Shown here: positions 1-64,000 of the stretch, in pieces
How positions within the stretch are numbered: position 1 is the first letter of the stretch
Layout of the letters: each line of letters starts with the position of its first letter
Source: a bacterium
GTDB taxonomy: Bacteria; Hydrothermota; Tepidihabitantia; Tepidihabitantales; Tepidihabitantaceae
Assembly: GCA_035505375.1 (NCBI GenBank)
Contig: DATJQV010000012.1
Location: 1 to 64,000 of the forward strand
Reading direction: 5' to 3'
Length of the DNA stretch: 64,000 bases
Notes under the pieces: model-generated
What the model was told of the DNA's origin: nothing
Databases searched by the model: none
The model's input: only the letters and a program-made list of their open reading frames with translations
Made by a program: the position numbers and the translations under genes

Positions 1-316
1 GCACCTGATCCTGACAGGCGTCGCGGACCGACTGAGCAAGCTGGTAGTCGAGATACTCGCTTATTGGCAGCACCTGCTCCACGCCGATGAGATAGTCCCC
101 CCGCCAACGCTCAAGATAAACGAGACCCAGCGAGTAGTCCACGCGAGGCTCTATTCGCGGCGGGTCATAAAGCGAGTAGGCGGACGCAAGCGACGAGGCC
201 AGCAGCAGTACGCCAATTCCCACCCCCAGGTGAGCAATCGGTCCGCAATCGGCCGAGCAACGACGACCCGCGGACTTCGGTGACTCGCTGCTAGCCGGAC
301 GCCGGGACTTGGTCAA
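1..316 (-). CDS. Partial membrane-anchored or exported protein, unknown function
   Basis: An open frame leaves the left edge of the window without a stop; about 105 residues are visible. It starts at a TTG three bases after the dxs stop codon, so it should be translationally coupled to dxs. The in-frame triplets upstream are CCA and then the dxs TGA, so no earlier start is possible. The first 30 residues are polar and basic. A hydrophobic stretch follows (roughly residues 33-47, VGIGVLLLASSLASAYS), which fits a signal peptide or membrane anchor. After it comes a soluble segment rich in Tyr, Asp and Leu. I do not recognise the family. It is the last visible gene of the folD-ispA-dxs operon. 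Confidence 0.6.
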   Translation of the reverse strand, partial: MTKSRRPASSESPKSAGRRCSADCGPIAHLGVGIGVLLLASSLASAYSLYDPPRIEPRVDYSLGLVYLERWRGDYLIGVEQVLPISEYLDYQLAQSVRDACQDQV

Positions 317-319
317 TGG

Positions 320-2197
320 TCATTTCCTGCTGAAGCACTCTTGCAGCCTTTCGGCGAGCTTGCCGGGCGACAGCCCGGCCTGGTCAAGGAGCCAACCCCT
401 CGGGCCCTGTTCGTAGAAGCGGTCGTCAAGTCCAAATGAGGTGACGTGAACGTTATCGCCTGACTGCTCTATCAGCTCGCGAACGCGAGTACCGAATCCG
501 CCGGCGAGCACATTCTCTTCGACCGTGACGATGGCGCGGTGCCGGCGTGCGAGCGACAGAATCAAGTCCTGGTCCAGAGGCTTGACGAATCGGGAGTTGA
601 CCAGGGTCACGCTCAGCCCCTTTGCGCTCAGGATATCGACAGCGCGGGCGGCAACGCTGGACATGTACCCGACCGCCAGCACGCAGCCGTCGTCTCCCTC
701 ACGCAGGACCTCGGCCCTGCCCAGCTCGACCGGCGCCAGGCCCGGCCGCGGCTGTGAGCCCGATCCTCCGCGCGGGTAGCGGATGGCCACCGGACCGTCC
801 ACGTACCCGATGGCGAACTCAAGCATCGCACCGAGTTCGGCTTCGTCCATCGGCGCCGCCAGCACCAGGCTCGGCACCATGCCAAGGTAGGACAGGTCGA
901 AAACTCCATGATGGGTTGGACCGTCTTCACCTACCAGCCCGGCCCGGTCGACTGCCAACACAACAGGCAACTTTTGCAGACTAACGTCCTGGACCACCTG
1001 GTCCAGACCGCGCGTCAGGAAGGTGGAGTATATCGCGACCACCGGCCGCACACCGCTCATCGCCAGTCCCGCTCCAAGAGTAACCGCATGCTGCTCACAG
1101 ATGCCGACGTCGAACAGCCGGTCCGGGAACTTCTCGCGAAATTGCGAGAGCCCGGTCCCGAGGCACATCCCGGCCGTCACGGCGACCACACGCTCGTCTT
1201 TACCGGCGAGTTCGGCCATCTTGGTTCCGAATGCATCGGTGAACGTCGGTCCGGCCGACGCTAGCGGCAGACCGGTGGCGACGTCGAACGGGCCCGTGCC
1301 GTGAAACATCTCCGGGCGCCGCATCGCCGGATCGTAACCTTTGCCTTTGCGCGTCACCGCGTGCACTATGACCGGCCCGTGCAGTCTGCGCACCCGTCTA
1401 AACGTATCAATCAGCTCGGCGAGATTGTGCCCGTCTACCGGTCCGATGTACCGGAATCCCAGCTCTTCGAACAGGATGCTCGGAACGACCAGATTCTTCA
1501 GCCCTTCCTGGAGTTTGTGCGCAGCAACGCGCGACTTGCCGCTCAAGTCATCAGGCAACAGCCCGAGCAGATTCCACGTGTCGGCGCGCAACCGGTTGTA
1601 CATCTTGCCGGTTATCATGCGGTTCAGGTAGCCGGCCATCGCGCCGGTGCTGCGAGCGATGGACATCTCGTTGTCATTCAGAACGACGACGACGTCCTGC
1701 TTGAGGCAGCCGGCGTTGTTCAGGGCTTCGAATGCCATACCGGACGTTATCGACCCGTCGCCGATGACCGCGACCGAGCGCCGGTTCGAGCCTCTGAGCC
1801 GGTCCCCAATCGCGGCCCCCAGGGCGACGCCGATCGAGTCACCGGAGTGGCCGGTGTCGAACGTGTCGTACTCGCTCTCCGACTTCTTGGGAAACCCGGA
1901 GATGCCGTCCTTCTGGCGCAGCGTCTCGAATCGGTCTCGCCGGCCGGTGATTATCTTGTGCGCGTAGCACTGATGACCGACATCCCAGACGATCTGGTCA
2001 CTGGGTGTGTCGTACACGTAGTGGAGAGCAAGCGTCAGCTCCACGACACCGAGACTCGGAGCCGTGTGCCCGCCGTTCCTCGCCGTCGTGCTCACTATCA
2101 GATCACGTATTTCGCCAGCCAGATCGTGCAACTGATCGAGTGACATCCTGCGGATGTCTGCGGGCGAACGGACACTATCGAGCAGAGCCATAGTCAT
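320..2197 (-). CDS. dxs: 1-deoxy-D-xylulose-5-phosphate synthase
   Basis: This enzyme condenses pyruvate with glyceraldehyde-3-phosphate, the first step of the methylerythritol phosphate route to isoprenoids, in the cytoplasm. The 625-residue length is normal for the family. The N-terminal half carries the thiamine diphosphate motif GDGSITSGMAFEALNN and the DTGHSGDSIG loop. The central transketolase pyrimidine domain carries EDGPTHHGVFDLSYL, and the C-terminal transketolase domain is complete. The start overlaps the end of the polyprenyl synthetase gene by 4 bases (2194-2197), so the two are coupled, and Met1 or Met3 could serve. Precursor synthesis and chain elongation are thus encoded together. 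Confidence 0.96.
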   Translation of the reverse strand: MTMALLDSVRSPADIRRMSLDQLHDLAGEIRDLIVSTTARNGGHTAPSLGVVELTLALHYVYDTPSDQIVWDVGHQCYAHKIITGRRDRFETLRQKDGISGFPKKSESEYDTFDTGHSGDSIGVALGAAIGDRLRGSNRRSVAVIGDGSITSGMAFEALNNAGCLKQDVVVVLNDNEMSIARSTGAMAGYLNRMITGKMYNRLRADTWNLLGLLPDDLSGKSRVAAHKLQEGLKNLVVPSILFEELGFRYIGPVDGHNLAELIDTFRRVRRLHGPVIVHAVTRKGKGYDPAMRRPEMFHGTGPFDVATGLPLASAGPTFTDAFGTKMAELAGKDERVVAVTAGMCLGTGLSQFREKFPDRLFDVGICEQHAVTLGAGLAMSGVRPVVAIYSTFLTRGLDQVVQDVSLQKLPVVLAVDRAGLVGEDGPTHHGVFDLSYLGMVPSLVLAAPMDEAELGAMLEFAIGYVDGPVAIRYPRGGSGSQPRPGLAPVELGRAEVLREGDDGCVLAVGYMSSVAARAVDILSAKGLSVTLVNSRFVKPLDQDLILSLARRHRAIVTVEENVLAGGFGTRVRELIEQSGDNVHVTSFGLDDRFYEQGPRGWLLDQAGLSPGKLAERLQECFSRK

Positions 2198-3057
2198 GAT
2201 CTCCTATGCAGAACCAGCTCGGGGAACGCAGCCAGCAGATGGTACTTCGTACCCAAAGTCCGAAACCCACGTTCGGCCTTGCGGGCCTGGAACTCAGCCA
2301 GCCCCCTGGCCCGAGTCGTACCGCAGGTTGAGACAGTAGTGACCCGCCCGGCATCGCTGGTCTGCTCCGCGTCAAGCAAGTCATCGGTCATCTGGAACAG
2401 CATTCCGAGTGCAAGCCCCGCCTGCCGCAGCCGGCGCTGAGCCGCCGGTTTCGCGCCGCCCAGGATCGCACCCGCGACCACTGCCGCAGCTATGAACTCC
2501 GCCGTCTTCTTCCGATGGGTCACGAGGACGCTATCTGTCGTGCCTCGGACTTTCGCGCCTCGCACCTCACCGATGATGTCCAGCATCTGGCCGCCGGTCA
2601 TTCCCGCTGGCCCCACTGCACGGCATATCACGTTCGTGGCTGCGAGCTTCGGTTCGGCCTCACCGGGCACACCGGCGAACAGCTCAAATGCGAAAGCGAA
2701 CAGCCCGTCGGCGGCCAATATGGCGGTCGCCTCGTCGAACTTACGGTGAAGGCTTGGCCGTCCCCGTCTGAAATCATCGTCGTCCATGCTGGGCAGATCG
2801 TCGTGTATCAGCGAAAACGTATGGATGAGCTCGATCCCTGTGCAAAAAGGCAGTACGGCTGCGACGTGACGGCCGCCGGAAGCCCTGAAAGCCTCAAGGG
2901 CCAGGATCGGCCTTATCCGTTTCCCCGGGCCCAGCACGGCGTAGCGCATCGCCGCGGCCAGCCGTGGCGGGACTTCGCGGCCGAACCTGAGGGATCTGCG
3001 CAGTTCGGCCTCGACCAGCTTCCGGTCCGCGCCAATGACCTGACTGAGACCGTTCAT
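2194..3057 (-). CDS. Polyprenyl (geranyl/farnesyl/geranylgeranyl) diphosphate synthase
   Basis: A trans-isoprenyl diphosphate synthase that extends allylic diphosphates with isopentenyl diphosphate. The first aspartate-rich motif is in LIHDDLPSMDDDDFRRG at about residues 80-97. The second is in MTDDLLDAEQ at about residues 220-230. Both magnesium-binding sites are therefore intact. At 287 residues it has the length of IspA/CrtE-type enzymes; product chain length cannot be read from the sequence. The region after the second motif is short and arginine-rich. It overlaps folD by 4 bases upstream and dxs by 4 bases downstream, giving a tightly coupled folD-ispA-dxs operon. Confidence 0.92.
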   Translation of the reverse strand: MNGLSQVIGADRKLVEAELRRSLRFGREVPPRLAAAMRYAVLGPGKRIRPILALEAFRASGGRHVAAVLPFCTGIELIHTFSLIHDDLPSMDDDDFRRGRPSLHRKFDEATAILAADGLFAFAFELFAGVPGEAEPKLAATNVICRAVGPAGMTGGQMLDIIGEVRGAKVRGTTDSVLVTHRKKTAEFIAAAVVAGAILGGAKPAAQRRLRQAGLALGMLFQMTDDLLDAEQTSDAGRVTTVSTCGTTRARGLAEFQARKAERGFRTLGTKYHLLAAFPELVLHRRS

Positions 3058-3935
3058 CCCGGCTCCATACTCCCGGCCGCCAACTCCGCGGCTCTGACAA
3101 CGTTTGCCAGAAGCATCGCAACCGTCATCGGCCCGACGCCACCCGGAACCGGCGTGATCGCCGACGCCTTGGCGGCGACGGACTCGAAATCGACGTCGCC
3201 GACAAGCCTGCCGCCGACGCTGTTCGTGCCCGCGTCGACGACGACAACTCCCTGGCTCACCATGTCGCCCGTGACCAACCTGGGACGCCCCACTGCCACC
3301 ACCAGGATCTCAGCCGCACGACAAACTGCTCCCAGGTCCTCGGTGCAGGAGTGACAGACGGTAACGGTCGCGTTCCCTCGCTCGCTCCGCAGCAACAGCA
3401 TGCTGGCGAGCGGCCTGCCCACCAACTCGCCGCGACCGACTATGACTACTCTCTTGCCGGGGATGGTGATACCGTTCCGCAGTAGCAGTTCGATGATGCC
3501 GGAAGGTGTCGCCGGCGTGAAGCCCGGCCGTCCAGCGGCAAGCAGACCCAGACTTGCGGGACTGAGGCCATCCACGTCCTTCCCCGGGCTTATCCGCCCC
3601 ATGACGGCACACGCGTCAATGCCGCAGGGCAACGGCAACTGAACTATGAAGCCATGGACCGCCGGGTCTCGATTCCACGTCTCCACCACGTGGACGATTG
3701 AGGCCAGGCCGGCGCTCTCGGACAACCGCTCCACCGCCGCGTCGATGCCAATCTCGGCTGATGCCTTCACCTTGCTGTTGACGTAGATGGTAGACGCAGG
3801 GTCGCCGCCGACCTGCAGGATACGCAGACAGGGACGTAGGCCCCGCCCCTGAAGCGCGAGGACGCGCTGACAGAGCTCGGTTCGTATTGCCTTTGACGCG
3901 GCCTTGCCGTCAAGCAGGATTGGTTGTGTCAGCAT
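3054..3935 (-). CDS. folD: Bifunctional methylenetetrahydrofolate dehydrogenase / cyclohydrolase
   Basis: FolD interconverts 5,10-methylene-THF and 10-formyl-THF in one-carbon metabolism. The 293 residues cover the catalytic domain (YVNSKVKASAEIGID with the catalytic Lys, then FIVQLPLP and GKDVDGLSP) and the NAD(P) domain (VVIVGRGELVGRPLASML). Two positions differ from common FolD: the usual PCTPxG is PATPSG here, and GRSxxVG is GRGELVG. Neither change removes a catalytic residue. It is the first gene of the folD-ispA-dxs operon. No good Shine-Dalgarno precedes the ATG; a candidate promoter lies about 165 bases upstream. Confidence 0.94.
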   Translation of the reverse strand: MLTQPILLDGKAASKAIRTELCQRVLALQGRGLRPCLRILQVGGDPASTIYVNSKVKASAEIGIDAAVERLSESAGLASIVHVVETWNRDPAVHGFIVQLPLPCGIDACAVMGRISPGKDVDGLSPASLGLLAAGRPGFTPATPSGIIELLLRNGITIPGKRVVIVGRGELVGRPLASMLLLRSERGNATVTVCHSCTEDLGAVCRAAEILVVAVGRPRLVTGDMVSQGVVVVDAGTNSVGGRLVGDVDFESVAAKASAITPVPGGVGPMTVAMLLANVVRAAELAAGSMEPG

Positions 3936-3960
3936 TGTCGGGAAGGTTAATGTAGCAGCA

Positions 3961-3986
3961 TAGTCGGAAGCATAGACTTCCGACTA
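3961..3986 (-). other. Perfect hairpin in the folD 5' leader
   Basis: Two 10-base arms (TAGTCGGAAG and its exact complement) with a 6-base loop lie 25 bases upstream of the folD start. There is no T tract on the minus strand, so it does not look like a standard intrinsic terminator. It may stabilise or control the operon leader RNA. Confidence 0.45.
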
Positions 3987-4098
3987 TCTCGTTGAACATG
4001 CACCTGAGGAGCGGCGGAACCGCTGTCCTTGGTGCGCAGTCTGCATCAAGCAACATTCAGAACAGAATGCTCGCTAGGCGCTCCTTTCAAAGTACATC

Positions 4099-4127
4099 AT
4101 TCTGACATAAAACCCCACCCCGGTCAA
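4099..4127 (-). promoter_or_regulatory. Candidate promoter for folD-ispA-dxs
   Basis: On the minus strand, TTGACC (4122-4127) and CAGAAT (4099-4104) are separated by 17 bases. The transcript would have a leader of about 155 bases that includes the hairpin at 3961-3986. The -10 box is a weak match, and the long leader is unlike most promoters in this window. Confidence 0.35.
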
Positions 4128-4153
4128 TAGGTGAATTCGACTGGATAGCGGTT

Positions 4154-4202
4154 GGGACTCCCGACGCAAGTTCCTGATATCAGAACCCTTGCCGGGAGTC
4201 CC
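4154..4202 (-). terminator. Long hairpin just after the htrA stop codon
   Basis: Perfect 10-base outer arms (4154-4163 and 4193-4202) enclose shorter inner complementary arms, giving a stem of nearly 50 bases. It starts about 30 bases past the stop of the protease gene on the minus strand. There is no clear U tract, so it may be a factor-dependent terminator or an mRNA 3'-end stabiliser. Confidence 0.5.
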
Positions 4203-4232
4203 GCGACCCGAGTCTCCTGGTTGTCTTCGACC

Positions 4233-5735
4233 CTACTGCCCCGGCTCGACCGCGATGTAAAGCATTGAACCGCCACGGTTGATTCGGAACAGGACCGGGC
4301 TGGTGCTGTTCTTGAACTGGCGTGCCGCGTGGTTGTAGTCATTCATGCCGTTGATCCGGTTCTTGCCGACTTCAAGCACTATGTCCCCGCGCTCAATGCC
4401 GGCATCGTCGGCGTTGCTCCCAGGTTCGACGCTGTCGACCAGCACACCACCCGAGACCTTGGCCTCCGCTCGCTCATCCGAGGTCAGGCTCCGTACTGTG
4501 AGGCCCAGCCATGCAGTCGGCTGCTCCTCACCGGAAACGGACGCCTGCTGCGCGTTTTCCGGGAAGGTCACCAATGTGACGCTCTTGGTCATCGGTTTTC
4601 CGTCACGGACAATCCCGACCGAAATCGTAGTCCCCGGGGCAAACTCAGCGACCTGGTTCCGGAACTGCTCGACGCCGTCGGTCTTCACGCCGTTCACTGC
4701 TACTATCACGTCTCCGGATTCGATACCAGCCTTGTCGGCGGGCTGTGCGGCAATGACATCCGCGACCAGCACGCCCTTGCTGTCATCAAGCCGCATCGCC
4801 TTCCGGATGGCGTCCGTAACCGGCTGAGGCCTGATTCCCATATACCCGCGGACGACTTTGCCGGTCTTGATGAGCTGGTCAGTGACCGACTTCACGATAC
4901 TGACCGGAACGGCGAATCCGATACCAACGCTGCCGCCGTTCGAGACCGGGGTCCGGATTGCGGCGTTGATACCCATGAGTTCACCCTTGATGTTCACAAG
5001 CGCACCACCCGAATTACCCGGGTTTATGGAAGCGTCGGTTTGGATATAGTCCTGATAGCTCGGTCCCTCAGGCAGCGGCAGACCCGATCGCCCCTTGGCG
5101 GAAACTACGCCGACCGTCACTGTCCCGTTCAGGCCGAAAGGATTCCCCACCGCAATCGCCCAGTCACCGACCTCGATATCGTCTGCATTGGCCAGCGCAA
5201 TCGACGGCAGCGACTTCTTGGTGTCCACCTTGAGCACAGCCAGGTCGCTCTGCGGGTCGCGACCGACGACCTTCACGGCGCTGCCCTTGAACTCGGTGTT
5301 ATCCGAAAGCATTATGTCGATCTTATCGAATCCGGCCACAATATGGTTGTTGGTCACTATGTACCCGTCCGGGCTGATGATGACGCCCGAGCCGAGCGCG
5401 TTCTCCGGCAGTTCCATCGGCAATCCCGGCATCCCGCCCCCGAATTGACGCAGGAACTGCTCGAGCGGACTTCCCTGCAGCGGTGACTGCGATATCTTCA
5501 CCGTCTTCTCGGCCGATATGTTTACGACCGCGGGCTGCACCTCTTTGGCGACCTCCACGAACGGGCTATGATCTCCGACAGTTAGTCCTTGACCCGTGCG
5601 TGGAAGCGCGTTGGGCTGAGCGCCGGCCGGCCGCAGGTCCAGCACCCCGGCCAACACTAACCCGATAACGAACGCAATCAGAACTGCCGGCGCCAGTATC
5701 ACGCCGACCAACTTAAGCGATATCCGATGGCTCAC
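4233..5735 (-). CDS. Do/HtrA-family periplasmic serine protease with two PDZ domains
   Basis: An envelope protease that degrades or refolds damaged proteins. The N-terminus has a long hydrophobic segment (about residues 8-35) ending near AGAQP, a signal peptide or anchor. The trypsin-like domain has the full triad: His in IVTNNHIVAG, Asp in SDLAVLKVD and Ser in INPGNSGGALVN. Two PDZ domains follow (about residues 300-390 and 410-500), as in DegP/DegQ; the 500-residue length fits. The start is a GTG with a GGAGG ribosome site four bases upstream. It stands alone, and a strong hairpin lies directly downstream. A second HtrA protein is encoded at 21157. Confidence 0.94.
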   Translation of the reverse strand: MSHRISLKLVGVILAPAVLIAFVIGLVLAGVLDLRPAGAQPNALPRTGQGLTVGDHSPFVEVAKEVQPAVVNISAEKTVKISQSPLQGSPLEQFLRQFGGGMPGLPMELPENALGSGVIISPDGYIVTNNHIVAGFDKIDIMLSDNTEFKGSAVKVVGRDPQSDLAVLKVDTKKSLPSIALANADDIEVGDWAIAVGNPFGLNGTVTVGVVSAKGRSGLPLPEGPSYQDYIQTDASINPGNSGGALVNIKGELMGINAAIRTPVSNGGSVGIGFAVPVSIVKSVTDQLIKTGKVVRGYMGIRPQPVTDAIRKAMRLDDSKGVLVADVIAAQPADKAGIESGDVIVAVNGVKTDGVEQFRNQVAEFAPGTTISVGIVRDGKPMTKSVTLVTFPENAQQASVSGEEQPTAWLGLTVRSLTSDERAEAKVSGGVLVDSVEPGSNADDAGIERGDIVLEVGKNRINGMNDYNHAARQFKNSTSPVLFRINRGGSMLYIAVEPGQ

Positions 5736-5871
5736 TTATCCTCCATGGTACTACTACAATGTCCTTTGACCCCGACTGTTGCTACCAACGCTTCTAACTT
5801 GTTAAGACGCCGGAATATCGGCTGGGGTTCGCAGTCAGCTCATGCCGTCTGCTGCGCCCGGCACCAGAGTC

Positions 5872-6531
5872 TCACGGTTCGGTGTTGCCACCGACCAGAC
5901 CTTCCGGTTCACGCAGCAGAAACTCCCGGGTAACGGTCTGGGCGAACAGGTCGAGTAGCAACGTAGCACCCCGCGCCTGGGACGCGGCTGCCGCAGCCTG
6001 CTTCTCCAGGTATTTCAGGCACTGCATCAGGGTCGCCACATCAGTCTTCGTCATCCCCTTCTCTCCTCGCTCGTGCAGGGAGGCAACAGACAGCAACTCA
6101 TCGACCATCACCTGTACCCGGGGGTCGGCCGACCGGAACTCATAGATGAGCCCGCTTGACTTGGTCCGCATCGTCTCGGACAGGTTCGCGAACGCCTGAC
6201 GCGCCTCGCCGTCTCTCAGGTCAGGCAGCCGGGTCCGGCGGATCCGCGTCGCCGCCAGACGCAGATTGTGAAGCACCTCACCCTGGCGGATCTCCATCTC
6301 CGGATTCCCTCCCAACTCCGCGAGCTTTATCAGCGCGGCACGGCCCCCGGCCCGGAAATGCGGACAGGCATCCGGGCAGTCGATTGTCCGCCGCCGGCTC
6401 TTTCCGCAGCACTGAGAACAGATGCGTCGAGTGGCGGCCTCTCCTGCCGGCTCACGACCCGGTTCGAGCATCGACCCGGCCGGGCACTCGCGCGTAGCCT
6501 TCCGGCCGCAGACAAAACAGGCTTGGCTCAT
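5872..6531 (-). CDS. Cysteine-rich (zinc-ribbon-like) protein, unknown function
   Basis: 219 residues. The first 60 hold paired cysteines (CFVC, CSQCC and CPDACPH), which look like a treble-clef or zinc-ribbon metal site. The rest is predominantly helical and charged (for example LHNLRLAATRIRRTRL) and has no recognisable catalytic motif. I do not recognise the family. The gene is divergent from the XerC/D gene. Its own promoter (6538-6566) places the -10 box six bases before the ATG, so the mRNA should be leaderless. The Cys-rich head on a helical body suggests a regulatory or nucleic-acid-binding role, but this is speculation. Confidence 0.75.
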   Translation of the reverse strand: MSQACFVCGRKATRECPAGSMLEPGREPAGEAATRRICSQCCGKSRRRTIDCPDACPHFRAGGRAALIKLAELGGNPEMEIRQGEVLHNLRLAATRIRRTRLPDLRDGEARQAFANLSETMRTKSSGLIYEFRSADPRVQVMVDELLSVASLHERGEKGMTKTDVATLMQCLKYLEKQAAAAASQARGATLLLDLFAQTVTREFLLREPEGLVGGNTEP

Positions 6532-6537
6532 CGCCTA

Positions 6538-6566
6538 ATCATACTCGCCGCCTCGCCGTTCCGCAA
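6538..6566 (-). promoter_or_regulatory. Promoter of the Cys-rich protein gene
   Basis: Minus strand: TTGCGG (6561-6566), 17-base spacer, TATGAT (6538-6543), then six bases to the ATG at 6531. The expected transcript starts at or next to the start codon. Confidence 0.6.
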
Positions 6567-6567
6567 G

Positions 6568-6595
6568 TTGACGCTTCCGAACCGCGCTGTATCCT
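6568..6595 (+). promoter_or_regulatory. Promoter of the tyrosine recombinase gene
   Basis: TTGACG (6568-6573), 16-base spacer, TATCCT (6590-6595), then five bases to the GTG at 6601. It is back to back with the divergent promoter at 6538-6566; the two -35 boxes are one base apart. Confidence 0.6.
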
Positions 6596-6600
6596 GACCT

Positions 6601-7542
6601 GTGACCGAATCTGAAAAGCTGCTCTCCGCACGCGGCGGCCGGCTCCAAAGCGCTGCCTACGAACCGGCGAGGAACGACTTCCTTGCCTGGCTGGAGAGAG
6701 AGAAGCAGTATTCGGATCACACTCTCCGCTCCTACGCGAGCGACCTGGACCAGTTCTTCGAGTTCTGCTCCGACCGACTCGGTACCAAATCGCTCGGTGC
6801 GCTGACGCACGCCGATGTGCGCGACTTCCTCGGCGCGCTGCTTCGCTACGGATACGAGAAGCGTTCCGCCGCGCGCAAGCTCTCTTCCGTGAAATCATTC
6901 CTGCGTTTCCTGGTTAGGAAGGGTACGCTCGCGAGCAACCCGGCGACCGCGGTCAAGGGCCCGCGGCTCGAGCAGCGTCTGCCCGGCTTTCTATCTCAGT
7001 ACCAGGTACGCGAAGCCCTCGAAATCAAAGGTGACGCCGAAACCGTGGTACGCGAGAGAGCGATACTCGAGACTCTCTATGGTTCCGGCCTTCGCGCCGC
7101 GGAACTGGTTGGATTGAACCTTGCCGACGTCGACTTCGTCGCCGAGACGATTAGAGTACGCGGCAAGGGGGGGAAGGAGAGAATCGTACCACTGGGCCGC
7201 GCCGAAAAACACGCCCTCGACGAATGGCTCGCCCGCCGCGCCCACCGGGCGGCAGAACCGATATTCACGAACAGCCGGGGTGACCGCCTCACGACGCGCA
7301 GCATCCAGAACATAGTCCGCAAGGCGCTCTCCCGCGTGGCGGATGCGACGGCAACGAACCCGCATTCCCTGCGCCACGCATTTGCCACGCACCTGCTGGA
7401 GCGCGGTGCCGACCTCCGCGCGGTCCAGGAACTGCTCGGACACGCCTCGCTCTCGACGACGCAGATCTACTCGCACGTCACCATGGAGCGGCTCAAACAG
7501 GTATACAACCGCGCCCATCCGCGGTCCGGTTTCCAGAAGTAG
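6601..7542 (+). CDS. Tyrosine recombinase, XerC/XerD type
   Basis: A site-specific recombinase that probably resolves chromosome dimers. 313 residues is typical. The N-terminal SAM-like core-binding domain spans about residues 22-110. The catalytic domain has Arg in LYGSGLRAAEL (about 165), Lys in VRGKGGKERIVPL, His/Arg in HSLRHAFATHLLERG, His in LLGHASLSTTQ and the nucleophile Tyr in IYSHVT. The GTG start follows its -10 box by five bases, so the message should be leaderless. It stands alone, without a phage or integron context, which favours a housekeeping Xer role. XerC versus XerD cannot be decided here. Confidence 0.93.
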   Translation: MTESEKLLSARGGRLQSAAYEPARNDFLAWLEREKQYSDHTLRSYASDLDQFFEFCSDRLGTKSLGALTHADVRDFLGALLRYGYEKRSAARKLSSVKSFLRFLVRKGTLASNPATAVKGPRLEQRLPGFLSQYQVREALEIKGDAETVVRERAILETLYGSGLRAAELVGLNLADVDFVAETIRVRGKGGKERIVPLGRAEKHALDEWLARRAHRAAEPIFTNSRGDRLTTRSIQNIVRKALSRVADATATNPHSLRHAFATHLLERGADLRAVQELLGHASLSTTQIYSHVTMERLKQVYNRAHPRSGFQK

Positions 7543-7547
7543 GGAAT

Positions 7548-8420
7548 CTAGCGGAACTGGTCGAGCAGCCGGTCGAGCACGGCCGGGGCCCGATCCGGGT
7601 CGGTGTTGCGTGACGCGAGACCATCCCCCAGCAGTTCGTCGTAGCTCTTGCGGCTTGACGTGTAGATAACACCGAGCGGAATCCGGTCTCCCCACTCCAG
7701 TGCCTTGTGATAGGCCTTCTCGCGGTCAGCCGGGTCGTGCTTCTCCTCGGCCAGGTCGTAGACGCGGTGGCTGTACCACTTGGCCGTATTGACATGATTG
7801 AAGCTGACGCAGTTCTGCAGAATCTCGACCAGCGCGAACCCGCGGTGCTGGACTGCCAGCTTGATGATGTCGGCAAGCTGACGCGGCTTTGCGCAGAACC
7901 CTCGCGCCACGAACCCGGCATCCATCATTACCGCCAGGGCCAAAGGTCTGAAAGCAGGCTCAATCGCACCGCAGGGCGTAGTCCTGGTCTTCATCCCGCC
8001 TTCGCTGGTCGGCGAAGTCTGTCCCTTGGTCAGTCCGTAAATCTGGTTGTCGTGAACAAGATAGGTCATGTCCAGATTCCGGCGCAGGGCGTGCAGGAAG
8101 TGATTCCCGCCCTCTGCGTAGCCGTCACCGTCACCACCCTCGGCGAACACGACAAGGCCAGGGTTCGCAAGCTTGATCCCGGTCGCGACCGGCAGGGTCC
8201 GACCGTGCAGGCCGTTGAACAGGTTGCAGCGGATGTAGTGCGGAGCCTTGGCCGCCTGCCCGATGCCCGACACAAAACAGGTCTGCTCCGGCCTCAGGCC
8301 AAGCTCGGACAGAGCGAGTTTCGTCGCCTCCCGGATGCCAAAGTTCCCGCAGCCCGGGCACCAGGCGATTGGGTCCTTGCTCTCGAAATCTCTAGGCTCC
8401 AGAGGCTTCTCGTCAGGCAT
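7548..8420 (-). CDS. 2-oxoacid:ferredoxin oxidoreductase, beta (TPP) subunit, copy 1
   Basis: The thiamine-diphosphate subunit of a KorAB-type enzyme that oxidatively decarboxylates a 2-oxoacid to acyl-CoA and reduces ferredoxin. It has the WCPGCGNFG motif near the N-terminus, the GGDGDGYAEGGNH diphosphate/Mg loop and NQIYGLTKGQTSPTS. The start is set at the ATG of MPDEKPLEP because a GGAG lies nine bases upstream; an upstream in-frame ATG at 8450 has no such site. Length is 290 residues. It follows korA copy 1 after a repeat-bearing gap and ends five bases past the recombinase stop, convergently. Substrate specificity cannot be told. Confidence 0.9.
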   Translation of the reverse strand: MPDEKPLEPRDFESKDPIAWCPGCGNFGIREATKLALSELGLRPEQTCFVSGIGQAAKAPHYIRCNLFNGLHGRTLPVATGIKLANPGLVVFAEGGDGDGYAEGGNHFLHALRRNLDMTYLVHDNQIYGLTKGQTSPTSEGGMKTRTTPCGAIEPAFRPLALAVMMDAGFVARGFCAKPRQLADIIKLAVQHRGFALVEILQNCVSFNHVNTAKWYSHRVYDLAEEKHDPADREKAYHKALEWGDRIPLGVIYTSSRKSYDELLGDGLASRNTDPDRAPAVLDRLLDQFR

Positions 8421-8440
8421 ATCTTCGCACTCCAGCGCGC

Positions 8441-8560
8441 AAATGACCAATGACCAGTTCCCAGTGACCAGTCAAATCCCAATGTCGCAAGACCCAATCT
8501 GGAATTGGGGCTTTGTTCCTTCGACATTGATTGGTCATTGACGCTTGGTCATTGGTGCTT
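8441..8560. repeat. Heptad repeats forming a long imperfect hairpin between korA1 and korB1
   Basis: Successive 7-mers AATGACC, AATGACC, AGTTCCC, AGTGACC, AGTCAAA run from 8442. The complementary words (TTGGTCA, TTGACGC, TTGGTCA) return at 8530-8555. The tip is a 6-base stem, CCCAAT/ATTGGG at 8493-8509. The whole locus can fold into one long intra-operon hairpin. Confidence 0.75.
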
Positions 8561-8586
8561 GTCGCCACCTGATATCCCATCTTGAC

Positions 8587-10350
8587 TCAGCTAGCTTCCT
8601 CGGCAATCATGCTCTCCAGCCCGGCCTCGACTTCGGCAACCGTGAACTGCCTGCCGTCATACCGCCGAACCGTCCCGGCGGTTTGCACCCCGCACTCCTG
8701 CGACAGAAGCTGAGCCAGTTGACCCGAGTAGTTCTCTTCCACAGTCACGACCTTGCGATCCTTACTCACCATCGAGGCAACGGCCTCGGCCGGGAACGGC
8801 CAGACGTGGTCGAGGTACACCATGGCGACACTGACGCCTTTGGCGCGCAGGCGGCCAAGCGCCTCAGCCACCACCCCACGACTCGACCCGAAGCAGAACA
8901 CGAGTGTCTCAGCCTCAGCCTCAACCTTGACCTTCCGTTCCTCAACCTCCTGCCTGATACCCTCAATCTTCGAGTTGCGTTTGTTCACCATCAGGACACG
9001 CATCGCGGCATCCTCGGTTATGTGCCCTTCCTCGGTGTGCTCGTCCGAATCGGCATAGACAAGCTGTTGCTCGGTTCCCGGCAGCACGACCGGCGATACC
9101 CCGTTCTCCGTGACCTGATAGTGCCGATATGTGTACGGCTCGGATCCGTCCGCCACTTGGCGCTCTTGGCGTCCTTGGCGGTTATCCAGTTTCAGGTCGC
9201 TCCGCTCAATGGTCCACAGCGCGTCGGCCATGACCTGGTCAAACAGTATGATGACCGGCGTCTGGTACTTCTCGGCAATCCGGAACGCGTCCTGCGCTGC
9301 TCGGAATGCCTGCTCTGCGTCTGCCGGTGTCAGCACCGCACGCGGGAACTCGCCGTGTCCGGCGTTGATGGCAAACAGAAGGTCGGCCTGCGCCGTCCGA
9401 GTAGCCAGACCGGTTGCCGGGCCCGGCCGCATGCCCACGCACATTACCAGCGGGACCTCGGTCATGCCGGCCAGGCTCAGGGCCTCGTTCATCAGGCAGA
9501 ACCCGCCGCCGGCAGTGCAGACCATAGCCCGCTCTCCGGCGAACGCTGCGCCGATAGCGAGGTTGGCTGCCGACACCTCATCCTCGGTTTGCTCCACAAT
9601 CAGGCCTGCCTCCTCCGCGTTGCGGAAGCAGTATTCGACAATCGGGGTGGCCGGTGACATCGGATACCCGGTAACCACGCGCACATTAGCGGCAATTGCG
9701 CCCAGCGCCAGCGCCTCTGCGCCGGAAATCAGAAGCCGTTCTCTCGGTACACGATCCGTTTCCTCGGCGGAAACGGTCATGTCCCTCGACGCCTGCAGCC
9801 GGTGCGGGCAGCATCGTTTATGGTCATCCAGCACAGCATTGTACCCGGCCTTGGCTGCAGCCACATTGCGCTCAACTACCTCTTTGCCCTTGTGTCCGAA
9901 CTGGCTCTCGAACACTCCATCGAGACCGGCCGGCTCCAGCCCGACCAGAGCCAGTGCCGCACCAGTGGCAACCGAGTTAATCATGACCGGGTCCTTCCCG
10001 TGCTCCAGCGCGAGGTCTGCAAGCGGAAGTCGAACTACATTCAGTCCTTCGGGCAGATCGCCGACCGCCTCGGTCAACACGACGGCGTCCTCAGCCAGGT
10101 CGGGAACGTGCCGCTCTACCAGCGTGTGGTCCAGCGCGACGAGGATCTGGGCTTTGTCGCCGTCCGCAGCCACCGGCACATCGCTGACCCGCACCCGCGC
10201 GAAGTTATGCCCTCCCCGTATCCGCGACATCACGTCCTGCGAAACGAACACGTAGCGGCCGGCCCTGACCAGCAACCGGCCAAGCGTGCGCGAGATGACC
10301 TGGAGTCCCTGCCCTGCCTGCCCGGCGACAATCAGGTTGAGCTCTCTCAC
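8587..10350 (-). CDS. 2-oxoacid:ferredoxin oxidoreductase, fused gamma-alpha subunit, copy 1
   Basis: Partner of the beta subunit. The N-terminal gamma domain (about residues 1-185) has IVAGQAGQGLQVISRTLG and DVMSRIRGGHNFARVRVSD. The alpha domain follows with VTGYPMSPATPIVEY and the C-terminal transketolase-like segment. The start is a GTG whose GTGA overlaps the stop of korB copy 2 by 4 bases (10347-10350). The longer ATG frame beginning at 10434 runs inside korB copy 2 and is not the start. Length is 587 residues. A 9-base repeat (CTTGGCGCT-like, 9157-9183) lies in the coding sequence near the middle. Confidence 0.9.
   Translation of the reverse strand: MRELNLIVAGQAGQGLQVISRTLGRLLVRAGRYVFVSQDVMSRIRGGHNFARVRVSDVPVAADGDKAQILVALDHTLVERHVPDLAEDAVVLTEAVGDLPEGLNVVRLPLADLALEHGKDPVMINSVATGAALALVGLEPAGLDGVFESQFGHKGKEVVERNVAAAKAGYNAVLDDHKRCCPHRLQASRDMTVSAEETDRVPRERLLISGAEALALGAIAANVRVVTGYPMSPATPIVEYCFRNAEEAGLIVEQTEDEVSAANLAIGAAFAGERAMVCTAGGGFCLMNEALSLAGMTEVPLVMCVGMRPGPATGLATRTAQADLLFAINAGHGEFPRAVLTPADAEQAFRAAQDAFRIAEKYQTPVIILFDQVMADALWTIERSDLKLDNRQGRQERQVADGSEPYTYRHYQVTENGVSPVVLPGTEQQLVYADSDEHTEEGHITEDAAMRVLMVNKRNSKIEGIRQEVEERKVKVEAEAETLVFCFGSSRGVVAEALGRLRAKGVSVAMVYLDHVWPFPAEAVASMVSKDRKVVTVEENYSGQLAQLLSQECGVQTAGTVRRYDGRQFTVAEVEAGLESMIAEEAS
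9157..9183. repeat. Three tandem 9-base words inside korA copy 1
   Basis: CTTGGCGCT, CTTGGCGTC and CTTGGCGGT in a row, read on the minus strand as an Arg/Gln-rich segment. It resembles the other short periodic insertions of this window but has a 9-base unit, so the frame is kept automatically. Confidence 0.5.
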
Positions 10351-11309
10351 ACGAATTCTTCCAGTGCCCGCTTCACCACATCCACAGCGTCCGCCTGCAA
10401 ATCCCGGTGCTGCGAGAGCGCCTGTCGCAGCCACCCCCTCCCTTCTGTTCCCTCCCCCTTGAGGGGGAGGGAAGGGTGAGGGTGGTCCGGACTGACCGCC
10501 GCAGGTTGTTCGGACGCCCCGCAGGCCTCATAGGCCTGACGGTGCGACCGGTAGAAGATACCGATAGGAATCTGTTTGGCTTCCCCCTCACATGGCCATT
10601 CCAGCACCCTTGCCCGGGCCTTATCCTCATCCGACGCGTCGTGCGCCTCCAGGGCGAGATCGTAGACTCGCGTCCGGTACCAGTCGAACGTATTGACAAG
10701 GTTGTAGGTCACGCACGGCTGCAGGATATCGATGAACCCGAAGCCCTTGTGCTTCAGTGCCTCGCCTATCAACCGCGAGAGGTGCTTCACGTCCCCGGCA
10801 AAACCCCTGGCGACGAAACTGCCGCCCAGCGCCAGCCCGGCCGCCAAAGGGTTGAACGCGGGTAATACCGTACCGGTTGGGCGGTTCTTCGTGGCAAAGC
10901 CGTAGCCGCTGGTCGGCGCTGCCTGGCCCTTGGTCAGGCCGTAGACACCATTATTGTGTACGAGGCAGACGATATCCGGATTGCGCCGGAACGCGTGCAG
11001 CAGGTGGTTCCCACCCTCGCCGTACATGTCGCCGTCACCACCGACCGCGATGACCTTGAGCGCGGGGTTGGCCAGCTTCACGCCCAGCGCGTGCGGCAAC
11101 GCCCGGCCGTGCAGGCCGTGCAGGAAGTTGGCGCCCACATACTGCGCCACCTTTCCTGACTGGCCGATGCCACCCACGACAACGACCTGCCACGGCTCGA
11201 GTCCGGACTCGGTCAGCGCCTGCCTGAGTGCGTTCAGAATGCCAAAGTTCCCGCAACCCGGGCACCAGGTCACTTCAGCGCTTGAGGTCCAGACCTTGTC
11301 TTCCGCCAA
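10347..11309 (-). CDS. 2-oxoacid:ferredoxin oxidoreductase, beta (TPP) subunit, copy 2
   Basis: Same family as the 7548-8420 product: TWCPGCGNFG at the N-terminus, VGGDGDMYGEGGNH in the middle and NNGVYGLTKGQAAPTS. The 320 residues exceed copy 1 by about 30. Most of the excess is a C-terminal stretch, PHPSLPLKGEGTEGRG, encoded by a 51-base palindromic repeat (10434-10484) that sits in frame before the last helix. The start is a TTG with AGGAG six bases upstream. It overlaps korA copy 1 by 4 bases. Confidence 0.9.
   Translation of the reverse strand: MAEDKVWTSSAEVTWCPGCGNFGILNALRQALTESGLEPWQVVVVGGIGQSGKVAQYVGANFLHGLHGRALPHALGVKLANPALKVIAVGGDGDMYGEGGNHLLHAFRRNPDIVCLVHNNGVYGLTKGQAAPTSGYGFATKNRPTGTVLPAFNPLAAGLALGGSFVARGFAGDVKHLSRLIGEALKHKGFGFIDILQPCVTYNLVNTFDWYRTRVYDLALEAHDASDEDKARARVLEWPCEGEAKQIPIGIFYRSHRQAYEACGASEQPAAVSPDHPHPSLPLKGEGTEGRGWLRQALSQHRDLQADAVDVVKRALEEFV
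10434..10484 (-). repeat. 51-base palindromic repeat, copy 1, in frame inside korB
   Basis: The core has 10-base arms CCCTCCCCCT and its complement around a TG centre, with G/A-rich flanks. Its reverse complement matches 39128-39178 at about 48 of 51 positions. It behaves like a mobile REP-type element that landed in a coding sequence without breaking the frame. Confidence 0.85.
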
Positions 11310-11326
11310 ACTACGCTCCTCCGGGT

Positions 11327-11451
11327 GAAGGACAAAGTCGTAAGGACAAAGGACTAAGCAAGCACGAATGGCGGAAAGTCCGAATCGGACTTTGGCCTTT
11401 GTACTTTCCTTCTTGCTTTGTCCTTTGTACTTTGTCCTTTGTACTTCGAGT
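11327..11451. repeat. Heptad repeats forming a long hairpin between korA2 and korB2
   Basis: The left arm contains GGACAAA-type words from 11330. The right arm is an exact series TTTGTCC, TTTGTAC, TTTGTCC, TTTGTAC, TTCGAGT (11417-11451). The tip is a perfect 8-base stem, AAAGTCCG/CGGACTTT (11375-11393). Its position between alpha and beta genes matches the locus at 8441 in the other kor copy, but the sequence is unrelated. Confidence 0.8.
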
Positions 11452-11462
11452 CCTTGCGCCGC

Positions 11463-13235
11463 TCATCTGCATACGCTCCGCAGCTCTTCCGCCAGCTCCT
11501 GTGCGACAAACGGCCTGCCGTCATACTTCAGCACCTGCGCGTCCGCCTTGATTCCGGTCTCGCGCCTCAGCAGGGCGGCAAGTTGTCCGGTCGAATTACC
11601 CTCGACCGTGATGACCCGGCGCGCCGAGGAAAGCAACGCCGCCACGCGCTCACGCGGGAAGGGCGCAACCTCACAGAGATGGAGCATCGCCACGCTCACC
11701 CGCTGCTCGCGTAGTATGTCAACCGCCTCGCGCGCCGCCCCGTACGTGGAGCCGAAGCAGACCACGACACAGTCGGCGGTCTTCTCCGGGTGGCAGGTGG
11801 GATCCTCTATCGTTGTCGACATCGCCGCAAGCTTCCTCATCCGTTTCTCGTGCATCCGCACGCGCACGCCGGCATCCTCGGTCTGCATGCCGCTCTCGTC
11901 GCGTTCTGCCCCGAGCATGTGGACCAGTTGGCCCGCGAAGCCCGGCCGCAGCCGCGGCGACACCCCGTCCCTGGTCACCGCGTAGCGACGATAGCTGAAC
12001 GCGGGCCGCCCCTGCCACTCCAGATCGTCAAGGTCGTCGCTCGCCTTGACACGAGCCAGATTGAATCCCGGTACGGTCCACAGTGAGTCGGAGAGGAACT
12101 GGTCAGAGAGGATGATGGCCGGCACCTGAAACCTGCCCGCCAGCTCGAACGCCCGATTGGTGGCGTAGAAAGCCTCCTCCGCGGTCCCGGGCGCGAATAC
12201 GAAGCGGGGAAACTCGTCCTGCGAGGCGTTGATGGCAAAGAGCAGCTCGGCCTGCTCGGTCCGCGTCGGGAATCCGGTCGCCGGTCCCGGCCGCATCGCA
12301 ATCACAATCACGACCGGAAGCTCGGCCATACCGGCCATACCGAGCCCCTCGACCATCAGCGAAAAGCCGCCGCCCGAAGTCGCGGTCATCGCGCGGGCAC
12401 CGGCATAGGCCGCGCCGATAACCATGTTGATGGCCGCAATCTCGTCCTCGGCCTGCTCCATAACCAGACTGGCATCGGCCTGCTTCGCGGCGAGGTACTC
12501 CATTATCGGCGTTGACGGCGACATCGGATACCCGGCGTAGAAGCGCACGCCTGAGGCCAGCGCCCCGAGAGCAATAGCATGATTGCCGGTCAGGAGCATT
12601 CGCTTCGCCCGTGCGGACTGCTTCGGCAGAGTGCAATCGCAGGTCCCGCCCCAGCTCTGCCTCACATAGTCAGCCCCGGCTCTCAGACACTCCACGTTCT
12701 GCTTCACCACCTGCTCACCCTTGGCGATGAACCGCTCCTTGAGCAAGCCCTGCAGTCTATCCAGCGGGTGCCCGGTAAGGGCAAGCAGCGCGCCCAACCC
12801 GACCACATTCGCCATCGTCTTCGTACCGCCGTGCTTCTCCGCAATCTCCGCCATCGGAACACGGAAGGTCGTCTTGTCGTCGGCTCGTCCTTGGTCTGTC
12901 GTCCCCTGCCCCTCGCCCCTCGTCCCCCGTCCCCCGTCCCTGGTCCTGGTCGGCTCGGCTATGATGACTCCGCCTTCCACCATGTCCTGCCCGTGTTCGC
13001 TCACCGACAACTCATCCAGCGCCAGCAGAGCGTTGAACCTGCCCGGCGGCGAATAGACCGGCCGCTCCGAGACCCGCACCGCGGTAAAGTTGTGCCCACC
13101 GCGGATGCGGGACATCAGATTGGGATAGGAAAACGTGTAATAGCCGCTCCGCACCAGGGCGCGGGCAAGCAACTCCGATGCGGTGTCGATGCCCTGCCCG
13201 GCTTGGCCGGCGATGGTGAGAGCGATGTCGGTCAC
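11463..13235 (-). CDS. 2-oxoacid:ferredoxin oxidoreductase, fused gamma-alpha subunit, copy 2
   Basis: 590 residues. The gamma domain has IAGQAGQGIDTASELLARAL and NLMSRIRGGHNFTAVRVSE; the alpha domain has FYAGYPMSPSTPIMEYLA. Between them, at about residues 95-115, is an Arg/Gly/Thr-rich insert encoded by nine heptads (12891-12953) that copy 1 lacks. The start is a GTG six bases after a TAACAT -10 box (promoter at 13242-13270), so this gene probably heads the korA2-korB2-korA1-korB1 transcript. Two tandem, diverged copies suggest two substrates (for example 2-oxoglutarate and a branched-chain or pyruvate-type acid), which is an inference. Confidence 0.9.
   Translation of the reverse strand: MTDIALTIAGQAGQGIDTASELLARALVRSGYYTFSYPNLMSRIRGGHNFTAVRVSERPVYSPPGRFNALLALDELSVSEHGQDMVEGGVIIAEPTRTRDGGRGTRGEGQGTTDQGRADDKTTFRVPMAEIAEKHGGTKTMANVVGLGALLALTGHPLDRLQGLLKERFIAKGEQVVKQNVECLRAGADYVRQSWGGTCDCTLPKQSARAKRMLLTGNHAIALGALASGVRFYAGYPMSPSTPIMEYLAAKQADASLVMEQAEDEIAAINMVIGAAYAGARAMTATSGGGFSLMVEGLGMAGMAELPVVIVIAMRPGPATGFPTRTEQAELLFAINASQDEFPRFVFAPGTAEEAFYATNRAFELAGRFQVPAIILSDQFLSDSLWTVPGFNLARVKASDDLDDLEWQGRPAFSYRRYAVTRDGVSPRLRPGFAGQLVHMLGAERDESGMQTEDAGVRVRMHEKRMRKLAAMSTTIEDPTCHPEKTADCVVVCFGSTYGAAREAVDILREQRVSVAMLHLCEVAPFPRERVAALLSSARRVITVEGNSTGQLAALLRRETGIKADAQVLKYDGRPFVAQELAEELRSVCR
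12891..12953 (-). repeat. Nine in-frame heptads inside korA copy 2
   Basis: Plus-strand words in exact register: TTGGTCT, GTCGTCC, CCTGCCC, CTCGCCC, CTCGTCC, CCCGTCC, CCCGTCC, CTGGTCC, TGGTCGG. The 63 bases equal 21 codons, so the reading frame is preserved. Confidence 0.85.
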
Positions 13236-13241
13236 TGCAGT

Positions 13242-13270
13242 ATGTTAGAATACCACAACGGCAAACGCAA
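13242..13270 (-). promoter_or_regulatory. Promoter of the tandem kor operon
   Basis: Minus strand: TTGCGT (13265-13270), 17-base spacer, TAACAT (13242-13247), then six bases to the GTG at 13235. Both boxes are moderate matches, but the spacing fits the pattern seen upstream of many genes here. Confidence 0.45.
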
Positions 13271-13523
13271 GCGAATTCGACAGCCGAGGGTCAACCTTGG
13301 ATGAACGGGCGCAGCATGGCCATCCGCAGACTACTCAGCCGAGCTGAACCACGAAAGCACGAAGACATGACCCACCACGGAAGCACCGCCGGGCAGATGC
13401 GCCGGTGAGCGAAGCTTCGTCCTCATATAGTAATAACCCGGTTTCCGCGTTTTTGTACAAGAGAGAGTTGAGCTAAGTGCTGATTTCCCGCCCAGGGGTC
13501 GTAGGGGGGAGGTCTCCCCCAGA

Positions 13524-13823
13524 CCCTATCCCGGCGCTTAGGGGAGTGCTTATCCCGACGCTTAGGACGGTGCTTATCCCAGCGCTTGTGGGGACGCTTG
13601 TCCCGACGCTTGTGAGGGTGCTTGCCCCGACGCTTGTGAGGGTGCTTGTCCCGACGCTTATGGAGGTGCTTATCCCAGCGCTTGTGGGGACGCTTGTCCC
13701 GACGCTTGTGAGGGTGCTTATCCCGGCGCTTGTGACGGTGCTTGTCCCGACGCTTGTGACGGTGCTTGTCCCGGCACTTGTGACGGTGCTTATCCCGGCG
13801 CTTATTACGGCTCCTATCCCGGC
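13524..13823. repeat. 12-bp-period array 1 (25 units, 300 bp)
   Basis: Twenty-five consecutive 12-mers of the type GCTTGTCCCGAC alternating with GCTTGTGACGGT, giving a 24-bp higher-order period. It lies in the divergent region between the kor operon (minus) and the secreted repeat protein (plus). All frames stay open on both strands because of the period. I do not read it as a gene: there is no codon bias, signal or ribosome site. The rest of the 829-base gap (13236-13523) holds a short CACGAAG-type repeat near 13352 and a GGGGGA/TCCCCC hairpin at 13505-13520. Confidence 0.9.
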
Positions 13824-13860
13824 GCTGGGTTTCAGCCGCACCGCCGATGCGGCCATTGGC

Positions 13861-13888
13861 TTGACCGGGACAGGACCGGGATTACAAT
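13861..13888 (+). promoter_or_regulatory. Promoter upstream of the secreted repeat protein
   Basis: TTGACC (13861-13866), 16-base spacer, TACAAT (13883-13888). The first ATG is nine bases further on (13898) and opens a 26-codon ORF. The main gene starts at 14065 with its own ribosome site, so the transcript has a leader of about 170 bases. Confidence 0.6.
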
Positions 13889-13897
13889 AGACGCGAC

Positions 13898-13978
13898 ATG
13901 GTACTGGGATTGCTGCCGTTCCAGGCGGTTCGCAGTGCGGGATATCCGTGCCCTGTCAGCAGGACGAATGCCGAGTGA
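13898..13978 (+). CDS. Possible leaderless 26-residue upstream ORF
   Basis: ATG to TGA, 26 codons, beginning about nine bases after a good -10 box. The peptide starts MVLGLLPFQAV and resembles nothing I know. It would be the first ORF on the mRNA of the 14065 gene. It may be a leader peptide or chance; the argument is only its position at the predicted transcription start. Confidence 0.3.
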   Translation: MVLGLLPFQAVRSAGYPCPVSRTNAE

Positions 13979-14064
13979 CGGCTAATGTCTGAAGCTCGGT
14001 TGACTTCTCTGCACCCGGCTCGACCTCGAGACGATGTCGAGCCACAGACGTTGAAGGGGGAAAC

Positions 14065-15516
14065 GTGACCAAGAGCGTCTGCGCTCCTCGTCTGATTGCG
14101 CTGCTGTCAGCTATCTGCCTCACTTCAATTGCATCTGCCCAGACAAGATGGTGGAGAACCTACGGCGGGGCAAATGAAGATGTGGGCAACTCAGTCCAAC
14201 AGACCTCGGACGGCGGTTACATCGTCGTAGGCTACACTCAATCCTTCAGTGCGGGGGACAGTGACGTCTATCTCATCAAGACCGATGCCCACGGTGTCAT
14301 CCTCTGGACCAAGCTCTACGGCGGAACGGGCGACGATGAGGGCGCCTCGGTCCGGCAGACTACTGATGGAGGCTACATCATTGCAGGCACAACGTCCTCG
14401 TTTGGTGCAGGCGATGACAATGTCTACCTGATCAAGACTAACGCCTCGGGTGATACGCTCTGGACCAGAACCTACGGTGGGAAGGACGAGGACTTCGGAT
14501 ATTCGGTCCGACAGACCTCGGATGGCGGTTACGTCATCGCGGGCAGGACCGCGTCATTCGGTCCTGGGACACCCGGCTACGACAACGTCTATCTCATCAA
14601 GACCAACGCCTCGGGCGATACTCTCTGGACCAGAGTCTATGGAGGAGACAACGAGGATTTCGGTTATTCTATACAACAGACCACTGACGGTGGTTACGTC
14701 GCCGTAGGTCTTACCCAGTCCTTTGGTGCAGGGGGGCTCGATGTCTACCTCATCAAGACCAATGCCGCTGGCGATACGCTCTGGACCAGGACGTACGGCG
14801 GGACTCATATTGATGCGGGCTACTCGGTCCGACAGACTTCGGATGGAGGCTACGTGATTGCGGGCTGGACTCAGTCCTTTGGTCTCACCAATTACCACGT
14901 CTACCTCATCAAGACCAACGCTACCGGCGATACGCTCTGGACAAGGACCTATGGCGGGTCGGGCGGTGACTACGGCGTTTCAGCGCAACAGACCTCGGAC
15001 GGCGGCTACGTCATGGTCGGCTATACGGGGTCTTTCGGCGCAGGGGGCTACGATGTCTACCTCATCAAGACCAATGGTTCCGGCGATACACTCTGGACGA
15101 GAACATACGGTGACACAAGCGACGATGAGGGCTTTTCAGTCCAGCAGACTTCTGACGGCGGTTATGTAATCGCTGGCCTTACGTATTCCTACGGCATAGG
15201 GACACCCGACTACAGCAATGTCTACCTCATAAAGACCGACTCGCTGGGGAACGCCGGCGTAGAAGAACCTGCGACTCGGCATCCTGCGAAACCAACCAGT
15301 CTGCTGGTTCAGCCCAATCCGTTCACCTCCGTTGCCCGGGTTCCGGGGCATGAGACCGAGCTCTTCACTCTCTCTGACGTGACCGGACGGCAGGTCGCTG
15401 TCTGCAAGGGCGACAGAATCGGCGCGGGCCTCCGGCCCGGAGTCTACTTTCTGTCGCCGGCTGGCACCAAAACAGGCAGGACAGCAACAGTGCGCGTCAT
15501 CAAGGCAGCGAAATGA
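14065..15516 (+). CDS. Secreted repeat protein with type IX-like sorting tail
   Basis: 483 residues. A signal peptide (to about residue 25, ending IASAQ) is followed by seven repeats of about 50 residues. Each repeat runs W-T-R-T-Y-G-G, then D-x-G-x-S-V-x-Q-T-x-D-G-G-Y, then DVYLIKTN and GDTL. The spacing suggests a beta-propeller of seven blades. After residue 400 comes a tail with VQPNPF, TLSDVTGRQV and LRPGVYFLS, the pattern of type A sorting domains used by type IX secretion. It is probably an outer-surface or secreted binding protein; the ligand is unknown. The start is a GTG with AGGGGG upstream. Confidence 0.85.
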   Translation: MTKSVCAPRLIALLSAICLTSIASAQTRWWRTYGGANEDVGNSVQQTSDGGYIVVGYTQSFSAGDSDVYLIKTDAHGVILWTKLYGGTGDDEGASVRQTTDGGYIIAGTTSSFGAGDDNVYLIKTNASGDTLWTRTYGGKDEDFGYSVRQTSDGGYVIAGRTASFGPGTPGYDNVYLIKTNASGDTLWTRVYGGDNEDFGYSIQQTTDGGYVAVGLTQSFGAGGLDVYLIKTNAAGDTLWTRTYGGTHIDAGYSVRQTSDGGYVIAGWTQSFGLTNYHVYLIKTNATGDTLWTRTYGGSGGDYGVSAQQTSDGGYVMVGYTGSFGAGGYDVYLIKTNGSGDTLWTRTYGDTSDDEGFSVQQTSDGGYVIAGLTYSYGIGTPDYSNVYLIKTDSLGNAGVEEPATRHPAKPTSLLVQPNPFTSVARVPGHETELFTLSDVTGRQVAVCKGDRIGAGLRPGVYFLSPAGTKTGRTATVRVIKAAK

Positions 15517-15588
15517 ATCAGCACTGCCCGCGTGTTCAGGAATCCCTCAGTGACCGAGGCACGGCAGACCTAAGGGCGTGAGAATGAT

Positions 15589-16188
15589 GTGATGACACGG
15601 AAGACACTCCTGGCTCTGATTGTGCTCTCCGCATCCGTAGCTTCGGCGCAGGACTTGTTGCTGGATCGGCCGCGTGCTGTTGACTATCTTGGTGAGTCAG
15701 GCGGGGCGCTGCTGGGCGGCAGTTTGGTCGGAGGCGCGGCAGTGGCCGCGCTTGGTTGGGCCGGATACGCTCTGACTATTCACGATGGAAGCGATTTCCA
15801 GGGCGAAGATGGAGCATGGCTCGGCTTCATGGTTGGCGCGGGCCTTGGGTATCCGTCCGGCTGCGGATTGGGCGCCACGATTGCAGGCGGAGTTCTGCAC
15901 GTGGATGGCAATAGCGGTGCTGCCTATGGCGGCGCATTCCTCGGCATGGGTGTGGGGGCGCTTGGTTTCTTCGTCCCCGACAAACCCGGATACGGCCTGC
16001 TGGGCATGGCGGCGCTCACGCCGGCCGGCGCAGCTATCGGCTACTGCATCGGCGCCACGAGGGGAACGGGTGAGCCTTCATTCGGCAGTCGGTTCTATCC
16101 GCCGGCGTTAGCGTTGAGTGCGCGACCGAGCCTCGACCATCAACCGCACACGGTTGTCGATTGCCGCCTTGTGACAATGAGGTTCTGA
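15589..16188 (+). CDS. Glycine-rich exported protein, paralogue of the 38437 product
   Basis: 199 residues. It has a signal peptide (MTRKTLLALIVLSASVASAQ) and then several Gly/Ala-rich hydrophobic segments that could be membrane hairpins (for example GGALLGGSLVGGAAVAALGW). The tail reads SRFYPPALALSARPS and ends in VTMRF. The 38437-39072 protein has the same plan and a matching end (SRFIPGSVALGAAR, then LSVRF), so the two are paralogues. Family and function are unknown; an outer-membrane or glycine-zipper protein is possible. The start may be GTG at 15589 or ATG at 15592. Confidence 0.7.
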   Translation: MMTRKTLLALIVLSASVASAQDLLLDRPRAVDYLGESGGALLGGSLVGGAAVAALGWAGYALTIHDGSDFQGEDGAWLGFMVGAGLGYPSGCGLGATIAGGVLHVDGNSGAAYGGAFLGMGVGALGFFVPDKPGYGLLGMAALTPAGAAIGYCIGATRGTGEPSFGSRFYPPALALSARPSLDHQPHTVVDCRLVTMRF

Positions 16189-16250
16189 TTGCCAGTCCCG
16201 GCCGACGTCTGCACAAGCCCGCGTCCTCACTCTTCACTCTCTTCCCTTGG

Positions 16251-16278
16251 TTGACTTGGGCTGATGCACTTCTAGACT
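16251..16278 (+). promoter_or_regulatory. Promoter of the sulfur/redox operon
   Basis: TTGACT (16251-16256), 16-base spacer, TAGACT (16273-16278). The predicted transcription start falls on the ATG at 16286 of a 15-codon ORF that ends five bases before the cysteine-desulfurase-like gene. Confidence 0.5.
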
Positions 16279-16285
16279 TATGGCG

Positions 16286-16333
16286 ATGACAAATAACGAG
16301 CACAGAACCCTGCCCAAGTCCAAGGCCGTCTAA
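16286..16333 (+). CDS. Possible leaderless 15-residue upstream ORF before the NifS-like gene
   Basis: ATG-TAA, 15 codons (MTNNEHRTLPKSKAV), starting at the predicted transcription start and ending five bases before the next ATG. An in-frame ATG two codons earlier (16280) is also possible. The downstream gene has no good ribosome site of its own, so translation of this ORF could carry ribosomes into it. The function is inferred only from layout. Confidence 0.35.
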   Translation: MTNNEHRTLPKSKAV

Positions 16334-16338
16334 GCCTT

Positions 16339-17577
16339 ATGGTATCTGGGTATTTCGACCACGCCGCCGCAGCACCGCTACTGCCCGAAGCGCGCGAGGC
16401 GATGCTGACCTTCCTTGGTGATGAATTCGGTAACCCGTCCAGCCTACACCGTTATGGCAACAAACCCAGGGAGGCGATCGAGAACGCCCGCGCACAGGTG
16501 GCCGCGCTCATCAATTCCCGGCCGGATGACATAGTTTTCACCGCATCCGCCTCCGAATCCAACAACCTTGCCGTCAAGGGTCTTGCCCTCGCCCGCCGGG
16601 ACAAGGGCAGGCACGTCATTATCTCCGCCATTGAGCACGTATCGGTGCTGGAGGCGGCAAAGTCGCTCACCCTGAGCGGCTTCGAGGTCACTCAGGTGCC
16701 GGTCAGCCCCGAGGGCGTGGTCGAGCCGGCCAAACTGACCGCCGCCATCAAGACCGACACGGTCCTCGCATCGGTGATGCACGCCAATTACGAAGTCGGC
16801 ACTATTCAGAACGTCAAGGAGCTGGCCGGAATCGCGCGCCGGTTCCGGGTTTCGTTCCACTCCGACGGCACTGCCGCGGTCGGCCGGATTCCGGTTGACG
16901 TGACTGACCTTGGTGTTGACGCATACACGTTCCCGGCCATGTCGGTCTACGGTCCCAAAGGCGCTGCCGCCCTCTACTTGAAACGTGGCACACGAATCCA
17001 GTCACTTATCGAAGGTGGTTTCCAGGAGAAGAATCGTCGCGCCGGCACCGAGAACGTAGCCGCCATCGCCGGGTTCGGGGCTGCCGCCGCAATCACGAAG
17101 ACGAAGTTACCCGAATGGTCGGCGACGATGACGAAGCTGGCACAGCGCATCTTCAGTGAACTGCCACAGAGGCTTGACCACGTCATTTTCACCGGCTCGA
17201 TGTCGAACCGCATCCCCGGACAGGTCAGCGTCGTGGTCGAGTTCGTCGAGGGCGAATCGATGTTGCTCTTCCTCGACGACGAAGGCATCGCCGCCGCGTC
17301 CGGCTCGTCCTGCTCGGCCAAGACCTTGAAGGCATCCCACGTGCTGCTGGCGATGGGACTGCCGCATACGAAAGCCCAGTCTTCGCTGGTCCTGACGCTG
17401 GGCAAGGACTCGACCGACGAAGACGTGACCCATTTCCTCGACAAGCTGCCGCCTATGGTCCAGCGACTGAGGCAGATGTCACCTCTCTACGCGAAGTTTC
17501 AGAAGGGCGAGGACCCGTACGCAGTGAAGCCCGGCGACTCGTGCGAAGAAGAGCACCACGATGAAGAACACGAATAG
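16339..17577 (+). CDS. Cysteine desulfurase homologue (NifS/IscS) lacking the PLP lysine
   Basis: 412 residues of the class V aminotransferase fold: FDHAAAAPLLPEA, ISAIEHVSVLEA with the PLP-stacking His100, HSDGTAAVG and GGFQEKNRRAGTEN, with the mobile-loop Cys325 in ASGSSCSAKTL. The motif that normally reads SAHKxYGPKG reads PAMSVYGPKG, so the Schiff-base Lys is Ser202. The PLP-contacting Asn (Tyr151 here), Gln (Ala180) and the substrate Arg (Val in SSLVLTLG) are also changed. The frame is otherwise intact. The tail is rich in His, Glu and Cys (SCEEEHHDEEHE). It sits before a NifU scaffold gene. A PLP-free partner or adaptor for Fe-S assembly is likely; desulfurase activity is unlikely. Confidence 0.88.
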   Translation: MVSGYFDHAAAAPLLPEAREAMLTFLGDEFGNPSSLHRYGNKPREAIENARAQVAALINSRPDDIVFTASASESNNLAVKGLALARRDKGRHVIISAIEHVSVLEAAKSLTLSGFEVTQVPVSPEGVVEPAKLTAAIKTDTVLASVMHANYEVGTIQNVKELAGIARRFRVSFHSDGTAAVGRIPVDVTDLGVDAYTFPAMSVYGPKGAAALYLKRGTRIQSLIEGGFQEKNRRAGTENVAAIAGFGAAAAITKTKLPEWSATMTKLAQRIFSELPQRLDHVIFTGSMSNRIPGQVSVVVEFVEGESMLLFLDDEGIAAASGSSCSAKTLKASHVLLAMGLPHTKAQSSLVLTLGKDSTDEDVTHFLDKLPPMVQRLRQMSPLYAKFQKGEDPYAVKPGDSCEEEHHDEEHE

Positions 17578-17603
17578 GACCTATATGATCTGTAGGAGAG
17601 TTG

Positions 17604-18065
17604 ATGTATTCTGAGAAAGTAATGGAGCATTTCCGCAACCCGCGCAACGTCGGTGAGATTGAGAACGCCGACGGCGTGGGAGAAATCGGCAATCCGGTCT
17701 GCGGGGACATGATGACGTTCTACGTGAAGATTGAGAACGGCATCCTGACCGACGTGAAGTTCAAGACCTTCGGCTGCGGCGCGGCTATCGCGGTATCCTC
17801 AATGGTCAGCGAGATGGCCAAGGGCAAGACCGTCGAGGAGGCGATGAAGATATCGAACGCGGATGTCGCCAAGGAACTGGGCGGCCTGCCCCCGAACAAG
17901 CTCCACTGTTCCAACCTCGGCGCGGACGCGCTCCACAAGGCGATTGAGAACTACCAGGCGAAGAAGCCCGGCAACGAGAAGAAGGGCTGCCGCTGCCCGT
18001 ACTGCGACGCCCCGGTCGAGGGCAGCAGGATATGCGCGCCCTGCAGTGCCCAGGGCCGCAACTAG
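17604..18065 (+). CDS. NifU/IscU-type Fe-S cluster scaffold with Cys-rich tail
   Basis: 153 residues. The three scaffold cysteines are present in GNPVCGD, FKTFGCGAAIAVSSM and LHCSNLG, with the conserved Asp after the first. A C-terminal extension of about 40 residues adds CRCPYCDAP and ICAPC, a probable zinc ribbon not found in ordinary IscU. The start is the ATG at 17604, five bases after AGGAG; the TTG just before it is less likely. It lies 26 bases after the desulfurase-like gene and 16 bases before a glutaredoxin gene, and should work with both in cluster assembly. Confidence 0.92.
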   Translation: MYSEKVMEHFRNPRNVGEIENADGVGEIGNPVCGDMMTFYVKIENGILTDVKFKTFGCGAAIAVSSMVSEMAKGKTVEEAMKISNADVAKELGGLPPNKLHCSNLGADALHKAIENYQAKKPGNEKKGCRCPYCDAPVEGSRICAPCSAQGRN

Positions 18066-18081
18066 CTGGAAAGGAGCAGTT

Positions 18082-18363
18082 GTGAAGTTGACCCATGTAC
18101 CCGGCAGGAATGCCAAGCACCGTGTAACTCTCTATGCGCTCTCGACCTGCGGCTGGTGCAGCAAGACCAAGGAGTTGCTGAACTCCAACCAGGTTCAGTA
18201 CGAGTACATCGACGTGGACCAGTGCCAGGGCGATGAACGCACCGAGGTAGCCAACAAGGTGCGCGAGCTGAATCCGCGCGGTTCGTTCCCGACCGTCAGG
18301 ATCGACGGCGAGGTAGTGGCCGGCTTTGACGAAGACCGCATCCGGGAGCTGCTCGATCTGTGA
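18082..18363 (+). CDS. Glutaredoxin-like thiol-disulfide protein
   Basis: 93 residues with a thioredoxin fold: [19 protein letters not shown] carries a CxxC active site at the start of the first helix, and [11 protein letters not shown] contains the cis-Pro. The CGWC pair and the lack of a glutathione-binding signature resemble NrdH-like or anaerobe-type glutaredoxins that take electrons from a reductase. The start is a GTG preceded by AAGGAG. Its stop overlaps the GTG of the FTR-rubredoxin gene by 4 bases, so the two are coupled and are probably redox partners. Confidence 0.88.
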
Positions 18364-18878
18364 GCGCCGAGGAACGATTTCCCGACGAGGTCCTCAAGAC
18401 CTACGAACGCCTGAAACAGGAGGCCGAGTCGACCGGGTATCGCCTCAACCCGGACAAGAGCTTCACCCTTCGCCTCATCCAGGGCCTGCTCGACAACGAG
18501 AAACGGTACGGCTATTGGTGCTGCCCCTGCCGGCTCTCGTTCGCGGACAAGGCCAAAGACCTTGATGTCATCTGTCCCTGCTACTACCGGGACTCCGACG
18601 TCGAAGAGTTCGGCGCTTGCTACTGCGCTCTTTACGTGTCCGACGACTGGATTGAGGGCAAGAAGAAGCACGGCTCCATCCTCGAGCGCAGGCCGGCCAA
18701 GTTCATGCGCGACGGCTATTCCGAATCTGCTCCCCAGCCCCCAGCCCCCGGCCCCCAACCCCTCTCTCTTCCCGTCTGGCGCTGCAAGGTCTGCGGCTAC
18801 CTGTGCGCCCGGCCCGAGCCGCCGGGCAAGTGTCCAATCTGCAAGGCAGGCAAGGACCGATTTGAACGGTTCGTGTAG
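18360..18878 (+). CDS. Ferredoxin-thioredoxin reductase catalytic domain fused to rubredoxin-like domain
   Basis: 172 residues. The first 115 carry the FTR catalytic-chain pattern: CPC in [13 protein letters not shown] in [10 protein letters not shown] and CYC in GACYCALYV. These ligate a 4Fe-4S cluster next to a redox disulfide. A Pro-rich linker (about residues 122-138) encoded by six heptads leads to a rubredoxin-like iron site ([10 protein letters not shown] and GKCPICKAG). The fusion suggests electrons pass from rubredoxin to the FTR centre and on to the glutaredoxin encoded just upstream, with which it overlaps. The start is a GTG. Confidence 0.9.
18727..18768 (+). repeat. Six in-frame heptads forming the FTR-rubredoxin linker
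   Basis: CTGCTCC, CCAGCCC, CCAGCCC, CCGGCCC, CCAACCC, CTCTCTC in exact register; 42 bases, 14 codons, read as a Pro-rich hinge between two metal domains. Confidence 0.8.
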
Positions 18879-18887
18879 GAGGGCCCG

Positions 18888-19181
18888 ATGATCGTCGAAG
18901 TGAGCGTGGTCCCGGTCGGAACCGGCAACACCAGTGTCAGCTCCTACGTCAGGGCTGCCGTCAAGATTATCGAGGAAACCGACCTCGATTACGAGATCAA
19001 CTCCATGGGCACCTGCGTGCAGGGCGAGTGGGATGAGATCTTCTCGACCCTCAAGGCCGTGCACGACGAGCTGGCGAAGCTGGGCTGCAACCGGATAGTC
19101 ACAACCGTAAAGATCGACGACCGGCGCGACAAGTTCGGCGCCATGGACGCGAAGATCGCCGCGGTCGAAGAAGACCTCTAG
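18888..19181 (+). CDS. MTH1187-family thiamine-binding protein
   Basis: 97 residues matching the small MTH1187/YkoF-like family (formerly DUF77): MIVEVSVVPVGTG, then SYVRAAVKIIEE, DYEINSMGTCVQGEWDEIF, and LGCNRIVTTVKIDDR. Family members form tetramers that bind thiamine or related ligands. An AGGAGG-like site precedes the ATG, and the gene follows the FTR-rubredoxin gene by nine bases. It is the last gene of the operon, with a strong hairpin behind it. Why a thiamine binder belongs to a sulfur/redox operon is not evident; thiazole sulfur supply is one guess. Confidence 0.85.
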   Translation: MIVEVSVVPVGTGNTSVSSYVRAAVKIIEETDLDYEINSMGTCVQGEWDEIFSTLKAVHDELAKLGCNRIVTTVKIDDRRDKFGAMDAKIAAVEEDL

Positions 19182-19203
19182 CCGAAAGCTACTCAACACA
19201 GAC

Positions 19204-19224
19204 GGGGCGCGGTTGCCGCGCCCC
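19204..19224. terminator. Bidirectional hairpin between convergent genes
   Basis: Perfect 9-base GC arms (GGGGCGCGG and complement) with a TTG loop, placed between the end of the plus-strand sulfur operon and the end of the minus-strand cNMP-binding gene. The T tract is weak. Confidence 0.65.
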
Positions 19225-19247
19225 GCGTTCATTCTGCCTGACCGGCG

Positions 19248-19733
19248 TCAGTCCGGTGCCTGTTCAGCCTCGGCTACAGCGCACTGCTGGGCAAGCTGGA
19301 GCTGCATCGCCCGCAGCCGCGAAGCGATGGTCTGTGCCACCATCTTCATCATCACGTACCCGAGCCGCGGGTCTTCGTCGAGCGCCGCCTCCAGCTTCGC
19401 GACATCGAACTCAAGGAAGGTGCTGTTCACCATTGCCCGGCTGCCCGCGGTGTAGTGCGGGTTGCCCACCACGCCCGAGTATGCGAACATCTGCCCCGGC
19501 CCAACCGACGTGACCATGTAGGTCTTCTTCGATACGCCGAAGTCGAGTTCGAGCACGACCCCGAGCCTGCCGCTCACGAGGATGTAGAACTTCGCCGCCG
19601 GCTCGCCCTGCACGTCGACCATGCCGCCGGCCTTAACCTCGCCGACCTTCGCCAGTCTTGCCAGCAGTTCGACGCCCGCATCAGGGACGTCCGAGAACTC
19701 CGGAATGGTCTTCAGGAACGACTTAACGTCCAT
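19248..19733 (-). CDS. Cyclic-nucleotide-binding-domain protein without DNA-binding domain
   Basis: 161 residues. One cNMP-binding beta-roll: FLKTIPEFSDVPDAGVELLARL, then VKAGGMVDVQGEPA, FYILVSGRLGVV, GPGQMFAYSGVVG and SRAMVNSTFLEFDVAKLEAAL. It ends after the C-helix, with no winged helix, so it is not a Crp/Fnr regulator by itself. The start is the ATG of MDVKSFL, with GGAG six bases before it; the longer frame to 19826 has no such site. It might bind a cyclic nucleotide and act through a partner; nothing adjacent suggests which one. Confidence 0.82.
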   Translation of the reverse strand: MDVKSFLKTIPEFSDVPDAGVELLARLAKVGEVKAGGMVDVQGEPAAKFYILVSGRLGVVLELDFGVSKKTYMVTSVGPGQMFAYSGVVGNPHYTAGSRAMVNSTFLEFDVAKLEAALDEDPRLGYVMMKMVAQTIASRLRAMQLQLAQQCAVAEAEQAPD

Positions 19734-19808
19734 CACTATCTCCGTTTCGTTGTGACACTCTGAGCTAAGGTAGCAACGCTCCTGCGCAGAGTCAAGCCTG
19801 CCGGAATC

Positions 19809-19836
19809 TTGACGGGGCGGCAGCAAGGCCTATTAT
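19809..19836 (+). promoter_or_regulatory. Promoter of the 19846 gene
   Basis: TTGACG (19809-19814), 16-base spacer, TATTAT (19831-19836), nine bases to the ATG at 19846. No ribosome site is seen, so the mRNA is predicted to be leaderless. Confidence 0.55.
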
Positions 19837-19845
19837 ATTGGTGCC

Positions 19846-20208
19846 ATGACTACCCGGCTCGTGTGGGTGATCCTCTTCGCCGTGCTCATCGGGGCAATCG
19901 TGCTCTTCTCGCTGAAGAGCCTGCCCGCCGCCCGCGTCACCCGGCAGGTGGCCGAGGCGGAGCAGGTGCGTGCGGTCCTGTCCCGGATGTTCCCCGACAG
20001 CCGGTTCCGAGTTCAATTCTCCATCCCCAATCCGCGCATCCACAATCTCGTGGTCACGATTCAGCCGGGCCAGGCCGACTCGACCGCGATTGCGTCTCAG
20101 GTGGATTCAGCCGAGGCGGTCATGCGCCGTGGGGTCGACCTCAACGGCTACGATTCCCTGGTCGTCGCCGTCTTCGACCGCGTCTACCGGACCGTTCCCG
20201 CCCGCTGA
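19846..20208 (+). CDS. Small membrane-anchored protein, unknown function
   Basis: 120 residues: one N-terminal hydrophobic helix (LVWVILFAVLIGAIVLFSL) and a soluble part of about 95 residues with alternating hydrophobic strands (RFRVQFSIP, HNLVVTIQPG, YDSLVVAVFDRVYR). This is a small alpha/beta domain probably facing the periplasm. I do not recognise a family. It converges with the beta-barrel gene at 20250. Confidence 0.65.
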   Translation: MTTRLVWVILFAVLIGAIVLFSLKSLPAARVTRQVAEAEQVRAVLSRMFPDSRFRVQFSIPNPRIHNLVVTIQPGQADSTAIASQVDSAEAVMRRGVDLNGYDSLVVAVFDRVYRTVPAR

Positions 20209-20249
20209 CCGGCGGCTCCTCCCGGCCTGATTAGGGTTGTGTCGGAAGA

Positions 20250-20939
20250 CTAGAAGTGGTTGTTCAGCGAAACATCGAGCACGCGGTTCAGGCGCGTCGT
20301 CGGAAGGTTGCCGAGTATGTCGCGCAGACCGACAACCATCCTGACCCTGTCCGCCACGGTCCACTCGATGCCGAAGTTGAGGAACCCGCGGTGCCTCAGC
20401 GCCTTGTCGTGGTCGTTGAACGCCGGGTCGTACTCCAGCATCAACTCCGCGCTGCCGGGCAGCAACGCATTGAGCGCGAGGAAACCGTCGAACCCGCCCC
20501 AGTAGTTGACCCCCAACTGACAATGGGTATCGATGACGTCCAGTGTCTTGCCCACGCAGAGGTATCCGCCCTTCTCGCGCACCGAGTATTTCTGGCTGTC
20601 GCAGTCGTCATACCCCTGGCTCTCGAAACCCAGCACCAGATTCGGTACGTAGCCCTGTTCCTGTAGAACGGCGATCCGTGCCTGGACATCCGGGCGGTAG
20701 CGGTCGAAGAACTTGGGCTTACCGGCGCCGAGAATGGAGTCCCCGCCGTACGACATGCCGAGCGTGACCCGGTCGAACAACCCGAGCGCAACCCGCATCA
20801 TGATGCCGCCGCTGCCCCAGACCCGGCCGCCGATGTAGTACTCGGCGTGGGCGAGCGATATCGGCACCGGTTGGTCGATGTTATAGAGAACGCCCGAAGC
20901 GGACAGGCAGGCTACAAGCACCAGCAGAACGATCCTCAT
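20250..20939 (-). CDS. Predicted outer-membrane beta-barrel-like protein
   Basis: 229 residues with a signal peptide (MRIVLLVLVACLSASGVLY). The body is rich in aromatic and Gly residues with alternating strands (EYYIGGRVWGSGGIMMRVALGLF, then VTLGMSYGGDSILG, VNYWGGFDGFLALNALLPG and FLNFGIEWTVADRVRMVVGLRDILG). It ends in HF, typical of barrel proteins whose last strand ends with Phe. It resembles small YjbH-like barrel proteins, but that is a loose resemblance. The promoter at 20948-20976 predicts a leaderless mRNA. Confidence 0.7.
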   Translation of the reverse strand: MRIVLLVLVACLSASGVLYNIDQPVPISLAHAEYYIGGRVWGSGGIMMRVALGLFDRVTLGMSYGGDSILGAGKPKFFDRYRPDVQARIAVLQEQGYVPNLVLGFESQGYDDCDSQKYSVREKGGYLCVGKTLDVIDTHCQLGVNYWGGFDGFLALNALLPGSAELMLEYDPAFNDHDKALRHRGFLNFGIEWTVADRVRMVVGLRDILGNLPTTRLNRVLDVSLNNHF

Positions 20940-20947
20940 CTCGTTTC

Positions 20948-20976
20948 AGAATAGGCCGATTGACGCAGACTGTCAA
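20948..20976 (-). promoter_or_regulatory. Promoter of the beta-barrel gene
   Basis: Minus strand: a perfect TTGACA (20971-20976), 17-base spacer, TATTCT (20948-20953), eight bases to the ATG at 20939. This is one of the best promoter matches in the window. Confidence 0.7.
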
Positions 20977-21117
20977 GCACGGTCGGGCTATGAAGACCAC
21001 GGGGCGGGCGCGGCCGGGCGCCGGGTTCGCCTGCGCCGGGAAGAAGCTTCCGCCGACCGGCAGTCGTCCGGGGATGGCCGTCGGCCGGGCAGAACAACCT
21101 GCCGCCCGCTACCGACC

Positions 21118-21146
21118 TTGACGCCCCTCAGTCAAACTGCTACACT
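21118..21146 (+). promoter_or_regulatory. Promoter of the second HtrA gene
   Basis: TTGACG (21118-21123), 17-base spacer, TACACT (21141-21146), ten bases to the ATG at 21157. The -35 box itself contains an in-frame TTG that could be mistaken for the gene start. Confidence 0.6.
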
Positions 21147-21156
21147 GGCTCTGGCT

Positions 21157-22308
21157 ATGAAGAAACTGCTTCCCTATGTAATGATTGTAGCACTGTCGAC
21201 CGCGCTGGTCGTGTCACTCTGGGTCAACTGGGCCGGACATCCCCGTCATCCGATTCCGGGGCCGGTTGTGCCGGTATCGGTCAGTGACGACGTATCGGCC
21301 TCACGCACCAACGCCATCGTGCTCGCCGCCCGCAAGATCAGCCCGGCCGTTGTGTCCGTCGTGGTAACCCAGACCCGGGTTGTCACCTACGACCCGTTCG
21401 GCGGTCTCGGGCTGGACGATTTCTTCCGCGACTTCGCGCCCCGCCAGACCTATCGCCAGGAGGTCAAGTCGATGGGCTCGGGCGTCATCATATCCAGCGA
21501 CGGCGACATCGTGACGAACGCGCACGTCGTACTCAATGCGACCCAGATCAAGGTCACGCTGCCGGACAATCGTACGTTCCCGGCCGAGCTTGAGGGCATA
21601 GACGAAACCAGGGATCTGGCCCTGCTCAAGCTGAAGGCCGGCGGCCTGCCGTCCGCGACCCTGGGCAACTCCGACGACCTGATGATTGGCGAGTGGTCGA
21701 TTGCCATCGGCAACCCGTTCGGATTCATGATTGAGGACGCGCAGCCGACGGTCACCGTCGGCGTCATCTCGGCGCTGCATCGGGACATCAAATCCGAGGG
21801 CGGCGACCAGGTCTACTCCGACATGGTCCAGACCGACGCGGCCATCAATCCGGGCAACTCGGGCGGCCCGCTGGTCAACGCGGCCGGCGAGGTCATCGGC
21901 ATCAACACCTTCATCTTCAGCCATTCGGGCGGCTCGGAGGGCATCGGCTTCGCCCGGCCTATCAATGACGTGAAGCAGTTCGTGAAGGAGACACGCAACT
22001 CCGGCGGTGCTACCAGCTATGAGCGAGTGAAGACCGGACTCGGAGCGACCGTCGCCGACATCAACCCGACACTCCGAGGCAGCCTCGGGCTCGCCTATCG
22101 CCGGGGCGTGGTGGTGGTGGAAGTCGACGGCGGCAGCGTCGGCGAGACCATCGGCATGGCGACCGGCGACGTCATCCTCATGGCGCAGGGCAAGACCATC
22201 GGCTCGGCGGCAGCATTCGCCCGACTCTACGAGCACCTTGCCGGAACAATTGACATCGTGATTGACCGCGGAGGGGAGCAAATCAGACTGCTCTACAGAC
22301 TAAGATGA
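21157..22308 (+). CDS. HtrA-like serine protease with one PDZ domain
   Basis: 383 residues. An N-terminal signal anchor (KKLLPYVMIVALSTALVVSLWV) leads to a trypsin-like domain with His in VTNAHVVLNA, Asp in TRDLALLKLK and Ser in AAINPGNSGGPLVN, followed by one PDZ domain (DegS-like layout). The start is taken as ATG 21157 because the promoter lies at 21118-21146; the upstream TTG is part of the -35 box. It overlaps purB by 4 bases (ATGA). It differs from the 4233 protease in having one PDZ domain, so it is more likely a membrane-tethered regulatory or quality-control protease. Confidence 0.92.
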   Translation: MKKLLPYVMIVALSTALVVSLWVNWAGHPRHPIPGPVVPVSVSDDVSASRTNAIVLAARKISPAVVSVVVTQTRVVTYDPFGGLGLDDFFRDFAPRQTYRQEVKSMGSGVIISSDGDIVTNAHVVLNATQIKVTLPDNRTFPAELEGIDETRDLALLKLKAGGLPSATLGNSDDLMIGEWSIAIGNPFGFMIEDAQPTVTVGVISALHRDIKSEGGDQVYSDMVQTDAAINPGNSGGPLVNAAGEVIGINTFIFSHSGGSEGIGFARPINDVKQFVKETRNSGGATSYERVKTGLGATVADINPTLRGSLGLAYRRGVVVVEVDGGSVGETIGMATGDVILMAQGKTIGSAAAFARLYEHLAGTIDIVIDRGGEQIRLLYRLR

Positions 22309-23615
22309 CGACACGCTACGACACCCCGGAAATGGCCGCGCTCTGGAATGAAGAGGCTAAGTTCCGTTCGTGGTTGCTGGTCGAGAAGACAGTCGCCACG
22401 GTTGAGGCCGAACTCGGCATCATACCGAAGCTCGCCGCCCGCGCCATACAGCACGCCTCATTCAAGCTGAAGGAAATAGACGAGTTCGAGAAGGTCACCA
22501 ACCACGACGTCATCGCGTTCACCCGCAGCGTCGCGAAGTCGGTCGGTGCGGCCGGCAAGTACGTCCACTACGGACTGACGTCCTACGACGTCGTCGACAC
22601 CGCGCTCTCCCTGCGCTGCATCTCTGCTTTCGATATAGTCCTGGCCGCAATGGGCGACCTGCGTGTGGAAACGGCGCGCCTCGCGCTGGAGCACAAACGC
22701 ACGCCGATGATGGGCCGAACCCACGGTGTCCACGCCGAGCCGATTACATTCGGCCTGAAGTGCCTGTCGTGGTTTGAGGAGACCAACCGCAACATCCGGC
22801 GCCTGGCCGCGGCCGCCGACGAGATGCGACACGGCAAGATATCCGGTGTGGTCGGCGGCTACACCCAGATGGGCCCCGAAGTCGAGGCAAAGGTACTCAA
22901 GCGTTTGAATCTCCGGCCCGAACCGGTCTCCACTCAAGTAATTCCGCGCGACCGTCATGCCGCGATGCTCGACGCCCTCGCCCTGACCGCCACCGGGCTG
23001 GAACGTATCGCCACCGAGATCCGCAACCTGCAGCGCACGGAGATCGGCGAAGTCGGCGAGCCCTTTGCCAAGGGGCAGCGGGGCTCCTCGGCCATGCCCC
23101 ACAAGAAGAACCCGATAACCTGTGAACGCATCACCAGCCTTGCCCGACTGGTCCGTGCCTACGCACAGGTGGCGCTGGACAACGTCTGCCTCTGGCACGA
23201 GCGCGACCTGTCGAACTCGGCCAACGAACGCGTCATCATTCCCGAGGCCTTCACGCTCACACACTACATGATACGCAAGATGACCGGCGTGCTGTCCGAC
23301 CTGGTCGTGCGGCCGGACCGGATGCTCGCCAACCTCGAATCATCGGGCCAGACGTTCTTCTCCCAAGCTGTGATGCTCGAACTCGTCCACGCCGGAATGG
23401 ACAAGGACCAGGCGTACAAGCTCGTGCAGGAACTCGCCTTCTCCTGCCAGACTCAAGGTAGTTCGCTCCCCGAACTCTGCGAAGCCAATCCCGAGATATC
23501 GAAGCTCCTCGACCGCCGCGCCATGGGTCGCGCGTTTGATCTGAAACGACTCCTGCGCAACGTGGACGCAGTGTACCGACGCGTAGGACTGACCGCCCGA
23601 AAGCCCAAGAACTAG
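22305..23615 (+). CDS. purB: Adenylosuccinate lyase
   Basis: Catalyses two steps of purine synthesis: cleavage of SAICAR and of adenylosuccinate, releasing fumarate. 436 residues. The fumarate-lyase signature is GSSAMPHKKNPITCERI (Ser/Lys catalytic region) at about residue 260. The catalytic His region is GRTHGVHAEPITFG, and TSYDVVDTALSL is the substrate-binding segment. It overlaps the HtrA gene by 4 bases, an unrelated partner, so the coupling is probably incidental. The acyl-CoA dehydrogenase gene starts four bases downstream. Confidence 0.95.
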   Translation: MTTRYDTPEMAALWNEEAKFRSWLLVEKTVATVEAELGIIPKLAARAIQHASFKLKEIDEFEKVTNHDVIAFTRSVAKSVGAAGKYVHYGLTSYDVVDTALSLRCISAFDIVLAAMGDLRVETARLALEHKRTPMMGRTHGVHAEPITFGLKCLSWFEETNRNIRRLAAAADEMRHGKISGVVGGYTQMGPEVEAKVLKRLNLRPEPVSTQVIPRDRHAAMLDALALTATGLERIATEIRNLQRTEIGEVGEPFAKGQRGSSAMPHKKNPITCERITSLARLVRAYAQVALDNVCLWHERDLSNSANERVIIPEAFTLTHYMIRKMTGVLSDLVVRPDRMLANLESSGQTFFSQAVMLELVHAGMDKDQAYKLVQELAFSCQTQGSSLPELCEANPEISKLLDRRAMGRAFDLKRLLRNVDAVYRRVGLTARKPKN

Positions 23616-23619
23616 GCTC

Positions 23620-24816
23620 GTGGACTTCTCCTTCACCGAGGATCAACTCCTCGTCGGCAGCCTGGCGCGGGAGTTCGCTAACCGCGAGGCGGCTGCGACC
23701 ATTAAGGAGTGCGACGAGACCGCGTGCTTCAACCGAGACTTCCTGAAGAAGATGGCCGTTGCCGGTCTCCTCGGCCTTTCGATCCCGCCTCGATACGGCG
23801 GCACCGGTAACGACTACATCGCCCTCGGTCTCGCCTGCGAAGAACTGGAATACGTCGACACGTCACTCCGGGTCATCCTGTCGGTACACTTGGGGCTGAA
23901 CAGTCTCACGCTTCTGACATGGGCAACTGAAGAACAGAAGCAGCGCTGGCTCGTGCCGCAGGCAAAAGGCGACAAGGTCGCCACGTTCGCCATGACCGAG
24001 CCCGCGGCCGGCAGCGACGTGGCCGGAATCCAGACCCATGCCCGTCGGGACGGAACTGACTACGTCCTCACCGGCGAGAAGATATGGATATCGCTGGCCG
24101 ACGTCGCCGACCACTTCGCCGTCCTCGCGTGGACCGACACAGAGAAGAAAAAGGCCCGTGACCACTCGGGCCTGTCGGTGTTTCTCCTCGAACGCGGAAT
24201 GAAAGGTCTGACCACGGCCACGATTCACGGCAAGCTGGGCGTCCGCGCCGGCAACACCGGCTCGGTTGCCTTCGACGATCTGCGGGTGCCGGAGTCCAAC
24301 CGGCTTGGTCTGGAAGGCGAAGGCTTCAAGATTGCCATGTCCGCGCTGGACCAGGGACGCTACACCGTGGCGGCCGGCTCGACCGGGCTCATCCGCGCCT
24401 GCCTCGATGCCTCGGTTGAGTACGCACAGGCTCGCACGACCTTCGGCAAGCCCATTGCCGAGCACCAACTGGTCAAAGAGATGCTTGCCGAGATGGCCGG
24501 CGACTATGAAGCCTGCCGTCTGCTCTGGCTCAAAGCCGGCTGGCTCAAGAACCAGGGCAAACGGAATACACGTGAGACATCGCTCGCCAAGCTCTACGGC
24601 TGCGCAGCCGCGGAGAAAGCCGCTTCCAACGCGGTCCAGATTCACGGCGCTTATGGCTACTCCAGCGAGTACAATGTCGAGCGGTTCTACCGGAACGCCA
24701 AAGGCGCGCAGATCTACGAGGGCACGCGCGAGATACACAAACTCCTGCAGGCCGACTACGCACTTGGCCTGCGTACGGACAAGCCGACTCGATGTAGTTT
24801 GCCCATTCCAGAATAG
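23620..24816 (+). CDS. Acyl-CoA dehydrogenase
   Basis: 398 residues, FAD-dependent oxidation of an acyl-CoA. Family signatures are intact: FAMTEPAAGSDVAGIQT (flavin-binding), SALDQGRYTVAAGSTGLIRACLDASVEYAQARTTFG-type region, and the catalytic Glu in QIYEGTREIHKL near the C-terminus. The position of that Glu is as in short- and medium-chain enzymes. No electron-transfer flavoprotein genes are adjacent. The start is a GTG four bases after the purB stop. The substrate cannot be inferred. Confidence 0.93.
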   Translation: MDFSFTEDQLLVGSLAREFANREAAATIKECDETACFNRDFLKKMAVAGLLGLSIPPRYGGTGNDYIALGLACEELEYVDTSLRVILSVHLGLNSLTLLTWATEEQKQRWLVPQAKGDKVATFAMTEPAAGSDVAGIQTHARRDGTDYVLTGEKIWISLADVADHFAVLAWTDTEKKKARDHSGLSVFLLERGMKGLTTATIHGKLGVRAGNTGSVAFDDLRVPESNRLGLEGEGFKIAMSALDQGRYTVAAGSTGLIRACLDASVEYAQARTTFGKPIAEHQLVKEMLAEMAGDYEACRLLWLKAGWLKNQGKRNTRETSLAKLYGCAAAEKAASNAVQIHGAYGYSSEYNVERFYRNAKGAQIYEGTREIHKLLQADYALGLRTDKPTRCSLPIPE

Positions 24817-24828
24817 AAAGGACAGAAG

Positions 24829-25020
24829 ATGCCAGTTATTTTCCTTAAGTCCGGTGGCACCGTCACTTGCACTGCCTACACCCTCAAGGAAGGTATGATT
24901 CGGGCTGTCGACGTGAAGTTCAAGGACGTGCCCGGCATCCCGGAAGAGAAGTCGGCACTCAGCAACGCCGACGTCTCCCCTGCCAACATCCTCTACATCA
25001 TCCCGGGCAAACTGCAGTAG
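24829..25020 (+). CDS. Small conserved-looking protein, unknown function
   Basis: 63 residues beginning MPVIFLKSGGTVTCTAY and ending in ANILYIIPGKLQ. It looks like a compact beta domain without signal or membrane segment. A good ribosome site (AAAGGA) lies six bases before the ATG. It is in line with the genes on both sides (12 and 12 bases apart), so it is probably a real member of the operon. I do not recognise the family. Confidence 0.7.
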   Translation: MPVIFLKSGGTVTCTAYTLKEGMIRAVDVKFKDVPGIPEEKSALSNADVSPANILYIIPGKLQ

Positions 25021-25032
25021 CCGCGGCTATCC

Positions 25033-26172
25033 TTGCACTCGAATCCTCGACCCCTTGATTCCTTGACTCCTTCTGCCCGCGTCCTTGTACGCAAAGTCAC
25101 CGACCTGAGCGCCGCCGTCACCGAAGCGCTCGACTTCCTCGAATACGATTTCGCGGGCAAGCGGGTCTGGGTCAAACCCAACCTACTGGGCCCGCACCCG
25201 CCGGACCACGGCGTTACCACCGACCCGGAGATAATCCGGCACGTCGTGCGGGGACTCCGTGCCCGCGGCGCCAAGGACATCTTGGTAGCTGACAACCCGG
25301 GCGGCGGGCTGCAACGCAACGTCGAGAGCTACATCGCTCCGACCGGCGTGGTCGAGGCCAGCGAAGGCTGCTTTCGAAGCATCTCTGAGACGCCGGTTAC
25401 CATTCCGACCAAGTCACGCTTCGTCTCCGAGTTCCGGGTCTCCCGCATCATAACTGAGGTCGACGTGATACTGAATCTCCCGGTCTTCAAGACGCACGCG
25501 CTCACCATCCTGACCGGCGCAATCAAGAACCTTTTCGGCATTATCCCAGGCGGCCAGAAGTCGTACCTGCACACGCTTGGCAAGTCAACGGATGACTTCA
25601 GCGAGATACTGGTCGACATCTACCAGGTCGTCCCGGTCCCGGTACTGACGATCATGGATGCCTTACGTGGTATGGACGGCCAGAATGGCCCGAGCGGCGG
25701 CCGCGTGCTCGGCATCGGCAGAATACTGGCCTCAAGCAACCCGGTGGCCCTCGATGCGGTCATGGCCGCGATGGCCGGCACCGAGCCGCGCCGGATACCG
25801 ACGACGCGCATCGCCGGTGAGCGCGGACTCGGCCCCACGGACCTCAGTGCAGTCGAGATTGTCGGCGACTACGAACCGGTGGCAGGCTTTCGGCTGCCTT
25901 CATACCGGCTGGCCAGAGGCTTCACCGGCATCGCTACCGCAGTTGTCTACCCGTTGATGCGGCGCTGGCCGATTCTTGACAAGCAACTCTGCATCAAGTG
26001 CGGACGCTGCGCGGACAATTGCCCGGCCGTAGCCATTGACATGTCGCCATTCCCGATTGTCGGCCGGGACAAGTGCATAATGTGCTACTGCTGCGCTGAA
26101 CTCTGCCCGGTCAAGGCGATGACTGTTCCGAGCCTCTTCCGCGGCGTGATGCAGAACCTGACCGGCCGCTAG
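25033..26172 (+). CDS. DUF362 protein with two 4Fe-4S ferredoxin motifs
   Basis: 379 residues. The N-terminal 290 match the DUF362 family (VWVKPNLLGPHPPDHGVTTDPEII-type start, then LVADNPGGG, LPVFKTHALTILTGAIKN and LTIMDALRGMDGQNGP). The C-terminus carries two cluster motifs, CIKCGRCADNCP and CIMCYCCAELCP. The role is presumably electron transfer or cluster-dependent chemistry in the cytoplasm. The start is uncertain: the first residues (HSNPRPLDSLTPS) are encoded by an octamer repeat at 25047-25078, and TTG 25033 or TTG 25063 could serve. The 3' end overlaps the convergent uracil-DNA glycosylase gene by 62 bases. Confidence 0.88.
   Translation: MHSNPRPLDSLTPSARVLVRKVTDLSAAVTEALDFLEYDFAGKRVWVKPNLLGPHPPDHGVTTDPEIIRHVVRGLRARGAKDILVADNPGGGLQRNVESYIAPTGVVEASEGCFRSISETPVTIPTKSRFVSEFRVSRIITEVDVILNLPVFKTHALTILTGAIKNLFGIIPGGQKSYLHTLGKSTDDFSEILVDIYQVVPVPVLTIMDALRGMDGQNGPSGGRVLGIGRILASSNPVALDAVMAAMAGTEPRRIPTTRIAGERGLGPTDLSAVEIVGDYEPVAGFRLPSYRLARGFTGIATAVVYPLMRRWPILDKQLCIKCGRCADNCPAVAIDMSPFPIVGRDKCIMCYCCAELCPVKAMTVPSLFRGVMQNLTGR
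25047..25078 (+). repeat. Octamer repeats at the start of the DUF362 gene
   Basis: CCTCGACC, CCTTGATT, CCTTGACT, CCTTCTGC in register. They supply both candidate start codons and the first residues of the protein. Confidence 0.65.
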
Positions 26173-26791
26173 CCGCCGCGGCGATCAGCCGAATTGCCCG
26201 CCGGATGAGCCTCCGATTCTCCGGTGCGTTTGTCCAAGCCGATGCACCGGAGGGATGCGGCAGCGGGATGACAGTCACCGACGAACCGCCCATCTCGCCC
26301 TCGAACCCGCGCCCGACGACGTCAGCCAGCTTCACCTTGCCCAGGAATCGCTCTATCGCGAGCTGTCCGACAGGAATCAGGACGACCGGCCTGACCAGTG
26401 CCAGTTCCTGCTCCAGCCAAGGCGCGCAGTTGGCGACCTGTTGACGGCTGGGCTTCAGGTCTCCCCGCTCGCCGCTTCCGGGGAAGCACTTCATCATCGC
26501 GGTCACATAGCAGAACGTTCGGAACTGCTCCTCCTCGAATCCGGCCTCGGCCAGCCACTGGAACAGCCTTCGTCCGGCCGCGCCAGCGAACGGCCTGCCC
26601 AGTATCACCTCTTTCTTACCCGGCGCCTGCCCGACCAGCATCCAGCGGGGCGAGTCAAAGCGTCCGAATACCGCGCTAACTCCCTCAGGCAATCCGCACT
26701 TCCGGCAGCGCTTCATTCGCGCGGCAAGCACGGCGAACCTCGATGCCGTCTGCTCGATGCTATGGGGCTTCCGCCGTTCCGACCTCTGCAT
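26111..26791 (-). CDS. Uracil-DNA glycosylase superfamily protein
   Basis: 226 residues. It has motif A in VGQAPGKKEVILGRPFAGAAGRRLF, a family 4-like arrangement with Gln in place of the usual Glu of GEAPG, and motif B-type HPSGAS near the C-terminus. Cysteines in KRCRKCGL, FCYVTAMMKC and NC are placed as in Fe-S-containing family 4 enzymes. It is thus probably a base-excision repair enzyme removing uracil or related lesions. The C-terminal 30 residues are Ser/Arg/Gly-rich and overlap the convergent DUF362 gene. UvrB lies upstream on the same strand, separated by a repeat-filled gap. Confidence 0.85.
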   Translation of the reverse strand: MQRSERRKPHSIEQTASRFAVLAARMKRCRKCGLPEGVSAVFGRFDSPRWMLVGQAPGKKEVILGRPFAGAAGRRLFQWLAEAGFEEEQFRTFCYVTAMMKCFPGSGERGDLKPSRQQVANCAPWLEQELALVRPVVLIPVGQLAIERFLGKVKLADVVGRGFEGEMGGSSVTVIPLPHPSGASAWTNAPENRRLIRRAIRLIAAAASGRSGSASRRGRGSEQSSP

Positions 26792-26806
26792 TCATGCCTC
26801 TAGCTT

Positions 26807-26972
26807 CTGACTTCGCCCCAGCCGGTCCGTGGAGTCTTGACTTTTGCCTTTTGGCCTTTGGCTTTCGCCTTCTGCCCCAGTCCGGTGTCCTTGTCCGCCA
26901 CTTCTGACTTCTAGCATCTAGCCTCTAGCTTCTGACTTCGTCCCCTCACTGGACCACTTGACCACTCGACCA
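26807..26972. repeat. Dense heptad and octamer repeats between uvrB and the glycosylase gene
   Basis: Three blocks: TTTTGCC, TTTTGGC, CTTTGGC, TTTCGCC, TTCTGCC (26842-26876); CTTCTGA, CTTCTAG, CATCTAG, CCTCTAG, CTTCTGA (26901-26935); and octamers of the CACTGGAC/CACTTGAC type (26947-26970). No gene is seen in this gap. Confidence 0.8.
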
Positions 26973-29012
26973 CTACCTTCTCTTCATCCTCGCCTTCCTC
27001 GCCGTCTTCCACTCCTCATCATCAATCTGCTGCCGCGCCTGCTTGATCCTGTCGCGCAGCGCTGCCGCCTTCTCGAACTCAAGCAGCGCCGCGGCCTGTT
27101 CCATCTCTCGCTGAAGCCTGGACAGCAAGGCAACCTTGTCCTCTTCCTCGGCACCAAGGTCGTTCGCCTCATCGCCTATCAGCTCACCCTTTGCGTCGGC
27201 AACCGATGTCGTCAGACGCACCTGGTCGATTGACTTCTGGATCGAACGCGGTTCGATGCCGTGCGCTGCATTGTAATCGAGCTGCTTCTGCCGCCGCCGG
27301 TCGATCTCCTTGAGCGCATTCCGAATGGAGCGCGTCACGACGTCGGCGTAGAGAATCACCTCGCCGCTGAGATGGCGGGCCGCCCGGCCCGAGGTCTGGA
27401 TGATCGACCGCTCATCACGCAGGAAACCCTCCTTGTCCGCGTCAAGAATCACTACCAGCGACACCTCGGGCAGGTCAAGCCCCTCGCGCAACAGGTTGAT
27501 GCCCACCAGGACGTCGAACTCACCCAGCCGCAACTGCCGCAGGATTTCTACCCGTTCAATCGCGCCGATCTCCGAGTGAAGGTAGCGCACCTTCAGCCCC
27601 ATCTCGGTCAGGTACTCGGCAAGGTCCTCGGCCATACGCTTGGTCAGTGTCGTGACCAGCACTCGCTCCTTCAGCTTCACCCGGTTCCTGACCTCGGCAA
27701 TCAGGTCGTCCACCTGCCCCTTGGTCGGCCTGATGGTCATCTTCGGGTCAACCAGTCCGGTCGGCCTGACTATCAACTCCGCTACGCGACCCTGGCTTAC
27801 CGTCGCCTCATACGGCCCGGGCGTGGCCGACGTGAACACCGCCTGGTTGACCAGCATGCTGAACTCATCGAACCTCAGCGGTCGGTTATCAAGGCACGAC
27901 GGCAGCCTGAACCCATAGTCAACCAGCGTCTGCTTGCGTACCCGGTCCCCGTTATACATCCCCTGAACCTGCGGCACAGACGTGTGGGACTCGTCCATCA
28001 CCATCAGGTAGTCGGCCGGGAAGTAGTCGAGCAACGTGTACGGCCTCTCCCCTGCCTTCTTGCCCAGCAGGTGGCGCGAGTAGTTCTCGATGCCCGGGCA
28101 GTACCCGAACTCGCGCATCATCTCAAGGTCGAACTTCGTGCGGGTCTTGATACGCTGGGCTTCAAGCAGCTTACCCTGCGCCTCAAACTCGGCCACCCGC
28201 GCAGCCAATTCTTGCTCAATCGTCACCTCGGCGGCGGTAATCTGCTGCTCGGTCGTGATGAACTGCTTGGCCGGGTACATCACCATCCGTGGCTTCCGCT
28301 CAATCATGTCCCCGGAGACGACGTCGAATACCGTCAGCCGGCCAATCACGCTGCCGTCGAACTCCACCCGTACGCCGTAGTCGCGATGCGATGGGTGAAT
28401 GTCCACCACGTCCCCGCGGACGCGGAACGTCGAACGCTTCAGGTCAACGTCGTTCCGCGTGTACTGCAGCTTCACCAGTTCCTCGAGCAACCGCTCCCGG
28501 TCCATATCCTTGCCGATTTCAACCGGCAGAATCGAGTTGCGGAACTCCCACGGCTCGCCGAGGTTGTAGATGCACGAAACCGAGGCGACCACGACAACGT
28601 CCCGCCGCTCGACCAAAGCCGACGTGGCCCGCAACCGCAGCCGCTCAATCTCCTCGTTGATGGAAGCGTCCTTCTCGATGTACAGGTCGTGCTCGGGCAC
28701 ATACGCCTCTGGCTGGTAGTAGTCGTAGTACGACACGAAGTACTCGACCGCGTTTTCCGGGAAGAACCCCTTGAACTCGCCGTAGAGCTGCGCGGCGAGG
28801 GTCTTGTTGTGCGACATGATGATGGTCGGTCGGTTCAGCCGCTCGATGACGTTCGCCATCGTGTACGTCTTCCCCGACCCGGTCACACCCAGCAAAGTTG
28901 CATACTTTGCTCCGTCCTGGACGAACCGGCACAACTCCTCTATGGCCTGCGGCTGGTCACCACTGGGTTTGAATGGCGCAACCAGCTTGAATCTGTCTGT
29001 CTGCTCAATCAC
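26973..29012 (-). CDS. uvrB: UvrABC excinuclease subunit B
   Basis: The damage-verification helicase of nucleotide excision repair. 679 residues. Walker A is GVTGSGKTYTMANV near residue 40; the beta-hairpin region is YYDYYQPEAYVPEHDLYIEKDASINEEI. Helicase motifs V and VI are in LLREGLDLPEVSLVVILDAD and QTSGRAARHLSGEVILYAD. A C-terminal UVR domain binds UvrC. The start is a GTG six bases after the -10 box at 29019-29024, so the message is predicted to be leaderless. Confidence 0.97.
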   Translation of the reverse strand: MIEQTDRFKLVAPFKPSGDQPQAIEELCRFVQDGAKYATLLGVTGSGKTYTMANVIERLNRPTIIMSHNKTLAAQLYGEFKGFFPENAVEYFVSYYDYYQPEAYVPEHDLYIEKDASINEEIERLRLRATSALVERRDVVVVASVSCIYNLGEPWEFRNSILPVEIGKDMDRERLLEELVKLQYTRNDVDLKRSTFRVRGDVVDIHPSHRDYGVRVEFDGSVIGRLTVFDVVSGDMIERKPRMVMYPAKQFITTEQQITAAEVTIEQELAARVAEFEAQGKLLEAQRIKTRTKFDLEMMREFGYCPGIENYSRHLLGKKAGERPYTLLDYFPADYLMVMDESHTSVPQVQGMYNGDRVRKQTLVDYGFRLPSCLDNRPLRFDEFSMLVNQAVFTSATPGPYEATVSQGRVAELIVRPTGLVDPKMTIRPTKGQVDDLIAEVRNRVKLKERVLVTTLTKRMAEDLAEYLTEMGLKVRYLHSEIGAIERVEILRQLRLGEFDVLVGINLLREGLDLPEVSLVVILDADKEGFLRDERSIIQTSGRAARHLSGEVILYADVVTRSIRNALKEIDRRRQKQLDYNAAHGIEPRSIQKSIDQVRLTTSVADAKGELIGDEANDLGAEEEDKVALLSRLQREMEQAAALLEFEKAAALRDRIKQARQQIDDEEWKTARKARMKRR

Positions 29013-29018
29013 GACGAG

Positions 29019-29046
29019 ATTCTAGGAGTATGCTAGGCTAGGTCAA
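29019..29046 (-). promoter_or_regulatory. Promoter of uvrB
   Basis: Minus strand: TTGACC (29041-29046), 16-base spacer, TAGAAT (29019-29024), six bases to the GTG start. No LexA-type operator was recognised. Confidence 0.65.
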
Positions 29047-29106
29047 GCCGCCGGTAACGAACTGGAACCACCGAGAAGAGCGAACGCCCACGCCGAAGTC
29101 CTTAAC

Positions 29107-29188
29107 TCAATCCCTTGATCTCTCTATCCCTCTAGCCCTTCCGTTCTTGGCCTTTGCCTTCTGACCTTGACTAGCGCGTCAGACGCGC
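29107..29188. repeat. Octamer/heptad block and a GC hairpin in the uvrB-SEFIR gap
   Basis: Octamers TCAATCCC, TTGATCTC, TCTATCCC, TCTAGCCC (29107-29138) are followed by heptad-like words to 29164. Next comes a GCGCG/CGCGC hairpin with loop TCAGA (29174-29188) and a TTTT run on the plus side. Nothing else is seen in 29047-29301. Confidence 0.6.
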
Positions 29189-29301
29189 AGTGTTTTGCTT
29201 CACCTTTGAACTCGCCCAGGCGTCGTAAACAATGTCCCACTGCGTCCCGGAAATCGCTCCAAGGAACGTGACCCGTAACCCCACGGCGGATTCTCTTCGA
29301 G

Positions 29302-31029
29302 TTACTCGAATCGGTGCTTGACGAGAAGTCTCAGGTAGGGCAGTTCCTCGCTAAGCGTCCTTATGTTCAGCACGTAGTTCGTGATGCCTCGTTTCGTGTC
29401 TCTTGCGATGTAACTCATCCGGATCAGGGCATCCAGGAACGGCCTAGCGAACCGAATCCCCGGTCTCTTTGTTCGAGCCCTGCCGAGGGCCTGTCGTAGG
29501 TGCCGTTCGTCGAACCTTCCTCTTGAGTCCGCACATCGCCAAGCGGCGAGCAGGACGTCTGCCATCAAAGGGTCTGTGACTAGGGTAGGTGCAGTCTCAT
29601 TGGGTTCAAGAGCCATGTGACCTAGTCGAGTACGCTTCAGGTACGCCTCCCCCAGAAGGTAGTCCACAGCTTGATCGAATTGAGCCTCGGAGTGCTGGAA
29701 GCGGAGTGCGCTGCGAACGCTGGCTGTGGCTATACCGTTTCGTCTCCTTGAGGAAGGTAATCTCCTCAGTCTGTCGACGATGACATACAGCACTAGGGCT
29801 GCGGTTTCATCCATGGCATACTTCCTCGGAGGCACATCTCGTCTAAGAAACTCGAGGTCGGCCCACAAACCGGGCTGGTGTTGGTCAATTAGCCGAACCA
29901 AGGCTTCGCCGTCTAGTACATGTGTATTTGCGCGCAAGCTGGGCGCGGCGATGATTTCATCTAGCTTGCCGATCGCGGCTGCGGTGATCTCTGACGTTGT
30001 CACAACTACCACTTGGTTCAGGAACACGGTGTCAGTACTGCCGCCGGGCTGGTGCACTCTGGCGAATGCCTCCATTACCTGCTTCGCAACTGTCAATATG
30101 CTGTTCGGACCGACCACGGTGCCTACGATGACCCCCGTCCTGGCGATGACCCCGACCCACGCGTGGTGTCCGAACGGGGACGAGGTACGACAGAGCAGAT
30201 CAACTCCACGTTCGTCGGCTCCATGGACGTCCCACACAGAGTCGCAGAAGCTGCCAAACAGCTTGGCCAGCACGCTCTTTCTGAGCAAGGCTTCGGAGGT
30301 GATCGCTAGGAGAGTGGCCAACTTGTCACTGGGAGTGCGCGATCGCGCAGGGAGGGGACTGGAGAAGCCCGGCCCAGCTGCGTCTGCTCGCTCGGACACC
30401 AACTGCGCCGATAAGACGGGGGTGTCTGCAAAGTCCCCCTTCCGCGTCAGTGCCTCCAAGGCAACGCGAACGCGTGGCGGCTTGGGTGTGATTGGTCCGA
30501 GCGGTGACATCGGCGTCTCAGGCTGATTTGTGATGCGGCGATAGAGGCGGTCATAGCCCTCATGTCTGGTTAGCGAGTACCACTGGGCTCCACTCAGGAT
30601 ATCGGGTATGCACGCGAGGTCTGCGTCTCGGAACACGACTGGCACGAACTTGTCATTCTTGCCCTCAGCGTCATATATCTCCTGCGAGATAATTGCGCCT
30701 TCCCACTTCGCGCCCTTGCCGACGCCTGCCTTCTCCCTCAGCTCGAATCTCTCCAGATAATCCCTAGTGCAGATAACAATGACGAAGTCTGCGTCTCGTA
30801 TCTGACGCTCGCACCACCGAGGCCAGCCCTCCGGGGGGGCCGGTTCGTACTGGTCTATCCGGCAGTCGACTCCCTCACGACGCAGTTGCTCTGAGAGAGC
30901 CCACACTAGTTCTAGATGTTCGGGCGAATCATGGCTGTAGCTGACGAAGACGCGTCGCGGCCGCGGGACTGCGCGGGATTCGACTGCCTTCATGCGGTTT
31001 TCGTCTGCCCGAGCGTGTTGCCTCGCCAA
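29302..31029 (-). CDS. SEFIR-domain protein with nuclease-like and winged-helix regions, probable defence protein
   Basis: About 575 residues. Residues 26-170 form a SEFIR (TIR-related) domain: RRVFVSYSHDSPEHLELVWALSEQL-type start, PPEGWPRWCERQIRDADFVIVICT and GAKWEGAIISQEIY. Residues about 230-400 resemble a restriction-endonuclease fold (ADERGVDLLCR, then WVGVIARTG). The usual Q-x-K catalytic strand reads IAR, so catalysis is doubtful. Two winged-helix-like modules fill the C-terminus. The start is unclear: TTG 31029 or ATG 30993; neither has a good ribosome site. Base composition is visibly less GC-rich than the flanks, suggesting transfer. The next gene upstream encodes another TIR-like protein. 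Confidence 0.75.
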   Translation of the reverse strand: MARQHARADENRMKAVESRAVPRPRRVFVSYSHDSPEHLELVWALSEQLRREGVDCRIDQYEPAPPEGWPRWCERQIRDADFVIVICTRDYLERFELREKAGVGKGAKWEGAIISQEIYDAEGKNDKFVPVVFRDADLACIPDILSGAQWYSLTRHEGYDRLYRRITNQPETPMSPLGPITPKPPRVRVALEALTRKGDFADTPVLSAQLVSERADAAGPGFSSPLPARSRTPSDKLATLLAITSEALLRKSVLAKLFGSFCDSVWDVHGADERGVDLLCRTSSPFGHHAWVGVIARTGVIVGTVVGPNSILTVAKQVMEAFARVHQPGGSTDTVFLNQVVVVTTSEITAAAIGKLDEIIAAPSLRANTHVLDGEALVRLIDQHQPGLWADLEFLRRDVPPRKYAMDETAALVLYVIVDRLRRLPSSRRRNGIATASVRSALRFQHSEAQFDQAVDYLLGEAYLKRTRLGHMALEPNETAPTLVTDPLMADVLLAAWRCADSRGRFDERHLRQALGRARTKRPGIRFARPFLDALIRMSYIARDTKRGITNYVLNIRTLSEELPYLRLLVKHRFE

Positions 31030-31175
31030 ATCGATAAAGGACTAGATGGACAACGCGCTGTGGGTCGTGACATGTCAAATGGGCAAGCGGAATTGGAACG
31101 TGACCCCGAAGCCCCTACCCCACACGCTTCTGACTGGGAACCGAGAGAAGCAGCCCTCCTTCTACCCAAGCGTCG

Positions 31176-32300
31176 CTACGGGGTTTCTAGGTCACTCTGG
31201 GGACTTGCTGGACCCGCTGTCGGGTAGTCGAAGGACACCTTGTCCTCTCCGATTTTGATCTCTGTTCCCGAGCTGACGGCGACCTCGAAATCATCGTATC
31301 CTCTCAACATCTGCTGAGCCTGGCCGGTGACAGGGCCTGTGTCGCATTTGTAGGCGACCACAATGCCTATGTGCATTCGTGACATTCTCTGGAGCTTGTC
31401 GGTCACGTCCGTAAGCTCCGTTTCTGTGCGTTCGGCCAAGTACGAGCCCTTCCTGTGCTCAGACAGGCCGCGCTTTACGGCTTCCCTCCTACCTTCGAGG
31501 TCTAAGCGAGCACGAGAGGCTCGATAGGCAAGTACTGGTATGTCCTCCAAGATGGACGACAGTTGTGAGGCCTTGTCCACTTTCGCGACAAACGCGTATC
31601 CCTTCTGATGGACGCCCGAGTCGAAGCCGACAAAGCCCGTATCAGCGATGACGTCGTCTAGGAACCACTGGCTGTCCTTCGGTGTGAATCCGGCCAGCTC
31701 CAAGCAGCGCATCACCCTGCGGTCCGACCACTGGTTCTGATCGCCCACTGCTGGCTTGCCTTCGGCTAACCGCATGGCGTCCTTGATCGCCCTGTTCAAC
31801 TCTGAAGCCATGTTGGCAGGTGTATACTTCACGGTGTCATAGCTCTGGATGTTGAAAGCCAGGGTCAAGTTCTCCTTCTGCAGAGGTATGATGTGCTTGT
31901 TCATCGCAGTCATGAGTCCGTACTCGTAGTAGACATTGGGGTTCGGCACAGACGTCGTACCGACGATGTTGTCGTCAAGTATGACGAGGCAGAACCGTGA
32001 CTCGATGATTCTTCCGCATATCTTGGTGCAGAATATGTCCTGCCCGTAGGCTCGCTCTCTGACGGCGATGACGGGCTCAACGCCCTGTTTTGTCAGCTTC
32101 TCAGAGATCAGCTCCAGGAGTGGATCAAGCTCTGGCTCAGAAGGAGAGGCAATGAAACAGGACTTCGATGCGCCATACAACTTGCCGCATGGGTGGTTCT
32201 TGCGAATGAAGCACCACGCATTTGGTCCAAAGGAAGGGGGGCTCGGAGACTCCCACGAATAGGCATATCGCCGGTCCCGACTGAAGGACTTCCAACTCAC
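31176..32300 (-). CDS. TIR-like / nucleoside-deoxyribosyltransferase-like domain protein, probable defence protein
   Basis: 374 residues. Residues about 45-175 resemble TIR-like NAD or nucleotide hydrolase folds: CFIASPSEPELDPLLELI, then ICGRIIESRFCLVILDD and NPNVYYEYGLMTAMNKHIIPL, where the Glu of YYEYG is the candidate catalytic residue. The remaining 200 residues are of unknown fold, with a helical segment rich in Arg and Glu. The start is the GTG at 32300, five bases after AAGGAGG; a GTG at 32306 lies inside that site. It is 146 bases upstream of the SEFIR gene on the same strand and, like it, has atypical composition. The two may form one defence module. Confidence 0.72.
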   Translation of the reverse strand: MSWKSFSRDRRYAYSWESPSPPSFGPNAWCFIRKNHPCGKLYGASKSCFIASPSEPELDPLLELISEKLTKQGVEPVIAVRERAYGQDIFCTKICGRIIESRFCLVILDDNIVGTTSVPNPNVYYEYGLMTAMNKHIIPLQKENLTLAFNIQSYDTVKYTPANMASELNRAIKDAMRLAEGKPAVGDQNQWSDRRVMRCLELAGFTPKDSQWFLDDVIADTGFVGFDSGVHQKGYAFVAKVDKASQLSSILEDIPVLAYRASRARLDLEGRREAVKRGLSEHRKGSYLAERTETELTDVTDKLQRMSRMHIGIVVAYKCDTGPVTGQAQQMLRGYDDFEVAVSSGTEIKIGEDKVSFDYPTAGPASPQSDLETP

Positions 32301-32442
32301 GGCCACCTCCTTGCGGACGATTCTGACGAGATAAATGCACTTCCCAGGCTTCGAACGTACGTCATTGGAGGAAGAGGCTCGGCTTCCACTCGTCTAGGAT
32401 AGGTCAGTTACAGCCACTGTCAAGCAACGGCGCGGGCAGCGT

Positions 32443-33174
32443 TCAGTCGAGTTCGCTCTTGCGTTCCATGTCGGCGAACAGGGCGATGACTGCCTGCTTC
32501 ATTTTGGTGAACGGCTCGGGCAGGAGCCCGTGCTCAGCGGCCCAGTTGTCGAGCTTGGCTATTGCTTTGGCGCGCCAGACCGGCCGGGCTTTGCGCGTGC
32601 GGCGCAGGGCGCCGAAGACTCTGCTGCCGTATGCACGGAGGTACGTCGCCAGCGGGTCTTTCCAGCCAAGCCGTGACTCGTTCATAACTTCGTTGAACGT
32701 CCGATGTAATCTGCGCTCCCACGCTTCGGCCCTGGCGCGCTTCAGCGCCTGCCGCACTCGCTTCTCGATGTCCTGCTCGGTCCGAACATGCTGACCGGCC
32801 TTCAGCCTGAGGCCGATGTCATAGTTCTCTGCCCGATCCTGCTGAAGAGGCGGCAACTCCGCGGTCGCATCCAGCAACGCCTGCTTCGCACGCTGTTCGA
32901 GAATCGTCGGCCGCGAGGCGTACTCGTCGAGCACGTCCAGGACTGCGCCGAGGTTCTTGCCACAGACCCGCAGGTAGTCGAGAATGAAGGATAGTGATTG
33001 CTGGCCGGCCTTGCCCCGCTCGAACCGGCTCACTGCCTGCTGCCATCCGCGATTGGTGCCGCCCAACCGGGCGGCCAGTTGCACCTGGGTCAGACCGGCC
33101 TCACGCCGAATCTGGGCTAGCCTCCGGCCAAGCACCCGGCACAACTCGTCCAGCTCAGAGTCACCGTTTTCCAT
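32443..33174 (-). CDS. Xre-family helix-turn-helix protein
   Basis: 243 residues. The N-terminal 75 form an Xre/Cro helix-turn-helix (LGRRLAQIRREAGLTQVQLAARLGG, then QQAVSRFERGKAGQ and SFILDYLRVCGKNLG). The rest is a helical, Arg-rich domain of unknown type, with a Trp-containing segment (ARPVWRAKAIAKLDNWAAEHGL). It could regulate the adjacent SEFIR/TIR genes or the array region; there is no direct evidence. The ATG has no clear ribosome site, and a weak promoter lies 20 bases upstream. Confidence 0.82.
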   Translation of the reverse strand: MENGDSELDELCRVLGRRLAQIRREAGLTQVQLAARLGGTNRGWQQAVSRFERGKAGQQSLSFILDYLRVCGKNLGAVLDVLDEYASRPTILEQRAKQALLDATAELPPLQQDRAENYDIGLRLKAGQHVRTEQDIEKRVRQALKRARAEAWERRLHRTFNEVMNESRLGWKDPLATYLRAYGSRVFGALRRTRKARPVWRAKAIAKLDNWAAEHGLLPEPFTKMKQAVIALFADMERKSELD

Positions 33175-33192
33175 GGTCTCGCCGATAGGAGA

Positions 33193-33221
33193 ATACTACA
33201 AATGGAGCTCTAGCTCATCAA
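33193..33221 (-). promoter_or_regulatory. Candidate promoter of the Xre gene
   Basis: Minus strand: TTGATG (33216-33221), 17-base spacer, TAGTAT (33193-33198), 18 bases to the ATG. A partly palindromic AT-rich stretch (TAACAATTAGTTA) at 33248-33260 could be an operator. Both are weak readings. Confidence 0.3.
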
Positions 33222-33307
33222 GCCCTTTCGCATCCTAACTTCGTCACTAACAATTAGTTATTAGACCTTACTGAATTTCCCCCATCCCGTCTCACCCACT
33301 CTTTGGC

Positions 33308-33655
33308 AAGCTCTCTCCCAAGCTCTTTGGTAAGGCCTCTGCCAAGCTCTCTGGCAAGGTCTCTGCCAAGCTCTCCGGCAAGGTCTCTGCCAAGCTCTCT
33401 ACCAAGGTCTTTCCCAAGCTCACTGGTAAGGTCTCTGCCAAGCTCCTTGGCAAGGTCTCTGCGAAGCTCTCTGCCAAGGTCTCTGGCAAGGACTCCCCCA
33501 GGCTCTTTGGTAGGGTCTCTGCCAAGCTCCCTGGCAAGGTCTCTCCTAAGCTCTCTGCCAGGCTCTCTGGTAAGGTCTCTCCCAAGCTCTCTGGCAAGCT
33601 CATTCCCAAGTTCCCTGCCAAGCTCCTTCCCCAACTCCGTGACAAGCTCTTTCGC
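33308..33655. repeat. 12-bp-period array 2 (29 units, 348 bp)
   Basis: Twenty-nine 12-mers alternate AAGCTCTCTGGC and AAGGTCTCTGCC. GGCA and TGCC alternate every 12 bases, so adjacent units can pair as short hairpins. It lies in the divergent gap between the Xre gene and the RelE gene. All frames are open, but the predicted peptides are 4-residue repeats with no start signals; it is not read as a gene. Confidence 0.9.
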
Positions 33656-33702
33656 TCGCGCTCGGAAGTTGTTGCCTCAGCGCAGCAGAAGGCGGGCGCC
33701 GG

Positions 33703-33813
33703 TCAGCGTCGGCTGTTGATGACTACGACCTTGCCGAGTTCACGGCTGCCGCGGGGACTCGCGACTGAATAGCAGTAGATGCGGCTTGGCAATCCAGCGA
33801 CGTTCGACCTGCA
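33703..33813 (-). pseudogene. Detached fragment of a sorting-tail gene end
   Basis: The minus-strand frame reads SNVAGLPSRIYCYSVASPRG and then ELGKVVVIN before its stop. It closely matches the last 30 residues of the 34483-37047 protein (VPSGVYCYSVASPNG and LGKVVVVN). At DNA level 33720-33790 is about three-quarters identical to 34495-34565. It is a direct duplicate of that gene's 3' end without any upstream gene body. The RelE/Phd pair lies between the two copies. Confidence 0.75.
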
Positions 33814-33826
33814 GGGAGTCGAGGCA

Positions 33827-33855
33827 TTGACCGCACGCGGGAATATGGCTATCAT
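33827..33855 (+). promoter_or_regulatory. Promoter of the RelE/Phd module
   Basis: TTGACC (33827-33832), 17-base spacer, TATCAT (33850-33855), nine bases to the ATG at 33865; predicted leaderless. Confidence 0.6.
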
Positions 33856-33864
33856 CTGGCCAGA

Positions 33865-34176
33865 ATGAATTACCGCGTCGCTTTCGCGCCGGAGGCGGTC
33901 AAGGACTTTCGCAACCTGTCGGCCAACACGCGGGCGGAAGTCAGGGACGCGGTCAACCGACACCTGATGCATGAGCCGACGCGGCTGAGCCGAAGCCGCA
34001 TCAAGCGACTGCGGGGCACCCGCAAGCCTCAGTATCGCCTGCGCGTCGGCGATGTCCGCGTCTTCTACGACGTACATGCGGACCGCGTGGAAGTGCTGGC
34101 TATCGTTGAGAAATCGAAAGCTGCGGAATGGCTTGAGAGAACTGGAGAATTCGATGAGGAAAGTAGCGCTGGCTGA
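33865..34176 (+). CDS. RelE/ParE-family toxin
   Basis: 103 residues. RelE/ParE pattern: YRVAFAPEAVKDFRNLSANTRAEVRDAV, then KRLRGTRKPQYRLRVGDVRVFYDV and VEVLAIVEKSKAAEWL. The basic central strand and the C-terminal Lys/Glu region fit an mRNA-cleaving toxin of this fold. It is the first gene of the pair (toxin before antitoxin) and overlaps the antitoxin by 23 bases. Confidence 0.9.
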   Translation: MNYRVAFAPEAVKDFRNLSANTRAEVRDAVNRHLMHEPTRLSRSRIKRLRGTRKPQYRLRVGDVRVFYDVHADRVEVLAIVEKSKAAEWLERTGEFDEESSAG

Positions 34177-34468
34177 AGTGAGGGATCACCTCTCGGAATA
34201 CCTGAATGAGGCAGCCGAAGAGGAAGTCGTCATCACTCGGCATGGCCGACCCGCAGGCGTGCTGATTGGCTTTGCCGACGAGGATGATTGGTTCGACTAC
34301 CGGCTGGAGAATGACCCGCGTTTCGTCGCGCGCATCGCCGAGGCGCGGGCAAGTCTGAGGGCCGGGAAGGCCGTCCCGTGGGAAGACGTGCAGACAGAGG
34401 TCGGGACGGAGCCGGCTGAGTTCGTCGTCGCGGACCGGCCGGCTCGACGGCGCTCGCGCCGAAGCTAG
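34154..34468 (+). CDS. Phd/YefM-family antitoxin
   Basis: 104 residues. The N-terminal Phd/YefM fold (MRKVALAEVRDHLSEYLNEA, then EEEVVITRHGRPAGVLIGFAD) binds DNA. The C-terminal part, acidic and then Arg-rich, should wrap the toxin. The start is the ATG at 34154 with GGAG six bases upstream, inside the end of the toxin gene. It ends 14 bases before the convergent propeller gene. Confidence 0.88.
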   Translation: MRKVALAEVRDHLSEYLNEAAEEEVVITRHGRPAGVLIGFADEDDWFDYRLENDPRFVARIAEARASLRAGKAVPWEDVQTEVGTEPAEFVVADRPARRRSRRS

Positions 34469-34482
34469 CCGCCGAACGGGCC

Positions 34483-37047
34483 TTAACGGTTCACGACTAC
34501 GACCTTGCCAAGGTCGCGGTTGCCGTTGGGACTCGCGACCGAGTAGCAGTAGACGCCACTCGGCACATGTGAGACATTCCATCGCCACACGGCAGAATTG
34601 ACTCGCTTGCTGTCCTGAACCAGACGGCCGGTGTTGTCGCGCACCACGACCCGGCTGCCGGGGACAAGGCGCTCGAAGACCATGTTCTGTCCCTGTCGGA
34701 ACGCGAGCACACCCGCGTGGCTTCGCCCTGACTTGCGTTCGCTGCTGACGCCGGTCGCGGTCGAGCCTATCCTGAGTCCCGCGCCGAAGCTCGTGACCCA
34801 CAGAGCACTAGTGTCGTATGGGCTGTAGAAGACCCGTTCCGGATGGCGGAACGGATAGCTATTTGCCAGGCCGAACGTAGGATTCCCGGAACGCAGGTTC
34901 TGGCAGTACCAGAGCCCGTTGACCTCGGTTGTCAGATACATCTCATTGGAATCGCGCGGACTCACGGTGCAGGAGCCGACGCGGTCGAGGCTGTTGATGC
35001 GGGTCCAGTTCGAGCCGCGGTCAGTGGTTCGGTACAGGCCGCCGAGACCGTTTGGCGGTCCGCCCCAGCCGCTGAACACGCAGCCGTACCAAGTGTTCTG
35101 GAGACTGTCATACGGGTCTACGACAAGGTCCATTGTCCAATAGTCCATGCCTGCGGCAGACTTGTCCTGCCAGGTCTGGCCCGAGTCGGTGCTCGCGAAG
35201 ACGCCGGAACTGGCGGTGAAGTGGGAACTCGAATCGATGCGGCCCGAGTATGAAGCGAGTACGGTGCCGTCGTTGAGCACGCGGATGTTGAACGGATGCC
35301 CCTGCGTGCGCGGGGGCGCTGTGCAGTGGGTCCAGCTTGAGGTCGCGCCGTTCTGAAGGTCGTTGGTGACCCAGATGCCGCCCTGCCCGTTGTTGTGGTT
35401 GGCAACCGCCGCATACATCCGGTTCGGCCGATTGGGGTCGAGTTCAATCCAGATAACCGGCTTGGCGAAGTTGTGAAGCGTATTCCAGCTCGCGCCGCGG
35501 TCGGTCGAGAACTTGACGTTACCGTTGCCACCATCAATCCGCGCGTCAGTCAGGTACGTGCTCTGGTAGAGGTCGTGCACCGAAGAGATGGCCGCATAGA
35601 GCACGTGGGTCTGGGGATGCTCGACGAGGCGGTAGACAGAGTTCAGGTTGAGGTTCGGGATGATGGCCCACGTCATGCCTGCGTCGGTGGAGTGGATGCC
35701 GTTGATGTCAGTGGACCCGACGAACACGCTATCCTGATTGAGCCAGAGCACGTCCCAGCAGGAAGTGTTCTCAAGGCCTACGCCTTGATAGAACCGGCCG
35801 GGCGTGATGTTGCTGCCCTTTGAGTTCTGGGTCGCGGCAGACACGTAGCACTGACGCCAGTTCTGTCCGTCGTCGGACGAAAGGTGGATGAACCCGTAGT
35901 CACTGAATGCTAGCAGACTCGGATTGTTGGCCGCAACTGAGAAGCCCATGGCGCACTCGGCGTATCCCCAGCCTCGGTCCCCGCCAGAGCCGCACCAGCC
36001 GGTGTAGATATTCTGGTTGCCCGCAGCCAAGAGAGTCTCGACCCAGGTGTCGCCGGCGGTCGTTGTCTTGAAGACAGTCGGGGCACCGGCAGAGCCGCTA
36101 CCCGCCAGATAGGCCGTGCTCGTGTCGTTCTGAGCCATCGCGACGAAGAACGGATAGTCAGTGCCAATCTGGATGCCCTTCTCCTTCAGGGTCCAAGTGA
36201 AGGAAAGGGGTCGAGGATTCAAGGATTCAAGGATTCCAGCGCCCGACACTGGACCACTAGTCCACTGGACCACTTGACCACTCGTTGAGTAGATTCCCTT
36301 CGCGATATTCCAGTAGTCACTCCCGAAGATCCCCACATAGATGTTCGCCGTATCGGCCGCCACTCCGTAGAACCTGACCGTCCCGCCCTGTTTCGCTCCG
36401 GCGAAGGAAAGCATTCCCTGGCCTGCGGGCAGGCCGGTGTATGACTGCATGTTGAACGTGCTGCCGCCGTCGGTGGAAACCAATAACCCGGCGTTGGTGC
36501 CGACGTAGATGTTGGGCAGATCCCAGAACGTGCCCGCGATGTAGGCCCCGCCAAGCATCGGGCTTGTGTACTTCAGGGCGAAGCTGCTGCCACCGTTGGA
36601 CGAGTAGTAGAGGTGAGTGTAATCGACGACGAGCAGATTGGTCGTGTGGTTCGGGTCGACCGCCATCTCCCAGCACGCGCCACCGGTCGGGTCGCCTATA
36701 AGTGCCGACCAAGAAGTGCCGCCGTCGGTCGTCTTGACCGGCGTCATGCCGTCGTTCGTGTAGTCCACGCTGTACCGCACCTGCGGGTCAGATGTGAACT
36801 GGACCCCGACGTGATTGCCGCCCTGAATCACGCTGAAGTGCTCGATGTTCCAGGTGTGGCCGGTGTCGACCGAATGGAAAAGCTCGCTCATGTCGCAGCC
36901 CGCGTACATCTCCGCGGGATTGGACGGGTTGAATACGGGGTTGTAAAGCGCGCCACCGCCGCCGATACCTCTGGACGCCCAGTTGGCCGGCTGGGCCAGC
37001 GCCGCGGCACCAAACGCCAGAACCGTCGCAAGCACTCTCAATCGCAT
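34483..37047 (-). CDS. Large secreted beta-propeller protein (sialidase/VPS10-like repeats) with sorting tail
   Basis: 854 residues. A signal peptide (MRLRVLATVLAFGAAALAQP) is followed by many Asp-box repeats of the S-x-D-x-G-x-x-W type (TTDGGTSW, SSDDGQNW, STDAGMTW, STDRGASW, STDSGQTW, TTDRGSNW), enough for two propellers. The layout recalls GH74 xyloglucanases and other Asp-box proteins; enzymatic activity is unproven. The tail (VVRDNTGRLV and VPSGVYCYSVASPNG) is sorting-domain-like. The start at 37047 is set by GGAGG seven bases before the ATG; an in-frame extension to 37344 has no signal. An octamer repeat block (36211-36283) is inserted in frame. Confidence 0.85.
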   Translation of the reverse strand: MRLRVLATVLAFGAAALAQPANWASRGIGGGGALYNPVFNPSNPAEMYAGCDMSELFHSVDTGHTWNIEHFSVIQGGNHVGVQFTSDPQVRYSVDYTNDGMTPVKTTDGGTSWSALIGDPTGGACWEMAVDPNHTTNLLVVDYTHLYYSSNGGSSFALKYTSPMLGGAYIAGTFWDLPNIYVGTNAGLLVSTDGGSTFNMQSYTGLPAGQGMLSFAGAKQGGTVRFYGVAADTANIYVGIFGSDYWNIAKGIYSTSGQVVQWTSGPVSGAGILESLNPRPLSFTWTLKEKGIQIGTDYPFFVAMAQNDTSTAYLAGSGSAGAPTVFKTTTAGDTWVETLLAAGNQNIYTGWCGSGGDRGWGYAECAMGFSVAANNPSLLAFSDYGFIHLSSDDGQNWRQCYVSAATQNSKGSNITPGRFYQGVGLENTSCWDVLWLNQDSVFVGSTDINGIHSTDAGMTWAIIPNLNLNSVYRLVEHPQTHVLYAAISSVHDLYQSTYLTDARIDGGNGNVKFSTDRGASWNTLHNFAKPVIWIELDPNRPNRMYAAVANHNNGQGGIWVTNDLQNGATSSWTHCTAPPRTQGHPFNIRVLNDGTVLASYSGRIDSSSHFTASSGVFASTDSGQTWQDKSAAGMDYWTMDLVVDPYDSLQNTWYGCVFSGWGGPPNGLGGLYRTTDRGSNWTRINSLDRVGSCTVSPRDSNEMYLTTEVNGLWYCQNLRSGNPTFGLANSYPFRHPERVFYSPYDTSALWVTSFGAGLRIGSTATGVSSERKSGRSHAGVLAFRQGQNMVFERLVPGSRVVVRDNTGRLVQDSKRVNSAVWRWNVSHVPSGVYCYSVASPNGNRDLGKVVVVNR
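36211..36283 (-). repeat. In-frame octamer repeats inside the propeller gene
   Basis: GATTCAAG, GATTCAAG, GATTCCAG near 36216-36239, then CACTGGAC, CACTAGTC, CACTGGAC, CACTTGAC, CACTCGTT (36247-36286). They encode a segment (VVQWTSGPVSGAGILESLNP) without propeller motifs. Confidence 0.75.
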
Positions 37048-37151
37048 CTCACTTCCTCCTGTCCGTACTGAATGACACGTGCCGGAGATTCTCACCAGAG
37101 GGAAGATTCTAAGCCGAGCGCCTTGACGGTCAAGCGCCGGGTGCGCCTGCG

Positions 37152-37179
37152 TTGACTTCGTTCCAGAGCCGCATATGCT
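37152..37179 (+). promoter_or_regulatory. Promoter of the MFS gene
   Basis: TTGACT (37152-37157), 16-base spacer, TATGCT (37174-37179), six bases to the ATG at 37186; predicted leaderless. Confidence 0.6.
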
Positions 37180-37185
37180 GGCCCC

Positions 37186-38424
37186 ATGGAAAACGCTGGA
37201 GCAACGGTCATGGAACAGCAATCGTTCCGGGTCTACGGCTATCGGTGGATCGTTCTGCTGAGCTTCATGTTCATCGTGGGCATGAACCAATTGCTCTGGA
37301 TAACATTCGCGCCGATAACCGGCGCCGCCGCTCAGTTCTACCATACAACCGACCTCGTCATCGGACTGCTCTCCATGAGCTTCATGGCGGTCTACATTGT
37401 GCTTGTCATTCCTTCAGCCTGGATGATAGACACGCTCGGATTCCGCACCGCGGTCGGCATCGGCGCCATCCTGACCGCGATCTTCGCGTTGACGCGCGGC
37501 CTTTTCGCGACCAGCTTCCCCCTGGTTCTCGTCTCCCAAATCGGCATCGCGATGGGCCAGCCGCTCGTGGTAGGAGCCGTAACCAAGGTCGCCGCCACGT
37601 GGTTTCCGGTCAAGGAACGCGCCACCGCCTCCGGGCTCGGAACTCTCGCTGTCTACCTCGGCGTCCTTGTCGGCATGCTCATCACGCCCGCGCTCGCGGT
37701 CAGGTACGGCATGGCGTCGATGCTCCTCATCTACGGAATCGTCACGGTCGTCTCCGCGCTGTGCTTCTTCATCTTCGCCAAAGGGAAGCCGGCAACGCCG
37801 CCCTGCCCGGCCGGCCATGACGTCCGAGTGCTGATGTTCGACGGGCTGAAACAGATGCTGCGCCAGCGAGACTTCCTGCTGCTGCTCGCGATTTTCTTCG
37901 TCGGCCTGGGGATGTTCAACGGAGTATCGACGTGGATTGAGGACATTGTCCGGCCACGTGGGTTCTCGATTTCGCAGGCTGGTTTGCTGGGCGGTTTAAT
38001 GCTCATCGGCGGCATCATCGGCGCAGTTATCCTGCCCATCCTCTCGGACAAGGCCCGTCGACGCAAGCCGTACATCATACTGTCGCTCTGCGGCCTGATT
38101 CCCGGCCTGGCGGGAATGGCGTTCGCGACCAGCTATTGGCTGCTGCTGATTTCGGGCTTCCTGTTCGGGTTCTTCCTGCTCAGCTCCGGACCGATTGGAT
38201 TCCAGTTCGGCGCCGAACTTACACACCCGGCGCCGGAAGGCACGTCCAACAGCCTGCTGCTGCTGATGGGTCAGGTCTCAGGCCTGATATTCATCTTCGG
38301 CATGGACGCGCTCAAGTCCCCGGCGACCGGCGCGATGACCGGCTCCTTGCTGGCCCTGCTGGGACTGACTGTTCTCTGCGTCCTCCTTGCCACCTTCATC
38401 AAAGAACGCCCTTTGACCTGCTAA
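37186..38424 (+). CDS. Major facilitator superfamily transporter, FLVCR-like
   Basis: 412 residues with about 12 membrane helices. The first helices (YRWIVLLSFMFIVGMNQLLWITFAPI-type, then MSFMAVYIVLVIPSAWMIDTLG) resemble the FLVCR branch of the family, whose animal members move haem, choline or related compounds. The bacterial substrate is unknown. The start is ATG 37186, six bases after the -10 box, so leaderless translation is expected. The glycine-rich protein gene follows 12 bases after it and may share the transcript. Confidence 0.88.
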   Translation: MENAGATVMEQQSFRVYGYRWIVLLSFMFIVGMNQLLWITFAPITGAAAQFYHTTDLVIGLLSMSFMAVYIVLVIPSAWMIDTLGFRTAVGIGAILTAIFALTRGLFATSFPLVLVSQIGIAMGQPLVVGAVTKVAATWFPVKERATASGLGTLAVYLGVLVGMLITPALAVRYGMASMLLIYGIVTVVSALCFFIFAKGKPATPPCPAGHDVRVLMFDGLKQMLRQRDFLLLLAIFFVGLGMFNGVSTWIEDIVRPRGFSISQAGLLGGLMLIGGIIGAVILPILSDKARRRKPYIILSLCGLIPGLAGMAFATSYWLLLISGFLFGFFLLSSGPIGFQFGAELTHPAPEGTSNSLLLLMGQVSGLIFIFGMDALKSPATGAMTGSLLALLGLTVLCVLLATFIKERPLTC

Positions 38425-38436
38425 GGAGCATCGCGC

Positions 38437-39072
38437 ATGAACATGAGTTTGGGACGCGTCACAATCGCAGCCGTGCTCGCGCTCGCGGTTGCCACGTCAG
38501 CAATCGGCCAGACCCCCGAAGCCACCAACAGCCACGCAGCACCATGGGTCGCCTATGCCGCAGAGACAGGAGGCAGCTACCTCGGAGCAGCCCTCCTCGG
38601 CGGGACGGTTGCCGCTGCGGTCTTACTGCCCTTCTACACCGACAATCCTCCAGAGACGAAGACGGAACCCGCGGTAATGCTGGGCATCGCGGGGGCGCTT
38701 GGCTTGGTCGGATGCAGTGGTGGAACCTGGCTCGTGGGAAGTGCATTTGACCAACACGGCCAGTTCCTGTCAGCCCTCGGTGGCGCAACTGCAGTGTCGC
38801 TGGTCGGCGTAGGAGTGTACGCCGGCGGCGTGGGATTGCAGCACAACTACTCGCCAGTCCCGTTCCATGTCGGTGAGGTGATGAAGTACATTGGGGCCGG
38901 GTTGCTAGTCAGCGCGCCCGTCGCAGCAGTGCTCGGCTACAATCATTCGCGGCCGGCGGACGGCTACAGCAGCAGATTCATTCCCGGTTCGGTCGCGCTA
39001 GGCGCAGCGCGAGATGCCAGCGGCGTCGTTCACCCTTCTCTCGATGTGAAACTTCTCTCCGTCAGATTCTGA
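38437..39072 (+). CDS. Glycine-rich exported protein, paralogue of the 15589 product
   Basis: 211 residues: signal peptide (VTIAAVLALAVATSAIGQ), then Gly/Ala-rich hydrophobic segments (GGSYLGAALLGGTVAAAVLL, LGIAGALGLVGCSGGTWLVG) and a tail SRFIPGSVALGAAR ending VKLLSVRF. The shared end and layout make it a paralogue of the 15589-16188 product. AAGGAG precedes the ATG. Family and role are unknown; a membrane-associated structural protein is possible. Confidence 0.7.
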   Translation: MNMSLGRVTIAAVLALAVATSAIGQTPEATNSHAAPWVAYAAETGGSYLGAALLGGTVAAAVLLPFYTDNPPETKTEPAVMLGIAGALGLVGCSGGTWLVGSAFDQHGQFLSALGGATAVSLVGVGVYAGGVGLQHNYSPVPFHVGEVMKYIGAGLLVSAPVAAVLGYNHSRPADGYSSRFIPGSVALGAARDASGVVHPSLDVKLLSVRF

Positions 39073-39127
39073 TTCGACCGAGTGTCCTCGTGGCTATTGA
39101 TTTTCGCGCAAGTAATGGTTCCCGTGT

Positions 39128-39178
39128 CACCCTCACCCTTCCCTCCCCCTCGAGGGGGAGGAAATAGAAGGGAGGGGG
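39128..39178 (+). repeat. 51-base palindromic repeat, copy 2 (intergenic)
   Basis: Near-identical (about 48/51) to the reverse complement of 10434-10484, with a CCTCCCCC/GGGGGAGG core around TCGA. It lies between the convergent glycine-rich protein and DUF559 genes. Confidence 0.85.
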
Positions 39179-39205
39179 AACAGTGTCGCATTGCTTGTGC
39201 GAACG

Positions 39206-39991
39206 TCAACAGCGCCGGCTCGGCGAGTCAGTGACACCGCCGAGGCGGCGGATGGTTCTCTTGACGGTTTCCACGCACCGGCCCGTGTCGCCAAGAATCC
39301 TTCTGCCTGAGAACCGCAGAATGTGCCAGCCCGCGGTTGTAAGCGTGTTGTCGCGCTCGCGGTCCTGTTCGGCCTTGTCGCGGCCCGCATGATAAGCCTC
39401 GCCGTCACACTCGATGTCGAGATTGCCGTCCCGACAGAACACGGCCATGTCGAGCATGTAACCGGGCTTGTCTTCCCCGACGAAGAACTGCCGCTCCGCC
39501 GATTGGCCCGCGTCCTTGAGGGTGAAGTACAGCTTGTCCTCAATCGGACTCACCTTGAACAGGTCGTTAATCTCTTGTGCACGCAGGAGGCGCTCAAGGC
39601 TGGTCGGTATGAATACGATTCTCCGCCACCTCAGACTTGGAATCGGACGCGGTAGGCGCGTCATATCGCCGAGCCTCACCTTGCAGTATTCCGCCTCGGC
39701 ACGAGCGTGCGTCGGCTCATCCGGCAGCAGTTCGCGCCGCTTTGCCATCTCGATGCTGCGAACCGGCGCGTACCAGTTGACGGCCCACTTCTCGTCGCCG
39801 AACAGCCTTGTCTGATAGAATGCGAGATACCGAATAATGTCCAGTCCTTCCGGCGCGGTGCGCACCGGGATTCGGTACCAATGTTCAGACCGTACGAGTT
39901 CCCAGTCTTTCCTTCGCGTTGTGACGCCGACGAGCGCGGGCGTTTCCGGGCCAAACACTCTAACACGCCAGACTGGCCTGCGACCACTCAC
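39206..39991 (-). CDS. DUF559 (Vsr-like endonuclease fold) protein
   Basis: 261 residues. The C-terminal 100 residues carry the DUF559 pattern of the very-short-patch-repair nuclease fold: GYMLDMAVFCRDGNLDIECDGEAYH, then RDKAEQDRERDNTLTTAGWHILRFSGRRI. The N-terminal 140 residues have no recognised domain. The start is set at the GTG 39991 because a TTGCGT-16-TACAAT promoter ends five bases before it; the longer frame from TTG 40024 begins inside the -35 box. It might be a DNA-processing or defence nuclease; isolated members of this family are often uncharacterised. Confidence 0.82.
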   Translation of the reverse strand: MSGRRPVWRVRVFGPETPALVGVTTRRKDWELVRSEHWYRIPVRTAPEGLDIIRYLAFYQTRLFGDEKWAVNWYAPVRSIEMAKRRELLPDEPTHARAEAEYCKVRLGDMTRLPRPIPSLRWRRIVFIPTSLERLLRAQEINDLFKVSPIEDKLYFTLKDAGQSAERQFFVGEDKPGYMLDMAVFCRDGNLDIECDGEAYHAGRDKAEQDRERDNTLTTAGWHILRFSGRRILGDTGRCVETVKRTIRRLGGVTDSPSRRC

Positions 39992-39996
39992 GCGAC

Positions 39997-40024
39997 ATTG
40001 TAGGTCGGCGGCATCCGGACGCAA
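39997..40024 (-). promoter_or_regulatory. Promoter of the DUF559 gene
   Basis: Minus strand: TTGCGT (40019-40024), 16-base spacer, TACAAT (39997-40002), five bases to the GTG at 39991. It decides the start codon. Confidence 0.6.
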
Positions 40025-40116
40025 GCATCTGACCGACTGAATCAGAACTGGTATCGTGACACTTCAGATGTCCTCGGTGGTCCTTATCATCGACTCGTCC
40101 TGCTTTCTCACTCCGC

Positions 40117-40145
40117 TTGCGCAGACTCTGAGTCCGGCCTAGAAT
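40117..40145 (+). promoter_or_regulatory. Promoter of the ABC efflux operon
   Basis: TTGCGC (40117-40122), 17-base spacer, TAGAAT (40140-40145), eight bases to the ATG at 40154; predicted leaderless. Confidence 0.55.
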
Positions 40146-40153
40146 CCACACTC

Positions 40154-41113
40154 ATGACGGCCCTGTCGGTCAGCGGACTCGGCAAGACATATGGCCACGT
40201 TGCGGCGCTCAATGATGTATCGTTTGAGGTCGCGCCGGGCGAGCTGTTCTGTATCTCGGGGCCGGATGCCGCCGGCAAGTCCACGCTACTGCGCATCCTC
40301 GCCGGCACGCTGAAGCCCGATTCGGGCTCGGTGACAATCCTCGGCAGCGACGGCGTCAGCCGGCCGCCCATCCTTCGCTACTCAATCGGCTACATGCCGC
40401 AGCGGTTCGCCATCTATGCCGACCTGACCGCTGAGGAGAACCTCGCCTTCTATTGCGCGTTCTACGGTCTGGGTCGGGCCAGGACCGACATGCGGGTCGA
40501 GTACTTGCTCGGATTGACCCGGCTGGCCCGGTTCCGGAAGTTCCGTGCGGGCAACCTGTCCGGTGGCATGAAACAGAAGCTGGTGCTGGCGTGTGCGCTG
40601 GTACACGAGCCGGACATGATGCTTCTCGACGAGCCAACGACCGGCATCGACCCGCTGTCCCGCCGCGAGTTCTGGGGAATCCTGACCGACTACCTTGCCC
40701 GTGGCAAGACCATCATCTACTCAACGGTCTATCTGGAAGAGGCGCTGCGCTCGAACCGGATAGCTTTGATGGACTCCGGCACCGTTAAGGTCTGCGATAC
40801 GCCGGAGAACCTTCTGGCCCGGGTCCGGAACCGGCGCTTCACTGTCGCCACAGACGCACACGAACAGGCAGCGGCCGCACTCAGCGCATGTCCTCTGGTT
40901 GCTTCAGTGCAGCCACTGGGCTCGGGTGCAGCGTTCCTTATCATGGACACGCACGAGGCTCTGGAAGCCGCAATCGCCGCCCTCGCCGCAGCGGGCGTCA
41001 CGGCGAAGCCCGAGCCGGCCCAGCCCACGCTGGAGGACGTGCTCATCCTCGCCGCGGGACATGACCGAAATCCTCCCGGGATTTCGGGTCGTGTCCCAAA
41101 GCGGCCCCAATGA
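40154..41113 (+). CDS. ABC transporter ATP-binding protein (ABC-2 exporter, first)
   Basis: 319 residues. Walker A is [11 protein letters not shown] (an unusual DAA in place of NGA), the signature is NLSGGMKQK and Walker B is [13 protein letters not shown]. It resembles the first half of YbhF-type double ATPases; here the two halves are separate genes. A 42-base palindrome (41056-41097) encodes the C-terminal residues just before the stop. It overlaps the next ATPase gene by 4 bases. It should energise the two permeases downstream. Confidence 0.92.
41056..41097 (+). repeat. GGGACATGA-type palindrome, in frame at the end of the ABC gene
   Basis: 42 bases: outer arms GGGACATGACCGAAATC and the nearly complementary GATTTCGGGTCGTGTCCC. 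Related palindromes lie at 54842-54881 and 60025-60066. Confidence 0.75.
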
Positions 41114-42039
41114 CCACCAACGCCATCGAAGTCCATGACCTTGTCCGTCGATTCGGTAGCTTCACCGCGGTCGATGGCATCTCCTTCGCGGTCGAGCAGG
41201 GCGAAGTGTTCGGTTTCCTCGGCCCCAACGGCGCGGGCAAGACCACCGCTATCAAGGTATTGAACGGCATTCTTGCGCCCACGTCAGGAACCTGCCGTGT
41301 GCTCGGGTTCGAGTTGCCCCGCGACAACGCCCGGCTTAAGCAGTCCATCGGTTACATGTCCCAGAAGTTCTCGCTCTACGAGGACCTGACCAGCCGCGAG
41401 AACCTCCGCTTCTTCGGCTCGGTGTACAGTCTCAAACGCGAAGTCCTCGGCGAGGCAATCGAGTCAATGGTCGCGCGGTTCGGACTTGAGCGGTTCGCGG
41501 CTATGCAAGCCAAAGAACTCCCGTCCGGCGCGCGCCAGCGTCTCGCCCTGGCCTGTGCCCTGCTTCACGACCCGGGCGTGCTGTTCCTCGACGAACCGAC
41601 CTCGGGCATGGACCCGACCTCTCGCCGGCAGTTCTGGGAACACGTCCACCGGCTTGCATCCGCCGGCAAGACTGTGCTGGTGACGACCCACTATCTTGAC
41701 GAGGCCGAGTACTGCAACCGGCTCTGCCTCATCAACCAGGGGCGCATCATTGCCGAGGGCACGCCCGCGCAGGTGCGCTCGTTATCCCGGGCTACTGCTC
41801 TGACCGTTGTCTGTTCGCCGCTTAACCGCGGCCTCGTCGCGCTGCTCAGCCGGCCGGAGCTTGGCGATACCGCCATCTACGGCGGCAGCCTCCGCCTGGT
41901 CACGCCCGACCCCGACTCGGCGCAGCGCGCGATTCCCGGCCTGTTCGAGCAGGCCAACGTGCGCCTGGACTCCGTCGTCCGGGATGCGCCAACCCTGGAA
42001 GACGTCTTCGTGCAACTGGTCAGGGAATCCAATGGGTGA
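41110..42039 (+). CDS. ABC transporter ATP-binding protein (ABC-2 exporter, second)
   Basis: 309 residues with Walker A GPNGAGKTTAIK, signature LPSGARQRLALACAL (SGAR in place of SGGQ) and Walker B VLFLDEPTSGMDP. It corresponds to the second half of YbhF-type proteins. It overlaps the previous gene by 4 bases and the first permease by 8 bases, so it is part of a coupled operon: ATPase, ATPase, permease, permease, adaptor. Confidence 0.94.
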   Translation: MTTNAIEVHDLVRRFGSFTAVDGISFAVEQGEVFGFLGPNGAGKTTAIKVLNGILAPTSGTCRVLGFELPRDNARLKQSIGYMSQKFSLYEDLTSRENLRFFGSVYSLKREVLGEAIESMVARFGLERFAAMQAKELPSGARQRLALACALLHDPGVLFLDEPTSGMDPTSRRQFWEHVHRLASAGKTVLVTTHYLDEAEYCNRLCLINQGRIIAEGTPAQVRSLSRATALTVVCSPLNRGLVALLSRPELGDTAIYGGSLRLVTPDPDSAQRAIPGLFEQANVRLDSVVRDAPTLEDVFVQLVRESNG

Positions 42040-43216
42040 CGAACTCGCTCCTCACGACGCGTCGAGCGTGCAGCGCCGAACATCAGGTGAAGCGCGTCTG
42101 GCGGCGCGCTCGCTTGCCGCGGTCACCAACAAGGAGTTCATCCACATTCTGCGCGACCCGGGCACGCTCGTCATCGCACTCGTGATTCCGGTTGTGCTAT
42201 TGCTCTTGTTCGGCTACGCACTATCGCTGGACGTCCGCGAAGTACCTTTCTGCCTCCTGGACCAGAGCCACACTCAAAGCTCGCAGGACTTCGCAGCACG
42301 ATTCACCGCGTCCGGCTACTTCAAACTGGTCGGCACAGTTGGAAAAGAGGCCGACGCGCATCACCTGATTGACCAGGGCCGCGCCCGGATGGCCCTACTC
42401 ATCCCGATCGACTTCGCGCGCGACCAGACTTCGGACCGGGTCAGTCCGGTCGGGCTTCTAATCGACGGCTCCAATTCGCTGACCGCGTCGGTCATCCTTG
42501 CCTACACGGAGGCACTGATGCAGAGGATCGGAACGCTGCCCGCGGCAGCCACCGGTCCGGCGGTGTCTCTAAATAACCTGAGCCTGCGACCACGCATACT
42601 CTTCAATCCGACCCAGCGCAGCACCGACTTCCTGGTGCCCGGCATCCTTGCTATTATCACCATGTTCATGACCATCCTGCTGCCGTCCATGGCGGTCGTG
42701 CGCGAAAAGGAGCACGGTACTATTGAAATCCTGCGATCCGGTCCGATTCGGCCGGCCGCCTTCATCGTCGGCAAGCTTCTCCCCTACGCTCTCATCTGCA
42801 TCCTCGACCTGCTCATGGTCATCATCGTCGGCGCGCTCGTCTTCGGCGTCAGGATTCAAGGCAGCTTCCTGCTGCTGATTGCTCTATCGGTCCCGTTCCT
42901 CGTGACCGGCCTTGCGTTCGGCCTGCTCATCTCGACGCTGGTCGAAAGCCTGCAGGTCGCCATGTACTCGGCTTTCCTGGTGTCGGTGCTGCCGACAATT
43001 CTGCTCTCGGGATTCGTGTTCCCGATTGCGTCAATGCCCAGGTTCGTCCAGTTCATCTCGCTTCTGGTTCCGGCCCGCTACTTCCTGACCGTGGTCCGCG
43101 GCATCTACCTGCGCGGGGCCGGGTTCGGCTCGCTCTATCCGCCGCTCCTGGTTATCCTCTTGTTCGGCACGGTGCTCATCGCCGTCTCGGTGGAACGGCT
43201 GCGGAGAAGCCTGTGA
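42032..43216 (+). CDS. ABC-2 type permease (first)
   Basis: 394 residues. One N-terminal helix (TLVIALVIPVVLLLLFGYAL), a large extracytoplasmic domain (about residues 55-210) and five C-terminal helices, the layout of YbhS/YbhR-like ABC-2 permeases. The start is ATG 42032 with AGGGA upstream, eight bases before the end of the ATPase gene. It forms the membrane part together with the next gene; the substrate is unknown, probably a hydrophobic drug or cation. Confidence 0.92.
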   Translation: MGDELAPHDASSVQRRTSGEARLAARSLAAVTNKEFIHILRDPGTLVIALVIPVVLLLLFGYALSLDVREVPFCLLDQSHTQSSQDFAARFTASGYFKLVGTVGKEADAHHLIDQGRARMALLIPIDFARDQTSDRVSPVGLLIDGSNSLTASVILAYTEALMQRIGTLPAAATGPAVSLNNLSLRPRILFNPTQRSTDFLVPGILAIITMFMTILLPSMAVVREKEHGTIEILRSGPIRPAAFIVGKLLPYALICILDLLMVIIVGALVFGVRIQGSFLLLIALSVPFLVTGLAFGLLISTLVESLQVAMYSAFLVSVLPTILLSGFVFPIASMPRFVQFISLLVPARYFLTVVRGIYLRGAGFGSLYPPLLVILLFGTVLIAVSVERLRRSL

Positions 43217-44328
43217 TACAGCACATCCTGGCCGTGGCCCGCAAGGAATTCCTCCAGTTGCGCCGCGACCGCCGCACCCTGCCCCTGATACTGATCGCCC
43301 CGGTGCTCCAACTCCTGCTCTTCGGATATGCCGCGACCCAGGATATCCGCAACGTACGCCTCGCCCTCGTCGACCAGTCCCAGTCGCCGGTGAGTCGTGA
43401 GATCGGACGGGCGCTATCCTCCTCCGGCACGTTCCGCGTCTTCACTGTCACGGACCGTGCGGAACTGCAGGCGGCAATGCTGCGCGGTGACGCGACCATC
43501 GGCCTGGTGATCAGGCCTGACTTCGAGCGCCTGTTGCTCCAGCGGAGCAGCGCCGGCCTCGAGGTCTTTGCCGACGGCTCAGACCCGAACACGGCCACGG
43601 TAGCGGCCGCCTATGCGGAGCGGATTGTCGCTGGTGTCATCACCAACCTGATCACGGCCCGGTTTCCTGCTCTAATCTCCGCACTCAGCGTAGACCTAGT
43701 ACCGCGTGTACTCTACAACCCGAATCTGGCAAGCCGTAACTACATGGTGCCGGGCGTGCTGGCCATGGTGCTATTGATCATGACGACCATAATGACCTCG
43801 GTGGCAATCGTGCGTGAATACGAGCGCGGGACCATCGAGCAACTCGTGGTCACCCCTCTGCGGCCGACCGAACTGCTTGCCGGCAAGCTCATCCCCTACG
43901 TCATCATCGGCTACGCAGACGTGCTTCTTGTCACGACCGTCGCCACCGCCTGGTTCCGAGTCCCGATTCACGGTTCCGTCTTGCTGCTGTTCGTACTGGC
44001 CGGTCCGTTCCTGCTGGCCACGCTCGGATTCGGCATTCTCAGCTCGACCATAGCGCGGTCCCAGCAGCAGTCGATGCTCATCTCCTTCCTGTTCATGATG
44101 CCCAACACCCTGCTATCCGGGTTCATGTTTCCCATCGAGAGCATGCCCAAACCGGCCCAGTACTTCACGTACCTGATTCCCGGCCGTTACTTCCTGGTCA
44201 TCGTCCGAGCCATCTTCCTCAAAGGTGTCGGGCTCGAGGTGCTATGGCCCGAAACCCTGGCCCTGCTGCTGCTCGGCTCGCTCATCCTTGCGGTCGCTGT
44301 CGCTCGCTATCGCTCTCGACGCACTTGA
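43213..44328 (+). CDS. ABC-2 type permease (second)
   Basis: 371 residues, the same plan as the preceding permease: AVARKEFLQLRRDRRTLPLILIAPVLQLLLFGYA-type N-terminus, an external domain, then five helices (VPGVLAMVLLIMTTIMTSVAIV and others). The GTG start overlaps the previous stop by 4 bases. The two permeases probably form a heterodimer. Confidence 0.92.
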   Translation: MIQHILAVARKEFLQLRRDRRTLPLILIAPVLQLLLFGYAATQDIRNVRLALVDQSQSPVSREIGRALSSSGTFRVFTVTDRAELQAAMLRGDATIGLVIRPDFERLLLQRSSAGLEVFADGSDPNTATVAAAYAERIVAGVITNLITARFPALISALSVDLVPRVLYNPNLASRNYMVPGVLAMVLLIMTTIMTSVAIVREYERGTIEQLVVTPLRPTELLAGKLIPYVIIGYADVLLVTTVATAWFRVPIHGSVLLLFVLAGPFLLATLGFGILSSTIARSQQQSMLISFLFMMPNTLLSGFMFPIESMPKPAQYFTYLIPGRYFLVIVRAIFLKGVGLEVLWPETLALLLLGSLILAVAVARYRSRRT

Positions 44329-44364
44329 CCCCTTGACTACTTGCTTGCTAGACTTCTCGACGTC
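44325..44364 (+). repeat. Octamer repeats between the permease and adaptor genes
   Basis: CACTTGAC, CCCTTGAC, TACTTGCT, TGCTAGAC, TTCTCGAC in register, covering the permease stop and the space before the adaptor ATG. Confidence 0.65.
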
Positions 44365-45234
44365 ATGAGGAATCGCTTCCCGCTCATCGCGGTCGTCGTG
44401 GTCGTCCTGGCGCTGGTAATCGCGCTCGTCGTATCGCAGAGTTCCGGCCGCCGGAGCGACTCGGAATCATCCGGTACTATCGAGTCGTACGAAGTCCAGG
44501 TCGCCTCCAAGGTCAGCGCGCGAGTCGTGGCCGTGCGCTGCGAAGAAGGTCAGACGGTGAAATCCGGAGACACGCTGTTGATACTGGACGACGCCGACTA
44601 TCGCAACGCGGCTCTGGCGGCACGGGCCCAGTTGCTGGCGACACAGGCCAACCTCTCAGCCGTGCAGTCGCGCGCGAGCCTGGCTGATTCCAGCCTGGCC
44701 CGGCTGCGCCGGTTGTTCGCGGCGGGCAACCTGTCGCGCCAGGAGATGGACAAGACCGAGTCCGACGCCAGGGCTGCTGACGACGCGCTGGCGGCGGCCC
44801 GCACGGCGGTCGACGCCGCCAGGGCGCAGGCTGACATCGCGGCTGAGAGATTGAGCGACTGCACCGTCACTGCCCCGATCGCGGGCACGGCCTCAGTCGT
44901 CGCATTCCGGGTCGGCGAAACCGTGATTGCGGGCTCGACACCGGTGACCATCATCGACCTCAACCAAACCTGGCTGACTGTCTACCTTGCGGAAAGACTC
45001 CTGGGTCGCGTAAAACTCGGCGACTCCTGCCGGGTGCGCGTTGACGCCTACCCGAAGCGCGACTTCAAAGGCGTTCTGTCCTTCATCGCCGACAAAGCCG
45101 AGTTCACGCCCAAGGATATCCAGACCAAAGAGGAACGCATCAACCAGGTCTATCGGGTGAAGATAACGCTCCCGAATCCCGACCGCATCCTCAAACCCGG
45201 CATGCCCGCAGACGCCTACCTGAGCCTGCACTAG
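44365..45234 (+). CDS. HlyD-family membrane-fusion (periplasmic adaptor) protein
   Basis: 289 residues. One N-terminal helix (FPLIAVVVVVLALVIALVV), a lipoyl-like half (YEVQVASKVSARVVAVRCEEGQTVKSGDTLL-type), a short coiled-coil hairpin (about residues 95-165, Ala-rich) and the second lipoyl/beta-barrel half. This is the YbhG-like partner that links the ABC-2 pump to an outer-membrane channel, not encoded here. ATG 44365 is preferred; a TTG at 44341 lies in the octamer repeat. Confidence 0.9.
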   Translation: MRNRFPLIAVVVVVLALVIALVVSQSSGRRSDSESSGTIESYEVQVASKVSARVVAVRCEEGQTVKSGDTLLILDDADYRNAALAARAQLLATQANLSAVQSRASLADSSLARLRRLFAAGNLSRQEMDKTESDARAADDALAAARTAVDAARAQADIAAERLSDCTVTAPIAGTASVVAFRVGETVIAGSTPVTIIDLNQTWLTVYLAERLLGRVKLGDSCRVRVDAYPKRDFKGVLSFIADKAEFTPKDIQTKEERINQVYRVKITLPNPDRILKPGMPADAYLSLH

Positions 45235-45236
45235 TC

Positions 45237-46343
45237 TTGTCCATCCGCATTCCGCTCTACGACACCGTCACCGAGAACCGGCAGTTCGCGGGCGACTTCC
45301 ACGAAGCACTCGAGCGGGTTCTCGCTTCCGGTCGATTCGCGCTCGGAAACGAGTTGGCGACCTACGAATCCTCGCTGGCAGAGTATTGCGGAACGGCTCA
45401 AGCCGTAGGAGTCAAAAGTGGGACTGATGCCCTGGTACTGACGTTGAAGGCGCTTGGCGTCGGCAAAGGGGACGAAGTCATTACCACCTCCTTCACATTC
45501 TTTGCCAGCGTTGAGGCCATCATGCAGGTCGGCGCGAAGCCGGTCTTCGCCGACATCGAACCCGGCACTCTCTGCCTCTCGCCCGACGCCTGCGCTGCGG
45601 CCATGACGCCCGCGACCAGGGCGGTAATGCTGGTCCACGTATTCGGACACTGTGCCAACATCGAGTGCTTCACTTCCCTCTGTCAGGAGAACAACATCGC
45701 CCTCATCGAGGATGCGGCACAGGCACTCGGGGCCACCTGGAAAGAACGCAAGCTCGGCTCATTCGGCGCAACCGGGACTTTCAGCTTCTACCCGACCAAG
45801 AACCTCGGCGCGTTGGGCGATGCGGGCGCAATCGTCACATCGGACGAGGAGCTTGCGGAAAGGCTGAGACAACTCCGTTCCCATGGCCGGGCCGAAAACG
45901 GACGGCATGTCTCCCTGGGATACAACTCGCACCTGGACGAACTGCAGGCCGCCTTCCTGCAGATCAAACTCACGCGACTCGACGCCGAGCTGGCCCGGAG
46001 GCGTGAGCTTGCAGCTCGCTACGATGCGGACCTGCCGCCTGAGGCCATGCCGGTACGCGGTGCAAACGGCTGCCGGTCAAACTACCACCAATACGCGATT
46101 AGAACCGACCGCCGTGATGCGCTCAGACAGTCCCTCTTGGAACAGGGCATCGGAACCGGCGACTACTATCCCGTACCTGCCCACTCGGAACCGGCGGCGG
46201 CGGCGGCCGGCCCGTTCCGGCCGCTACCCGAGTCGGAACGTGCCTGCAAGGAAGTGCTCACTCTGCCGATCCGGCCGAGCCTGACCGACGAGCAGCAGAA
46301 GACAGTTATTGATGCGGTTCGGCGGTTCTTCGCCGGAGTCTAA
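45237..46343 (+). CDS. DegT/DnrJ/EryC1/StrS aminotransferase
   Basis: 368 residues, PLP-dependent aminotransferase of nucleotide-sugar pathways. Pattern: VGVKSGTDALVLTLKALGVGKGDEVIT-type, VHVFGHCANIE, IEDAAQALGA, and the PLP Lys in FSFYPTKNLGALGDAGAI (intact). The TTG start lies two bases after the adaptor stop, so the gene is cotranscribed with the ABC operon although a functional link is not obvious; a sugar-modified export substrate would be one. It converges with hypC. Confidence 0.93.
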   Translation: MSIRIPLYDTVTENRQFAGDFHEALERVLASGRFALGNELATYESSLAEYCGTAQAVGVKSGTDALVLTLKALGVGKGDEVITTSFTFFASVEAIMQVGAKPVFADIEPGTLCLSPDACAAAMTPATRAVMLVHVFGHCANIECFTSLCQENNIALIEDAAQALGATWKERKLGSFGATGTFSFYPTKNLGALGDAGAIVTSDEELAERLRQLRSHGRAENGRHVSLGYNSHLDELQAAFLQIKLTRLDAELARRRELAARYDADLPPEAMPVRGANGCRSNYHQYAIRTDRRDALRQSLLEQGIGTGDYYPVPAHSEPAAAAAGPFRPLPESERACKEVLTLPIRPSLTDEQQKTVIDAVRRFFAGV

Positions 46344-46351
46344 GAGCCAGC

Positions 46352-46615
46352 CTACTTGCCGGCTTTGCGCCGGCTACGGACTTCTTCCTGCTTCGCTTCA
46401 GCAATATCGCCGATCTGCCTGAGCAGCTCCAGGTTCTCCTCCGCCTCTTTCTGGTCGAGTATCTGGATAGCGAACCCGGCGTGGACAATGACGTAGTCCC
46501 CGACCTTCGCGTCGGGCGTCATCATGATTGACACTTCCCGCTGAATGCCGCCGACCTCGCCGACCGCATCGGTGCCGTTGACGGAGACTAGTCTAAGAGG
46601 AACTGCGAGACACAT
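46352..46615 (-). CDS. hypC: HypC/HybG/HupF-family hydrogenase maturation chaperone
   Basis: 87 residues, beginning MCLAVPLRLV with the essential Cys2 that binds the iron-cyanide intermediate of NiFe hydrogenase assembly. It continues VGEVGGIQREVSI and GDYVIVHAGFAIQILD, the normal OB-like fold, then an acidic-basic helical tail. No other hyp or hydrogenase gene is in the window, so the partners must be elsewhere. An octamer repeat block begins 12 bases upstream of the ATG. Confidence 0.93.
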   Translation of the reverse strand: MCLAVPLRLVSVNGTDAVGEVGGIQREVSIMMTPDAKVGDYVIVHAGFAIQILDQKEAEENLELLRQIGDIAEAKQEEVRSRRKAGK

Positions 46616-46627
46616 ATCAACGAAGAG

Positions 46628-46664
46628 GGTTCAAGGATTCTAGGGTTCGAGGGTTCAAGTGGCG
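46628..46664. repeat. Octamer repeats, left flank of the four-helix-bundle gene
   Basis: GGGTTCAA, GGATTCTA, GGGTTCGA, GGGTTCAA in register. The reverse-complement form lies at 47059-47095 on the other side of the gene. Confidence 0.75.
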
Positions 46665-47026
46665 GAACGCCTTTGCTGCAACGACCTTATAAGCGCCTTG
46701 AGTAGTCGCTCGACGTCGCCAATATCGCCTTTGGCTCGCATCGACTGATCAAGCTTCAGAAAACCGAGGTCAGCAGCCAGCAGAATCTGGGTCTCTAGTT
46801 CACAGAGTGACGCATATGCGATGTGTAACGACTGAAGATACTCGCCCGTTGACCTTCTGCCGTACCCCTCGGCGATGTTGGATGGTACCGATACGGCAGC
46901 CCGCCTGATTTGCGACACCAGGCCGTACCGCTCCTCTGCGGGGAGACCTGAGGTCAGGCGGTACGTCTCAAGACATAGCTGATAAGCCCGCTGCCATACC
47001 GTCAAGTCCTTGTAGCTCCTCAGCAT
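46655..47026 (-). CDS. Four-helix-bundle protein (23S rRNA intervening-sequence type)
   Basis: 123 residues of the S23/IVP family: SYKDLTVWQRAYQLCLETYRL, then GLVSQIRRAAVSVPSNIAEGYGR, EYLQSLHIAYASLCELETQILLA and a final helix. Homologues were first seen in 23S rRNA insertions, but many lie free in chromosomes; the function is unknown. The gene is bracketed by octamer repeats in inverted orientation (46628-46664 and 47059-47095), which suggests it moved as a cassette. Confidence 0.9.
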   Translation of the reverse strand: MLRSYKDLTVWQRAYQLCLETYRLTSGLPAEERYGLVSQIRRAAVSVPSNIAEGYGRRSTGEYLQSLHIAYASLCELETQILLAADLGFLKLDQSMRAKGDIGDVERLLKALIRSLQQRRSAT

Positions 47027-47058
47027 CCTTCTGCCCGCCCACTCGTCCGATCCTTCAC

Positions 47059-47095
47059 CCTGGACCCCTTGAACCCTCGACCACTGGAACCCGTT
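47059..47095. repeat. Octamer repeats, right flank of the four-helix-bundle gene
   Basis: CCCTGGAC, CCCTTGAA, CCCTCGAC, CACTGGAA in register; complementary in type to the left-flank block. Confidence 0.75.
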
Positions 47096-47096
47096 C

Positions 47097-48362
47097 TCAT
47101 GTCTTCAGCGGCTTCTTCTCCGCCGCCGGGAACAGAACGTTGTTCAGTATCAACCGGTAGCCCGGCGAATTCTTGTGCAGGGAGAGGTCGGTCGGCGGGT
47201 CGTGCACCCGGTGCGCGTAGTCTTCAGGGTCGTGCCCGCCAAAGAACGTGAACGTGCCCTTGCCGTAGTTGCCATGGATGTACTGCACTTCCTCGGTATT
47301 CGCTACCTCACCCAGGTTGAGCACGTCTTTCTTGATGAGGGTGCGTCGGAATCCGCAGGTCTGACCCAGAAACTCCTTCACCAGCCCGACGTGGTCCTGC
47401 ACAAGCATGCAGGGCACCGGGTCGTACTTGGCTGAAAAGTCGAACAGCGAGATGTAGACGTTCGGCCCGCGGGCGGTGGCTTCGATATAGGTGTTGATGT
47501 CCGAGTGGTCGTAGAGCATCGCGTCGGTGTACACGTGGAAGTTCTCAAACGCGAGGCAGCCATTGTAGTCCAGCTTGGACGCGTAGCCCGGGTCAATGCC
47601 GTCGCCGTCGAATACCGCGTCGCAGATGTCCGTGTTACGCGCGGCCCAGCCTACATCAATCGTCTCGGTGGCTGAACACATCGCGAACAGCATGCCGCCG
47701 TTTTCCACGTACTTGTGTATCATGTCCACGACTGCCAGGTCCATCTGGCTGACCTTCTTGTACCCAAGCTCGGCCGCGGTCTTGACGTTCAGGGCGACGT
47801 CGCGCTGGTACCAGTTCTCCTGCCGGTATGAACCGTAGAACTTGCCGTACTGGCCGGTGAAGTCCTCATGGTGCAGGTGCAGCCAGTCGTAGCCCGTGAG
47901 CTTGCCCTGCAGGACCTCCTTGTCCCAGAGCACGTCGTACTTGATGCCGGCATAATCCAGAGCCAGCCGGACCGCGTCGTCCCAGGGTTCCTCAGTCGGC
48001 GGCGCATAGACCGCAATCTTGGTTGCCCGCTCCAGCTTTATCGATTCCATGTTGCTCTTCTCGATAGTCGAACGAATCTGCACGACCTCATCCGGCCCGA
48101 CCGTCTGATACGCCACACCATTGAGCTGGCATTCTCGCTCCGCCTGCTGCTCAGGCGGGAGCAGAAAAGACCCGCCACGATAGTTGAGAAGCCACTCTGC
48201 CTTCTGGCCGCGCTGCAGCAGACGGTAGACGACTCCATAAGCCTTCAGATGGTCGGTCTGAGTCAGGTCCATCGGTATCAGCACCATTGTCTGCGCCGAC
48301 AGAGCCGTGAACAAGGCCAACGCAACGAGCAAGAGCGACGCCTTTCGTCGCAACCCGGGCAT
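47097..48362 (-). CDS. Exported protein of a family often mislabelled asparagine synthetase B
   Basis: 421 residues from ATG 48362 (GTG 48383 is also possible). After a signal peptide (KASLLLVALALFTALSAQ) the protein runs LIPMDLTQTDHLKAYGVVYRLL and EWLLNYRGGSFLLP. Then come a region like a glutamine-amidotransferase or ThuA fold (KIAVYAPPTEEPWDDAVRLALDYAGI, YDWLHLHHEDF, YVENGGMLFAMCSATETID) and a C-terminal GTFTFFGGHDPEDYAH. I recall related Bacteroidota-type proteins under an asparagine-synthetase label without the domains of that enzyme. Function is unknown. It follows carbamate kinase, separated by a heptad block that contains its start. Confidence 0.75.
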   Translation of the reverse strand: MPGLRRKASLLLVALALFTALSAQTMVLIPMDLTQTDHLKAYGVVYRLLQRGQKAEWLLNYRGGSFLLPPEQQAERECQLNGVAYQTVGPDEVVQIRSTIEKSNMESIKLERATKIAVYAPPTEEPWDDAVRLALDYAGIKYDVLWDKEVLQGKLTGYDWLHLHHEDFTGQYGKFYGSYRQENWYQRDVALNVKTAAELGYKKVSQMDLAVVDMIHKYVENGGMLFAMCSATETIDVGWAARNTDICDAVFDGDGIDPGYASKLDYNGCLAFENFHVYTDAMLYDHSDINTYIEATARGPNVYISLFDFSAKYDPVPCMLVQDHVGLVKEFLGQTCGFRRTLIKKDVLNLGEVANTEEVQYIHGNYGKGTFTFFGGHDPEDYAHRVHDPPTDLSLHKNSPGYRLILNNVLFPAAEKKPLKT

Positions 48363-48395
48363 TCTGAATTCTGGATTCTGCACTCTGGATTCTCT
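48361..48395 (-). repeat. Five heptads covering the start of the 47097 gene
   Basis: Plus-strand words ATTCTGA, ATTCTGG, ATTCTGC, ACTCTGG, ATTCTCT in register from 48361. The ATG (48360-48362) and GTG (48381-48383) start candidates both touch this block, which fills the gap after carbamate kinase. Confidence 0.8.
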
Positions 48396-49334
48396 CTAGA
48401 CCGTGATATGCGTCCCGGCCCTGCCGGCCAGCGCTTCGGCCAGATGGTCCGGATCGGTGACTATGACCTCTTTGCCACCGTGTTCGAGGAAATCGAGCGC
48501 CGCCTCGACCTTGGGGCCCATGCTGCCGGAGGGAAACTGCTTGGCGGCCAGATACTCTCGCATCTCAGCAACTGAGACGTGGCCCAACGGGCTTTGGTTT
48601 GCCTGCCCGTAGTTCACATAGACCTGCTCTACCGCGGTCGATATCACCAGCCGCTCGGCCCCGAGCTCCGCCGCCAGCAGACTCGAAGCGAGGTCCTTGT
48701 CTATCACGGCCGCCACACCCTTCAGCATCCCATTGTCTCGGACCACCGGTATCCCTCCTCCGCCGCACGCAATCACGACCGCGCCGGACTGAAGGAGCGA
48801 CTCGACCTCCGGCTTCTCCACGACATCCACCGGACGCGGCGACGCCACCAACCTCCTGAAACCGCGGCCTGCGTCTTCGCGCAGGACCCAACCGAGCTCA
48901 CGCTCAAGCCTTGCCGCCTCGCCTTTGGTGTAGAAAGGTCCGACCGGCTTCGACGGATGCTGGAACGCCGGATCAGCCGCGTTGACGACCACCTGCGTGA
49001 CGACGGTCACGACCGGCTTCGCGATGCCGCGCTGCCGGAACTCGTTGTCCAGCGACTGCTGAATCATGTACCCGATTTCCGCCTGCGTCTGGGCGTTGCA
49101 GGCATCAAGCGGGACCTCGGGCAGGCGGTTGCGGGCAAGGTGCGACCGAATGAGGATGAACCCGACCTGAGGCCCGTTGCCGTGCGTGACGACGACGCCG
49201 TGACCGGCCTCGACGATGTCGGCAACATGCCGGCACGTAAGCGCGGTGGTCGCGAGCTGGTCGGTGAACGAGCTGCGGCTCTCCGACCGAATCAGGGAGT
49301 TGCCGCCGATAGCCAGCACAGTCATGGGATTCAT
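48396..49334 (-). CDS. arcC: Carbamate kinase
   Basis: 312 residues of the amino-acid kinase fold: LAIGGNSLIRSESRSSFTDQ, VVTHGNGPQVGFIL, VVVNAADPAFQHPSKPVGPFY (substrate loop), VIACGGGGIPVV and GSMGPKVEAALDFLEHGGKEVIVT. It interconverts carbamoyl phosphate plus ADP and carbamate plus ATP, typically at the end of arginine or purine catabolism. No arginine deiminase genes are present here. ATG 49334 or 49325. Confidence 0.94.
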   Translation of the reverse strand: MNPMTVLAIGGNSLIRSESRSSFTDQLATTALTCRHVADIVEAGHGVVVTHGNGPQVGFILIRSHLARNRLPEVPLDACNAQTQAEIGYMIQQSLDNEFRQRGIAKPVVTVVTQVVVNAADPAFQHPSKPVGPFYTKGEAARLERELGWVLREDAGRGFRRLVASPRPVDVVEKPEVESLLQSGAVVIACGGGGIPVVRDNGMLKGVAAVIDKDLASSLLAAELGAERLVISTAVEQVYVNYGQANQSPLGHVSVAEMREYLAAKQFPSGSMGPKVEAALDFLEHGGKEVIVTDPDHLAEALAGRAGTHITV

Positions 49335-49394
49335 CAGACCTATAGGTTATCACAACGGCCAGAGGAATCAAGACCACCAACGGGCTAAACCCGA

Positions 49395-49505
49395 ATGACG
49401 AAGCACGAAGACCGAATGAAACTCGAATGCAGGCAAACGGTGAATTCAGGCATTCGGGCTTCAATCGTCATTCGGACTTCGAGCTTCGGGATTCTGCCTC
49501 GGCCG
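49395..49505. repeat. Heptad repeats forming a hairpin upstream of rnpB
   Basis: ACGAAGC, ACGAAGA, CCGAATG, AAACTCG, AATGCAG on the left and GCATTCG, GGCTTCA, ATCGTCA, TTCGGAC, TTCGAGC, TTCGGGA, TTCTGCC on the right are in large part complementary. They fill the gap between arcC and the rnpB promoter. Confidence 0.75.
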
Positions 49506-49510
49506 CCTGC

Positions 49511-49538
49511 TTGCTATCGCAGGGAGTCGGGCTAGAAT
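49511..49538 (+). promoter_or_regulatory. rnpB: Promoter of rnpB
   Basis: TTGCTA (49511-49516), 16-base spacer, TAGAAT (49533-49538). The expected +1 is about 49545, exactly the first base of the P1 helix. Confidence 0.65.
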
Positions 49539-49544
49539 TGAGCC

Positions 49545-49982
49545 GGAGGCGGGTCGGACGGTCGCCCCCAACCAACGCCGAACGCCAAACGCCGATGTCC
49601 GAAGTTCTGAAATCGGAGTTCGGAGTTTGCACTTCGGAGTTGCCACGGGGGAGGAAAGTCCGAGCACCGCGGGCGAGGCACTCGTTAAGAGCGAGGCTGC
49701 GGGTCGGAAACGGCCCGTGGACGGACAGTGTCACAGAAACCACACCGCCGCGTGCTTGCACGCGGCAAGGGTGAAAAAGTGCGGTAAGAGCGCACTATTC
49801 CGAATGGCGACATCCGGAATGGAAAAACCCTGCCCGGTGCAAGACCAACATGAGAACCGGACTGGCCCGGTCCATTCAAGTTCTCGGGTAGGTCGCTTGA
49901 GACGTGCGGGCAACCGCGCGCCCAGATAAATGACCGTCACCCGGCTTGCCGGGGACAGAACTCGGCTTACAGACCCGCCTCC
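49545..49982 (+). ncRNA. rnpB: RNase P RNA (bacterial type A)
   Basis: The catalytic RNA of tRNA 5'-end processing. P1 pairs GGAGGCGGGTC (49545-49555) with GACCCGCCTCC (49972-49982). Universal cores are present: GAGGAAAGTCCGAGC (49651-49665), GGTGAAAAAGTGCGGTAAG near 49768, GGTAGGTCGCTTGAG near 49889, AGATAAATGACCGTC near 49924 and ACAGAACTCGGCTTACAG (49955-49972), which pairs with the first to make P4. The length of about 438 is larger than usual because the P3 region (between GTCGCCCCC and GGGGGAGG) carries eight heptads as a long hairpin. Confidence 0.95.
49575..49640 (+). repeat. Eight heptads forming the extended P3 helix of RNase P RNA
   Basis: Left arm: ACGCCGA, ACGCCAA, ACGCCGA, TGTCCGA (49575-49602). 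Loop to 49612. Right arm: TCGGAGT, TCGGAGT, TTGCACT, TCGGAGT (49613-49640). Each left word pairs with a right word at about six of seven positions. Confidence 0.85.
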
Positions 49983-50018
49983 AATCTGCTTTGTGTCCCA
50001 TGCCGTGAGATGCCGGAG

Positions 50019-50041
50019 GCCGGTTCGCGTCCCGAGCCGGC
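50019..50041 (+). terminator. Hairpin after rnpB, possible terminator
   Basis: GCCGGTTCG and CGAGCCGGC pair with one G-U, five-base loop, 37 bases after the end of rnpB. No U tract follows, so the call is weak. Confidence 0.35.
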
Positions 50042-50046
50042 CGCAC

Positions 50047-50346
50047 GAGTCGCAGCGGGAGTCGCGGTCGGAGTCGCCCTCAGAGTCCCCCCGCAAGTCC
50101 TCACCCATTTCACCTCAGGAGTCGCCTCCGCAATCGCCTTCCACACGACGAGGCAAGTGACCTTCCGAATCGGACGGCGAGTCCCAGCCGGAATCGCACA
50201 CAGACTCACCATCGCAATCGCCGCCAGAACCAACCCAAGAATTACCGTCCTTGTCGCTTTGCATGTCGCCGTCCGAATCACCCCGGGAACCGTTCCCGGA
50301 ACGGTTCCCAAGGCGACTCGCAATGCCGTCGCTCTTGTGATGCTCA
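50047..50346. repeat. 12-bp-period array 3 (25 units, 300 bp)
   Basis: Twenty-five 12-mers in register, consensus GARTCGCCNNCN (for example GAGTCGCAGCGG, GAGTCGCGGTCG, GAATCGCACACA). It is more diverged than arrays 1 and 2 and unrelated in sequence. It fills the region between rnpB and the transposase gene. No gene is seen in it, although frames are open. Confidence 0.85.
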
Positions 50347-50408
50347 CGACCACCAACTCCGCTTCTTGCAATCACTTAGCCGACCCGCACGCCTCCCCGA
50401 CACCTAAT

Positions 50409-50425
50409 TAGGGACAGTCACCCTA
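50409..50425. repeat. Short REP-like palindrome next to the transposase gene
   Basis: TAGGG-ACAGTCA-CCCTA, 21 bases upstream of the promoter -35 end. The adjoining words TCACCCTATTTC recur at 54549-54560. Palindromes with GGGACAGTC-like centres commonly flank this transposase family, which supports a REP role. Confidence 0.5.
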
Positions 50426-50429
50426 TTTC

Positions 50430-50457
50430 TTGACATCAATCGATCTGTCGGTAGCAT
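50430..50457 (+). promoter_or_regulatory. Promoter of the transposase gene
   Basis: A perfect TTGACA (50430-50435), 16-base spacer, TAGCAT (50452-50457), six bases to the GTG at 50464; predicted leaderless. Confidence 0.6.
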
Positions 50458-50463
50458 CTGCGC

Positions 50464-51147
50464 GTGCCGAGAATAGCGCGGATCGTGGTTCCCGGTGTTC
50501 TGCACCACGTTACGCAACGCGGGAACAACCGGCAGGACGTATTCCTCACGGATGGTGACCGTGAGTTCTATCTCGGGCTACTGCGCAAGCGTTCCGCACA
50601 ATACGGATTGGAAGTGCTTGGATATTGCCTGATGACAAACCACGTCCATCTGCTCGTCAGGCCGCAGACGGCTGATGCCATAGCTCGGGCATTGGGGCGC
50701 ACTCACTTCATCTACGCACAGCGATTCAATACGGAGCACTCCCGCAGCGGTCACTTGTGGCAGGCTCGTTTTTATTCCTGCCCTGCAGAGGAAACTACCC
50801 TCCTCGCCATCATGCGCTATATCGAGCAGAACCCGGTGCGTGCGCGTATCGTCACCCACGCCTGGGAGTACCCATGGTCAAGCGCTGCTTTGCACGTCGG
50901 CAGGCGGAAGGACTCGGGCATGATCGACGCAGCATCGTGGGCTAATCAGATTGCACCGGCCGAATGGCGCACGCTATTGCAGGAAGCTGAGGACGAGGGG
51001 CGCGTAACGGAGATCCGCCGCCGCACCATGATTGGCCGGCCGCTGGGCAGCCCTGAGTTTGTCAGCGAAGTCGAGGCGAAGTTAGACCGGCAGCTCGCCT
51101 ATCGACGACCAGGCCGGCCGCGCAAGGCCGAGCCAGAGCAGCAGTAG
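50464..51147 (+). mobile_element. REP-associated tyrosine transposase (RAYT, TnpA-REP)
   Basis: A 227-residue Y1 transposase of the HUH nuclease fold. Start RIVVPGVLHHVTQRGNNRQDVF, the HUH motif is NHVHLLV, and the catalytic Tyr is in IMRYIEQNPVRARIV. The C-terminus (RRPGRPRKAEPEQQ) is a basic tail. Such single-copy enzymes cut and join short palindromes (REPs) and are held to spread them, rather than moving themselves. Two palindrome families and many hairpin-forming repeats in this window are possible substrates. A GTG start directly follows the promoter. Confidence 0.92.
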
Positions 51148-51273
51148 CGCTCGTACCCAGGGCGCCCGGGGTGGGACCCAGAGCCGAAACTGGTTTGGCC
51201 CTATGGTAATCAATCGTCCCCGAAATCCCCGTCGGCAAATCCGCTCTGGCAAGCCCTGCGGATGAACCCGGGT

Positions 51274-53181
51274 CTACCGCGCGACTACTACCGGCACAGT
51301 ACCAGCACCTGCGGCTGACAAATAGTACACTCCCGGCCGCAGGTTGCGCAGGTCGAGCGTGGTCTGCGGGCTGCCTGCCGGCACGACCGTTCGCGCGACC
51401 AGCCTCCCACAGACGTCATGGACTCGTAGCTCGCGAGCGCCTGCCCACGACGGGAGACCGATTTGCAGCCGACCACGGCAGGGACTTGGAAAGGCCCGCA
51501 GAGTAGCTGCCGGGCCGACGGCGCGGCGTTCGGTAGCACCGCTGGGAACAAGGCCGGCCAGTTGGTGCAGGTAGATTATGGCGCGGACTTCGTTCTGAAC
51601 TTCCTGTGTCTCCGGAATCCAGACCGGCGGGTACGACACGGCGTACACTTTGTTCGCCGGGTTCATGACCGAGTCATTCACCTGGGTCCACACGCTCATT
51701 CCCGCCCCGCCATAGGCAACGGCTGTGGCGCTGTCAACTAACTGGATGGCGTGTCGGTTGTCCGGAATCCTCGGGTTGCTGTCAACCTGCGGCTGCATCC
51801 GCAGGTAGGCGCCCGGGACATGCTTCATGAACCGGGCTGCCTCACGCTCCTGCCAGAACGCCACGGAATCGACCGACTTCGGCACCGGGCCGCCTGAATC
51901 CGTGCTGGACTGATACCGGTCCGCCGGACCCTCGAAATCGAGCAGGAATCTTATCCGCGGCTCGGGATACCGCGCGATCATGCCCGACCCCATCGTAATG
52001 CCGTAGCCCGTGGTGTAAACCACCAGCCGGCTTGTGTCCACATAGTCTCGACTCGCCAGAAGCGACTCACAGGCGTGCATCCCGTCCTGCTGCACGTACC
52101 CGTCGTAGTTCTCCGTGTATGCCCCGCTCCGGCCTCTGCCGTCCGGGTCAAAGTGCATGAACGCGAAGCCGTCCGACGCGATGTCGTCGGGTGTCGTGGT
52201 CGAATCGAGCTGGCTGCCGTACCCTTTGCCGCCCGGCACAAAGATCACGCCGGGCACGCGATTCGAGGGCCCGGCATAGGCCGGCCGGTGGATGTGCACG
52301 TACAGGCTGCAGCCGGAGGAAGGGTTGACTACCCAAAGAGTCTCGACCACTTCCGGCGCGGTGTTCGGATACTGCCAAACGATGCTGTCCGCCGTGTTCA
52401 GTTCCACCACCCGCTCAAACTCAGAGACAAGCGTGTTGCCGGTATTCAGCCGCACCGCGGTACACGGCATCGTCAGACCGGCGGCGCTCCAGACGATCGC
52501 CCCCGAAGAGTCTACCTCGATGACCCGGTTATGGCCGGGGTCAACTATCAGCGTGTTGCCGTTCAAAAGGCGCTGAGCGCATGAGGGCATGGTGATGCCG
52601 GTGGCATAATGCCAGACTACCGTGCCGGTCGAGTCGACCTCTATTACCTGACTGCTGTCCGAGTTGCAGATAAGCGTGTTGCCGTTCGCCAACCGGCTGC
52701 CGTTGTGCGGTGCGACGAGATTCGAGCAGCTCCAGACAATCGAGAGGTCGGGCGTGACCTCGATGACCCGGTTGTCGTCACGGTCGGTAATAAGCGTGCG
52801 GCCGTTTGCCAAACGGTAGGCTTCGTTCGGGTAGTGCAGTCCTGATGAATCCAGCCACACACGGTCGCCGTCGAGGTTCACCTCGAGGACCTTGTTTCCG
52901 CCGCTCGAAGACATCAGCGTGTTGGAATCCGCCAGTCGGCGCGCGGTGTGAAGAAACGGCACGTCGCCCTTGATATACGCCCAGACCAGCCGGCCCAGGC
53001 TGTCCACTTCGAGCGCACGGGAATCATTGCCGGTGAGGACGGTGCCGTCGGCAATCAGCGTGTTGCCGTTAGGCAGACGCTGGACACCAAGCGGCGCAAT
53101 CTGCACCGAGGCCGAAGCAAGCGACAGGCAGCCCGCCACGGCGACGAGAATAACGGACAACGGTAACCAACGGTGATTCAA
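51274..53181 (-). CDS. Exported propeller protein with alpha/beta-hydrolase-like domain and sorting tail
   Basis: 635 residues from TTG 53181, five bases after AGGAGGT; the ATG at 53205 lies before that site and is unlikely. Signal peptide (LSVILVAVAGCLSLASA). Residues about 25-270 are repeats of LPNGNTLIAD / NRVIEVDSSGAIVW type, as in arylsulfotransferase-like propellers. Residues about 280-510 resemble a dienelactone-hydrolase fold (VPGVIFVPGGKGYG, then FDPDGRGRSG). The nucleophile elbow reads TGYGITMGSG, with Gly where Ser is expected. A sorting-type tail ends the protein (ELRVHDVCGRLV, LRPGVYYLSAAG). Confidence 0.8.
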   Translation of the reverse strand: MNHRWLPLSVILVAVAGCLSLASASVQIAPLGVQRLPNGNTLIADGTVLTGNDSRALEVDSLGRLVWAYIKGDVPFLHTARRLADSNTLMSSSGGNKVLEVNLDGDRVWLDSSGLHYPNEAYRLANGRTLITDRDDNRVIEVTPDLSIVWSCSNLVAPHNGSRLANGNTLICNSDSSQVIEVDSTGTVVWHYATGITMPSCAQRLLNGNTLIVDPGHNRVIEVDSSGAIVWSAAGLTMPCTAVRLNTGNTLVSEFERVVELNTADSIVWQYPNTAPEVVETLWVVNPSSGCSLYVHIHRPAYAGPSNRVPGVIFVPGGKGYGSQLDSTTTPDDIASDGFAFMHFDPDGRGRSGAYTENYDGYVQQDGMHACESLLASRDYVDTSRLVVYTTGYGITMGSGMIARYPEPRIRFLLDFEGPADRYQSSTDSGGPVPKSVDSVAFWQEREAARFMKHVPGAYLRMQPQVDSNPRIPDNRHAIQLVDSATAVAYGGAGMSVWTQVNDSVMNPANKVYAVSYPPVWIPETQEVQNEVRAIIYLHQLAGLVPSGATERRAVGPAATLRAFPSPCRGRLQIGLPSWAGARELRVHDVCGRLVARTVVPAGSPQTTLDLRNLRPGVYYLSAAGAGTVPVVVAR

Positions 53182-53282
53182 GCACACCTCCTGTATTTTA
53201 ACCATGGGGAGAATACGTCATAGGGTAGTGACCGAATGACTCGGCGTCACGCACTCGCGTCCCATGAAGGCTGCCGGGCCTG

Positions 53283-54437
53283 TCAGCGCGCTACCCCCCG
53301 CATTGCGTTCCGCCAGCCGCTGTGTGTGGTATCCGGAACCCCGCGCCAATGCTCCGTCGAATAGCCGGGGCCGTCTTTCCCGCCTACGTGGTTGAGACCT
53401 TCAACCGGACCCGGCCACTCCGCAATCGGTCCATAGAACGCACCGGTAACTCCCACGGGGATAGTACCTTCCTCAGTCCAGACATTGGTGCCGGGATTCC
53501 ACCAGGCTACGCCGTTCCTGGGCGTCCAACAATCGGCGCCGCCCCAGCAGTAGAGTCGTTCGAGAATACCGGAGCCCCACGGCGCGAAGTTAGGCGAATT
53601 GCCGCCGACGCAAGCTGGCGGAGCGGCTTCGGTCGTCCATGTGTGAGAAATCGGATCGTAGACCTGAAAGGAGCCATTAGTATAGAAACCACCGATTTCG
53701 TAGATCTTGCCTTGGCTGGCGGCCATAGCGCCGAAGTAGCAGTTTCCGTGAAATGGAGCGGTGCGCACCGACCACGTGCCCTGCCTGATGCTGTACACGT
53801 ACATGCTGTTACCGAAGTTGCAGATGCAGAAGATGGAGTCGCCGAGGGTCGCGCCCATGTTGCCATAGGAGCTGACGGGTAGGGACGCCATCTCGGTCCA
53901 GGCGTTGTCTGCCTTGGTCCAGTGGTAAACGCTGCGACCGTAGGTGCCGTTATAGAAGCCGAGTGTGTACACGCCGGATGAGTCGGTACCGCCGCCATCA
54001 TCCTGCCAGTACACTGCGCTCTGGTTGCTGGAGGGCACCGGCAGGTCAGCTATCTTGGTCCAGGTGTTGGTTCGCGAATTGTACCGATAGCACGATTGCA
54101 GGTAGCTACTGTCTTGTCCGCCGATTCCGCCGATAGCGTACAGAAAGCTGCTGTCGGCCTGCCGCTCCCACGCGCCCGCCATCCCACGGAAGACGCCCTT
54201 GGCACCCGGATAGCTGGCCCTAGTGCTCCAGTTTGTCGCTTCCTGCTGGTAGGACTCGCTGGGCGGCAGGACACCGTTGCGCGGGGGCGCGCACGCCGGG
54301 TCGAGGGCCGCCTGCGAAGCAAGCGCGGTATTTGATGGCGCGGCGTATCTGACTGGACAAACGCCGCCGTTCTGCAGCGCGACGAGGCTGCCTGCAAGCA
54401 GCAGGCAAAGTATCGCGGCTTGACCAGCTTTAGACAT
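53283..54437 (-). CDS. Exported Kelch-repeat-like protein
   Basis: 384 residues. A signal peptide (QAAILCLLLAGSLVALQ) leads to repeats of Kelch type: FLYAIGGIGGQDSSYLQSCYRYNSRTNTWTKIADLP, VYTLGFYNGTYGRSVYHW, and KIYEIGGFYTNGSFQVYDPISHTWTTEAAPP-like blades, probably one propeller. There is no sorting tail. GGAGG lies six bases before the ATG. Possible roles are carbohydrate or protein binding at the cell surface. It follows the 51274 gene in orientation but with a gap of about 100 bases. Confidence 0.8.
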   Translation of the reverse strand: MSKAGQAAILCLLLAGSLVALQNGGVCPVRYAAPSNTALASQAALDPACAPPRNGVLPPSESYQQEATNWSTRASYPGAKGVFRGMAGAWERQADSSFLYAIGGIGGQDSSYLQSCYRYNSRTNTWTKIADLPVPSSNQSAVYWQDDGGGTDSSGVYTLGFYNGTYGRSVYHWTKADNAWTEMASLPVSSYGNMGATLGDSIFCICNFGNSMYVYSIRQGTWSVRTAPFHGNCYFGAMAASQGKIYEIGGFYTNGSFQVYDPISHTWTTEAAPPACVGGNSPNFAPWGSGILERLYCWGGADCWTPRNGVAWWNPGTNVWTEEGTIPVGVTGAFYGPIAEWPGPVEGLNHVGGKDGPGYSTEHWRGVPDTTHSGWRNAMRGVAR

Positions 54438-54636
54438 GTCTACCTCCAGTTGACTGTCGCTAACCCGTTACCTAAGTCTGAGAATCCACACAATATTAAC
54501 CCCACGTCTGTGGTTGTCAAGTAGGGGGAAAAGCGGAGGTTAACCAGACTCACCCTATTTCGGGAAGCTTTGCGACATCAAACGAGCCTACAGCTAACAG
54601 CCTTCAGCTAGCAGCTTCCGGCAGGCCGGCAAGACC

Positions 54637-54671
54637 ATTGTAGATTTCAGATTGTCGATTGTAGATTGGCG
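54637..54671 (+). repeat. Five heptads upstream of the riboswitch
   Basis: ATTGTAG, ATTTCAG, ATTGTCG, ATTGTAG, ATTGGCG in register. CAGCTAA/CAGCTAG words at 54591-54618 are similar. Nothing else was recognised in 54438-54820. Confidence 0.75.
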
Positions 54672-54841
54672 GGTGGCCGCGGCTTCGCCGCAAGCCGTGC
54701 AGTTCCTGGTCCATAGTCCTACGCCCGTCCGATTCGTTTCCGTCTTGCATCGCCGGCCCGCGATGATACTCTTATCCCAACAATCTGGAAGAGCGGTGGA
54801 AGACCGGGTGCGTGTCCACGCACGAACGGTTGCGCAAGCTT

Positions 54842-54881
54842 GGGACACGATCCCAAATCTCGGAGATTTGGGTCATGTCCC
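54842..54881 (+). repeat. GGGACA-type palindrome within the riboswitch 5' part
   Basis: Arms GGGACACGATCCCAAATCT and AGATTTGGGTCATGTCCC, flanked by TTGCGC and GCGCA that could close the stem. Same family as 41056-41097. Confidence 0.75.
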
Positions 54882-54987
54882 GCGCACAGGGAAAGCCGTG
54901 TGAATCGGCTGCGGTCCCACCCACTGTGAGCGGTTCCTCGCTCTGTCACACTGACGACTCGGATAGTCAGAATGCAGGGCCAGTAGG

Positions 54988-55022
54988 TTCTGACTTCTGG
55001 TTTCTGAATTCTGAATTGTCCG
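54988..55022 (+). repeat. Five heptads within the cobalamin riboswitch
   Basis: TTCTGAC, TTCTGGT, TTCTGAA, TTCTGAA, TTGTCCG in exact register, between conserved riboswitch blocks. Confidence 0.85.
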
Positions 55023-55135
55023 GTTCGGTGTACTGCCACTGGCCTTGGCCGGGAAGGCGACAGAGTCATGCCGCAAGCCAGGAGACCTGTCCGCCGCCTC
55101 CAATAGGTTCAACTTGTGAGGAAAGGAGAATCGTG

Positions 55136-57289
55136 ATGCAGACGAAGTCAAAGGGCAAAGGTCAAAGGGGAAGTGTCAAAGGACCCGGAGCGACCCGGCT
55201 TGCCCTGCTGGTTGCGCTCGCCGGGGTGGCCGCAGCGGGAACGCTGCGAGGTGTGGTGCTGGATGCCGAAACCCGGCAGCCGGTAGGCTATGCAGCAGTC
55301 AATGTCCCAGACTTGGAACTCAGCACGACGGCCGACTCAACCGGCTCATTTGCGCTTGAGCTTGGGTCCGCTCCCAGTCGCATAACCGTCGTGATCTCTC
55401 GCGTCGGGTATGAAGAGCGTCGCTGGGACGATGTCAGCGTCCAACGAGCCGCGGCTTTCTACCTGCGACCCAGCGCGGTCCGAATGAAGGGAATCTCCGT
55501 AACCGCATTTCGCACTCCGACTGATATCAATCGCTCCGGCCCGGTCTCGGTAATCGAGCCCGGCGACTCAGCCGTCAGCGGCGGCACCAACGTAGCAGAC
55601 CTGCTGCAGGATATGCCATCAGTCATGCTGAAGGACTATGGCAACCTGACGACCATCGGTCTGCGCGGCGCCAACGCGGAACAAACCCTCATACTCTTCG
55701 ATGGAGTCAGGCTAAATTCCGCCCAGGACAACCTATTCGACCTGACTTTGCTGCCCTTGTCGCAGGCCCAGCGGTTAGAAGTCGTCAGGGGCAATAACTC
55801 AGCCCTGTATGGCGCCAACTCCATCGGCGGGCTGGTCAACGTACTCACGCCTGACCCGGAATCGCTCGGCGCGAAGGCGGTCGCTGGCCTCGGCTCGTTC
55901 GGTCGGCGCTATCTAGAGGCTACGCACACCAACTGGTCGGCCCCGCTTGGTTACGTCGTTACCGGCAGCCTGAGCCGAACCGGTGACAAGTTCACGTACC
56001 GGGACACGATGGACTCGCTGCATGAGCGCATCAACTCCGGCATTAACTCCGAGGACGTGATGGCCAAGGGCGTCTACGCGCAAGGCCCGCACCGTGTGTC
56101 ATTGCTAGGCGAATACGGCATCACCCGGCGCGGCGAGCCAGGTCCGACTTCCTGGCCGGCGGACAGCGCCCGCATGGAGGAGTACCGCGGTATCGCGCAC
56201 CTTGCCTACGACCTGCAGGAGACCGACAACTCCAGGCTCGAATCGCGACTCTACTATCACCAGTCTTGGCTGCACTATTGGGACCCGGATACGCTGGCGT
56301 GGGCCAATGACACGCACGTTACGACTATGGCCGGGCTCAACGCGCAGCAGACGACGCATCTTGCCGAATGGGCCACAGCGATTGTCGGACTTGAGGGCGC
56401 GCGCGAGCAGTTCCGAAGTTCGGCCATCGGCACCCCCCAGCGTCTGACCGGCTCAGGCTGGGCCGAGGCGCGTTTGAATTGGCTGGGCTTCGACATTGTG
56501 CCGATGGCGCGATACGACTGGCTGGATGATTCGAGGCAGGAGCCGGACTCCATGCTCACCCGCTCCAGAACCCGTGTCATCAATCCCAAACTCTCACTGA
56601 GCTACTCAGCTTCTTCCTGGCTCAACCTCTACGCCTCGGTCGGACGGTCCTTTCGCGCCCCGACCTTCAATGAACTCTACTGGCCTGCGGACCCATGGAC
56701 CAAAGGCAACCCAAACCTGAAACCGGAATGGGCGACCAGCGTGGACCTTGGCGTGTCGGCCCGGTACGAGTCACTACTTTCCGGGCGGCTCGGGCTCTGG
56801 CACTCATCCCTGACCGACCTCATCGAGTGGCAGCCGGACTCGGCCTATGTCTACAGGCCGGTGAATCTCGACACCGCAACCATCACCGGAGCTGAAGTCG
56901 AGTTCTGCCTTGGTGCCAGGCACGCCGGCCTTGACGGCAACGCCACTTACATGCTCGCCCGCTCACACGGCATGGACCTCATCTACCGACCTCGACTCAG
57001 CTTCGGCGTGTCGCCATGGGCCGGCTGGGGCATAGCAGAGATGACCTGCGACGTCCGCTACACTGGTTCGAGGTACACGACACCGGACACGTTGCCGCCG
57101 AGCGGAGCGAACTCGCTGCCCAGCTACCTATTGGTCGATGTCGGCCTGGCAGTTAGTCCGACATTCGGCCACATAGGGACCGCGCTGCGCGGCGGAGTCC
57201 GCAATCTGTTTGACCGGCAGTACGAAGTGATGAGAGACTATCCGGTTCCGGGTCGCAACTGGTACGCTGAAATCGAGCTGAAACTCTAG
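55136..57289 (+). CDS. TonB-dependent outer-membrane receptor, BtuB-like
   Basis: 717 residues. A carboxypeptidase-regulatory-like domain (residues about 38-118, TLRGVVLDAETRQPVGYAAVNV) precedes the plug (VADLLQDMPSVMLKDYG, then TIGLRGANAEQTLILFDGVRLN, RLEVVRGNNSALYGANSIGG) and a 22-strand-type barrel ending YAEIELKL. The riboswitch upstream argues for cobalamin or a corrinoid as ligand. The start is ATG 55136 with AAAGGAG nine bases before it. The first residues before the signal helix (SKGKGQRGSVKGPG) are encoded by six heptads. The gene overlaps the convergent M23 gene by four bases. Confidence 0.9.
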   Translation: MQTKSKGKGQRGSVKGPGATRLALLVALAGVAAAGTLRGVVLDAETRQPVGYAAVNVPDLELSTTADSTGSFALELGSAPSRITVVISRVGYEERRWDDVSVQRAAAFYLRPSAVRMKGISVTAFRTPTDINRSGPVSVIEPGDSAVSGGTNVADLLQDMPSVMLKDYGNLTTIGLRGANAEQTLILFDGVRLNSAQDNLFDLTLLPLSQAQRLEVVRGNNSALYGANSIGGLVNVLTPDPESLGAKAVAGLGSFGRRYLEATHTNWSAPLGYVVTGSLSRTGDKFTYRDTMDSLHERINSGINSEDVMAKGVYAQGPHRVSLLGEYGITRRGEPGPTSWPADSARMEEYRGIAHLAYDLQETDNSRLESRLYYHQSWLHYWDPDTLAWANDTHVTTMAGLNAQQTTHLAEWATAIVGLEGAREQFRSSAIGTPQRLTGSGWAEARLNWLGFDIVPMARYDWLDDSRQEPDSMLTRSRTRVINPKLSLSYSASSWLNLYASVGRSFRAPTFNELYWPADPWTKGNPNLKPEWATSVDLGVSARYESLLSGRLGLWHSSLTDLIEWQPDSAYVYRPVNLDTATITGAEVEFCLGARHAGLDGNATYMLARSHGMDLIYRPRLSFGVSPWAGWGIAEMTCDVRYTGSRYTTPDTLPPSGANSLPSYLLVDVGLAVSPTFGHIGTALRGGVRNLFDRQYEVMRDYPVPGRNWYAEIELKL
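55146..55187 (+). repeat. Six in-frame heptads in the receptor signal region
   Basis: AGTCAAA, GGGCAAA, GGTCAAA, GGGGAAG, TGTCAAA, GGACCCG. They give a Lys/Gly-rich n-region ahead of the signal-peptide helix. Confidence 0.8.
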
Positions 57290-58611
57290 TGCGCCGACGC
57301 TTTGGACTGCGGGAGAGGAAGCTCCCGCTTTTCCTGAGCTGAATCAGGTACGGTCACCGGCCCTGGCGGCCTGGCCAGGTCGGCGAGGTAGGACGCTTTG
57401 AGCGCGTTGAACTCGGGCATGTTCTTCGATGCCACCGGCTCGGCCCGCGGCGGTATCACTTTCAATGGATTCACCGGCTTGCCGCCCTGCCTCACCTCGA
57501 AGTGCAAGTGCGGCCCGGTTGCCAGGCCGGTCATCCCGACGTAGCCGATTGTCTGTCCCTGCCGCACGCTACGTCCTGCACTTATGCCCGCTCCGTAGCG
57601 AGACAGATGTCCGTAGCAGGACACGAGCCCGCCCGAGTGGCGGATTTCCACGAAGTTGCCGTACCCGTCGTTGGGCTGGGCCATGGCAACCGTCCCGTCG
57701 GCGATTGCGCTCACCGGCGTACCGGTCGGCGCTCCGTAGTCAACGCCCGTGTGCTCCCGCCATGTCCGGAGGATTGGATGATATCTCATGCCGAAATAGG
57801 ACGTCACCTTGGCAAACTGCAGAGGCGACCGCAGCACGGTCTTGCGCAGCGACTGTCCCTTGTCGTTGTAGTAGTCCCAGTGCCCGGACGGACCTGCGTA
57901 GTAGAAGCCGTAGAAGTTGCCGGCCTTGCCCTGGAAGTGCGCAGCGTAGACGCGACCGTCCTTGTAGAACTCGGAGTCGACGTAGCACTTGTCGACCAGC
58001 AGCTCAAAGGAATCACCCTCGTTGACCTCGGTCAGGAAGTCCACCTCGTAGCCCAGAATCTCGGCGAAATTCACAATCAGCGCGGGCGTCTCGCCGAGGT
58101 CGGTCATCGAGTTCCAGAGTGACCCCTTGATGGTGCCGCGAACTACCACGCAGGTGGTGTCGACCGGCTTTGTCTCCTTGCTCGCAGTCGAGCCGTTTGA
58201 GTCAAAGTGCACCGAGTAGAATGTCACCGGGTCCTTGCTGTAGGTAACTGCTGAGAGGTTCAAACCCCGGTACGTGAACTTCACCCTGTCTCCGGCCTTC
58301 ATGCTCCTGAAGTTGAAGTCAGTCTTCGACAGGGCCGTGCAGACATCTTTGACCTGGTCGGCAGAGAGACACCAACGGGCAAGTACCCCGGCCAACACCT
58401 CGCCCTTGCTCAAGCTGTCCTTGGCAGCGTAGGTCGAGTCGGAACTGGGAACGTCCGGCCCGCACACCGGACGCTTCACACTGCGCCGCCGGGCGAACAG
58501 GAACATCCCCGCCAACAGCGCCAGCAGGACAAGAACCAACCCGACCCACAAGAACGAGCGGGGTTGTCGCACCGGCTTGGAAGGCCCAGTCGGCTCGATG
58601 TTCTGTTCCAT
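57286..58611 (-). CDS. M23-family murein endopeptidase
   Basis: 441 residues. A membrane anchor (FLWVGLVLVLLALLAGMFLFA, about residues 20-40), a middle domain as in MepM/YebA-type enzymes (about residues 70-280, with KAGDRVKFTYRG) and the LytM/M23 domain. Zinc ligands are His and Asp in EHTGVDYGAP and the His pair in HLHFEVRQGG. The catalytic His is in YGHLSRYGAG. It should cut peptide cross-links of peptidoglycan during growth. The Pro-rich tail is unusual but short. Confidence 0.92.
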   Translation of the reverse strand: MEQNIEPTGPSKPVRQPRSFLWVGLVLVLLALLAGMFLFARRRSVKRPVCGPDVPSSDSTYAAKDSLSKGEVLAGVLARWCLSADQVKDVCTALSKTDFNFRSMKAGDRVKFTYRGLNLSAVTYSKDPVTFYSVHFDSNGSTASKETKPVDTTCVVVRGTIKGSLWNSMTDLGETPALIVNFAEILGYEVDFLTEVNEGDSFELLVDKCYVDSEFYKDGRVYAAHFQGKAGNFYGFYYAGPSGHWDYYNDKGQSLRKTVLRSPLQFAKVTSYFGMRYHPILRTWREHTGVDYGAPTGTPVSAIADGTVAMAQPNDGYGNFVEIRHSGGLVSCYGHLSRYGAGISAGRSVRQGQTIGYVGMTGLATGPHLHFEVRQGGKPVNPLKVIPPRAEPVASKNMPEFNALKASYLADLARPPGPVTVPDSAQEKRELPLPQSKASAH

Positions 58612-58878
58612 GGCGACTATCCGGCAACTCCAAATCCGGCCACTGCCGGGCAGGCAGTAAGAGATGGCATGCCGGTTCGGACGCTCAACGGCATCATTGA
58701 GTTGTAACTTCTGTGTGCACCAGTCGGGTAAGACTAGCGGCTCAGAAGTCTAAGGCAACACCTGCCGTCCGAAATCCGACACAGGAGATCACCATAGAGG
58801 CACGAAGACACCTAGAGGGTGATGATGGTAATCGACACTCTCCGTGGGCGCTCCGCATGCCTGTCCGCGCTTCGGACA

Positions 58879-58920
58879 CTTCTGACTTCTGAAATCTAGC
58901 TTCCGGCTTCTGACTTCGTC
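58879..58920. repeat. Six heptads in the 58612-58927 gap
   Basis: CTTCTGA, CTTCTGA, AATCTAG, CTTCCGG, CTTCTGA, CTTCGTC. The same words occur at 26901-26940. The rest of this 316-base gap holds a CACGAAG-type word at about 58800 and no gene or tRNA that I can see. Confidence 0.8.
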
Positions 58921-58927
58921 CAAGAGC

Positions 58928-59785
58928 CTACCGCGGCAGGTCTTCCTGAATTGTCACGCCCGCCTTCACGGCTGCCACGACGTCCGACGCCCGGCCGAAA
59001 GTCGTCACGTCGCCGGACACACTCGATCGCGAGGCGTCGCATTCCGGGCAAGGATGGAATGTGACCGAGAAGTCCCCGCGTAGGGCCCAGCTTTCGACTA
59101 TTGACTTCTCCCCTTTCGCTTCCCGGACCTGCAGATAGAGCATCTCGGGCAACTCGACTTTGGCGAACGACGCCACGGTCCCGCACTGCTCGCACGGTCT
59201 CTGGACTCTGGTTCCGACCTCGAACCTGGCCTTCTCCAGCACTTCGTCGGGCAGGTCATTGTACTCGTATGTGCGTATCAACTGCCGACCTCCGCCCGGG
59301 CCGGAACCCTCTGCCATCATCAGCCATATCTTGTCGAGCACGGGATTGTCGTCGTGGACGGAGAGCACATACCGAGCCCTCTCCTCACCGGTCAATAGTT
59401 CCCGCGCCCGGCGCTCATCGAGCTCGGCGCTCTTGATCGTCTCCTGCCTTAGCTTCACCCTGCGCCGGCCCTCGGCAATGAACCCGGCCAGCTCTTCATC
59501 CTCGTACCTGAGCTTCGGGTCCATGTAGCGGATGAGCATCTTGATACGGTAGATGGCCGTACGGTCGAAGAAGAAGATGGCAGGCCAGGCCACGACGTAC
59601 GCAAACCCGCGGAGAATCCCGACCAGGATGTCGAGCGAGAACTCTGAATCCGAGCGGTACTCACCATCCAGATAGTACAGACTGAGGTGATACAGAACGG
59701 CTATGGTGATTCCGGTCAGGAACCAGAGGGCGAAGATAGGCACCGCAACCGATACGAGTTCCCGGGCCACATCTGTATCAAGCAT
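58928..59785 (-). CDS. Two-helix membrane protein with zinc-ribbon-like site, unknown function
   Basis: 285 residues from ATG 59785, which has GGGGGAG four bases upstream; a longer frame to 59869 lacks such a site. Two membrane helices (LVSVAVPIFALWFLTGITIAVLYHL-type and ILRGFAYVVAWPAIFFF) lie within the first 85 residues. A charged helical region and a C-terminal domain with CEQCG and CPEC pairs (zinc ribbon) follow, probably cytoplasmic. The family is not recognised. Confidence 0.72.
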   Translation of the reverse strand: MLDTDVARELVSVAVPIFALWFLTGITIAVLYHLSLYYLDGEYRSDSEFSLDILVGILRGFAYVVAWPAIFFFDRTAIYRIKMLIRYMDPKLRYEDEELAGFIAEGRRRVKLRQETIKSAELDERRARELLTGEERARYVLSVHDDNPVLDKIWLMMAEGSGPGGGRQLIRTYEYNDLPDEVLEKARFEVGTRVQRPCEQCGTVASFAKVELPEMLYLQVREAKGEKSIVESWALRGDFSVTFHPCPECDASRSSVSGDVTTFGRASDVVAAVKAGVTIQEDLPR

Positions 59786-59954
59786 CGCTCCCCCTTTCGG
59801 CCCTGGTCGGTCCACTGGTCGCCGCGACGACCAGCCGCTGAGGGCGGTCTGGCAAGCCACCCGCGACAACGCCTGCAGGTATCATCGTACCTCTTCACAG
59901 GATAGACATCCGCCATGCACAAGTCAAATCGGATACACACGGCGGTCGCTGGCC

Positions 59955-59983
59955 TTGACCGGACAGGGCACGCCTCATATACT
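59955..59983 (+). promoter_or_regulatory. Promoter of the glycosyltransferase-TPR gene
   Basis: TTGACC (59955-59960), 17-base spacer, TATACT (59978-59983), nine bases to the ATG at 59993; predicted leaderless. It rules out the upstream ATG at 59915. Confidence 0.7.
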
Positions 59984-59992
59984 CCCGCAACG

Positions 59993-61933
59993 ATGTCACG
60001 CCCGGAGAAGCGGCTCACCGGCCTGGGACGCAATTCCAAGCCTCAGAATGGCTTGGGTCGTGTCACGCGCCAGGACAGCCGCACCTGGCTGTTCTTCGCA
60101 CTCGCGCTCACGTTCTTCATGCGTCTCTGGTTCATCCTCGGTATGCGCGGCAACCCCTTTTCGACTGTCGGGCCGCAGATGCTCGATTCCTATTACTATC
60201 ACCGCTGGGCAATCGAGATAATATCGGGCAACTTCTGGGGCTCGGACGTCTTCTTCCTGCGGCCGCTCTACCCCTACCTGCTCGCGCTCATCTATGCCGT
60301 TTTCGGCCGGCACGTCTTCGCCGTTCAATTCATCCAGACTGTGCTTGCCACCATCTCCTGCCTCCTTCTCTACGAAACGACCCGGCACGTCTTCGGCAGG
60401 AGACCCGCCATCTTCGCGTCCTTCGGCTTCGCCCTGAACGGAATCCTGGTATTCTACACCGGCACGCTGCTCTACGTCGAAATCACAGTCCTGCTGAGCC
60501 TGCTCTTTCTGTGGCTGCTGCTCATCGCGGGCAAACGCATCTGGCTCTGGATTGCGGCGGGCGTCTGCTTCGGCCTGCTCGTCGTGTGCAGGCCGGAGCT
60601 GCTCCCGATTCTGCCATTCACGCTTCTGTGGCTATGGCGCAGACAGACCGCTGACCGCCAACCGGTGACCGCCAACCGCGCCCTCCTCAATCCAACCCAC
60701 TCCCCAGAAGAGCAAGGAAGAACATGGACACGCGGACCAGCCGCGCTGACGGTTGCGGCGCTTGTGGTGATCGCGGTCGTGCCGATACGGAACTACGTCG
60801 TCGCCCGTGACCCGGTCCTGTTCACGGCCCACTCCGGCATCAACTTCTACTACGGGAACAACGCCTCGGCAGACGGAACGTGGCAGCCGACCGCCGAACT
60901 CGAACGCGGCCCCGGATTCTCACACGAACGGCTGAAGCGCGTCAGCCGGACCATCAACGGCCGTGAGCTTAGCTGGTCCGCGGCATCAGCCTACTGGACC
61001 AAGCAGGGCCTCAGTTTCATCACTCACCAGCCGCTCACGTACTTCCGCCTGCTCGGCCGCAAACTCCTCCTCTTCCTGAGCAACTACGAGGTGCCGAATG
61101 ACTACTACCCGGAGACCGCCCGTGCCGCATCTTTGCCGCTGAGGTTGGCCTTTGTAAATCTTGGGCTTGTGCTTGGGCTTGGGCTCCTGGGCATGATCTG
61201 GGCATGGCCGAAACGCCGACAGGCGCTGCCTGCGTATCTGTTCGTCGCCGCGTATCTCCTCTCTTCCTTTCTCTTCTACGTGCTCTCGCGCCTCCGCGCG
61301 CCGGTGATTCCATTTCTTCTGATGTTTGCTGGCTTCGGCCTGAACGAACTGGTCGGAGCATACCGACAACGCCGCCTCGTTCGAGCCGCAACCGGCCTCG
61401 CGATTGCCGTCGCGGCCTACCTTGGTTCCGGCCTGATTCCGGTCCAGCGACAGACCTACTCGGCCCAGGCATGGACCCAGGTGGGCAACACGTTCCTCAG
61501 TGAACGCAAGATCGGGCCTGCCATCGACGCGCTCACCCGCGCACTCACGGTCCAGCCGAATTCGTATGCGGCCCGCTACAGCCTGGTCATGGCCCTGGCC
61601 GGCGCGGGCAAAACGGACCAGGCAGAAGCCGAGTTCTCAGAACTGGCCAAGGCTGCTGCCTCGTCTTCAGAGGGACAAGCCCTTGCCCGCCTCGCTGCGG
61701 CCCGCATCGCCATCGCCCGCCGCGATTTCGCACAGGCAGCCGCACTCTATCGACAAGACCTTGCCCAGTACCCGGACGATGCCGAGACCTGCTACATGCT
61801 CGGCCTGGTTTACATCAGCATGGACAGCCTTGCACAGGCCCGCGAGCAACTGTCCCGAGCCGTTGCTATCGACCCGGGCCAGGATGCCGCCCGCGATGCA
61901 CTGAAGGCGGTCGAATCGCGGCTCCAGCATTGA
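59993..61933 (+). CDS. GT39/ArnT-like membrane glycosyltransferase with C-terminal TPRs
   Basis: 646 residues. About 11 membrane helices (residues 30-460) with the early acidic loop typical of PMT/ArnT enzymes (PQMLDSYYYHRWAIEI, then FFLRPLYPYLLALIYAVFG). TPR-like repeats follow (LSERKIGPAIDALTRALTVQPNSYAARYSLVMALAGAG and later). It likely transfers a sugar from a lipid carrier to protein or lipid on the outer face of the inner membrane. A palindrome (60025-60066) encodes residues near the N-terminus, and five heptads (60644-60678) encode a loop after the sixth helix or so. The start follows its promoter. Confidence 0.88.
   Translation: MSRPEKRLTGLGRNSKPQNGLGRVTRQDSRTWLFFALALTFFMRLWFILGMRGNPFSTVGPQMLDSYYYHRWAIEIISGNFWGSDVFFLRPLYPYLLALIYAVFGRHVFAVQFIQTVLATISCLLLYETTRHVFGRRPAIFASFGFALNGILVFYTGTLLYVEITVLLSLLFLWLLLIAGKRIWLWIAAGVCFGLLVVCRPELLPILPFTLLWLWRRQTADRQPVTANRALLNPTHSPEEQGRTWTRGPAALTVAALVVIAVVPIRNYVVARDPVLFTAHSGINFYYGNNASADGTWQPTAELERGPGFSHERLKRVSRTINGRELSWSAASAYWTKQGLSFITHQPLTYFRLLGRKLLLFLSNYEVPNDYYPETARAASLPLRLAFVNLGLVLGLGLLGMIWAWPKRRQALPAYLFVAAYLLSSFLFYVLSRLRAPVIPFLLMFAGFGLNELVGAYRQRRLVRAATGLAIAVAAYLGSGLIPVQRQTYSAQAWTQVGNTFLSERKIGPAIDALTRALTVQPNSYAARYSLVMALAGAGKTDQAEAEFSELAKAAASSSEGQALARLAAARIAIARRDFAQAAALYRQDLAQYPDDAETCYMLGLVYISMDSLAQAREQLSRAVAIDPGQDAARDALKAVESRLQH
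60025..60066 (+). repeat. GGGAC-type palindrome, in frame in the glycosyltransferase gene
   Basis: Perfect 7-base inner arms CCAAGCC/GGCTTGG and outer GGGACGCAA / GGTCGTGTCAC. Third and most diverged member of the family at 41056 and 54842. Confidence 0.65.
60644..60678 (+). repeat. Five in-frame heptads in the glycosyltransferase gene
   Basis: CAGACCG, CTGACCG, CCAACCG, GTGACCG, CCAACCG in register, read as a polar loop (RQTADRQPVTANRALL) between membrane helices. Confidence 0.8.
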
Positions 61934-61961
61934 AGCAAGAACCCCGTGCGGAGATCTCACC

Positions 61962-62095
61962 ACCAAGACACCAAGGCACAAAGAGACATTACCACGGATT
62001 GACACTGATCAGCAGGGATGGATGCAGCGTGAATTCCAACTGTCCGCGAACCGCATCTGTGAGTATCCGTGTTCATCCGTGTTTCACCAAGTCGT
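61962..62095. repeat. CACCAAG/CACGGAT-type short repeats before recJ
   Basis: Words such as CCAAGACA, CCAAGGCA, CAAAGAGA (61963-61987), then CACGGATTGACACTGATCAG and near its far side TCCGTGTTCATCCGTGTTTC, which are partly complementary. Similar CACGAAG words occur at 13352 and 58800. No gene is seen in 61934-62114. Confidence 0.6.
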
Positions 62096-62114
62096 CCTGC
62101 TTTCTTCGCCCCGC

Positions 62115-62143
62115 TTGACCCCGAGGCCCATACTCAATAGAAC
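62115..62143 (+). promoter_or_regulatory. Promoter of recJ
   Basis: TTGACC (62115-62120), 17-base spacer, TAGAAC (62138-62143), five bases to the GTG at 62149; predicted leaderless. Confidence 0.5.
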
Positions 62144-62148
62144 TTACC

Positions 62149-64000
62149 GTGCCCACGGTTAAGCCCACTCACCGCTGGCGGCTTCCCGCGCCGCCGGGAG
62201 ACGACGCATCCACTCTTAGCCTTGAACTCCATCTCCCCGAATTGGCCGTGGACCTCCTCCTGCGCCGAGGATACTCGACTGCGGAAGATATCCGTGCCTT
62301 CCTCGACCCATCCCCTGCCCGACTTCGCAAACCCGACCTGCTACCCGACATCGTCCCCGCGACCGAGCGCATAATTGCCGCAATCAACCGACGTGAACGC
62401 ATCCTCATCTACGGAGACTACGACGTTGATGGCGTGACCGGCACTGTCCTTCTGGTTTCTGTTCTCAACCAGCTCGGAGCCGATGTCCTATACTACCTGC
62501 CGCACCGTGAGGCCGAAGGCTACGGTTTCTCGGCTCAAGGCCTCCAGTTCGCGGTCGAGCAGGACGCAAGGCTGATTGTCACCAACGACTGCGGCTCAAA
62601 TGACCACGACACTCTGGCTGCGGCGAAGGACGCAGGAATCGACGTCATCGTCACGGACCACCATGAACTGGCAGTGGCCAAGGACAAAGGACAAAGGACA
62701 AAGGACAAAAGCGGACTCCCCCCGGCGCTGGCGGTAGTCAACCCGAAGCGGGTGGATTCGAAATACCCGTTCCGCGAGCTGGCCGGCGTGGGGGTGGCAT
62801 TCAAGCTCGCCTGGAGTGTACTCTCTGCCCTGAACCGCACCAAGGAAGAACTCCTCGCCCTGCTCGACCTCGTTGGGCTCGGCACCATCGCCGATATCGT
62901 CCCGCTCACGGATGAAAACAGAGTCCTCGCACGCATCGGCCTCAACGCCATCCGGCGCAGCTCTCGTCCGGGCATGCAGGCGCTACTCAGAGTCGCCGGC
63001 ATCACGGACAAGGCCCTCACTTGCTACAACATCGGGTTCATGCTCGCCCCACGTCTCAACGCCGCAGGCAGGGTCGGCCACGCCGAGATAGCCGCACGGC
63101 TGCTCCTGACGCAGGACGAATCCGAAGCCGCCACCCTCGCGGCTGAACTCGACAGTCTGAATCGGTCACGCCAGTCGCTCGAAGAGAGAATCCTCACCCA
63201 GGCAGCCGCACTGGTCGAAGCCGGGCGGCTTGCTGACCGCCGGGCGATTGTCGTCGCCGCCGAGGGTTGGCACGAGGGGGTCATCGGCATCGTCGCGGCC
63301 AAACTGGTTGACCGCTTTTCCCGTCCCTGCATCGTGGTCGCGTTGAAGGACGACAGGGGCAAGGGATCGGGACGCTCGGTCACCGGCTTCAATCTCCACG
63401 CCGCGCTTACCGCCTGCTCCGGGTACCTGCTTACCTTCGGAGGGCACAAATACGCGGCGGGCCTGAGCCTCACGCGCGAGAACCTCTCTGGCTTCAGTTC
63501 GGCTCTCGCCGATTACGCGGACGGGTTTCCCGAGGAAATTTTCGAGCCGACCCTGCACATCGACGCGGTTGCGGCGATTGAACAGGTTGACGACGCGTTC
63601 GTCACCGCGCTAGAGAAATTCGAGCCCTTCGGCCCGGACAATGCCACTCCGCTCTTCGCCTCGCTCGGCATCGAAGTTGTGGGCTTTCCGCAGGTAGTCG
63701 GCAAGAGCCGGAATCACCTGAAGCTCAAGGTTCGCGCCGGCGAGCGCACGATCGACGCCATGGCCTGGGGCCGAAGCGCGGAAATCGTCAACCTCGGGGA
63801 ACAGACTGAGGCTAAGGTCAAATCCGGCGCCTCTACCTTGACCTCGACCTCAACCTCTGCGAAGCTCGACATCTGCTACTCGGTCGGCCGCAACACCTGG
63901 AACGGCCGCACGTCAACCCAGCTCACACTCCGCGACCTTAGAACGGCCCAGGCTGCTGGGCCAGACTCAGGGACCGGGGATCAGGAATCGGGGGACAAGG
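62149..64000 (+). CDS. recJ: Single-stranded-DNA-specific exonuclease RecJ (partial at right edge)
   Basis: 617 residues are visible and no stop is reached. The DHH phosphoesterase motifs are intact: YGDYDVDGVTGT near residue 90, VTNDCG, and TDHHEL near 170. The DHHA1 domain has LAPRLNAAGRVGHA, GWHEGVIGIVAAKL and the GGHKYAAG loop, then the OB-fold region. RecJ degrades single strands 5' to 3' in recombination and mismatch repair. Four heptads (62681-62708) encode a Lys/Asp/Gln-rich insertion right after the DHH motif. The GTG start follows its promoter; no ribosome site is seen. The length suggests the gene ends soon after the window. Confidence 0.94.
   Translation, partial: MPTVKPTHRWRLPAPPGDDASTLSLELHLPELAVDLLLRRGYSTAEDIRAFLDPSPARLRKPDLLPDIVPATERIIAAINRRERILIYGDYDVDGVTGTVLLVSVLNQLGADVLYYLPHREAEGYGFSAQGLQFAVEQDARLIVTNDCGSNDHDTLAAAKDAGIDVIVTDHHELAVAKDKGQRTKDKSGLPPALAVVNPKRVDSKYPFRELAGVGVAFKLAWSVLSALNRTKEELLALLDLVGLGTIADIVPLTDENRVLARIGLNAIRRSSRPGMQALLRVAGITDKALTCYNIGFMLAPRLNAAGRVGHAEIAARLLLTQDESEAATLAAELDSLNRSRQSLEERILTQAAALVEAGRLADRRAIVVAAEGWHEGVIGIVAAKLVDRFSRPCIVVALKDDRGKGSGRSVTGFNLHAALTACSGYLLTFGGHKYAAGLSLTRENLSGFSSALADYADGFPEEIFEPTLHIDAVAAIEQVDDAFVTALEKFEPFGPDNATPLFASLGIEVVGFPQVVGKSRNHLKLKVRAGERTIDAMAWGRSAEIVNLGEQTEAKVKSGASTLTSTSTSAKLDICYSVGRNTWNGRTSTQLTLRDLRTAQAAGPDSGTGDQESGDK
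62681..62708 (+). repeat. Four identical heptads inside recJ
   Basis: AGGACAA four times without a mismatch. It encodes KDKGQRTKDK, directly after the catalytic TDHHE motif, in a loop position. Confidence 0.85.

Follow-up and report, generated by a model that had tools for sequence, protein, structure and literature searches.

A Lys-less IscS homologue encoded with NifU in a Hydrothermota bacterium belongs to a bacterial clade found in at least nine phyla

Background

In the textbook view, Fe-S cluster assembly on an IscU-type scaffold begins with cysteine and a PLP-dependent desulfurase. In E. coli, TusA is known as an acceptor of sulfur from IscS. E. coli IscS and human NFS1 share with P0001, the protein described here, the whole fold, the Cys loop and the IscU partner, but they are active desulfurases and possess the catalytic Lys, Arg, Gln and Asn that P0001 lacks.

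IscS of Archaeoglobus fulgidus is without the Lys and has no desulfurase activity, and its Cys serves as a ligand of the IscU-bound cluster (PMC7585200; PMC9769115). PLP was described as present in the IscS-IscU structure 4EB5, which likewise lacks the Lys (PMC9769115). Like P0001, the A. fulgidus protein (PDB 4eb5, 4eb7, 4hvk) has the type I fold, the conserved Cys and an IscU/NifU partner; Asp199 takes the place of the PLP Lys, Arg354 is replaced by Leu and Gln183 by Ala. A preliminary description of the locus had drawn this parallel, and it holds (PMC7585200). IscS1 of Methanosarcina acetivorans has also been reported to lack the catalytic Lys and to be paired with IscU1 (PMC7585200), its likeness to P0001 being by description only.

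Two minimal scaffold systems are known from anaerobes, MIS (MisS-MisU) and SMS, of which SMS can use sulfide (PMC12192291). While MIS is defined with a cysteine desulfurase, the P0001 locus has the scaffold but not the catalytic residues of a desulfurase; SMS uses SufB/C homologues and, unlike the P0001 locus, not NifU. In E. coli lacking iscS, H2S feeds IscU (PMC13015791). No description of a TusA/DsrE2 relay ending on an IscS homologue was found in the literature searched. In the open-access papers searched, Lys-less IscS was not described as a bacterial clade, nor as linked to TusA or DsrE2.

Results

The IscS homologue P0001 and its operon

The window, i.e. the whole stretch of 64,000 nucleotides analysed here, contains an operon beginning with the gene for P0001, a protein of 412 amino acids (Table 1). 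By fold and homology, P0001 is a type I cysteine desulfurase homologue over its full length. Its scores are below the cut-offs of both specific families, 418.9 bits against 530.75 for TIGR03402 (NifS) and 344.1 bits against 643.2 for the NCBIfam equivalog of IscS. The AlphaFold2 model has a mean pLDDT of 88.3 and matches human NFS1 (Z 53.0), E. coli IscS (Z 51.6) and A. fulgidus IscS (Z 51.3, 44% identity) over nearly the whole length. Residues 326-329 of the Cys loop and 400-412 of the tail are disordered in it.

Active-site residues were compared using the numbering of E. coli IscS, whose sequence matches PDB 1p3w to 100%. Besides the Schiff-base Lys, the alignment revealed replacement of Asn155 (Tyr151 in P0001), Gln183 (Ala179), His205 (Met201) and the substrate carboxylate-binding Arg354 (Val351). 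Of the marks of a type I desulfurase, the Schiff-base Lys, Arg, Gln183 and Asn155 are thus absent, while the Cys loop and the equivalents of Asp180 and His104 are present. From the established chemistry of the family, P0001 is predicted to be very unlikely to desulfurate cysteine, as it has lost the Schiff-base Lys as well as the carboxylate Arg. The tail, reading ...KPGDSCEEEHHDEEHE, has counterparts elsewhere: tails with at least three His occur in 12 of 59 Lys-less rows versus one of 47 Lys-bearing rows.

The P0001 gene is followed 3' by genes for NifU, a glutaredoxin, a fusion of the ferredoxin:thioredoxin reductase (FTR) catalytic domain with rubredoxin, and an MTH1187-family protein, and finally by a terminator-like hairpin; the successive gaps between the genes are 23, 16, -4 and 9 bases. 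NifU retains the cluster and catalytic residues Cys37, Asp39, Cys63, Lys103, His105 and Cys106. The preliminary description had been made from the sequence of the window, and alignment, model and Pfam matches bear out its account of the residues lost, with correct numbering, of the retained Cys325, fold and frame, and of the tail and the operon partners. Its central point, a desulfurase homologue without its own chemistry that is kept with NifU, agrees with the residue losses and the pairing found here.

Table 1. Features of the P0001 operon and of related loci
Feature	Position	Strand	Basis
Lys-less IscS/NifS homologue P0001, ATG 16339 to stop 17577	16339..17577	+	open frame, PF00266 8e-63, TIGR03402, AlphaFold2
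His100 (E. coli His104), invariant in Lys-less clade	16636..16638	+	alignment
Asp176 (E. coli Asp180), invariant in Lys-less clade	16864..16866	+	alignment
Codon 202, TCG, Ser at the site of E. coli IscS Lys206, which forms the Schiff base with PLP	16942..16944	+	alignment
Cys325 (E. coli persulfide Cys328), invariant in Lys-less clade	17311..17313	+	alignment
Lys331 (E. coli Glu334), clade-specific, 98% Lys, six residues after the Cys	17329..17331	+	alignment
His/Glu/Cys-rich C-terminal tail, mostly disordered in model	17527..17574	+	sequence, model
NifU/IscU scaffold, start TTG 17601 or ATG 17604	17601..18065	+	PF01592 5.7e-50; TIGR03419 205 bits, above cut-off 187.9
Zinc-ribbon-like CxC..C...CxxC tail of NifU	17988..18044	+	sequence; similar tails in NifU of the same family
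Dithiol glutaredoxin (CGWC), GTG start	18082..18363	+	PF00462 4.2e-15
FTR catalytic domain fused to rubredoxin-like domain	18360..18878	+	PF02943 2.5e-21, PF21349 1.4e-13
MTH1187-family thiamine-binding protein	18888..19181	+	PF01910 1.6e-32; TIGR00106 106.6 bits, above cut-off 54.7
Terminator-like hairpin, 10 G-C pairs, after last gene	19203..19225	+	consensus match only
MTH1187-family (PF01910) genes	L206 401-685; L208 2916-3200; L212 6746-7060; L213 4899-5186; L225 7440-7787		
NifS-like gene start running into N stretch	L214 = G070:C1:183540-183950		

A clade of Lys-less IscS homologues in bacteria

Ser at the Lys site was also found in five same-genus genes (L003, L004, L005, L007 and L017) and in a separately named record of candidate division WOR-3 (L032). 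The Ser codons, where read, are TCG or TCC, a synonymous change. Pairwise dN/dS of P0001 against three same-genus genes is about 0.09-0.13 (NG86), corresponding to purifying selection. Since Ser is fixed at this site in the family of the window and a whole clade is without the Lys, Ser202 is not a product of chance. Two of the same-genus genes, in L017 and L007, carry in-frame inserts of 16-36 residues, e.g. PVPAGRVQPPFSSTESGGSPSRAGRVQPPFSSTESG, which look as if they stem from a repeated DNA element.

For the tree, 58 bacterial Lys-less rows were obtained from searches of relatives and from named genomes; many of the genomes are MAGs. At the Lys206 site these rows have Gln (55%), Ser (17%), Thr (12%), and otherwise Val, Ala or other residues. 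Arg354 is Arg in none of them (0%), and Gln183 is kept in 3% and replaced by Ala in 84%. Cys328, Asp180, His104, Glu156 and Arg240 are invariant. Other residues are specific for the clade, namely Ser for Ala106 (100%), Lys for Glu334 (98%), Asn for Asp79 (98%) and Gln for His350 (93%). P0001 is placed inside the clade and has its marks, Ser102, Lys331 and Gln347.

In a careful tree of 56 rows, from which the active-site columns were excluded, the bacterial Lys-less sequences form one clade (bootstrap 100, SH-aLRT 97), and the same grouping was obtained in a quick tree of 106 rows (SH-aLRT 93). The preliminary description had treated the gene as an isolated case; instead, the clade extends over at least nine named phyla, with members in Chloroflexota, Nitrospirota, Thermodesulfobacteriota, Acidobacteriota, Omnitrophota, Elusimicrobiota, Planctomycetota, WOR-3 and Myxococcota, the last represented by MAGs labelled Deltaproteobacteria. 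Its interpretation as a whole is partly supported; the PLP-free, perhaps sulfide-fed, route that it suggested would be one of the possibilities discussed below.

A. fulgidus IscS shares with the bacterial clade the changes Gln183 to Ala, Ala106 to Ser, Asp79 to Asn and Ala331 to Lys as well as the loss of Arg354 (to Leu), but it is archaeal and does not have the residues corresponding to Lys331 and Gln347 of P0001. In the tree it lies outside the clade, beside a Lys-bearing Thermoplasmata sequence (88/96). The free tree thus favours two independent losses of the Lys, but a single clade of A. fulgidus IscS and the bacterial rows is not rejected (p-AU 0.217), so that the Lys may have been lost once or twice.

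A Lys-bearing NifS is also present in 30 of the 35 named genomes with a Lys-less gene. The remaining five appear to have the Lys-less copy alone, but in at least one of them, G070 (Dehalococcoidia), a second NifS fragment runs into an N stretch (Table 1), and the suggestion that its Lys-less gene is the only desulfurase homologue was given up.

Sulfur and Fe-S genes of the window genome

The genome from which the window is taken (G000) has 3.6 Mb and is rated 98% complete. The second, complete desulfurase whose search the preliminary description had proposed is present, a Lys-bearing NifS with the motif SGHK at G000:C4:30916-32121. It does not adjoin NifU, is 40% identical to P0001 and is far apart from it in the tree. 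Exactly one protein with a NifU_N domain is encoded, the NifU of the P0001 operon. SufB/D were not found in this 98% complete genome, which is one of 43, among 46 searched (the window's own and 45 relatives), that gave no match, whereas all 14 control genomes were positive. With one NifU in the genome and no SufB/D found, P0001 and NifU are the only recognised Fe-S scaffold pair of the organism.

TusA and DsrE2 were likewise not found in this genome, and a relay by these carriers in the window genome itself was discarded. On C54, two type II class V enzymes (CsdA/SufS-like) are encoded in tandem next to a cysteine-synthase-like gene (L204 = G000:C54:8000-16000; L112); this pair may be a further source of sulfur in the window genome.

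Gene neighbourhoods of Lys-less and Lys-bearing copies

NifU adjoins the Lys-less gene in most loci, but not in several WOR-3 families. Of 36 named Lys-less loci, 21 have a TusA gene within about 5.5 kb, against none of 43 Lys-bearing loci (p 7.5e-10). Shared descent means that these loci are not statistically independent, but the pattern recurs across phyla and in two gene orders. One order, IscR-TusA-[IscS]-NifU, is that of Nitrospirota; the other, [IscS]-NifU-DsrE2-TusA, occurs in Dehalococcoidia, Smithella and one family of WOR-3 (L223). DsrE2 showed the same distribution (10/36 versus 0/43), and MnmA the opposite trend, with one Lys-less and 13 Lys-bearing loci. The Lys-bearing comparison set came from a search seeded with Lys-less sequences, a bias that is answered in part by a paired control of 29 genomes with both kinds of gene. 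There, TusA beside one copy only was found 16 times for the Lys-less and never for the Lys-bearing copy (p 3e-5), NifU beside one copy only 15 times and twice, respectively; in 13 of the 29, TusA is near neither copy. The known TusA site gave no further hint: Trp45 of E. coli IscS is kept in neither the Lys-less nor the Lys-bearing group, and no inference was drawn.

In relatives from WOR-3, the identity of TusA and DsrE2 was confirmed by Pfam. Genes for these sulfane-sulfur carriers are recurrent neighbours of Lys-less copies in many relatives; in the family of the window, the slot after nifU is occupied by glutaredoxin and FTR-rubredoxin instead of TusA/DsrE2. In other WOR-3 families, the Lys-less gene comes after genes for flavoredoxin, hybrid-cluster protein and flavodiiron protein or after genes for rubrerythrin-like proteins, and in another arrangement it lies between DsrEFH-type genes and RnfC. 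The latter is seen in L215 (629-10000), where genes for DsrE2, DsrE, DsrE/F, DsrH, a DUF438-hemerythrin-PAS protein, a rubrerythrin-like protein, the Lys-less IscS and RnfC are located on one strand, seemingly followed by further Rnf genes on the same strand.

In L216, L217, L219 and L220, the Lys-less iscS directly follows genes for a flavin reductase-rubredoxin and a flavodiiron protein. A gene for hybrid-cluster protein is found in three of these four loci, and a link to oxygen or NO defence is possible. In several WOR-3 families (L221-L224 and L206-L208), a run of two to five rubrerythrin-like genes is located upstream of the Lys-less iscS or of nifU; such runs could serve as an iron source or in peroxide defence.

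A gene of the MTH1187 family (PF01910) stays close to nifU or to the FTR gene throughout WOR-3, also in loci such as L206 and L208, in which nifU and the Lys-less iscS are apart. A zinc ribbon also recurs with the Lys-less pair, either as the NifU tail or as a separate double-zinc-ribbon ORF alongside (L225 6462-6683; zr68 family in L035, L039, L041 and L043). The separate ORF was detected in four of 36 Lys-less and in none of 43 Lys-bearing loci.

NifU residues facing IscS

In the NifU partners of Lys-less IscS, the six cluster and catalytic residues named above for the window NifU are conserved to 100%. Differences to the NifU proteins encoded beside Lys-bearing NifS are Met for Val40, Thr or Gln for Lys42, Phe for Leu43, Val for Ser69, Asn or Gln for Val102 and Gly for Ala110; the NifU of the window is of the Met40/Thr42/Asn102 type. 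Val40 and Lys42 contact IscS in the E. coli complex (PMC2854127). In G066, G068 and G069, which possess both pairs, the two NifU types track the two IscS types, while the difference is smaller in Nitrospirota. That the Cys loop and the fold are kept, along with a tuned NifU, indicates that Lys-less IscS probably still serves as a platform.

Discussion

The explanation judged rather likely is that P0001 is a retained, non-desulfurase paralogue of IscS which docks NifU, with Cys325 acting as persulfide acceptor or cluster ligand and sulfur coming from outside. For the direction of sulfur flow, the role of Cys325 and the electron donors we infer the following. P0001 would serve as docking partner of its dedicated NifU, its mobile Cys325 loop would accept sulfane sulfur made elsewhere or ligate the nascent cluster, and NifU would assemble the Fe-S cluster. 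In many relatives, sulfur would probably be supplied via TusA/DsrE2 carriers of the same operon; it is the association of these genes with Lys-less copies that points to an arrival of sulfur from carriers. In the family of the window, glutaredoxin and FTR-rubredoxin reductase may reduce the persulfide to sulfide or keep thiols reduced, and the sulfur itself could be supplied by the distinct Lys-bearing NifS, by a further desulfurase or as sulfide.

Several observations do not fit easily. The window genome has neither TusA nor DsrE2, so that a relay deduced from relatives would be replaced or absent here, and in 13 of the 29 paired genomes TusA is near neither copy. Gene neighbourhood gives no direction, and E. 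coli TusA takes sulfur from IscS. NifU is not adjacent in several WOR-3 families, and the invariance of Asp176 and His100 may indicate that the protein continues to bind a cofactor.

A purely structural role as in A. fulgidus, in line with the sulfide-fed route of the preliminary description, is considered rather unlikely. Cys325 would then only provide a ligand for the [2Fe-2S] cluster while it forms on NifU, with the sulfur taken from free sulfide. The archaeal precedent (PMC7585200; PMC9769115), the substitutions common to it and the clade, the feeding of IscU by H2S in E. coli lacking iscS (PMC13015791) and the lack of TusA and DsrE2 in the window genome all speak for it. It leaves unexplained, however, why TusA/DsrE2 genes lie by Lys-less and never by Lys-bearing copies, and of 35 genomes with a Lys-less gene, 30 have a Lys-bearing NifS as well. 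Sulfide is possible as a live alternative source, most of all for the family of the window, since H2S can feed IscU without iscS (PMC13015791) and sulfide can feed SMS (PMC12192291).

Two further roles for P0001 appear improbable, and equally so. It could be a regulator or heterodimer partner steering the Lys-bearing NifS to NifU, in keeping with the presence of both kinds in the window genome as well as in 30 of the 35 named ones, but P0001 is just 40% identical to the Lys-bearing copy of its own genome and distant from it in the tree. The five genomes with the Lys-less copy only would also count against this role, but they are unsafe given the N stretch in G070. Alternatively, PLP or PMP could be kept without a Schiff-base Lys for another or slower reaction. 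Non-covalent binding of a cofactor is conceivable because 4EB5 was described with PLP (PMC9769115) and Asp176 and His100 are invariant in the clade; the equivalents of Asp180, His104 and Thr243 are retained to 96-100%. Against such a reaction, the carboxylate Arg is absent in all, Gln183 and Asn155 are mostly absent, and His205 is variable. An artefact, such as the sequencing error at codons 201-202 that the preliminary description had allowed for, or a decaying gene is refuted to near certainty by the same substitution in same-genus genomes, dN/dS of about 0.1 and one clade across phyla.

Returning to the acceptor role of P0001, a wider proposal is made tentatively and with somewhat less than even confidence: the clade may represent a distinct Fe-S route of anaerobic bacteria in at least nine phyla, in which IscS would have changed from a producer of sulfur to an acceptor that is supplied by TusA/DsrE2 or other carriers and acts with its own NifU. 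In some lineages, including that of the window, this route would provide the main or only scaffold. If true, many bacteria feed the same scaffold with sulfur from a source other than a cysteine desulfurase, and the odd case of A. fulgidus becomes a general solution that has arisen once or several times. It also becomes testable whether a platform with the IscS fold is required when that fold makes no sulfur. Lys-less genes are liable to be annotated as cysteine desulfurases, and the sulfur metabolism of their hosts would then be misdescribed.

Other features of the window

Upstream of the operon, the minus strand contains two gene sets resembling 2-oxoacid:ferredoxin oxidoreductases (8587-13235). 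Arrays of 12/24-base tandem repeats are located at 13473-13890 and 33228-33710, and within the first array ORFs are open on both strands.

Follow-up and report, generated by a model that had tools for sequence, protein, structure and literature searches.

Neighbouring SEFIR and TIR/NDT-fold proteins on a lineage-specific bacterial islet are candidate abortive-infection effectors

Two adjacent minus-strand genes in the window, i.e., the whole 64,000-nucleotide stretch of DNA analyzed, encode a SEFIR protein (P1) and a TIR/NDT-fold protein (P2). The original prediction of such a gene pair at this locus was confirmed by Pfam and PADLOC matches. In our preferred reading, which we judge to be evenly balanced between right and wrong, P1 and P2 are two self-contained effectors of the TIR superfamily that act by abortive infection and are carried on a horizontally gained islet. 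The C-terminal part of P1, which combines a nuclease fold lacking its lysine with a helical tail, would probably sense infection, and the SEFIR domain would then consume NAD+. P2, as a putative TIR/NDT-type N-glycosidase, would probably also deplete NAD+ or a nucleotide, and each protein would halt phage by shutting down the infected cell. The two genes are co-oriented and probably co-transcribed, and may be expressed under or beside an Xre regulator.

In the direction of transcription, the minus-strand genes are ordered Xre regulator, P2, P1, and uvrB. The Xre-type (HTH_31) regulator gene (32443–33174; Pfam HTH_31, 1.6e-8) lies upstream of P2 (31176–32306; 376 aa), and P1 (29302–31029; 575 aa) is followed downstream by uvrB (26973–29012). 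Translation of P2 probably starts at the GTG at 32300, five bases after a GGAGG, and a promoter-like TTGACA-16-TATCCT, recognized by consensus match only, is located upstream of the gene on the same strand (32396–32423). The spacer between P2 and P1 (31030–31175, minus strand) spans 146 bp, or approximately 180 bp if P1 begins at its first ATG (30993). The 146-bp spacer yielded neither a promoter-like nor a terminator-like match, and it is therefore plausible that P2 and P1 are carried on a single transcript. Beyond the regulator gene lie an imperfect 12/24-bp tandem repeat array (33299–33653; TRF: 12.5 copies of 24 bp, 79% matches) and, on the plus strand, overlapping genes for a ParE/RelE-type toxin and a Phd-type antitoxin (33865–34468; Pfam ParE_toxin 4.9e-7, PhdYeFM_antitox 3.7e-11). 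All three accompanying features, i.e., the regulator, the array, and the toxin-antitoxin pair, had been proposed previously and were recovered by the Pfam and TRF searches. The array contains open frames on both strands, which would encode the repetitive peptides LARELGRD and LPSSLARS.

Comparison with other genomes delineated a lineage-specific segment of approximately 5.4 kb (29055–34482) that contains P1, P2, the Xre regulator, the repeat array, and the toxin-antitoxin pair. In the same-genus genome G118, uvrB is followed within approximately 40 bp by the end of a homologue of the window gene at 34483–37344 (74% protein identity); the segment is thus absent from G118. Similarity to G118 and to two other genomes (G114 and G115) beside uvrB ends at approximately 29027–29054. 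On sequence comparison, the simplest reading is that the segment was inserted in the lineage of the window. The arrangement in G118, as a single genome, would also accommodate a deletion on its side, although G114 and G115 also differ at the place adjacent to uvrB. Both genes had been described as deviating in composition from their neighbours; this holds clearly for P2, which is AT-rich (GC 0.559; the window averages 0.616 with an sd of 0.019 per kb), but the departure of P1 is mild (0.587). The Xre and toxin-antitoxin genes have a GC content typical of the window. Since both P1 and P2 are encoded on a segment that a same-genus genome lacks, a role in defense is likely. A 77-nt direct repeat (82%; 33715–33791 and 34489–34565) was also observed, which repeats the sequence for the C-terminal tail encoded at 34483–37344 and may have been left behind by another gene of this kind or by the insertion event.

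P1 comprises a SEFIR domain (residues 25–190), a degenerate PD-(D/E)XK/Mrr-like domain (residues ~237–395), and a C-terminal helical region (residues ~405–575). In animals, SEFIR domains are found in IL-17 receptor adaptors. The protein matched both SEFIR (1.9e-15) and TIR_2 (3.9e-15) in Pfam; its SEFIR domain aligned by sequence with a solved prokaryotic SEFIR (7e-11) and was predicted at pLDDT >90, with Z scores of 19.6 and 16.0 to SEFIR structures. An alignment of 78 SEFIR sequences showed no variation at F28, S30, Y31, D59, and W72, and 77 of the sequences carry the candidate catalytic residue Glu110. The PADLOC bSEFIR model was matched at 3.5e-53, with P1 residues 13–197 corresponding to model positions 32–215 of 412. 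The N-terminus of P1 therefore fits this model, including the invariant residues and Glu110, whereas the rest of the model is not matched by P1, which carries the degenerate Mrr-like domain instead. The single-gene SEFIR system has been catalogued as acting through NAD+ depletion and abortive infection (PMC12322248).

For the nuclease-like domain, searches returned just two relatives, and our comparison comprises these and P1. A Deinococcus NACHT-like protein (L013), itself a sub-threshold match to Mrr_cat, aligns through its N-terminus with P1 residues ~245–393 (25%, E 4e-3), and a protein of G1193 is the second relative (2e-4). P1 retains the Asp and the HG..E.G.D motif of the Mrr-type domain of the Deinococcus protein, but has Arg in place of the catalytic Lys and Ile in place of Gln; where the two relatives read QLK and VAK, P1 reads IAR. 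The domains also differ in context, that of the Deinococcus protein being placed in front of a STAND NTPase and that of P1 being fused behind SEFIR. P1 therefore departs from the active Mrr-type signature D...(E/Q)xK, with IAR in place of the (E/Q)xK part, and the loss of this residue postulated in the original prediction stands as far as three sequences show. In the P1 model, which is of low confidence here, the order of secondary structure elements (H237–258, E278, E289, E300, H310, E339) is that of PD-(D/E)XK folds, i.e., helix, three strands, helix, strand. Replacement of Lys by Arg is not proof that this part of P1 acts as a sensor, and the C-terminus is modelled at low confidence. Searches of viral contigs with single sequences and profiles returned no close relative of the P1 C-terminus. 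Even as a stand-alone protein, P1 is an example of SEFIR joined to a restriction nuclease domain that looks inactive.

P2 matched the Pfam family CAP12-PCTIR_TIR (PF10137) at 9.6e-6, with a score of 26.0 bits that is marginally above the cut-off of 24.7, and had no match in PADLOC or NCBIfam. Its structure prediction drew solely on distant viral TIR sequences; the C-terminal half is unreliable, and the mean pLDDT of 56 compares with ~70 for residues 45–183. The closest folds were the CMP N-glycosidase MilB (Z 13.9) and DNPH1 (Z ~12), and NDT and DNPH1 were also the top rows in Foldseek. The TIR domains of SPARTA and SARM1 followed at Z ~11–12, just under the N-glycosidases MilB, DNPH1, and NDT (Z 12–14). 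The model thus points to a TIR/NDT N-glycosidase fold, which does not tell the substrate. With these matches and those of P1, structure prediction bore out the TIR-like folds anticipated for both proteins. P2 likewise retains the catalytic glutamate proposed for it: the candidate residue, Glu128, lies within the motif NPNVYYEYG and is kept in all relatives. P2 resembles CAP12/Pycsar TIR proteins (PF10137; PycTIR, Cap12) in its predicted TIR/NDT fold and in having a Glu on the helix that follows the NPNV motif, but differs in its borderline score and in an extra set of four Cys residues. PF10137-type PycTIR is a NADase that is activated by its sensor domain (PMC11224242). No partner cyclase (CD-NTase or PycC) was detected among the 53 predicted proteins of the window (PADLOC, 1e-5), no SAVED, STING, or CNBD domain was found, and the C-terminal domain of P2 matched neither a Pfam nor a PDB family.

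P2 belongs to a rare four-Cys subfamily that current defense catalogues miss. A search of approximately 1,300 genomes from several phyla found four full relatives: in G425 (33%, 2e-32), G769 and G948 (36–37%, 3e-24 and 4e-23), and G1271 (3.5e-120 with the family profile). These relatives score below the PF10137 cut-off. The five-way alignment contains four invariant Cys residues (C32, C40, C93, and C97), which suggest a metal site, in addition to Glu128. C50 was also considered as an invariant position and rejected, as it is replaced by Ser in G1271. Similarity between P2 and its relatives is secure only over residues ~19–211; the C-termini gave one-on-one E values of 7e-4 to 0.06, too marginal to count as homology. 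P2 and its relatives had no match in plasmids and phages, and searches of viral contigs with P2, using single sequences and profiles, recovered only distant TIR/NDT domains.

The relatives of P2 occur in varied settings. No gene for a TIR or SEFIR protein lies next to those in G425 and G1271, and the locus in G948 is truncated by the end of its contig. In G769 (L147, 2925–8527), a GmrSD gene, four TIR genes, a gene of 160 aa, and the P2 relative are encoded in one direction, the P2 relative being the last gene after the four-TIR cluster, and a REP/IS200-like transposase gene stands on either side of the cluster, the two copies being near-identical. One of the TIR genes matched ThsB in PADLOC (2.8e-57) and another matched ThsB_TIR in Pfam (1e-19), while the remaining two encode general TIR_2 proteins. 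A PADLOC scan of surrounding genes detected no ThsA.

The pairing of P1 and P2 did not recur. Among 84,980 species genomes, none of the 80 best-matching SEFIR loci contained a P2-type gene (flanks up to 6 kb), and the C-terminus of P1, including the Mrr-like domain, was absent from the same loci. Conversely, no SEFIR gene was found in G425, G769, and G948, the three P2-relative genomes searched. Across 147 genomes of the phylum of the window, full-length P1 and P2 were each found here only. Hence the P1–P2 pair is a single instance. The proposal that the two genes form a defense module is thereby not sustained: they do not co-occur elsewhere in the genomes searched, yet both have TIR-like folds. 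We regard them as neighbours rather than an obligate pair, and a conserved two-gene module is not supported. The C-termini of the 80 best SEFIR proteins are varied, often containing STAND NTPases and TPRs; any one of NB-ARC, TPR_12, and AAA_22 was matched by at most 13 of 68 SEFIR members, and AAA_16 by 18 of 68. Such varied, sensor-like C-termini fit stand-alone sensor-effectors, consistent with our preferred reading.

Some observations sit less well with two independent effectors. The fold of P2 is nearest to nucleotide N-glycosidases (MilB and DNPH1), so NADase activity is not implied, and the P2 relative in the G769 TIR cluster would suit a relay better than a stand-alone effector. In a relay resembling Thoeris, the SEFIR domain of P1 would act as a ThsB stand-in that turns NAD+ into an ADP-ribose-type signal, and this signal would bind the C-terminal or Cys-bearing part of P2 and activate it. 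We consider this doubtful, though the strongest of the alternatives. The shared strand of P2 and P1, and a spacer that gave no promoter or terminator match, would suit it, as would the G769 cluster, the one piece of evidence in this direction, with its P2 relative placed last after four TIR genes, GmrSD in front, and no ThsA recognized nearby. Thoeris systems are also known in which several ThsB genes may share one effector (PMC12578639) and in which different ADP-ribose signals drive different effector types (PMC12847820). P1 is a TIR-superfamily protein, and at least one TIR gene of the G769 cluster is clearly of ThsB type; however, P1 is a SEFIR protein rather than ThsB, neither P1 nor P2 matched ThsB in PADLOC at E up to 1, and no SIR2-SLOG, macro-TM, or other ThsA was recognized in the window (PADLOC, 1e-5) or near the G769 cluster. 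Further against a relay, the SEFIR/P2 pair was observed once only, P2 relatives occur without TIR neighbours (G425 and G1271) and in genomes without SEFIR (G425, G769, and G948), and the lack of reliable similarity between the C-termini of P2 and its relatives leaves a shared ligand-binding domain unproven. The wider proposition, that TIR or SEFIR signal makers serve a four-Cys TIR/NDT N-glycosidase effector and that P1–P2 and the G769 cluster are two versions of this arrangement, is slightly more doubtful still. If P2-type proteins do respond to a signal produced by TIR or SEFIR enzymes, Thoeris-like immunity would gain a further class of effector, and SEFIR domains would acquire a possible signal-making role in bacteria.

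It is also conceivable, but unlikely, that P2 is a nucleotide or nucleoside N-glycosidase of the MilB/DNPH1/NDT kind, acting to deplete (d)NMPs or to process modified nucleotides, and has no NADase activity. The ranking of MilB and DNPH1 ahead of TIR domains, and of NDT and DNPH1 at the top in Foldseek, would favour this, but Pfam places P2 just over the cut-off in the CAP12/Pycsar TIR family, and Z gaps of 1–2 on a model of this mean pLDDT cannot separate NDT from TIR. Least probable in our estimate is that the islet is decaying or cryptic and has no present defense function; its occurrence as a single copy in the genus and the loss of Lys from the nuclease-like domain of P1 are compatible with decay, but the frames of 575 and 376 aa are intact and both proteins retain a candidate catalytic Glu.

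Related genes were seen at other loci. In G1193 (L149, 1–2866), the relative of the P1 nuclease-like domain is encoded directly downstream of a TIR/NDT-like gene with the motif NPNVFFEVG, i.e., in the same order as P2 and P1, but without SEFIR. A more distant P2 relative in G920 (L159, 7857–8810), with a CKIC motif and PNPNVMLELG, closes an apparent type III CRISPR-Cas gene cluster, the Cas names being assigned by reading of the proteins. The genome of the window itself encodes, on contig C57 (L002, 1435–2550), a protein that joins a guanylate kinase domain to an NDT/TIR-like domain bearing the motif NPNVFYETG.

Follow-up and report, generated by a model that had tools for sequence, protein, structure and literature searches.

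The 64,000-nt stretch of DNA that we analysed (hereafter the window) comes from the genome of an uncultured WOR-3 bacterium (G000) and carries a type A RNase P RNA gene (rnpB), followed by a Y1 transposase gene and a cobalamin riboswitch, as well as a number of short palindromic repeats built largely from 7-base units (Table 1). One of these heptad hairpins occupies the P3 arm of the RNase P RNA. In the following, G001 to G005 denote the five congeners, G008 a member of another genus of the same family, other G numbers further WOR-3 genomes, and L numbers our labels for loci.

Table 1. Features of the window discussed in the text (positions are those of the window; "." denotes no assigned strand)
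Position	Strand	Feature	Evidence
8437..8565	.	intergenic heptad hairpin (AATGACC-type)	
11327..11447	.	intergenic heptad hairpin (AAGGACA family, Fa)	
13525-13826		long tandem array of 24-bp units (12 or more copies) overlapping predicted open frames	
33299-33653		long tandem array of 24-bp units (12 or more copies) overlapping predicted open frames	
49387..49493	.	second heptad hairpin (CGAATGA/CGAAGCA family, Fc) just upstream of rnpB	present in all congeners except G005
49546..49985	+	RNase P RNA gene (rnpB), type A, single copy	RF00010, 236.3 bits (gathering score 100), E 1.4e-75, model 1-367; one match in the genome
49565..49569	+	P3 basal strand 5' (CCCCC)	covariance-model structure line and MFE fold
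49575..49602	+	left arm, four heptads ACGCCGA ACGCCAA ACGCCGA TGTCCGA	
49579..49635	+	stretch recognised by the dispersed-repeat model Fd3	E 7.1e-10 over 1.4 Mb of own genome
49613..49640	+	right arm, four heptads TCGGAGT TCGGAGT TTGCACT TCGGAGT, pairing with the left arm	
49647..49651	+	P3 basal strand 3' (GGGGG), abutting the universal GAGGAAAGTCC	covariance-model structure line and MFE fold
50274..50320	.	dodecad palindrome (family D1, GGGAACCGTTCCC) between rnpB and the transposase gene	
50464..51147	+	Y1 transposase (IS200-like / RAYT-like), candidate but unproven mobiliser	PF01797, E 1.7e-16
54842..54881	.	40-nt dispersed palindrome (family P1) in riboswitch arm A	identical 40/40 to a copy on contig C4 of G000 (L249:1038-1077)
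54847..55108	+	cobalamin riboswitch with two repeat inserts in peripheral arms	RF00174, 50.2 bits; genus alignment
54966..55022	+	heptad repeat (family Fb, TTCTGAC units) in riboswitch arm B	model trained without the window, E 6e-6
55147-55182		heptads (TCAAAGG-like) inside what looks like the N-terminal coding region of the gene after the riboswitch	

A heptad hairpin in the P3 arm of RNase P RNA

The Rfam type A model aligns the whole rnpB gene end to end and places the heptads in a 77-nt insertion between the two P3 strands. Of the 28 facing bases in the two arms, 21 form Watson-Crick pairs, a value that was reached at only 1 of 154,101 sampled genome positions of the same geometry; the lag-7 identity of the arms is 31/42, against a mean of 11.1 and a maximum of 23 in 5,000 dinucleotide shuffles; and the 89-nt P3 folds at -40.8 kcal/mol (z = -4.3), with 0 of 200 shuffles as good. 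The genus alignment shows that the conserved core and the universal GAGGAAAGTCC and ACAGAA blocks are intact. These results confirm the position and content of the hairpin in the first-pass annotation, which had claimed that the heptads lengthen P3 without disturbing the catalytic core.

The P3 arm is not conserved within the genus. In four of the five congeners P3 is empty, reading CCCC-(TTGC, TTAC or TTTAC)-GGGG, although the gene body after P3 is 88-94% identical between G000 and its congeners. The fifth congener, G002, has 119 nt at the same place, which form a different heptad hairpin (GACGCCG GGCGCTT CACGCTC ..., z = -5.2), and G008 has an array with octad-like units. Besides P3, only the P12 tip (in G005) and a 3' hairpin (in G003) differ much in length. 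Across about 45 WOR-3 rnpB genes that we read, P3 is mostly 12-31 nt, and arms over 80 nt were seen only in G000, G002, G008, G018 and G104.

Dispersed relatives of the P3 hairpin

The P3 insert is a copy of a dispersed repeat, here called Fd. BLASTN of the insert finds over 50 matches (E <= 0.1) in five of six genus genomes. A profile (Fd3) trained only on five copies from the sister genome G003, with nothing from rnpB, finds the window P3 over 57 nt, essentially tied with the best G000 hit, whereas shuffled sequence gave one hit below E 0.1. The insert of G002 belongs to another dispersed family. In 616 kb of G000, 60 gapless hairpins reach score 16 against 1 in shuffled sequence, and 10 of the 13 strongest have period 7 or 14. 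In total, nine repeat families (heptads Fa-Fe, octads O1, dodecads D1, and simple palindromes P1 and P2) give 269 non-overlapping copies in the 1.85 Mb sampled. The heptad families are degenerate and cross-match weakly, so copy-by-copy descent is uncertain.

The heptad, octad and dodecad families avoid open reading frames (0.10-0.36 open against about 0.7 at random positions), although part of this may be due to stops within the repeats. By contrast, P1 and P2, which are 40-60-nt palindromes (GGGACATGACC..., GGAAAACGGGGACTGT...; e.g. L168:4131-4181 and L166:2383-2449), lie in open frames as often as random positions do (0.73-0.78), and it is possible that they sit within genes like Rickettsia palindromic elements. 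Some heptads may also lie in coding sequence: G002 has different heptads (TAGACAG) at the start of its gene corresponding to the one after the riboswitch in the window, and (A)AGCCGCA-type heptads appear inside regions that look like coding for C-terminal sorting domains of secreted proteins (L183:282-500, L170:1937-2186 and L185:1155-1374), suggesting that repeats also sit in protein loops.

The repeats behave as mobile. Orthologous intergenic slots carry different families in different congeners: the slot at 8437 holds the AAGGACA family in G005 and no heptad array in G003 or G004; the slot at 11327 holds AAGGACA in G000, G002 and G005, and AATTCCC-type arrays in G001 and G004. Two Fd copies in G003 differ at one visible position and lie at unrelated sites, and two O1 copies are 97.5% identical over 121 nt with unrelated flanks; no consistent target-site duplication was seen in these near-identical pairs. 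Y1 transposases occur 4-7 times per genome, one of them 0.5 kb downstream of rnpB and, in G005, another 0.3 kb from tmRNA. However, heptad families do not regularly flank the eight RAYT-like loci plus L049 (D1 dodecads lie near three), and no mobilising enzyme was found.

The cobalamin riboswitch and other RNAs

The cobalamin riboswitch of the genus shows the same kind of colonisation. It is short in G001, G002 and G004, whereas two peripheral arms hold different repeats in the other species: arm A holds the P1 palindrome in G000 and a period-10 array in G005 (91% over 70 nt to a copy in G000); arm B holds Fb heptads in G000 and unrelated heptads in G003. The 3' hairpin of rnpB in G003 is a P1 copy. 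Together with the two P3 inserts, this makes seven insertions at four sites of two RNAs in six species, and for six of the seven a dispersed relative was found. The heptads of arm B in G003 gave no second copy in the sample, so some arrays could arise in place. We found no such inserts in tmRNA, which is 352 nt in all six congeners, or in the first two thirds of 23S, which are of equal length in G000 and G005.

Origin of the P3 hairpin

Our results suggest, with a probability of about 0.86, that the P3 hairpin is a lineage-specific copy of a dispersed, non-coding heptad palindrome that entered the loop of the short P3 helix of the cell's only RNase P RNA gene after this species split from its congeners. 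In this reading, the copy is transcribed as part of the ribozyme and forms an extra rod of about 30 bp on top of P3; because P3 tips lie at the periphery, the core is unaffected and the copy survived. There are no RNA or activity data and the genomes are metagenome-assembled. We infer rather than demonstrate that the RNA still works with its rod, that the copies spread by transposition-like copying, and that survival at tips reflects tolerance rather than a targeting enzyme. The best reading is one of mobile, MITE/REPIN-like palindromic repeats that persist where structured RNA tolerates them. Length variation of P3 or of riboswitch arms is often read as functional adaptation; here it is explained by repeat colonisation, and the empty, filled and differently filled alleles of one genus offer natural variants for testing how much cargo the P3 tip can carry.

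The first-pass annotation had proposed that the repeat machinery tolerates, or targets, hairpin tips of essential RNAs; our analysis supports the former but not the latter. In the stronger, targeting form of our reading, which is not exclusive of it, palindromes made of 7-, 8- or 12-base units, or simple 40-60-nt palindromes, would be directed to hairpin loops, as single-stranded or cruciform DNA, by a single-strand (Y1/IS200-like) machinery, so that tips of structured RNAs would be recurrent landing sites and the RNase P and riboswitch arms in this phylum would be reshaped by selfish DNA. Such a mechanism would be in line with the presence of Y1 transposases, with the four different peripheral hairpin sites of two RNAs that hold repeats, and with a few nested copies that break a host palindrome near its centre: a search for split copies gave three cases (breaks at 0.54, 0.52 and, farther from the centre, 0.66), and joining of flanks gave one clean case of a P2 palindrome nested in the tip of another P2 palindrome (L282:4705-4787, break at 0.45). 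These cases are too few for a test of tip preference, insertions in essential RNAs are ascertained only where they are tolerated, heptads do not regularly flank the transposases, and tmRNA and the part of 23S compared show no such inserts; we therefore consider targeting possible but unlikely.

It is less likely still that the array arose in place, through slippage on a 7-base unit plus template-switch correction of the quasi-palindrome, without copying from elsewhere. Heptameric repeats are over-represented in many bacteria and slippage has been proposed as the cause (discussed in PMC4692102); moreover, different species carry different units in the same P3, and the arms pair in register. However, the sequence of the insert, and not only its period, matches dispersed copies, as do the insert of G002 and the palindrome in arm A of the riboswitch. 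The least likely alternative is that the long P3 is an adaptation (for protein binding, stability or localisation) kept by selection: P3 length probably varies naturally among type A RNAs and two of six congeners independently have long P3 arms, but most congeners do without one, the sequences are unrelated between species, and the same sequences occur in non-RNA places.

Tandem heptamers within rnpB have a precedent in the STRR repeats of heterocyst-forming cyanobacteria (Vioque 1997, Nucleic Acids Res 25:3471), the only such case to which our literature searches for repeats inside RNase P RNA pointed; the resemblance is one of working alike, and we make no claim of common descent. The repeats here are imperfect palindromic arrays that form a hairpin in P3, with two different families at the same site in congeners; the present case adds a new phylum, defined empty, filled and alternative alleles in one genus, and a riboswitch colonised in parallel. 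Geobacter metallireducens has multicopy elements of four or five tandem 7-mers or 8-mers, in several classes, mostly found in pairs and some aligned as sequences that loop back on the opposite strand (PMC2700814); these were interpreted as regulator-binding or regulatory RNA elements, and we saw no insertion into structured RNA genes in the passages of that study that we read. Like REP/REPIN palindromes with RAYT transposases, the repeats described here are short, non-autonomous and palindromic, fall into many families and occur in genomes holding Y1-type transposases, and the D1, P1 and P2 families resemble REPs; the heptad arrays, however, are longer (60-125 nt), degenerate, and not linked to the RAYT-like genes here.

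An independent hint that the RNase P RNA of this phylum is often invaded comes from a different WOR-3 family, in which rnpB carries 100-310-nt inserts with GCACC-type palindromic ends, such as GCACCTATTTTGC...GCAAAATAGGTGC, at peripheral hairpin tips (P12 and others; L311, L312, L313, L314, L021 and L028). In G104 (L313:329-624) the insert encodes a GIY-YIG domain (PF01541, E 1.7e-11), and related copies lie elsewhere in G108, G116 and G118.

Follow-up and report, generated by a model that had tools for sequence, protein, structure and literature searches.

Two self-folding repeat inserts in the peripheral helices of a cobalamin riboswitch

Described repeat families and the present locus

The closest described counterparts of the repeats studied here are the palindromic elements of Rickettsia (RPE), reportedly described by Ogata et al. 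in 2000 and 2002, and the STRR, heptanucleotide repeats built of heptad units that Vioque is said to have found in cyanobacterial RNase P RNA in 1997. The present locus lies in the window, by which we mean the whole 64,000-nucleotide stretch of DNA that was analysed, and comprises a cobalamin riboswitch with two hairpin inserts. Going by that description, the heptads resemble STRR in that short tandem units occur in RNase P RNA (in the P3 insert of the window) and that heptads are dispersed in the genome. They differ in lineage, in having a riboswitch as a further host, and in that here the arrays fold into hairpins within their host RNAs.

Passages of PMC2229807 place RPE in protein genes, in tmRNA and in M1 RNA; RPE, which passages of PMC10969869 treat as well, measure 105-146 bp. 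As far as those passages describe RPE, the element studied here is like them in forming dispersed palindromes that have inserted in frame into unrelated protein genes and also into genes for structured RNAs, but it is unlike them in its size (about 48 bp versus 105-146 bp), in belonging to another bacterial lineage, and in counting a riboswitch among its hosts. Another difference is its stem, which covaries and encloses a mismatch/bulge core that does not vary. We do not file the element as an RPE because its size lies outside the RPE range and the likeness is one of description, not of compared sequences. Judged by analogy, its way of life matches that of RPE.

A third comparison is with the REP/RAYT systems, which, as portrayed in parts of PMC3733652 and PMC2817692, share with the present case short high-copy palindromes and Y1 transposase genes in the genome. 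Unlike them, the element is mostly intragenic (29/38 copies), has no GTAG or CGTC tag in its consensus, and lacks convincing copies beside transposase genes. Y1_Tnp has five matches in the source genome, and a RAYT-like Y1 transposase gene follows RNase P in the window (50464-51147, +). A RAYT is a possible mover of the element, though no link between the two was seen: such genes exist, but at the 30 transposase loci inspected no flanking copy was convincing and one weak match was recorded (15.5 bits, E 0.072). Among the titles and abstract openings listed from an open-licence library, none dealt with repeats within the aptamer of a riboswitch, and when four 11-12-base pieces of the element were compared with the text of that literature, none of the matches listed was on bacterial repeats by title.

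The riboswitch and its two inserts

Rfam family RF00174 (Cobalamin) matches the window at 54847-55108 (+); the score of 50.2 bits exceeds the gathering cut-off of 31.5. This is the sole RF00174 match in the source genome (G000), and there is one in each of the six genus genomes, that is, G000 and its five same-genus relatives (G001-G005). An earlier note on this DNA had claimed a complete cobalamin riboswitch at 54824-55098. The Rfam match, the core blocks and the B12 box bear out the identification and the locus, but both limits have to be moved outward, as the real 5' start lies about 38 bases earlier and the expression platform reaches 55132.

In the MFE fold of 54786-55145, the 5' strand of P1 (TGGAAGAGCGGTGGA, 54786-54800, +), which is kept across the genus, pairs with the 3' strand at 55090-55102 (+). 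Between P1 and P2 the fold has an extra hairpin, GACCG...CGGTT (54802-54831, +), and a GACC...GGTT hairpin recurs at this place among family sequences. P2 with its inserted palindrome occupies 54831-54886 (+) on a base stem of TGCGC (54831-54835) and GCGCA (54882-54886). The aptamer core, placed by Rfam and the family sequences, runs from CAGGGAA via P4 and L5 (UCCCAC, 54915-54920) into P6 (54887-54940, +), and is followed by the genus-conserved 5' strand of the arm helix, CTCTGTC (54941-54947, +), which lies opposite GACAGAG (55059-55065) in the fold. Further 3' come a conserved GCCACTGG...CCGGGAAGG helix, recognized in the ortholog alignment (55035-55057, +), the B12 box AGCCAGGAGACCTG of the Rfam alignment (55076-55089, +), and the P13/L13 expression platform with its stem GGTTC/GAATC (55106-55132, +). 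L13 (GTG-A-GGA, 55116-55122) pairs with L5 and adjoins the ribosome binding site AAGGAG (55123-55128, +). The gene 3' of the riboswitch (55136-57289, +; ATG at 55136) encodes a btuB-like TonB-dependent receptor with a carboxypeptidase-regulatory-like domain (Pfam PF00593, PF07715 and PF13620), a class not specific to B12 uptake. A heptad-like repeat of period 14 (GTCAAAGGGCAAAG, 55147-55182) lies inside the first codons of this receptor gene, and receptor-gene starts resembling GACGAAGTCA are seen also in G001, G003 and G005.

The core bases, B12 box, P1, kissing loop and ribosome binding site are all intact, the MFE fold over the full 360 nt retains P1, P2 and the arm, and the core without the 86-nt insert described below agrees with four orthologs in 104-106 of the 117 aligned columns. 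L5 (UCCCAC) and L13 (GUG-A-GGA) form 6/6 pairs with one bulged base, and this kissing loop covaries across family members. Watson-Crick pairs number 80/84 over 14 of the 16 family members (G002 and G015, which have no L13 motif, are left out), a count equalled by 0/10,000 shuffles, and 40/42 over the 7 distinct L5-L13 combinations (8/10,000 shuffles as high); only 4/6 pairs form in G006 and in G012. The family sequence set omits G021 and G055, which have no motif match. According to passages of PMC10653944, the kissing loop of the env8HyCbl riboswitch has a mismatch and a bulge, and in translational types a hairpin at the ribosome binding site is controlled by L5-L13 pairing. We conclude that the RNA is a cobalamin riboswitch, probably of the translational, L5-L13 kissing-loop type, and expect from its conserved parts that it would still sense B12 and regulate with both inserts in place. 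It shares with RF00174 the core, the B12 box, a kissing loop with a bulged base, and a ribosome binding site beside L13, and is unlike it in bearing repeat inserts at the P2 tip and in the arm, one of them a proven dispersed element.

In the sequence alignment, none of the five same-genus orthologs carries either insert. P2 of G001-G004 reads TTGCAG-loop-CTGCA with a short loop, as against TTGCGC-element-GCGCA in the window, and the base stem is thus altered on both strands (TGCAG/CTGCA to TGCGC/GCGCA) with its pairing kept. In G005, P2 is filled by another inverted repeat of about 90 nt that is itself dispersed, its best other copies being 96% identical over 91 nt. Many partial copies of this G005 repeat (locus L036; CACAGATGGACACTGATGAACAC...) occur across the genus. 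The second insert of the window, at 54949-55034 (+), is an 86-nt self-folding sequence defined by the ortholog alignment and the fold. It occupies the 5' bulge between two arm helices, not a terminal loop: after the CTCTGTC/GACAGAG helix the 5' side of the bulge has about 3 bases in the five orthologs and 86 nt in the window, and the real CCACTGG/CCGGGAAGG element (55035-55057) lies 3' of it. The heptads TTCTGAC TTCTGGT TTCTGAA TTCTGAA TTGTCCG (54988-55022, +) are in the 3' half of the insert and pair with its 5' half. G003 has its own heptad-bearing insert of about 90 nt, placed in the loop that closes the next arm helix, which folds weakly as a helix extension (z -2.07; 8/200 shuffles as good), and G007, of a different genus, has a riboswitch insert at a more 3' position. 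Three of the six genus members (G001, G002 and G004) have no insert in P2 or the arm. Relative to shuffles, the fold z-scores are -4.4 for the P2 hairpin, -5.3 for the 86-nt insert alone, and -5.7 for the G005 P2 insert. By the ortholog alignment, the window inserts are more recent than the divergence from the genus relatives, and the P2 tip and the arm are predicted to be exposed in the folded RNA.

The raw Rfam alignment gives a different picture. It spreads the palindrome over P1/P2, where many of the resulting pairs are non-standard, and sets the 86-nt insert within CCACUG...CGGGAAGG. We discarded this insert placement because the ortholog alignment shows it to be misplaced, and since the orthologs do not have the palindrome, its placement in P1/P2 is a misalignment forced by the insert. 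RF00174 scores are 75.1, 77.4 and 80.6 bits in the insert-free G001, G002 and G004, 66.8 bits in G003, and 47.9-50.2 bits in the window. Such inserts thus lower the Rfam score by about 10 to 30 bits relative to insert-free orthologs, and they can cause automatic alignments to misplace core helices.

Most of what the earlier note said of the repeats holds in altered form. Its palindrome at 54842-54881 is indeed in P2, where orthologs are short, and the TTGCGC/GCGCA flanks are the P2 base stem (TTGCAG/CTGCA in orthologs), but the repeated unit is not 40 bases long: it is an element of about 48 nt at 54838-54885. Four of its five heptads are clear and the fifth (TTGTCCG) is weak; they do sit in a peripheral arm, but as part of the longer 86-nt insert. 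A palindrome on core-paired positions, which the note had raised as an objection to its own reading, is literally what raw Rfam output shows; the orthologs identify it as a misalignment, and the riboswitch match itself was found. The note was also right that this is the second structured RNA of the window with repeats. The other is the Rfam-matched class A RNase P RNA (49546-49985, +), whose P3 loop has a heptad-rich insert at about 49570-49646 that is missing in the five same-genus relatives and has a fold z-score of -4.1. The helix names P3, P12 and P19 are those that we take to apply to this RNA.

The dispersed element, its hosts and the heptad arrays

The P2 palindrome is a copy of a dispersed hairpin element of about 48 bp (54838-54885, +; 73.6 bits with model R1, whose match spans 54837-54885), and is identical at 46/46 bases to G000:C4:41035-41080. 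Two further copies lie in the window, one (41052-41102, -) in frame close to the end of a called gene (40154-41113), the other (9741-9789, +) in frame in a 2-oxoacid:ferredoxin oxidoreductase gene (8587-10350, -), where it falls between the POR and POR_N domains. With the 61-nt P2 region as query, the element is present in all six genus genomes. R1 finds at least 94 copies in G000, a lower bound as 99 candidates were scored, and detects the element in 12/61 relatives; a scan of the phylum found it in 12/147 genomes, every one of them in family f1.

An alignment of 34 copies from G000 has 16 invariant columns that form an asymmetric core, ACACGA.CC ... GTC..GTCCC, in which a C/A mismatch and an unpaired T are surrounded by a covarying stem. 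Of 610 stem cells, 94.9% are paired, as against 25-55% in slid controls, and cells changed on both sides number 67, against 24.8 in shuffles. Two further covariation measures did not exceed shuffles: the number of pairs changed on both sides (62/500 as high) and that of further pair types (471/500 as high). The consensus ends CTTGGG.../...GTCCCGCGC, and two end variants occur, CTTGGG..CCCGCGC and CTCGGG..CCCTCG. By eye, the ortholog alignment yielded no consistent target-site duplication, the two variants blurring the ends.

We collected 38 copies, mostly by similarity to the window copy, from 402,343 bases of G000 (the window and the loci), with genes called by our own codon-usage caller in place of a standard one. 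Twenty-nine lie wholly inside called genes, a count that includes two doubtful copies (L117:923 with 5 mismatches and L111:9084 with 4); 2 overlap a gene and 7 are intergenic, among them the riboswitch copy. The coding fraction of an unselected G000 sample is 80%, so genes are not avoided by the element. Copies in genes have the orientation of the host in 10 cases and the opposite one in 19, which makes it less likely that the element acts in its hosts as an RNA of one particular strand. The alanyl-tRNA synthetase gene (L150, G000:C75:42500-44200) has three in-frame copies, two of which are net 45-nt insertions relative to empty orthologs, the third being common to G001; one of the two insertion sites is occupied in G003 by extra sequence of an unrelated kind. 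Of 10 proteins scanned, 6 have a Pfam match that extends across a copy, namely alanyl-tRNA synthetase, molybdopterin oxidoreductase, CitF, peptidase C25, a beta-lactamase-superfamily protein and RtcB. At L148 and L163, the element is found at an identical place of a repeated C-terminal domain in several proteins, in the order RGVLFL or RGVLYL, element, LLD or LDASGRK. Some copies have therefore probably spread by domain duplication, not by new insertion.

Structured RNAs are hosts as well. In 90 sources (the window and the riboswitch and RNase P loci), R1 matches lie in the window riboswitch and in two RNase P RNAs, at the P12 tip in G015 (L080) and within the P19 region in G003 (L034); the other matches are elsewhere in the window, outside the RNase P match in L095, or weaker ones at these same sites on the opposite strand. 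A passage of PMC2858038 lists P12 and P19 among RNase P helices. A different small hairpin, of the GCCCTGAGCG...CGAAGGGC type, occurs in P12 of G005 and G008. Among the relatives, RNase P matches of full length span about 340 to 790 nt, and those of 740-790 nt are seen in other families of the class (L088 of G043, L089 of G048 and L086 of G037). In tmRNA, no such inserts were apparent by size in the 17 genomes over the cut-off, all with about 350-358 nt, and thus not every structured RNA has been colonized.

Heptad arrays are a second repeat class of this genome. The best lag-7 score of the 86-nt insert is 19/24, which none of 20,000 first-order Markov resamples reaches; the same score is reached by 97 of 8,317 segments of 86 nt in a genome sample, so heptad arrays are common here. 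In 358,873 bases of G000, 24 lag-7 arrays exceed the threshold, 17 of them mostly inside called genes, whereas other lags from 4 to 21 give 0-6 arrays, save lag 12 (12 arrays) and lag 14 (7 arrays, a multiple of 7). The units vary (TTCTGAA, CCCTCGT, AAGGACA, GGCTTGG and others). The riboswitch array itself is missing from this genome listing and from Tandem Repeats Finder output at score 50, although it is far above chance, and its heptads have dispersed matches, the best with 93% over about 42 nt. We dismissed the idea that heptad arrays are generally hairpins, as only 3/24 have an inverted partner above all random controls; the heptad hairpin of the riboswitch is therefore not typical of its class.

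Explanations for the inserts

Our preferred reading, to which we give a probability of roughly 0.8, is that mobile-type hairpins are tolerated at peripheral helices, as RPE are in tmRNA and RNase P RNA, and here also in a riboswitch. On this reading, two short hairpin repeats entered the riboswitch after its split from the same-genus orthologs, namely the dispersed palindromic element of about 48 bp and a longer inverted repeat that has a heptad array as its 3' arm. Both fold on themselves, and each either extends a peripheral helix or hangs from a bulge. As the binding core and the kissing loop are untouched, an insert could survive as a near-neutral passenger, and we infer that both inserts are near-neutral and do little.

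The inserts might instead have been put to use, a long P2 or heptad hairpin tuning folding kinetics, B12 affinity or mRNA stability, with slippage perhaps varying the length of the heptad array so that the switch differs between cells. The P2 base pairs that differ from the orthologs on both strands and still pair would suit such a role, as would the independent recurrence of inserts (in P2 of G000 and G005, and in the CCACTGG arm of G000 and G003) and the folding of the inserts well below shuffles. However, the kept P2 pairing shows that pairing in P2 matters and no more, copies in protein genes run in both directions (10 with the gene, 19 against it), and insert sequence, size and family vary among relatives, with 3/6 genus members having none. 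No specific insert is thus needed, and we hold a function of this kind to be unlikely. The opposite outcome, in which the inserts have wrecked the riboswitch and the receptor has escaped B12 control, would account for the fall in Rfam score from 75-81 bits in the three insert-free orthologs to 47.9-50.2 in the window, but is hard to reconcile with an intact core, B12 box, P1, kissing loop and ribosome binding site and with an MFE fold that keeps P1, P2 and the arm; we regard such decay as quite improbable.

The presence of the element in RNAs also bears on whether it seeks out hairpins, in DNA or RNA, with structured RNA genes as preferred sites. Ten riboswitches and nine RNase P RNAs hold 3 copies, where random placement would give 0.07 (P about 6e-5 for three or more), although one of the three, that in the window riboswitch, is what prompted the analysis and the copy numbers are minimum values; for two or more copies in these RNAs, random placement gives P of 2.5e-3. 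Against such targeting, 29/38 copies lie in called genes, near the 80% coding fraction, and tmRNA has none by size. As a general rule we rejected it, since the flanks of 46 copies were not more complementary than shuffled ones (60/300 shuffles as high), with 3/46 copies above the shuffled 95th percentile. With this test negative, tolerance at exposed tips together with chance is the simpler account of the RNA excess, and we consider hairpin targeting very unlikely. Both inserts are known from one MAG (contamination 4.71%), and short-read assemblers fail at repeats, which could suggest an artefact of a single assembly. Both inserts, however, are compatible with the secondary structure, the two strands of the P2 stem have changed without loss of pairing, and other genus members have different inserts in the same parts of the riboswitch, so that we see hardly any likelihood of an artefact.

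A bolder reading than tolerated insertion would have several unrelated kinds of mobile or repeat hairpin repeatedly enter peripheral helices of essential RNAs in this bacterial family and reshape them, with the host helix co-evolving (as the P2 pairs altered on both strands may reflect) and some insert now altering the working of the riboswitch or RNase P. We think this improbable; if true, it would amount to riboswitch evolution driven by repeats. The filled and empty sites across the genus form a natural insertion scan of the riboswitch and of RNase P RNA, indicating helix tips that seem to bear 40-90 extra bases. Beyond Rickettsia, the element also provides a further lineage whose protein genes (one tRNA synthetase three times over) and catalytic or sensing RNAs have been entered by a short palindrome.

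The two RNA hosts are also neighbors in part of the genus: in G002, G003 and G005 (L033, L034 and L036), RNase P and the cobalamin riboswitch are adjacent on one strand, with about 110-230 bases between the Rfam matches. In the window they are about 4.9 kb apart, with the transposase gene and two other ORFs between them.
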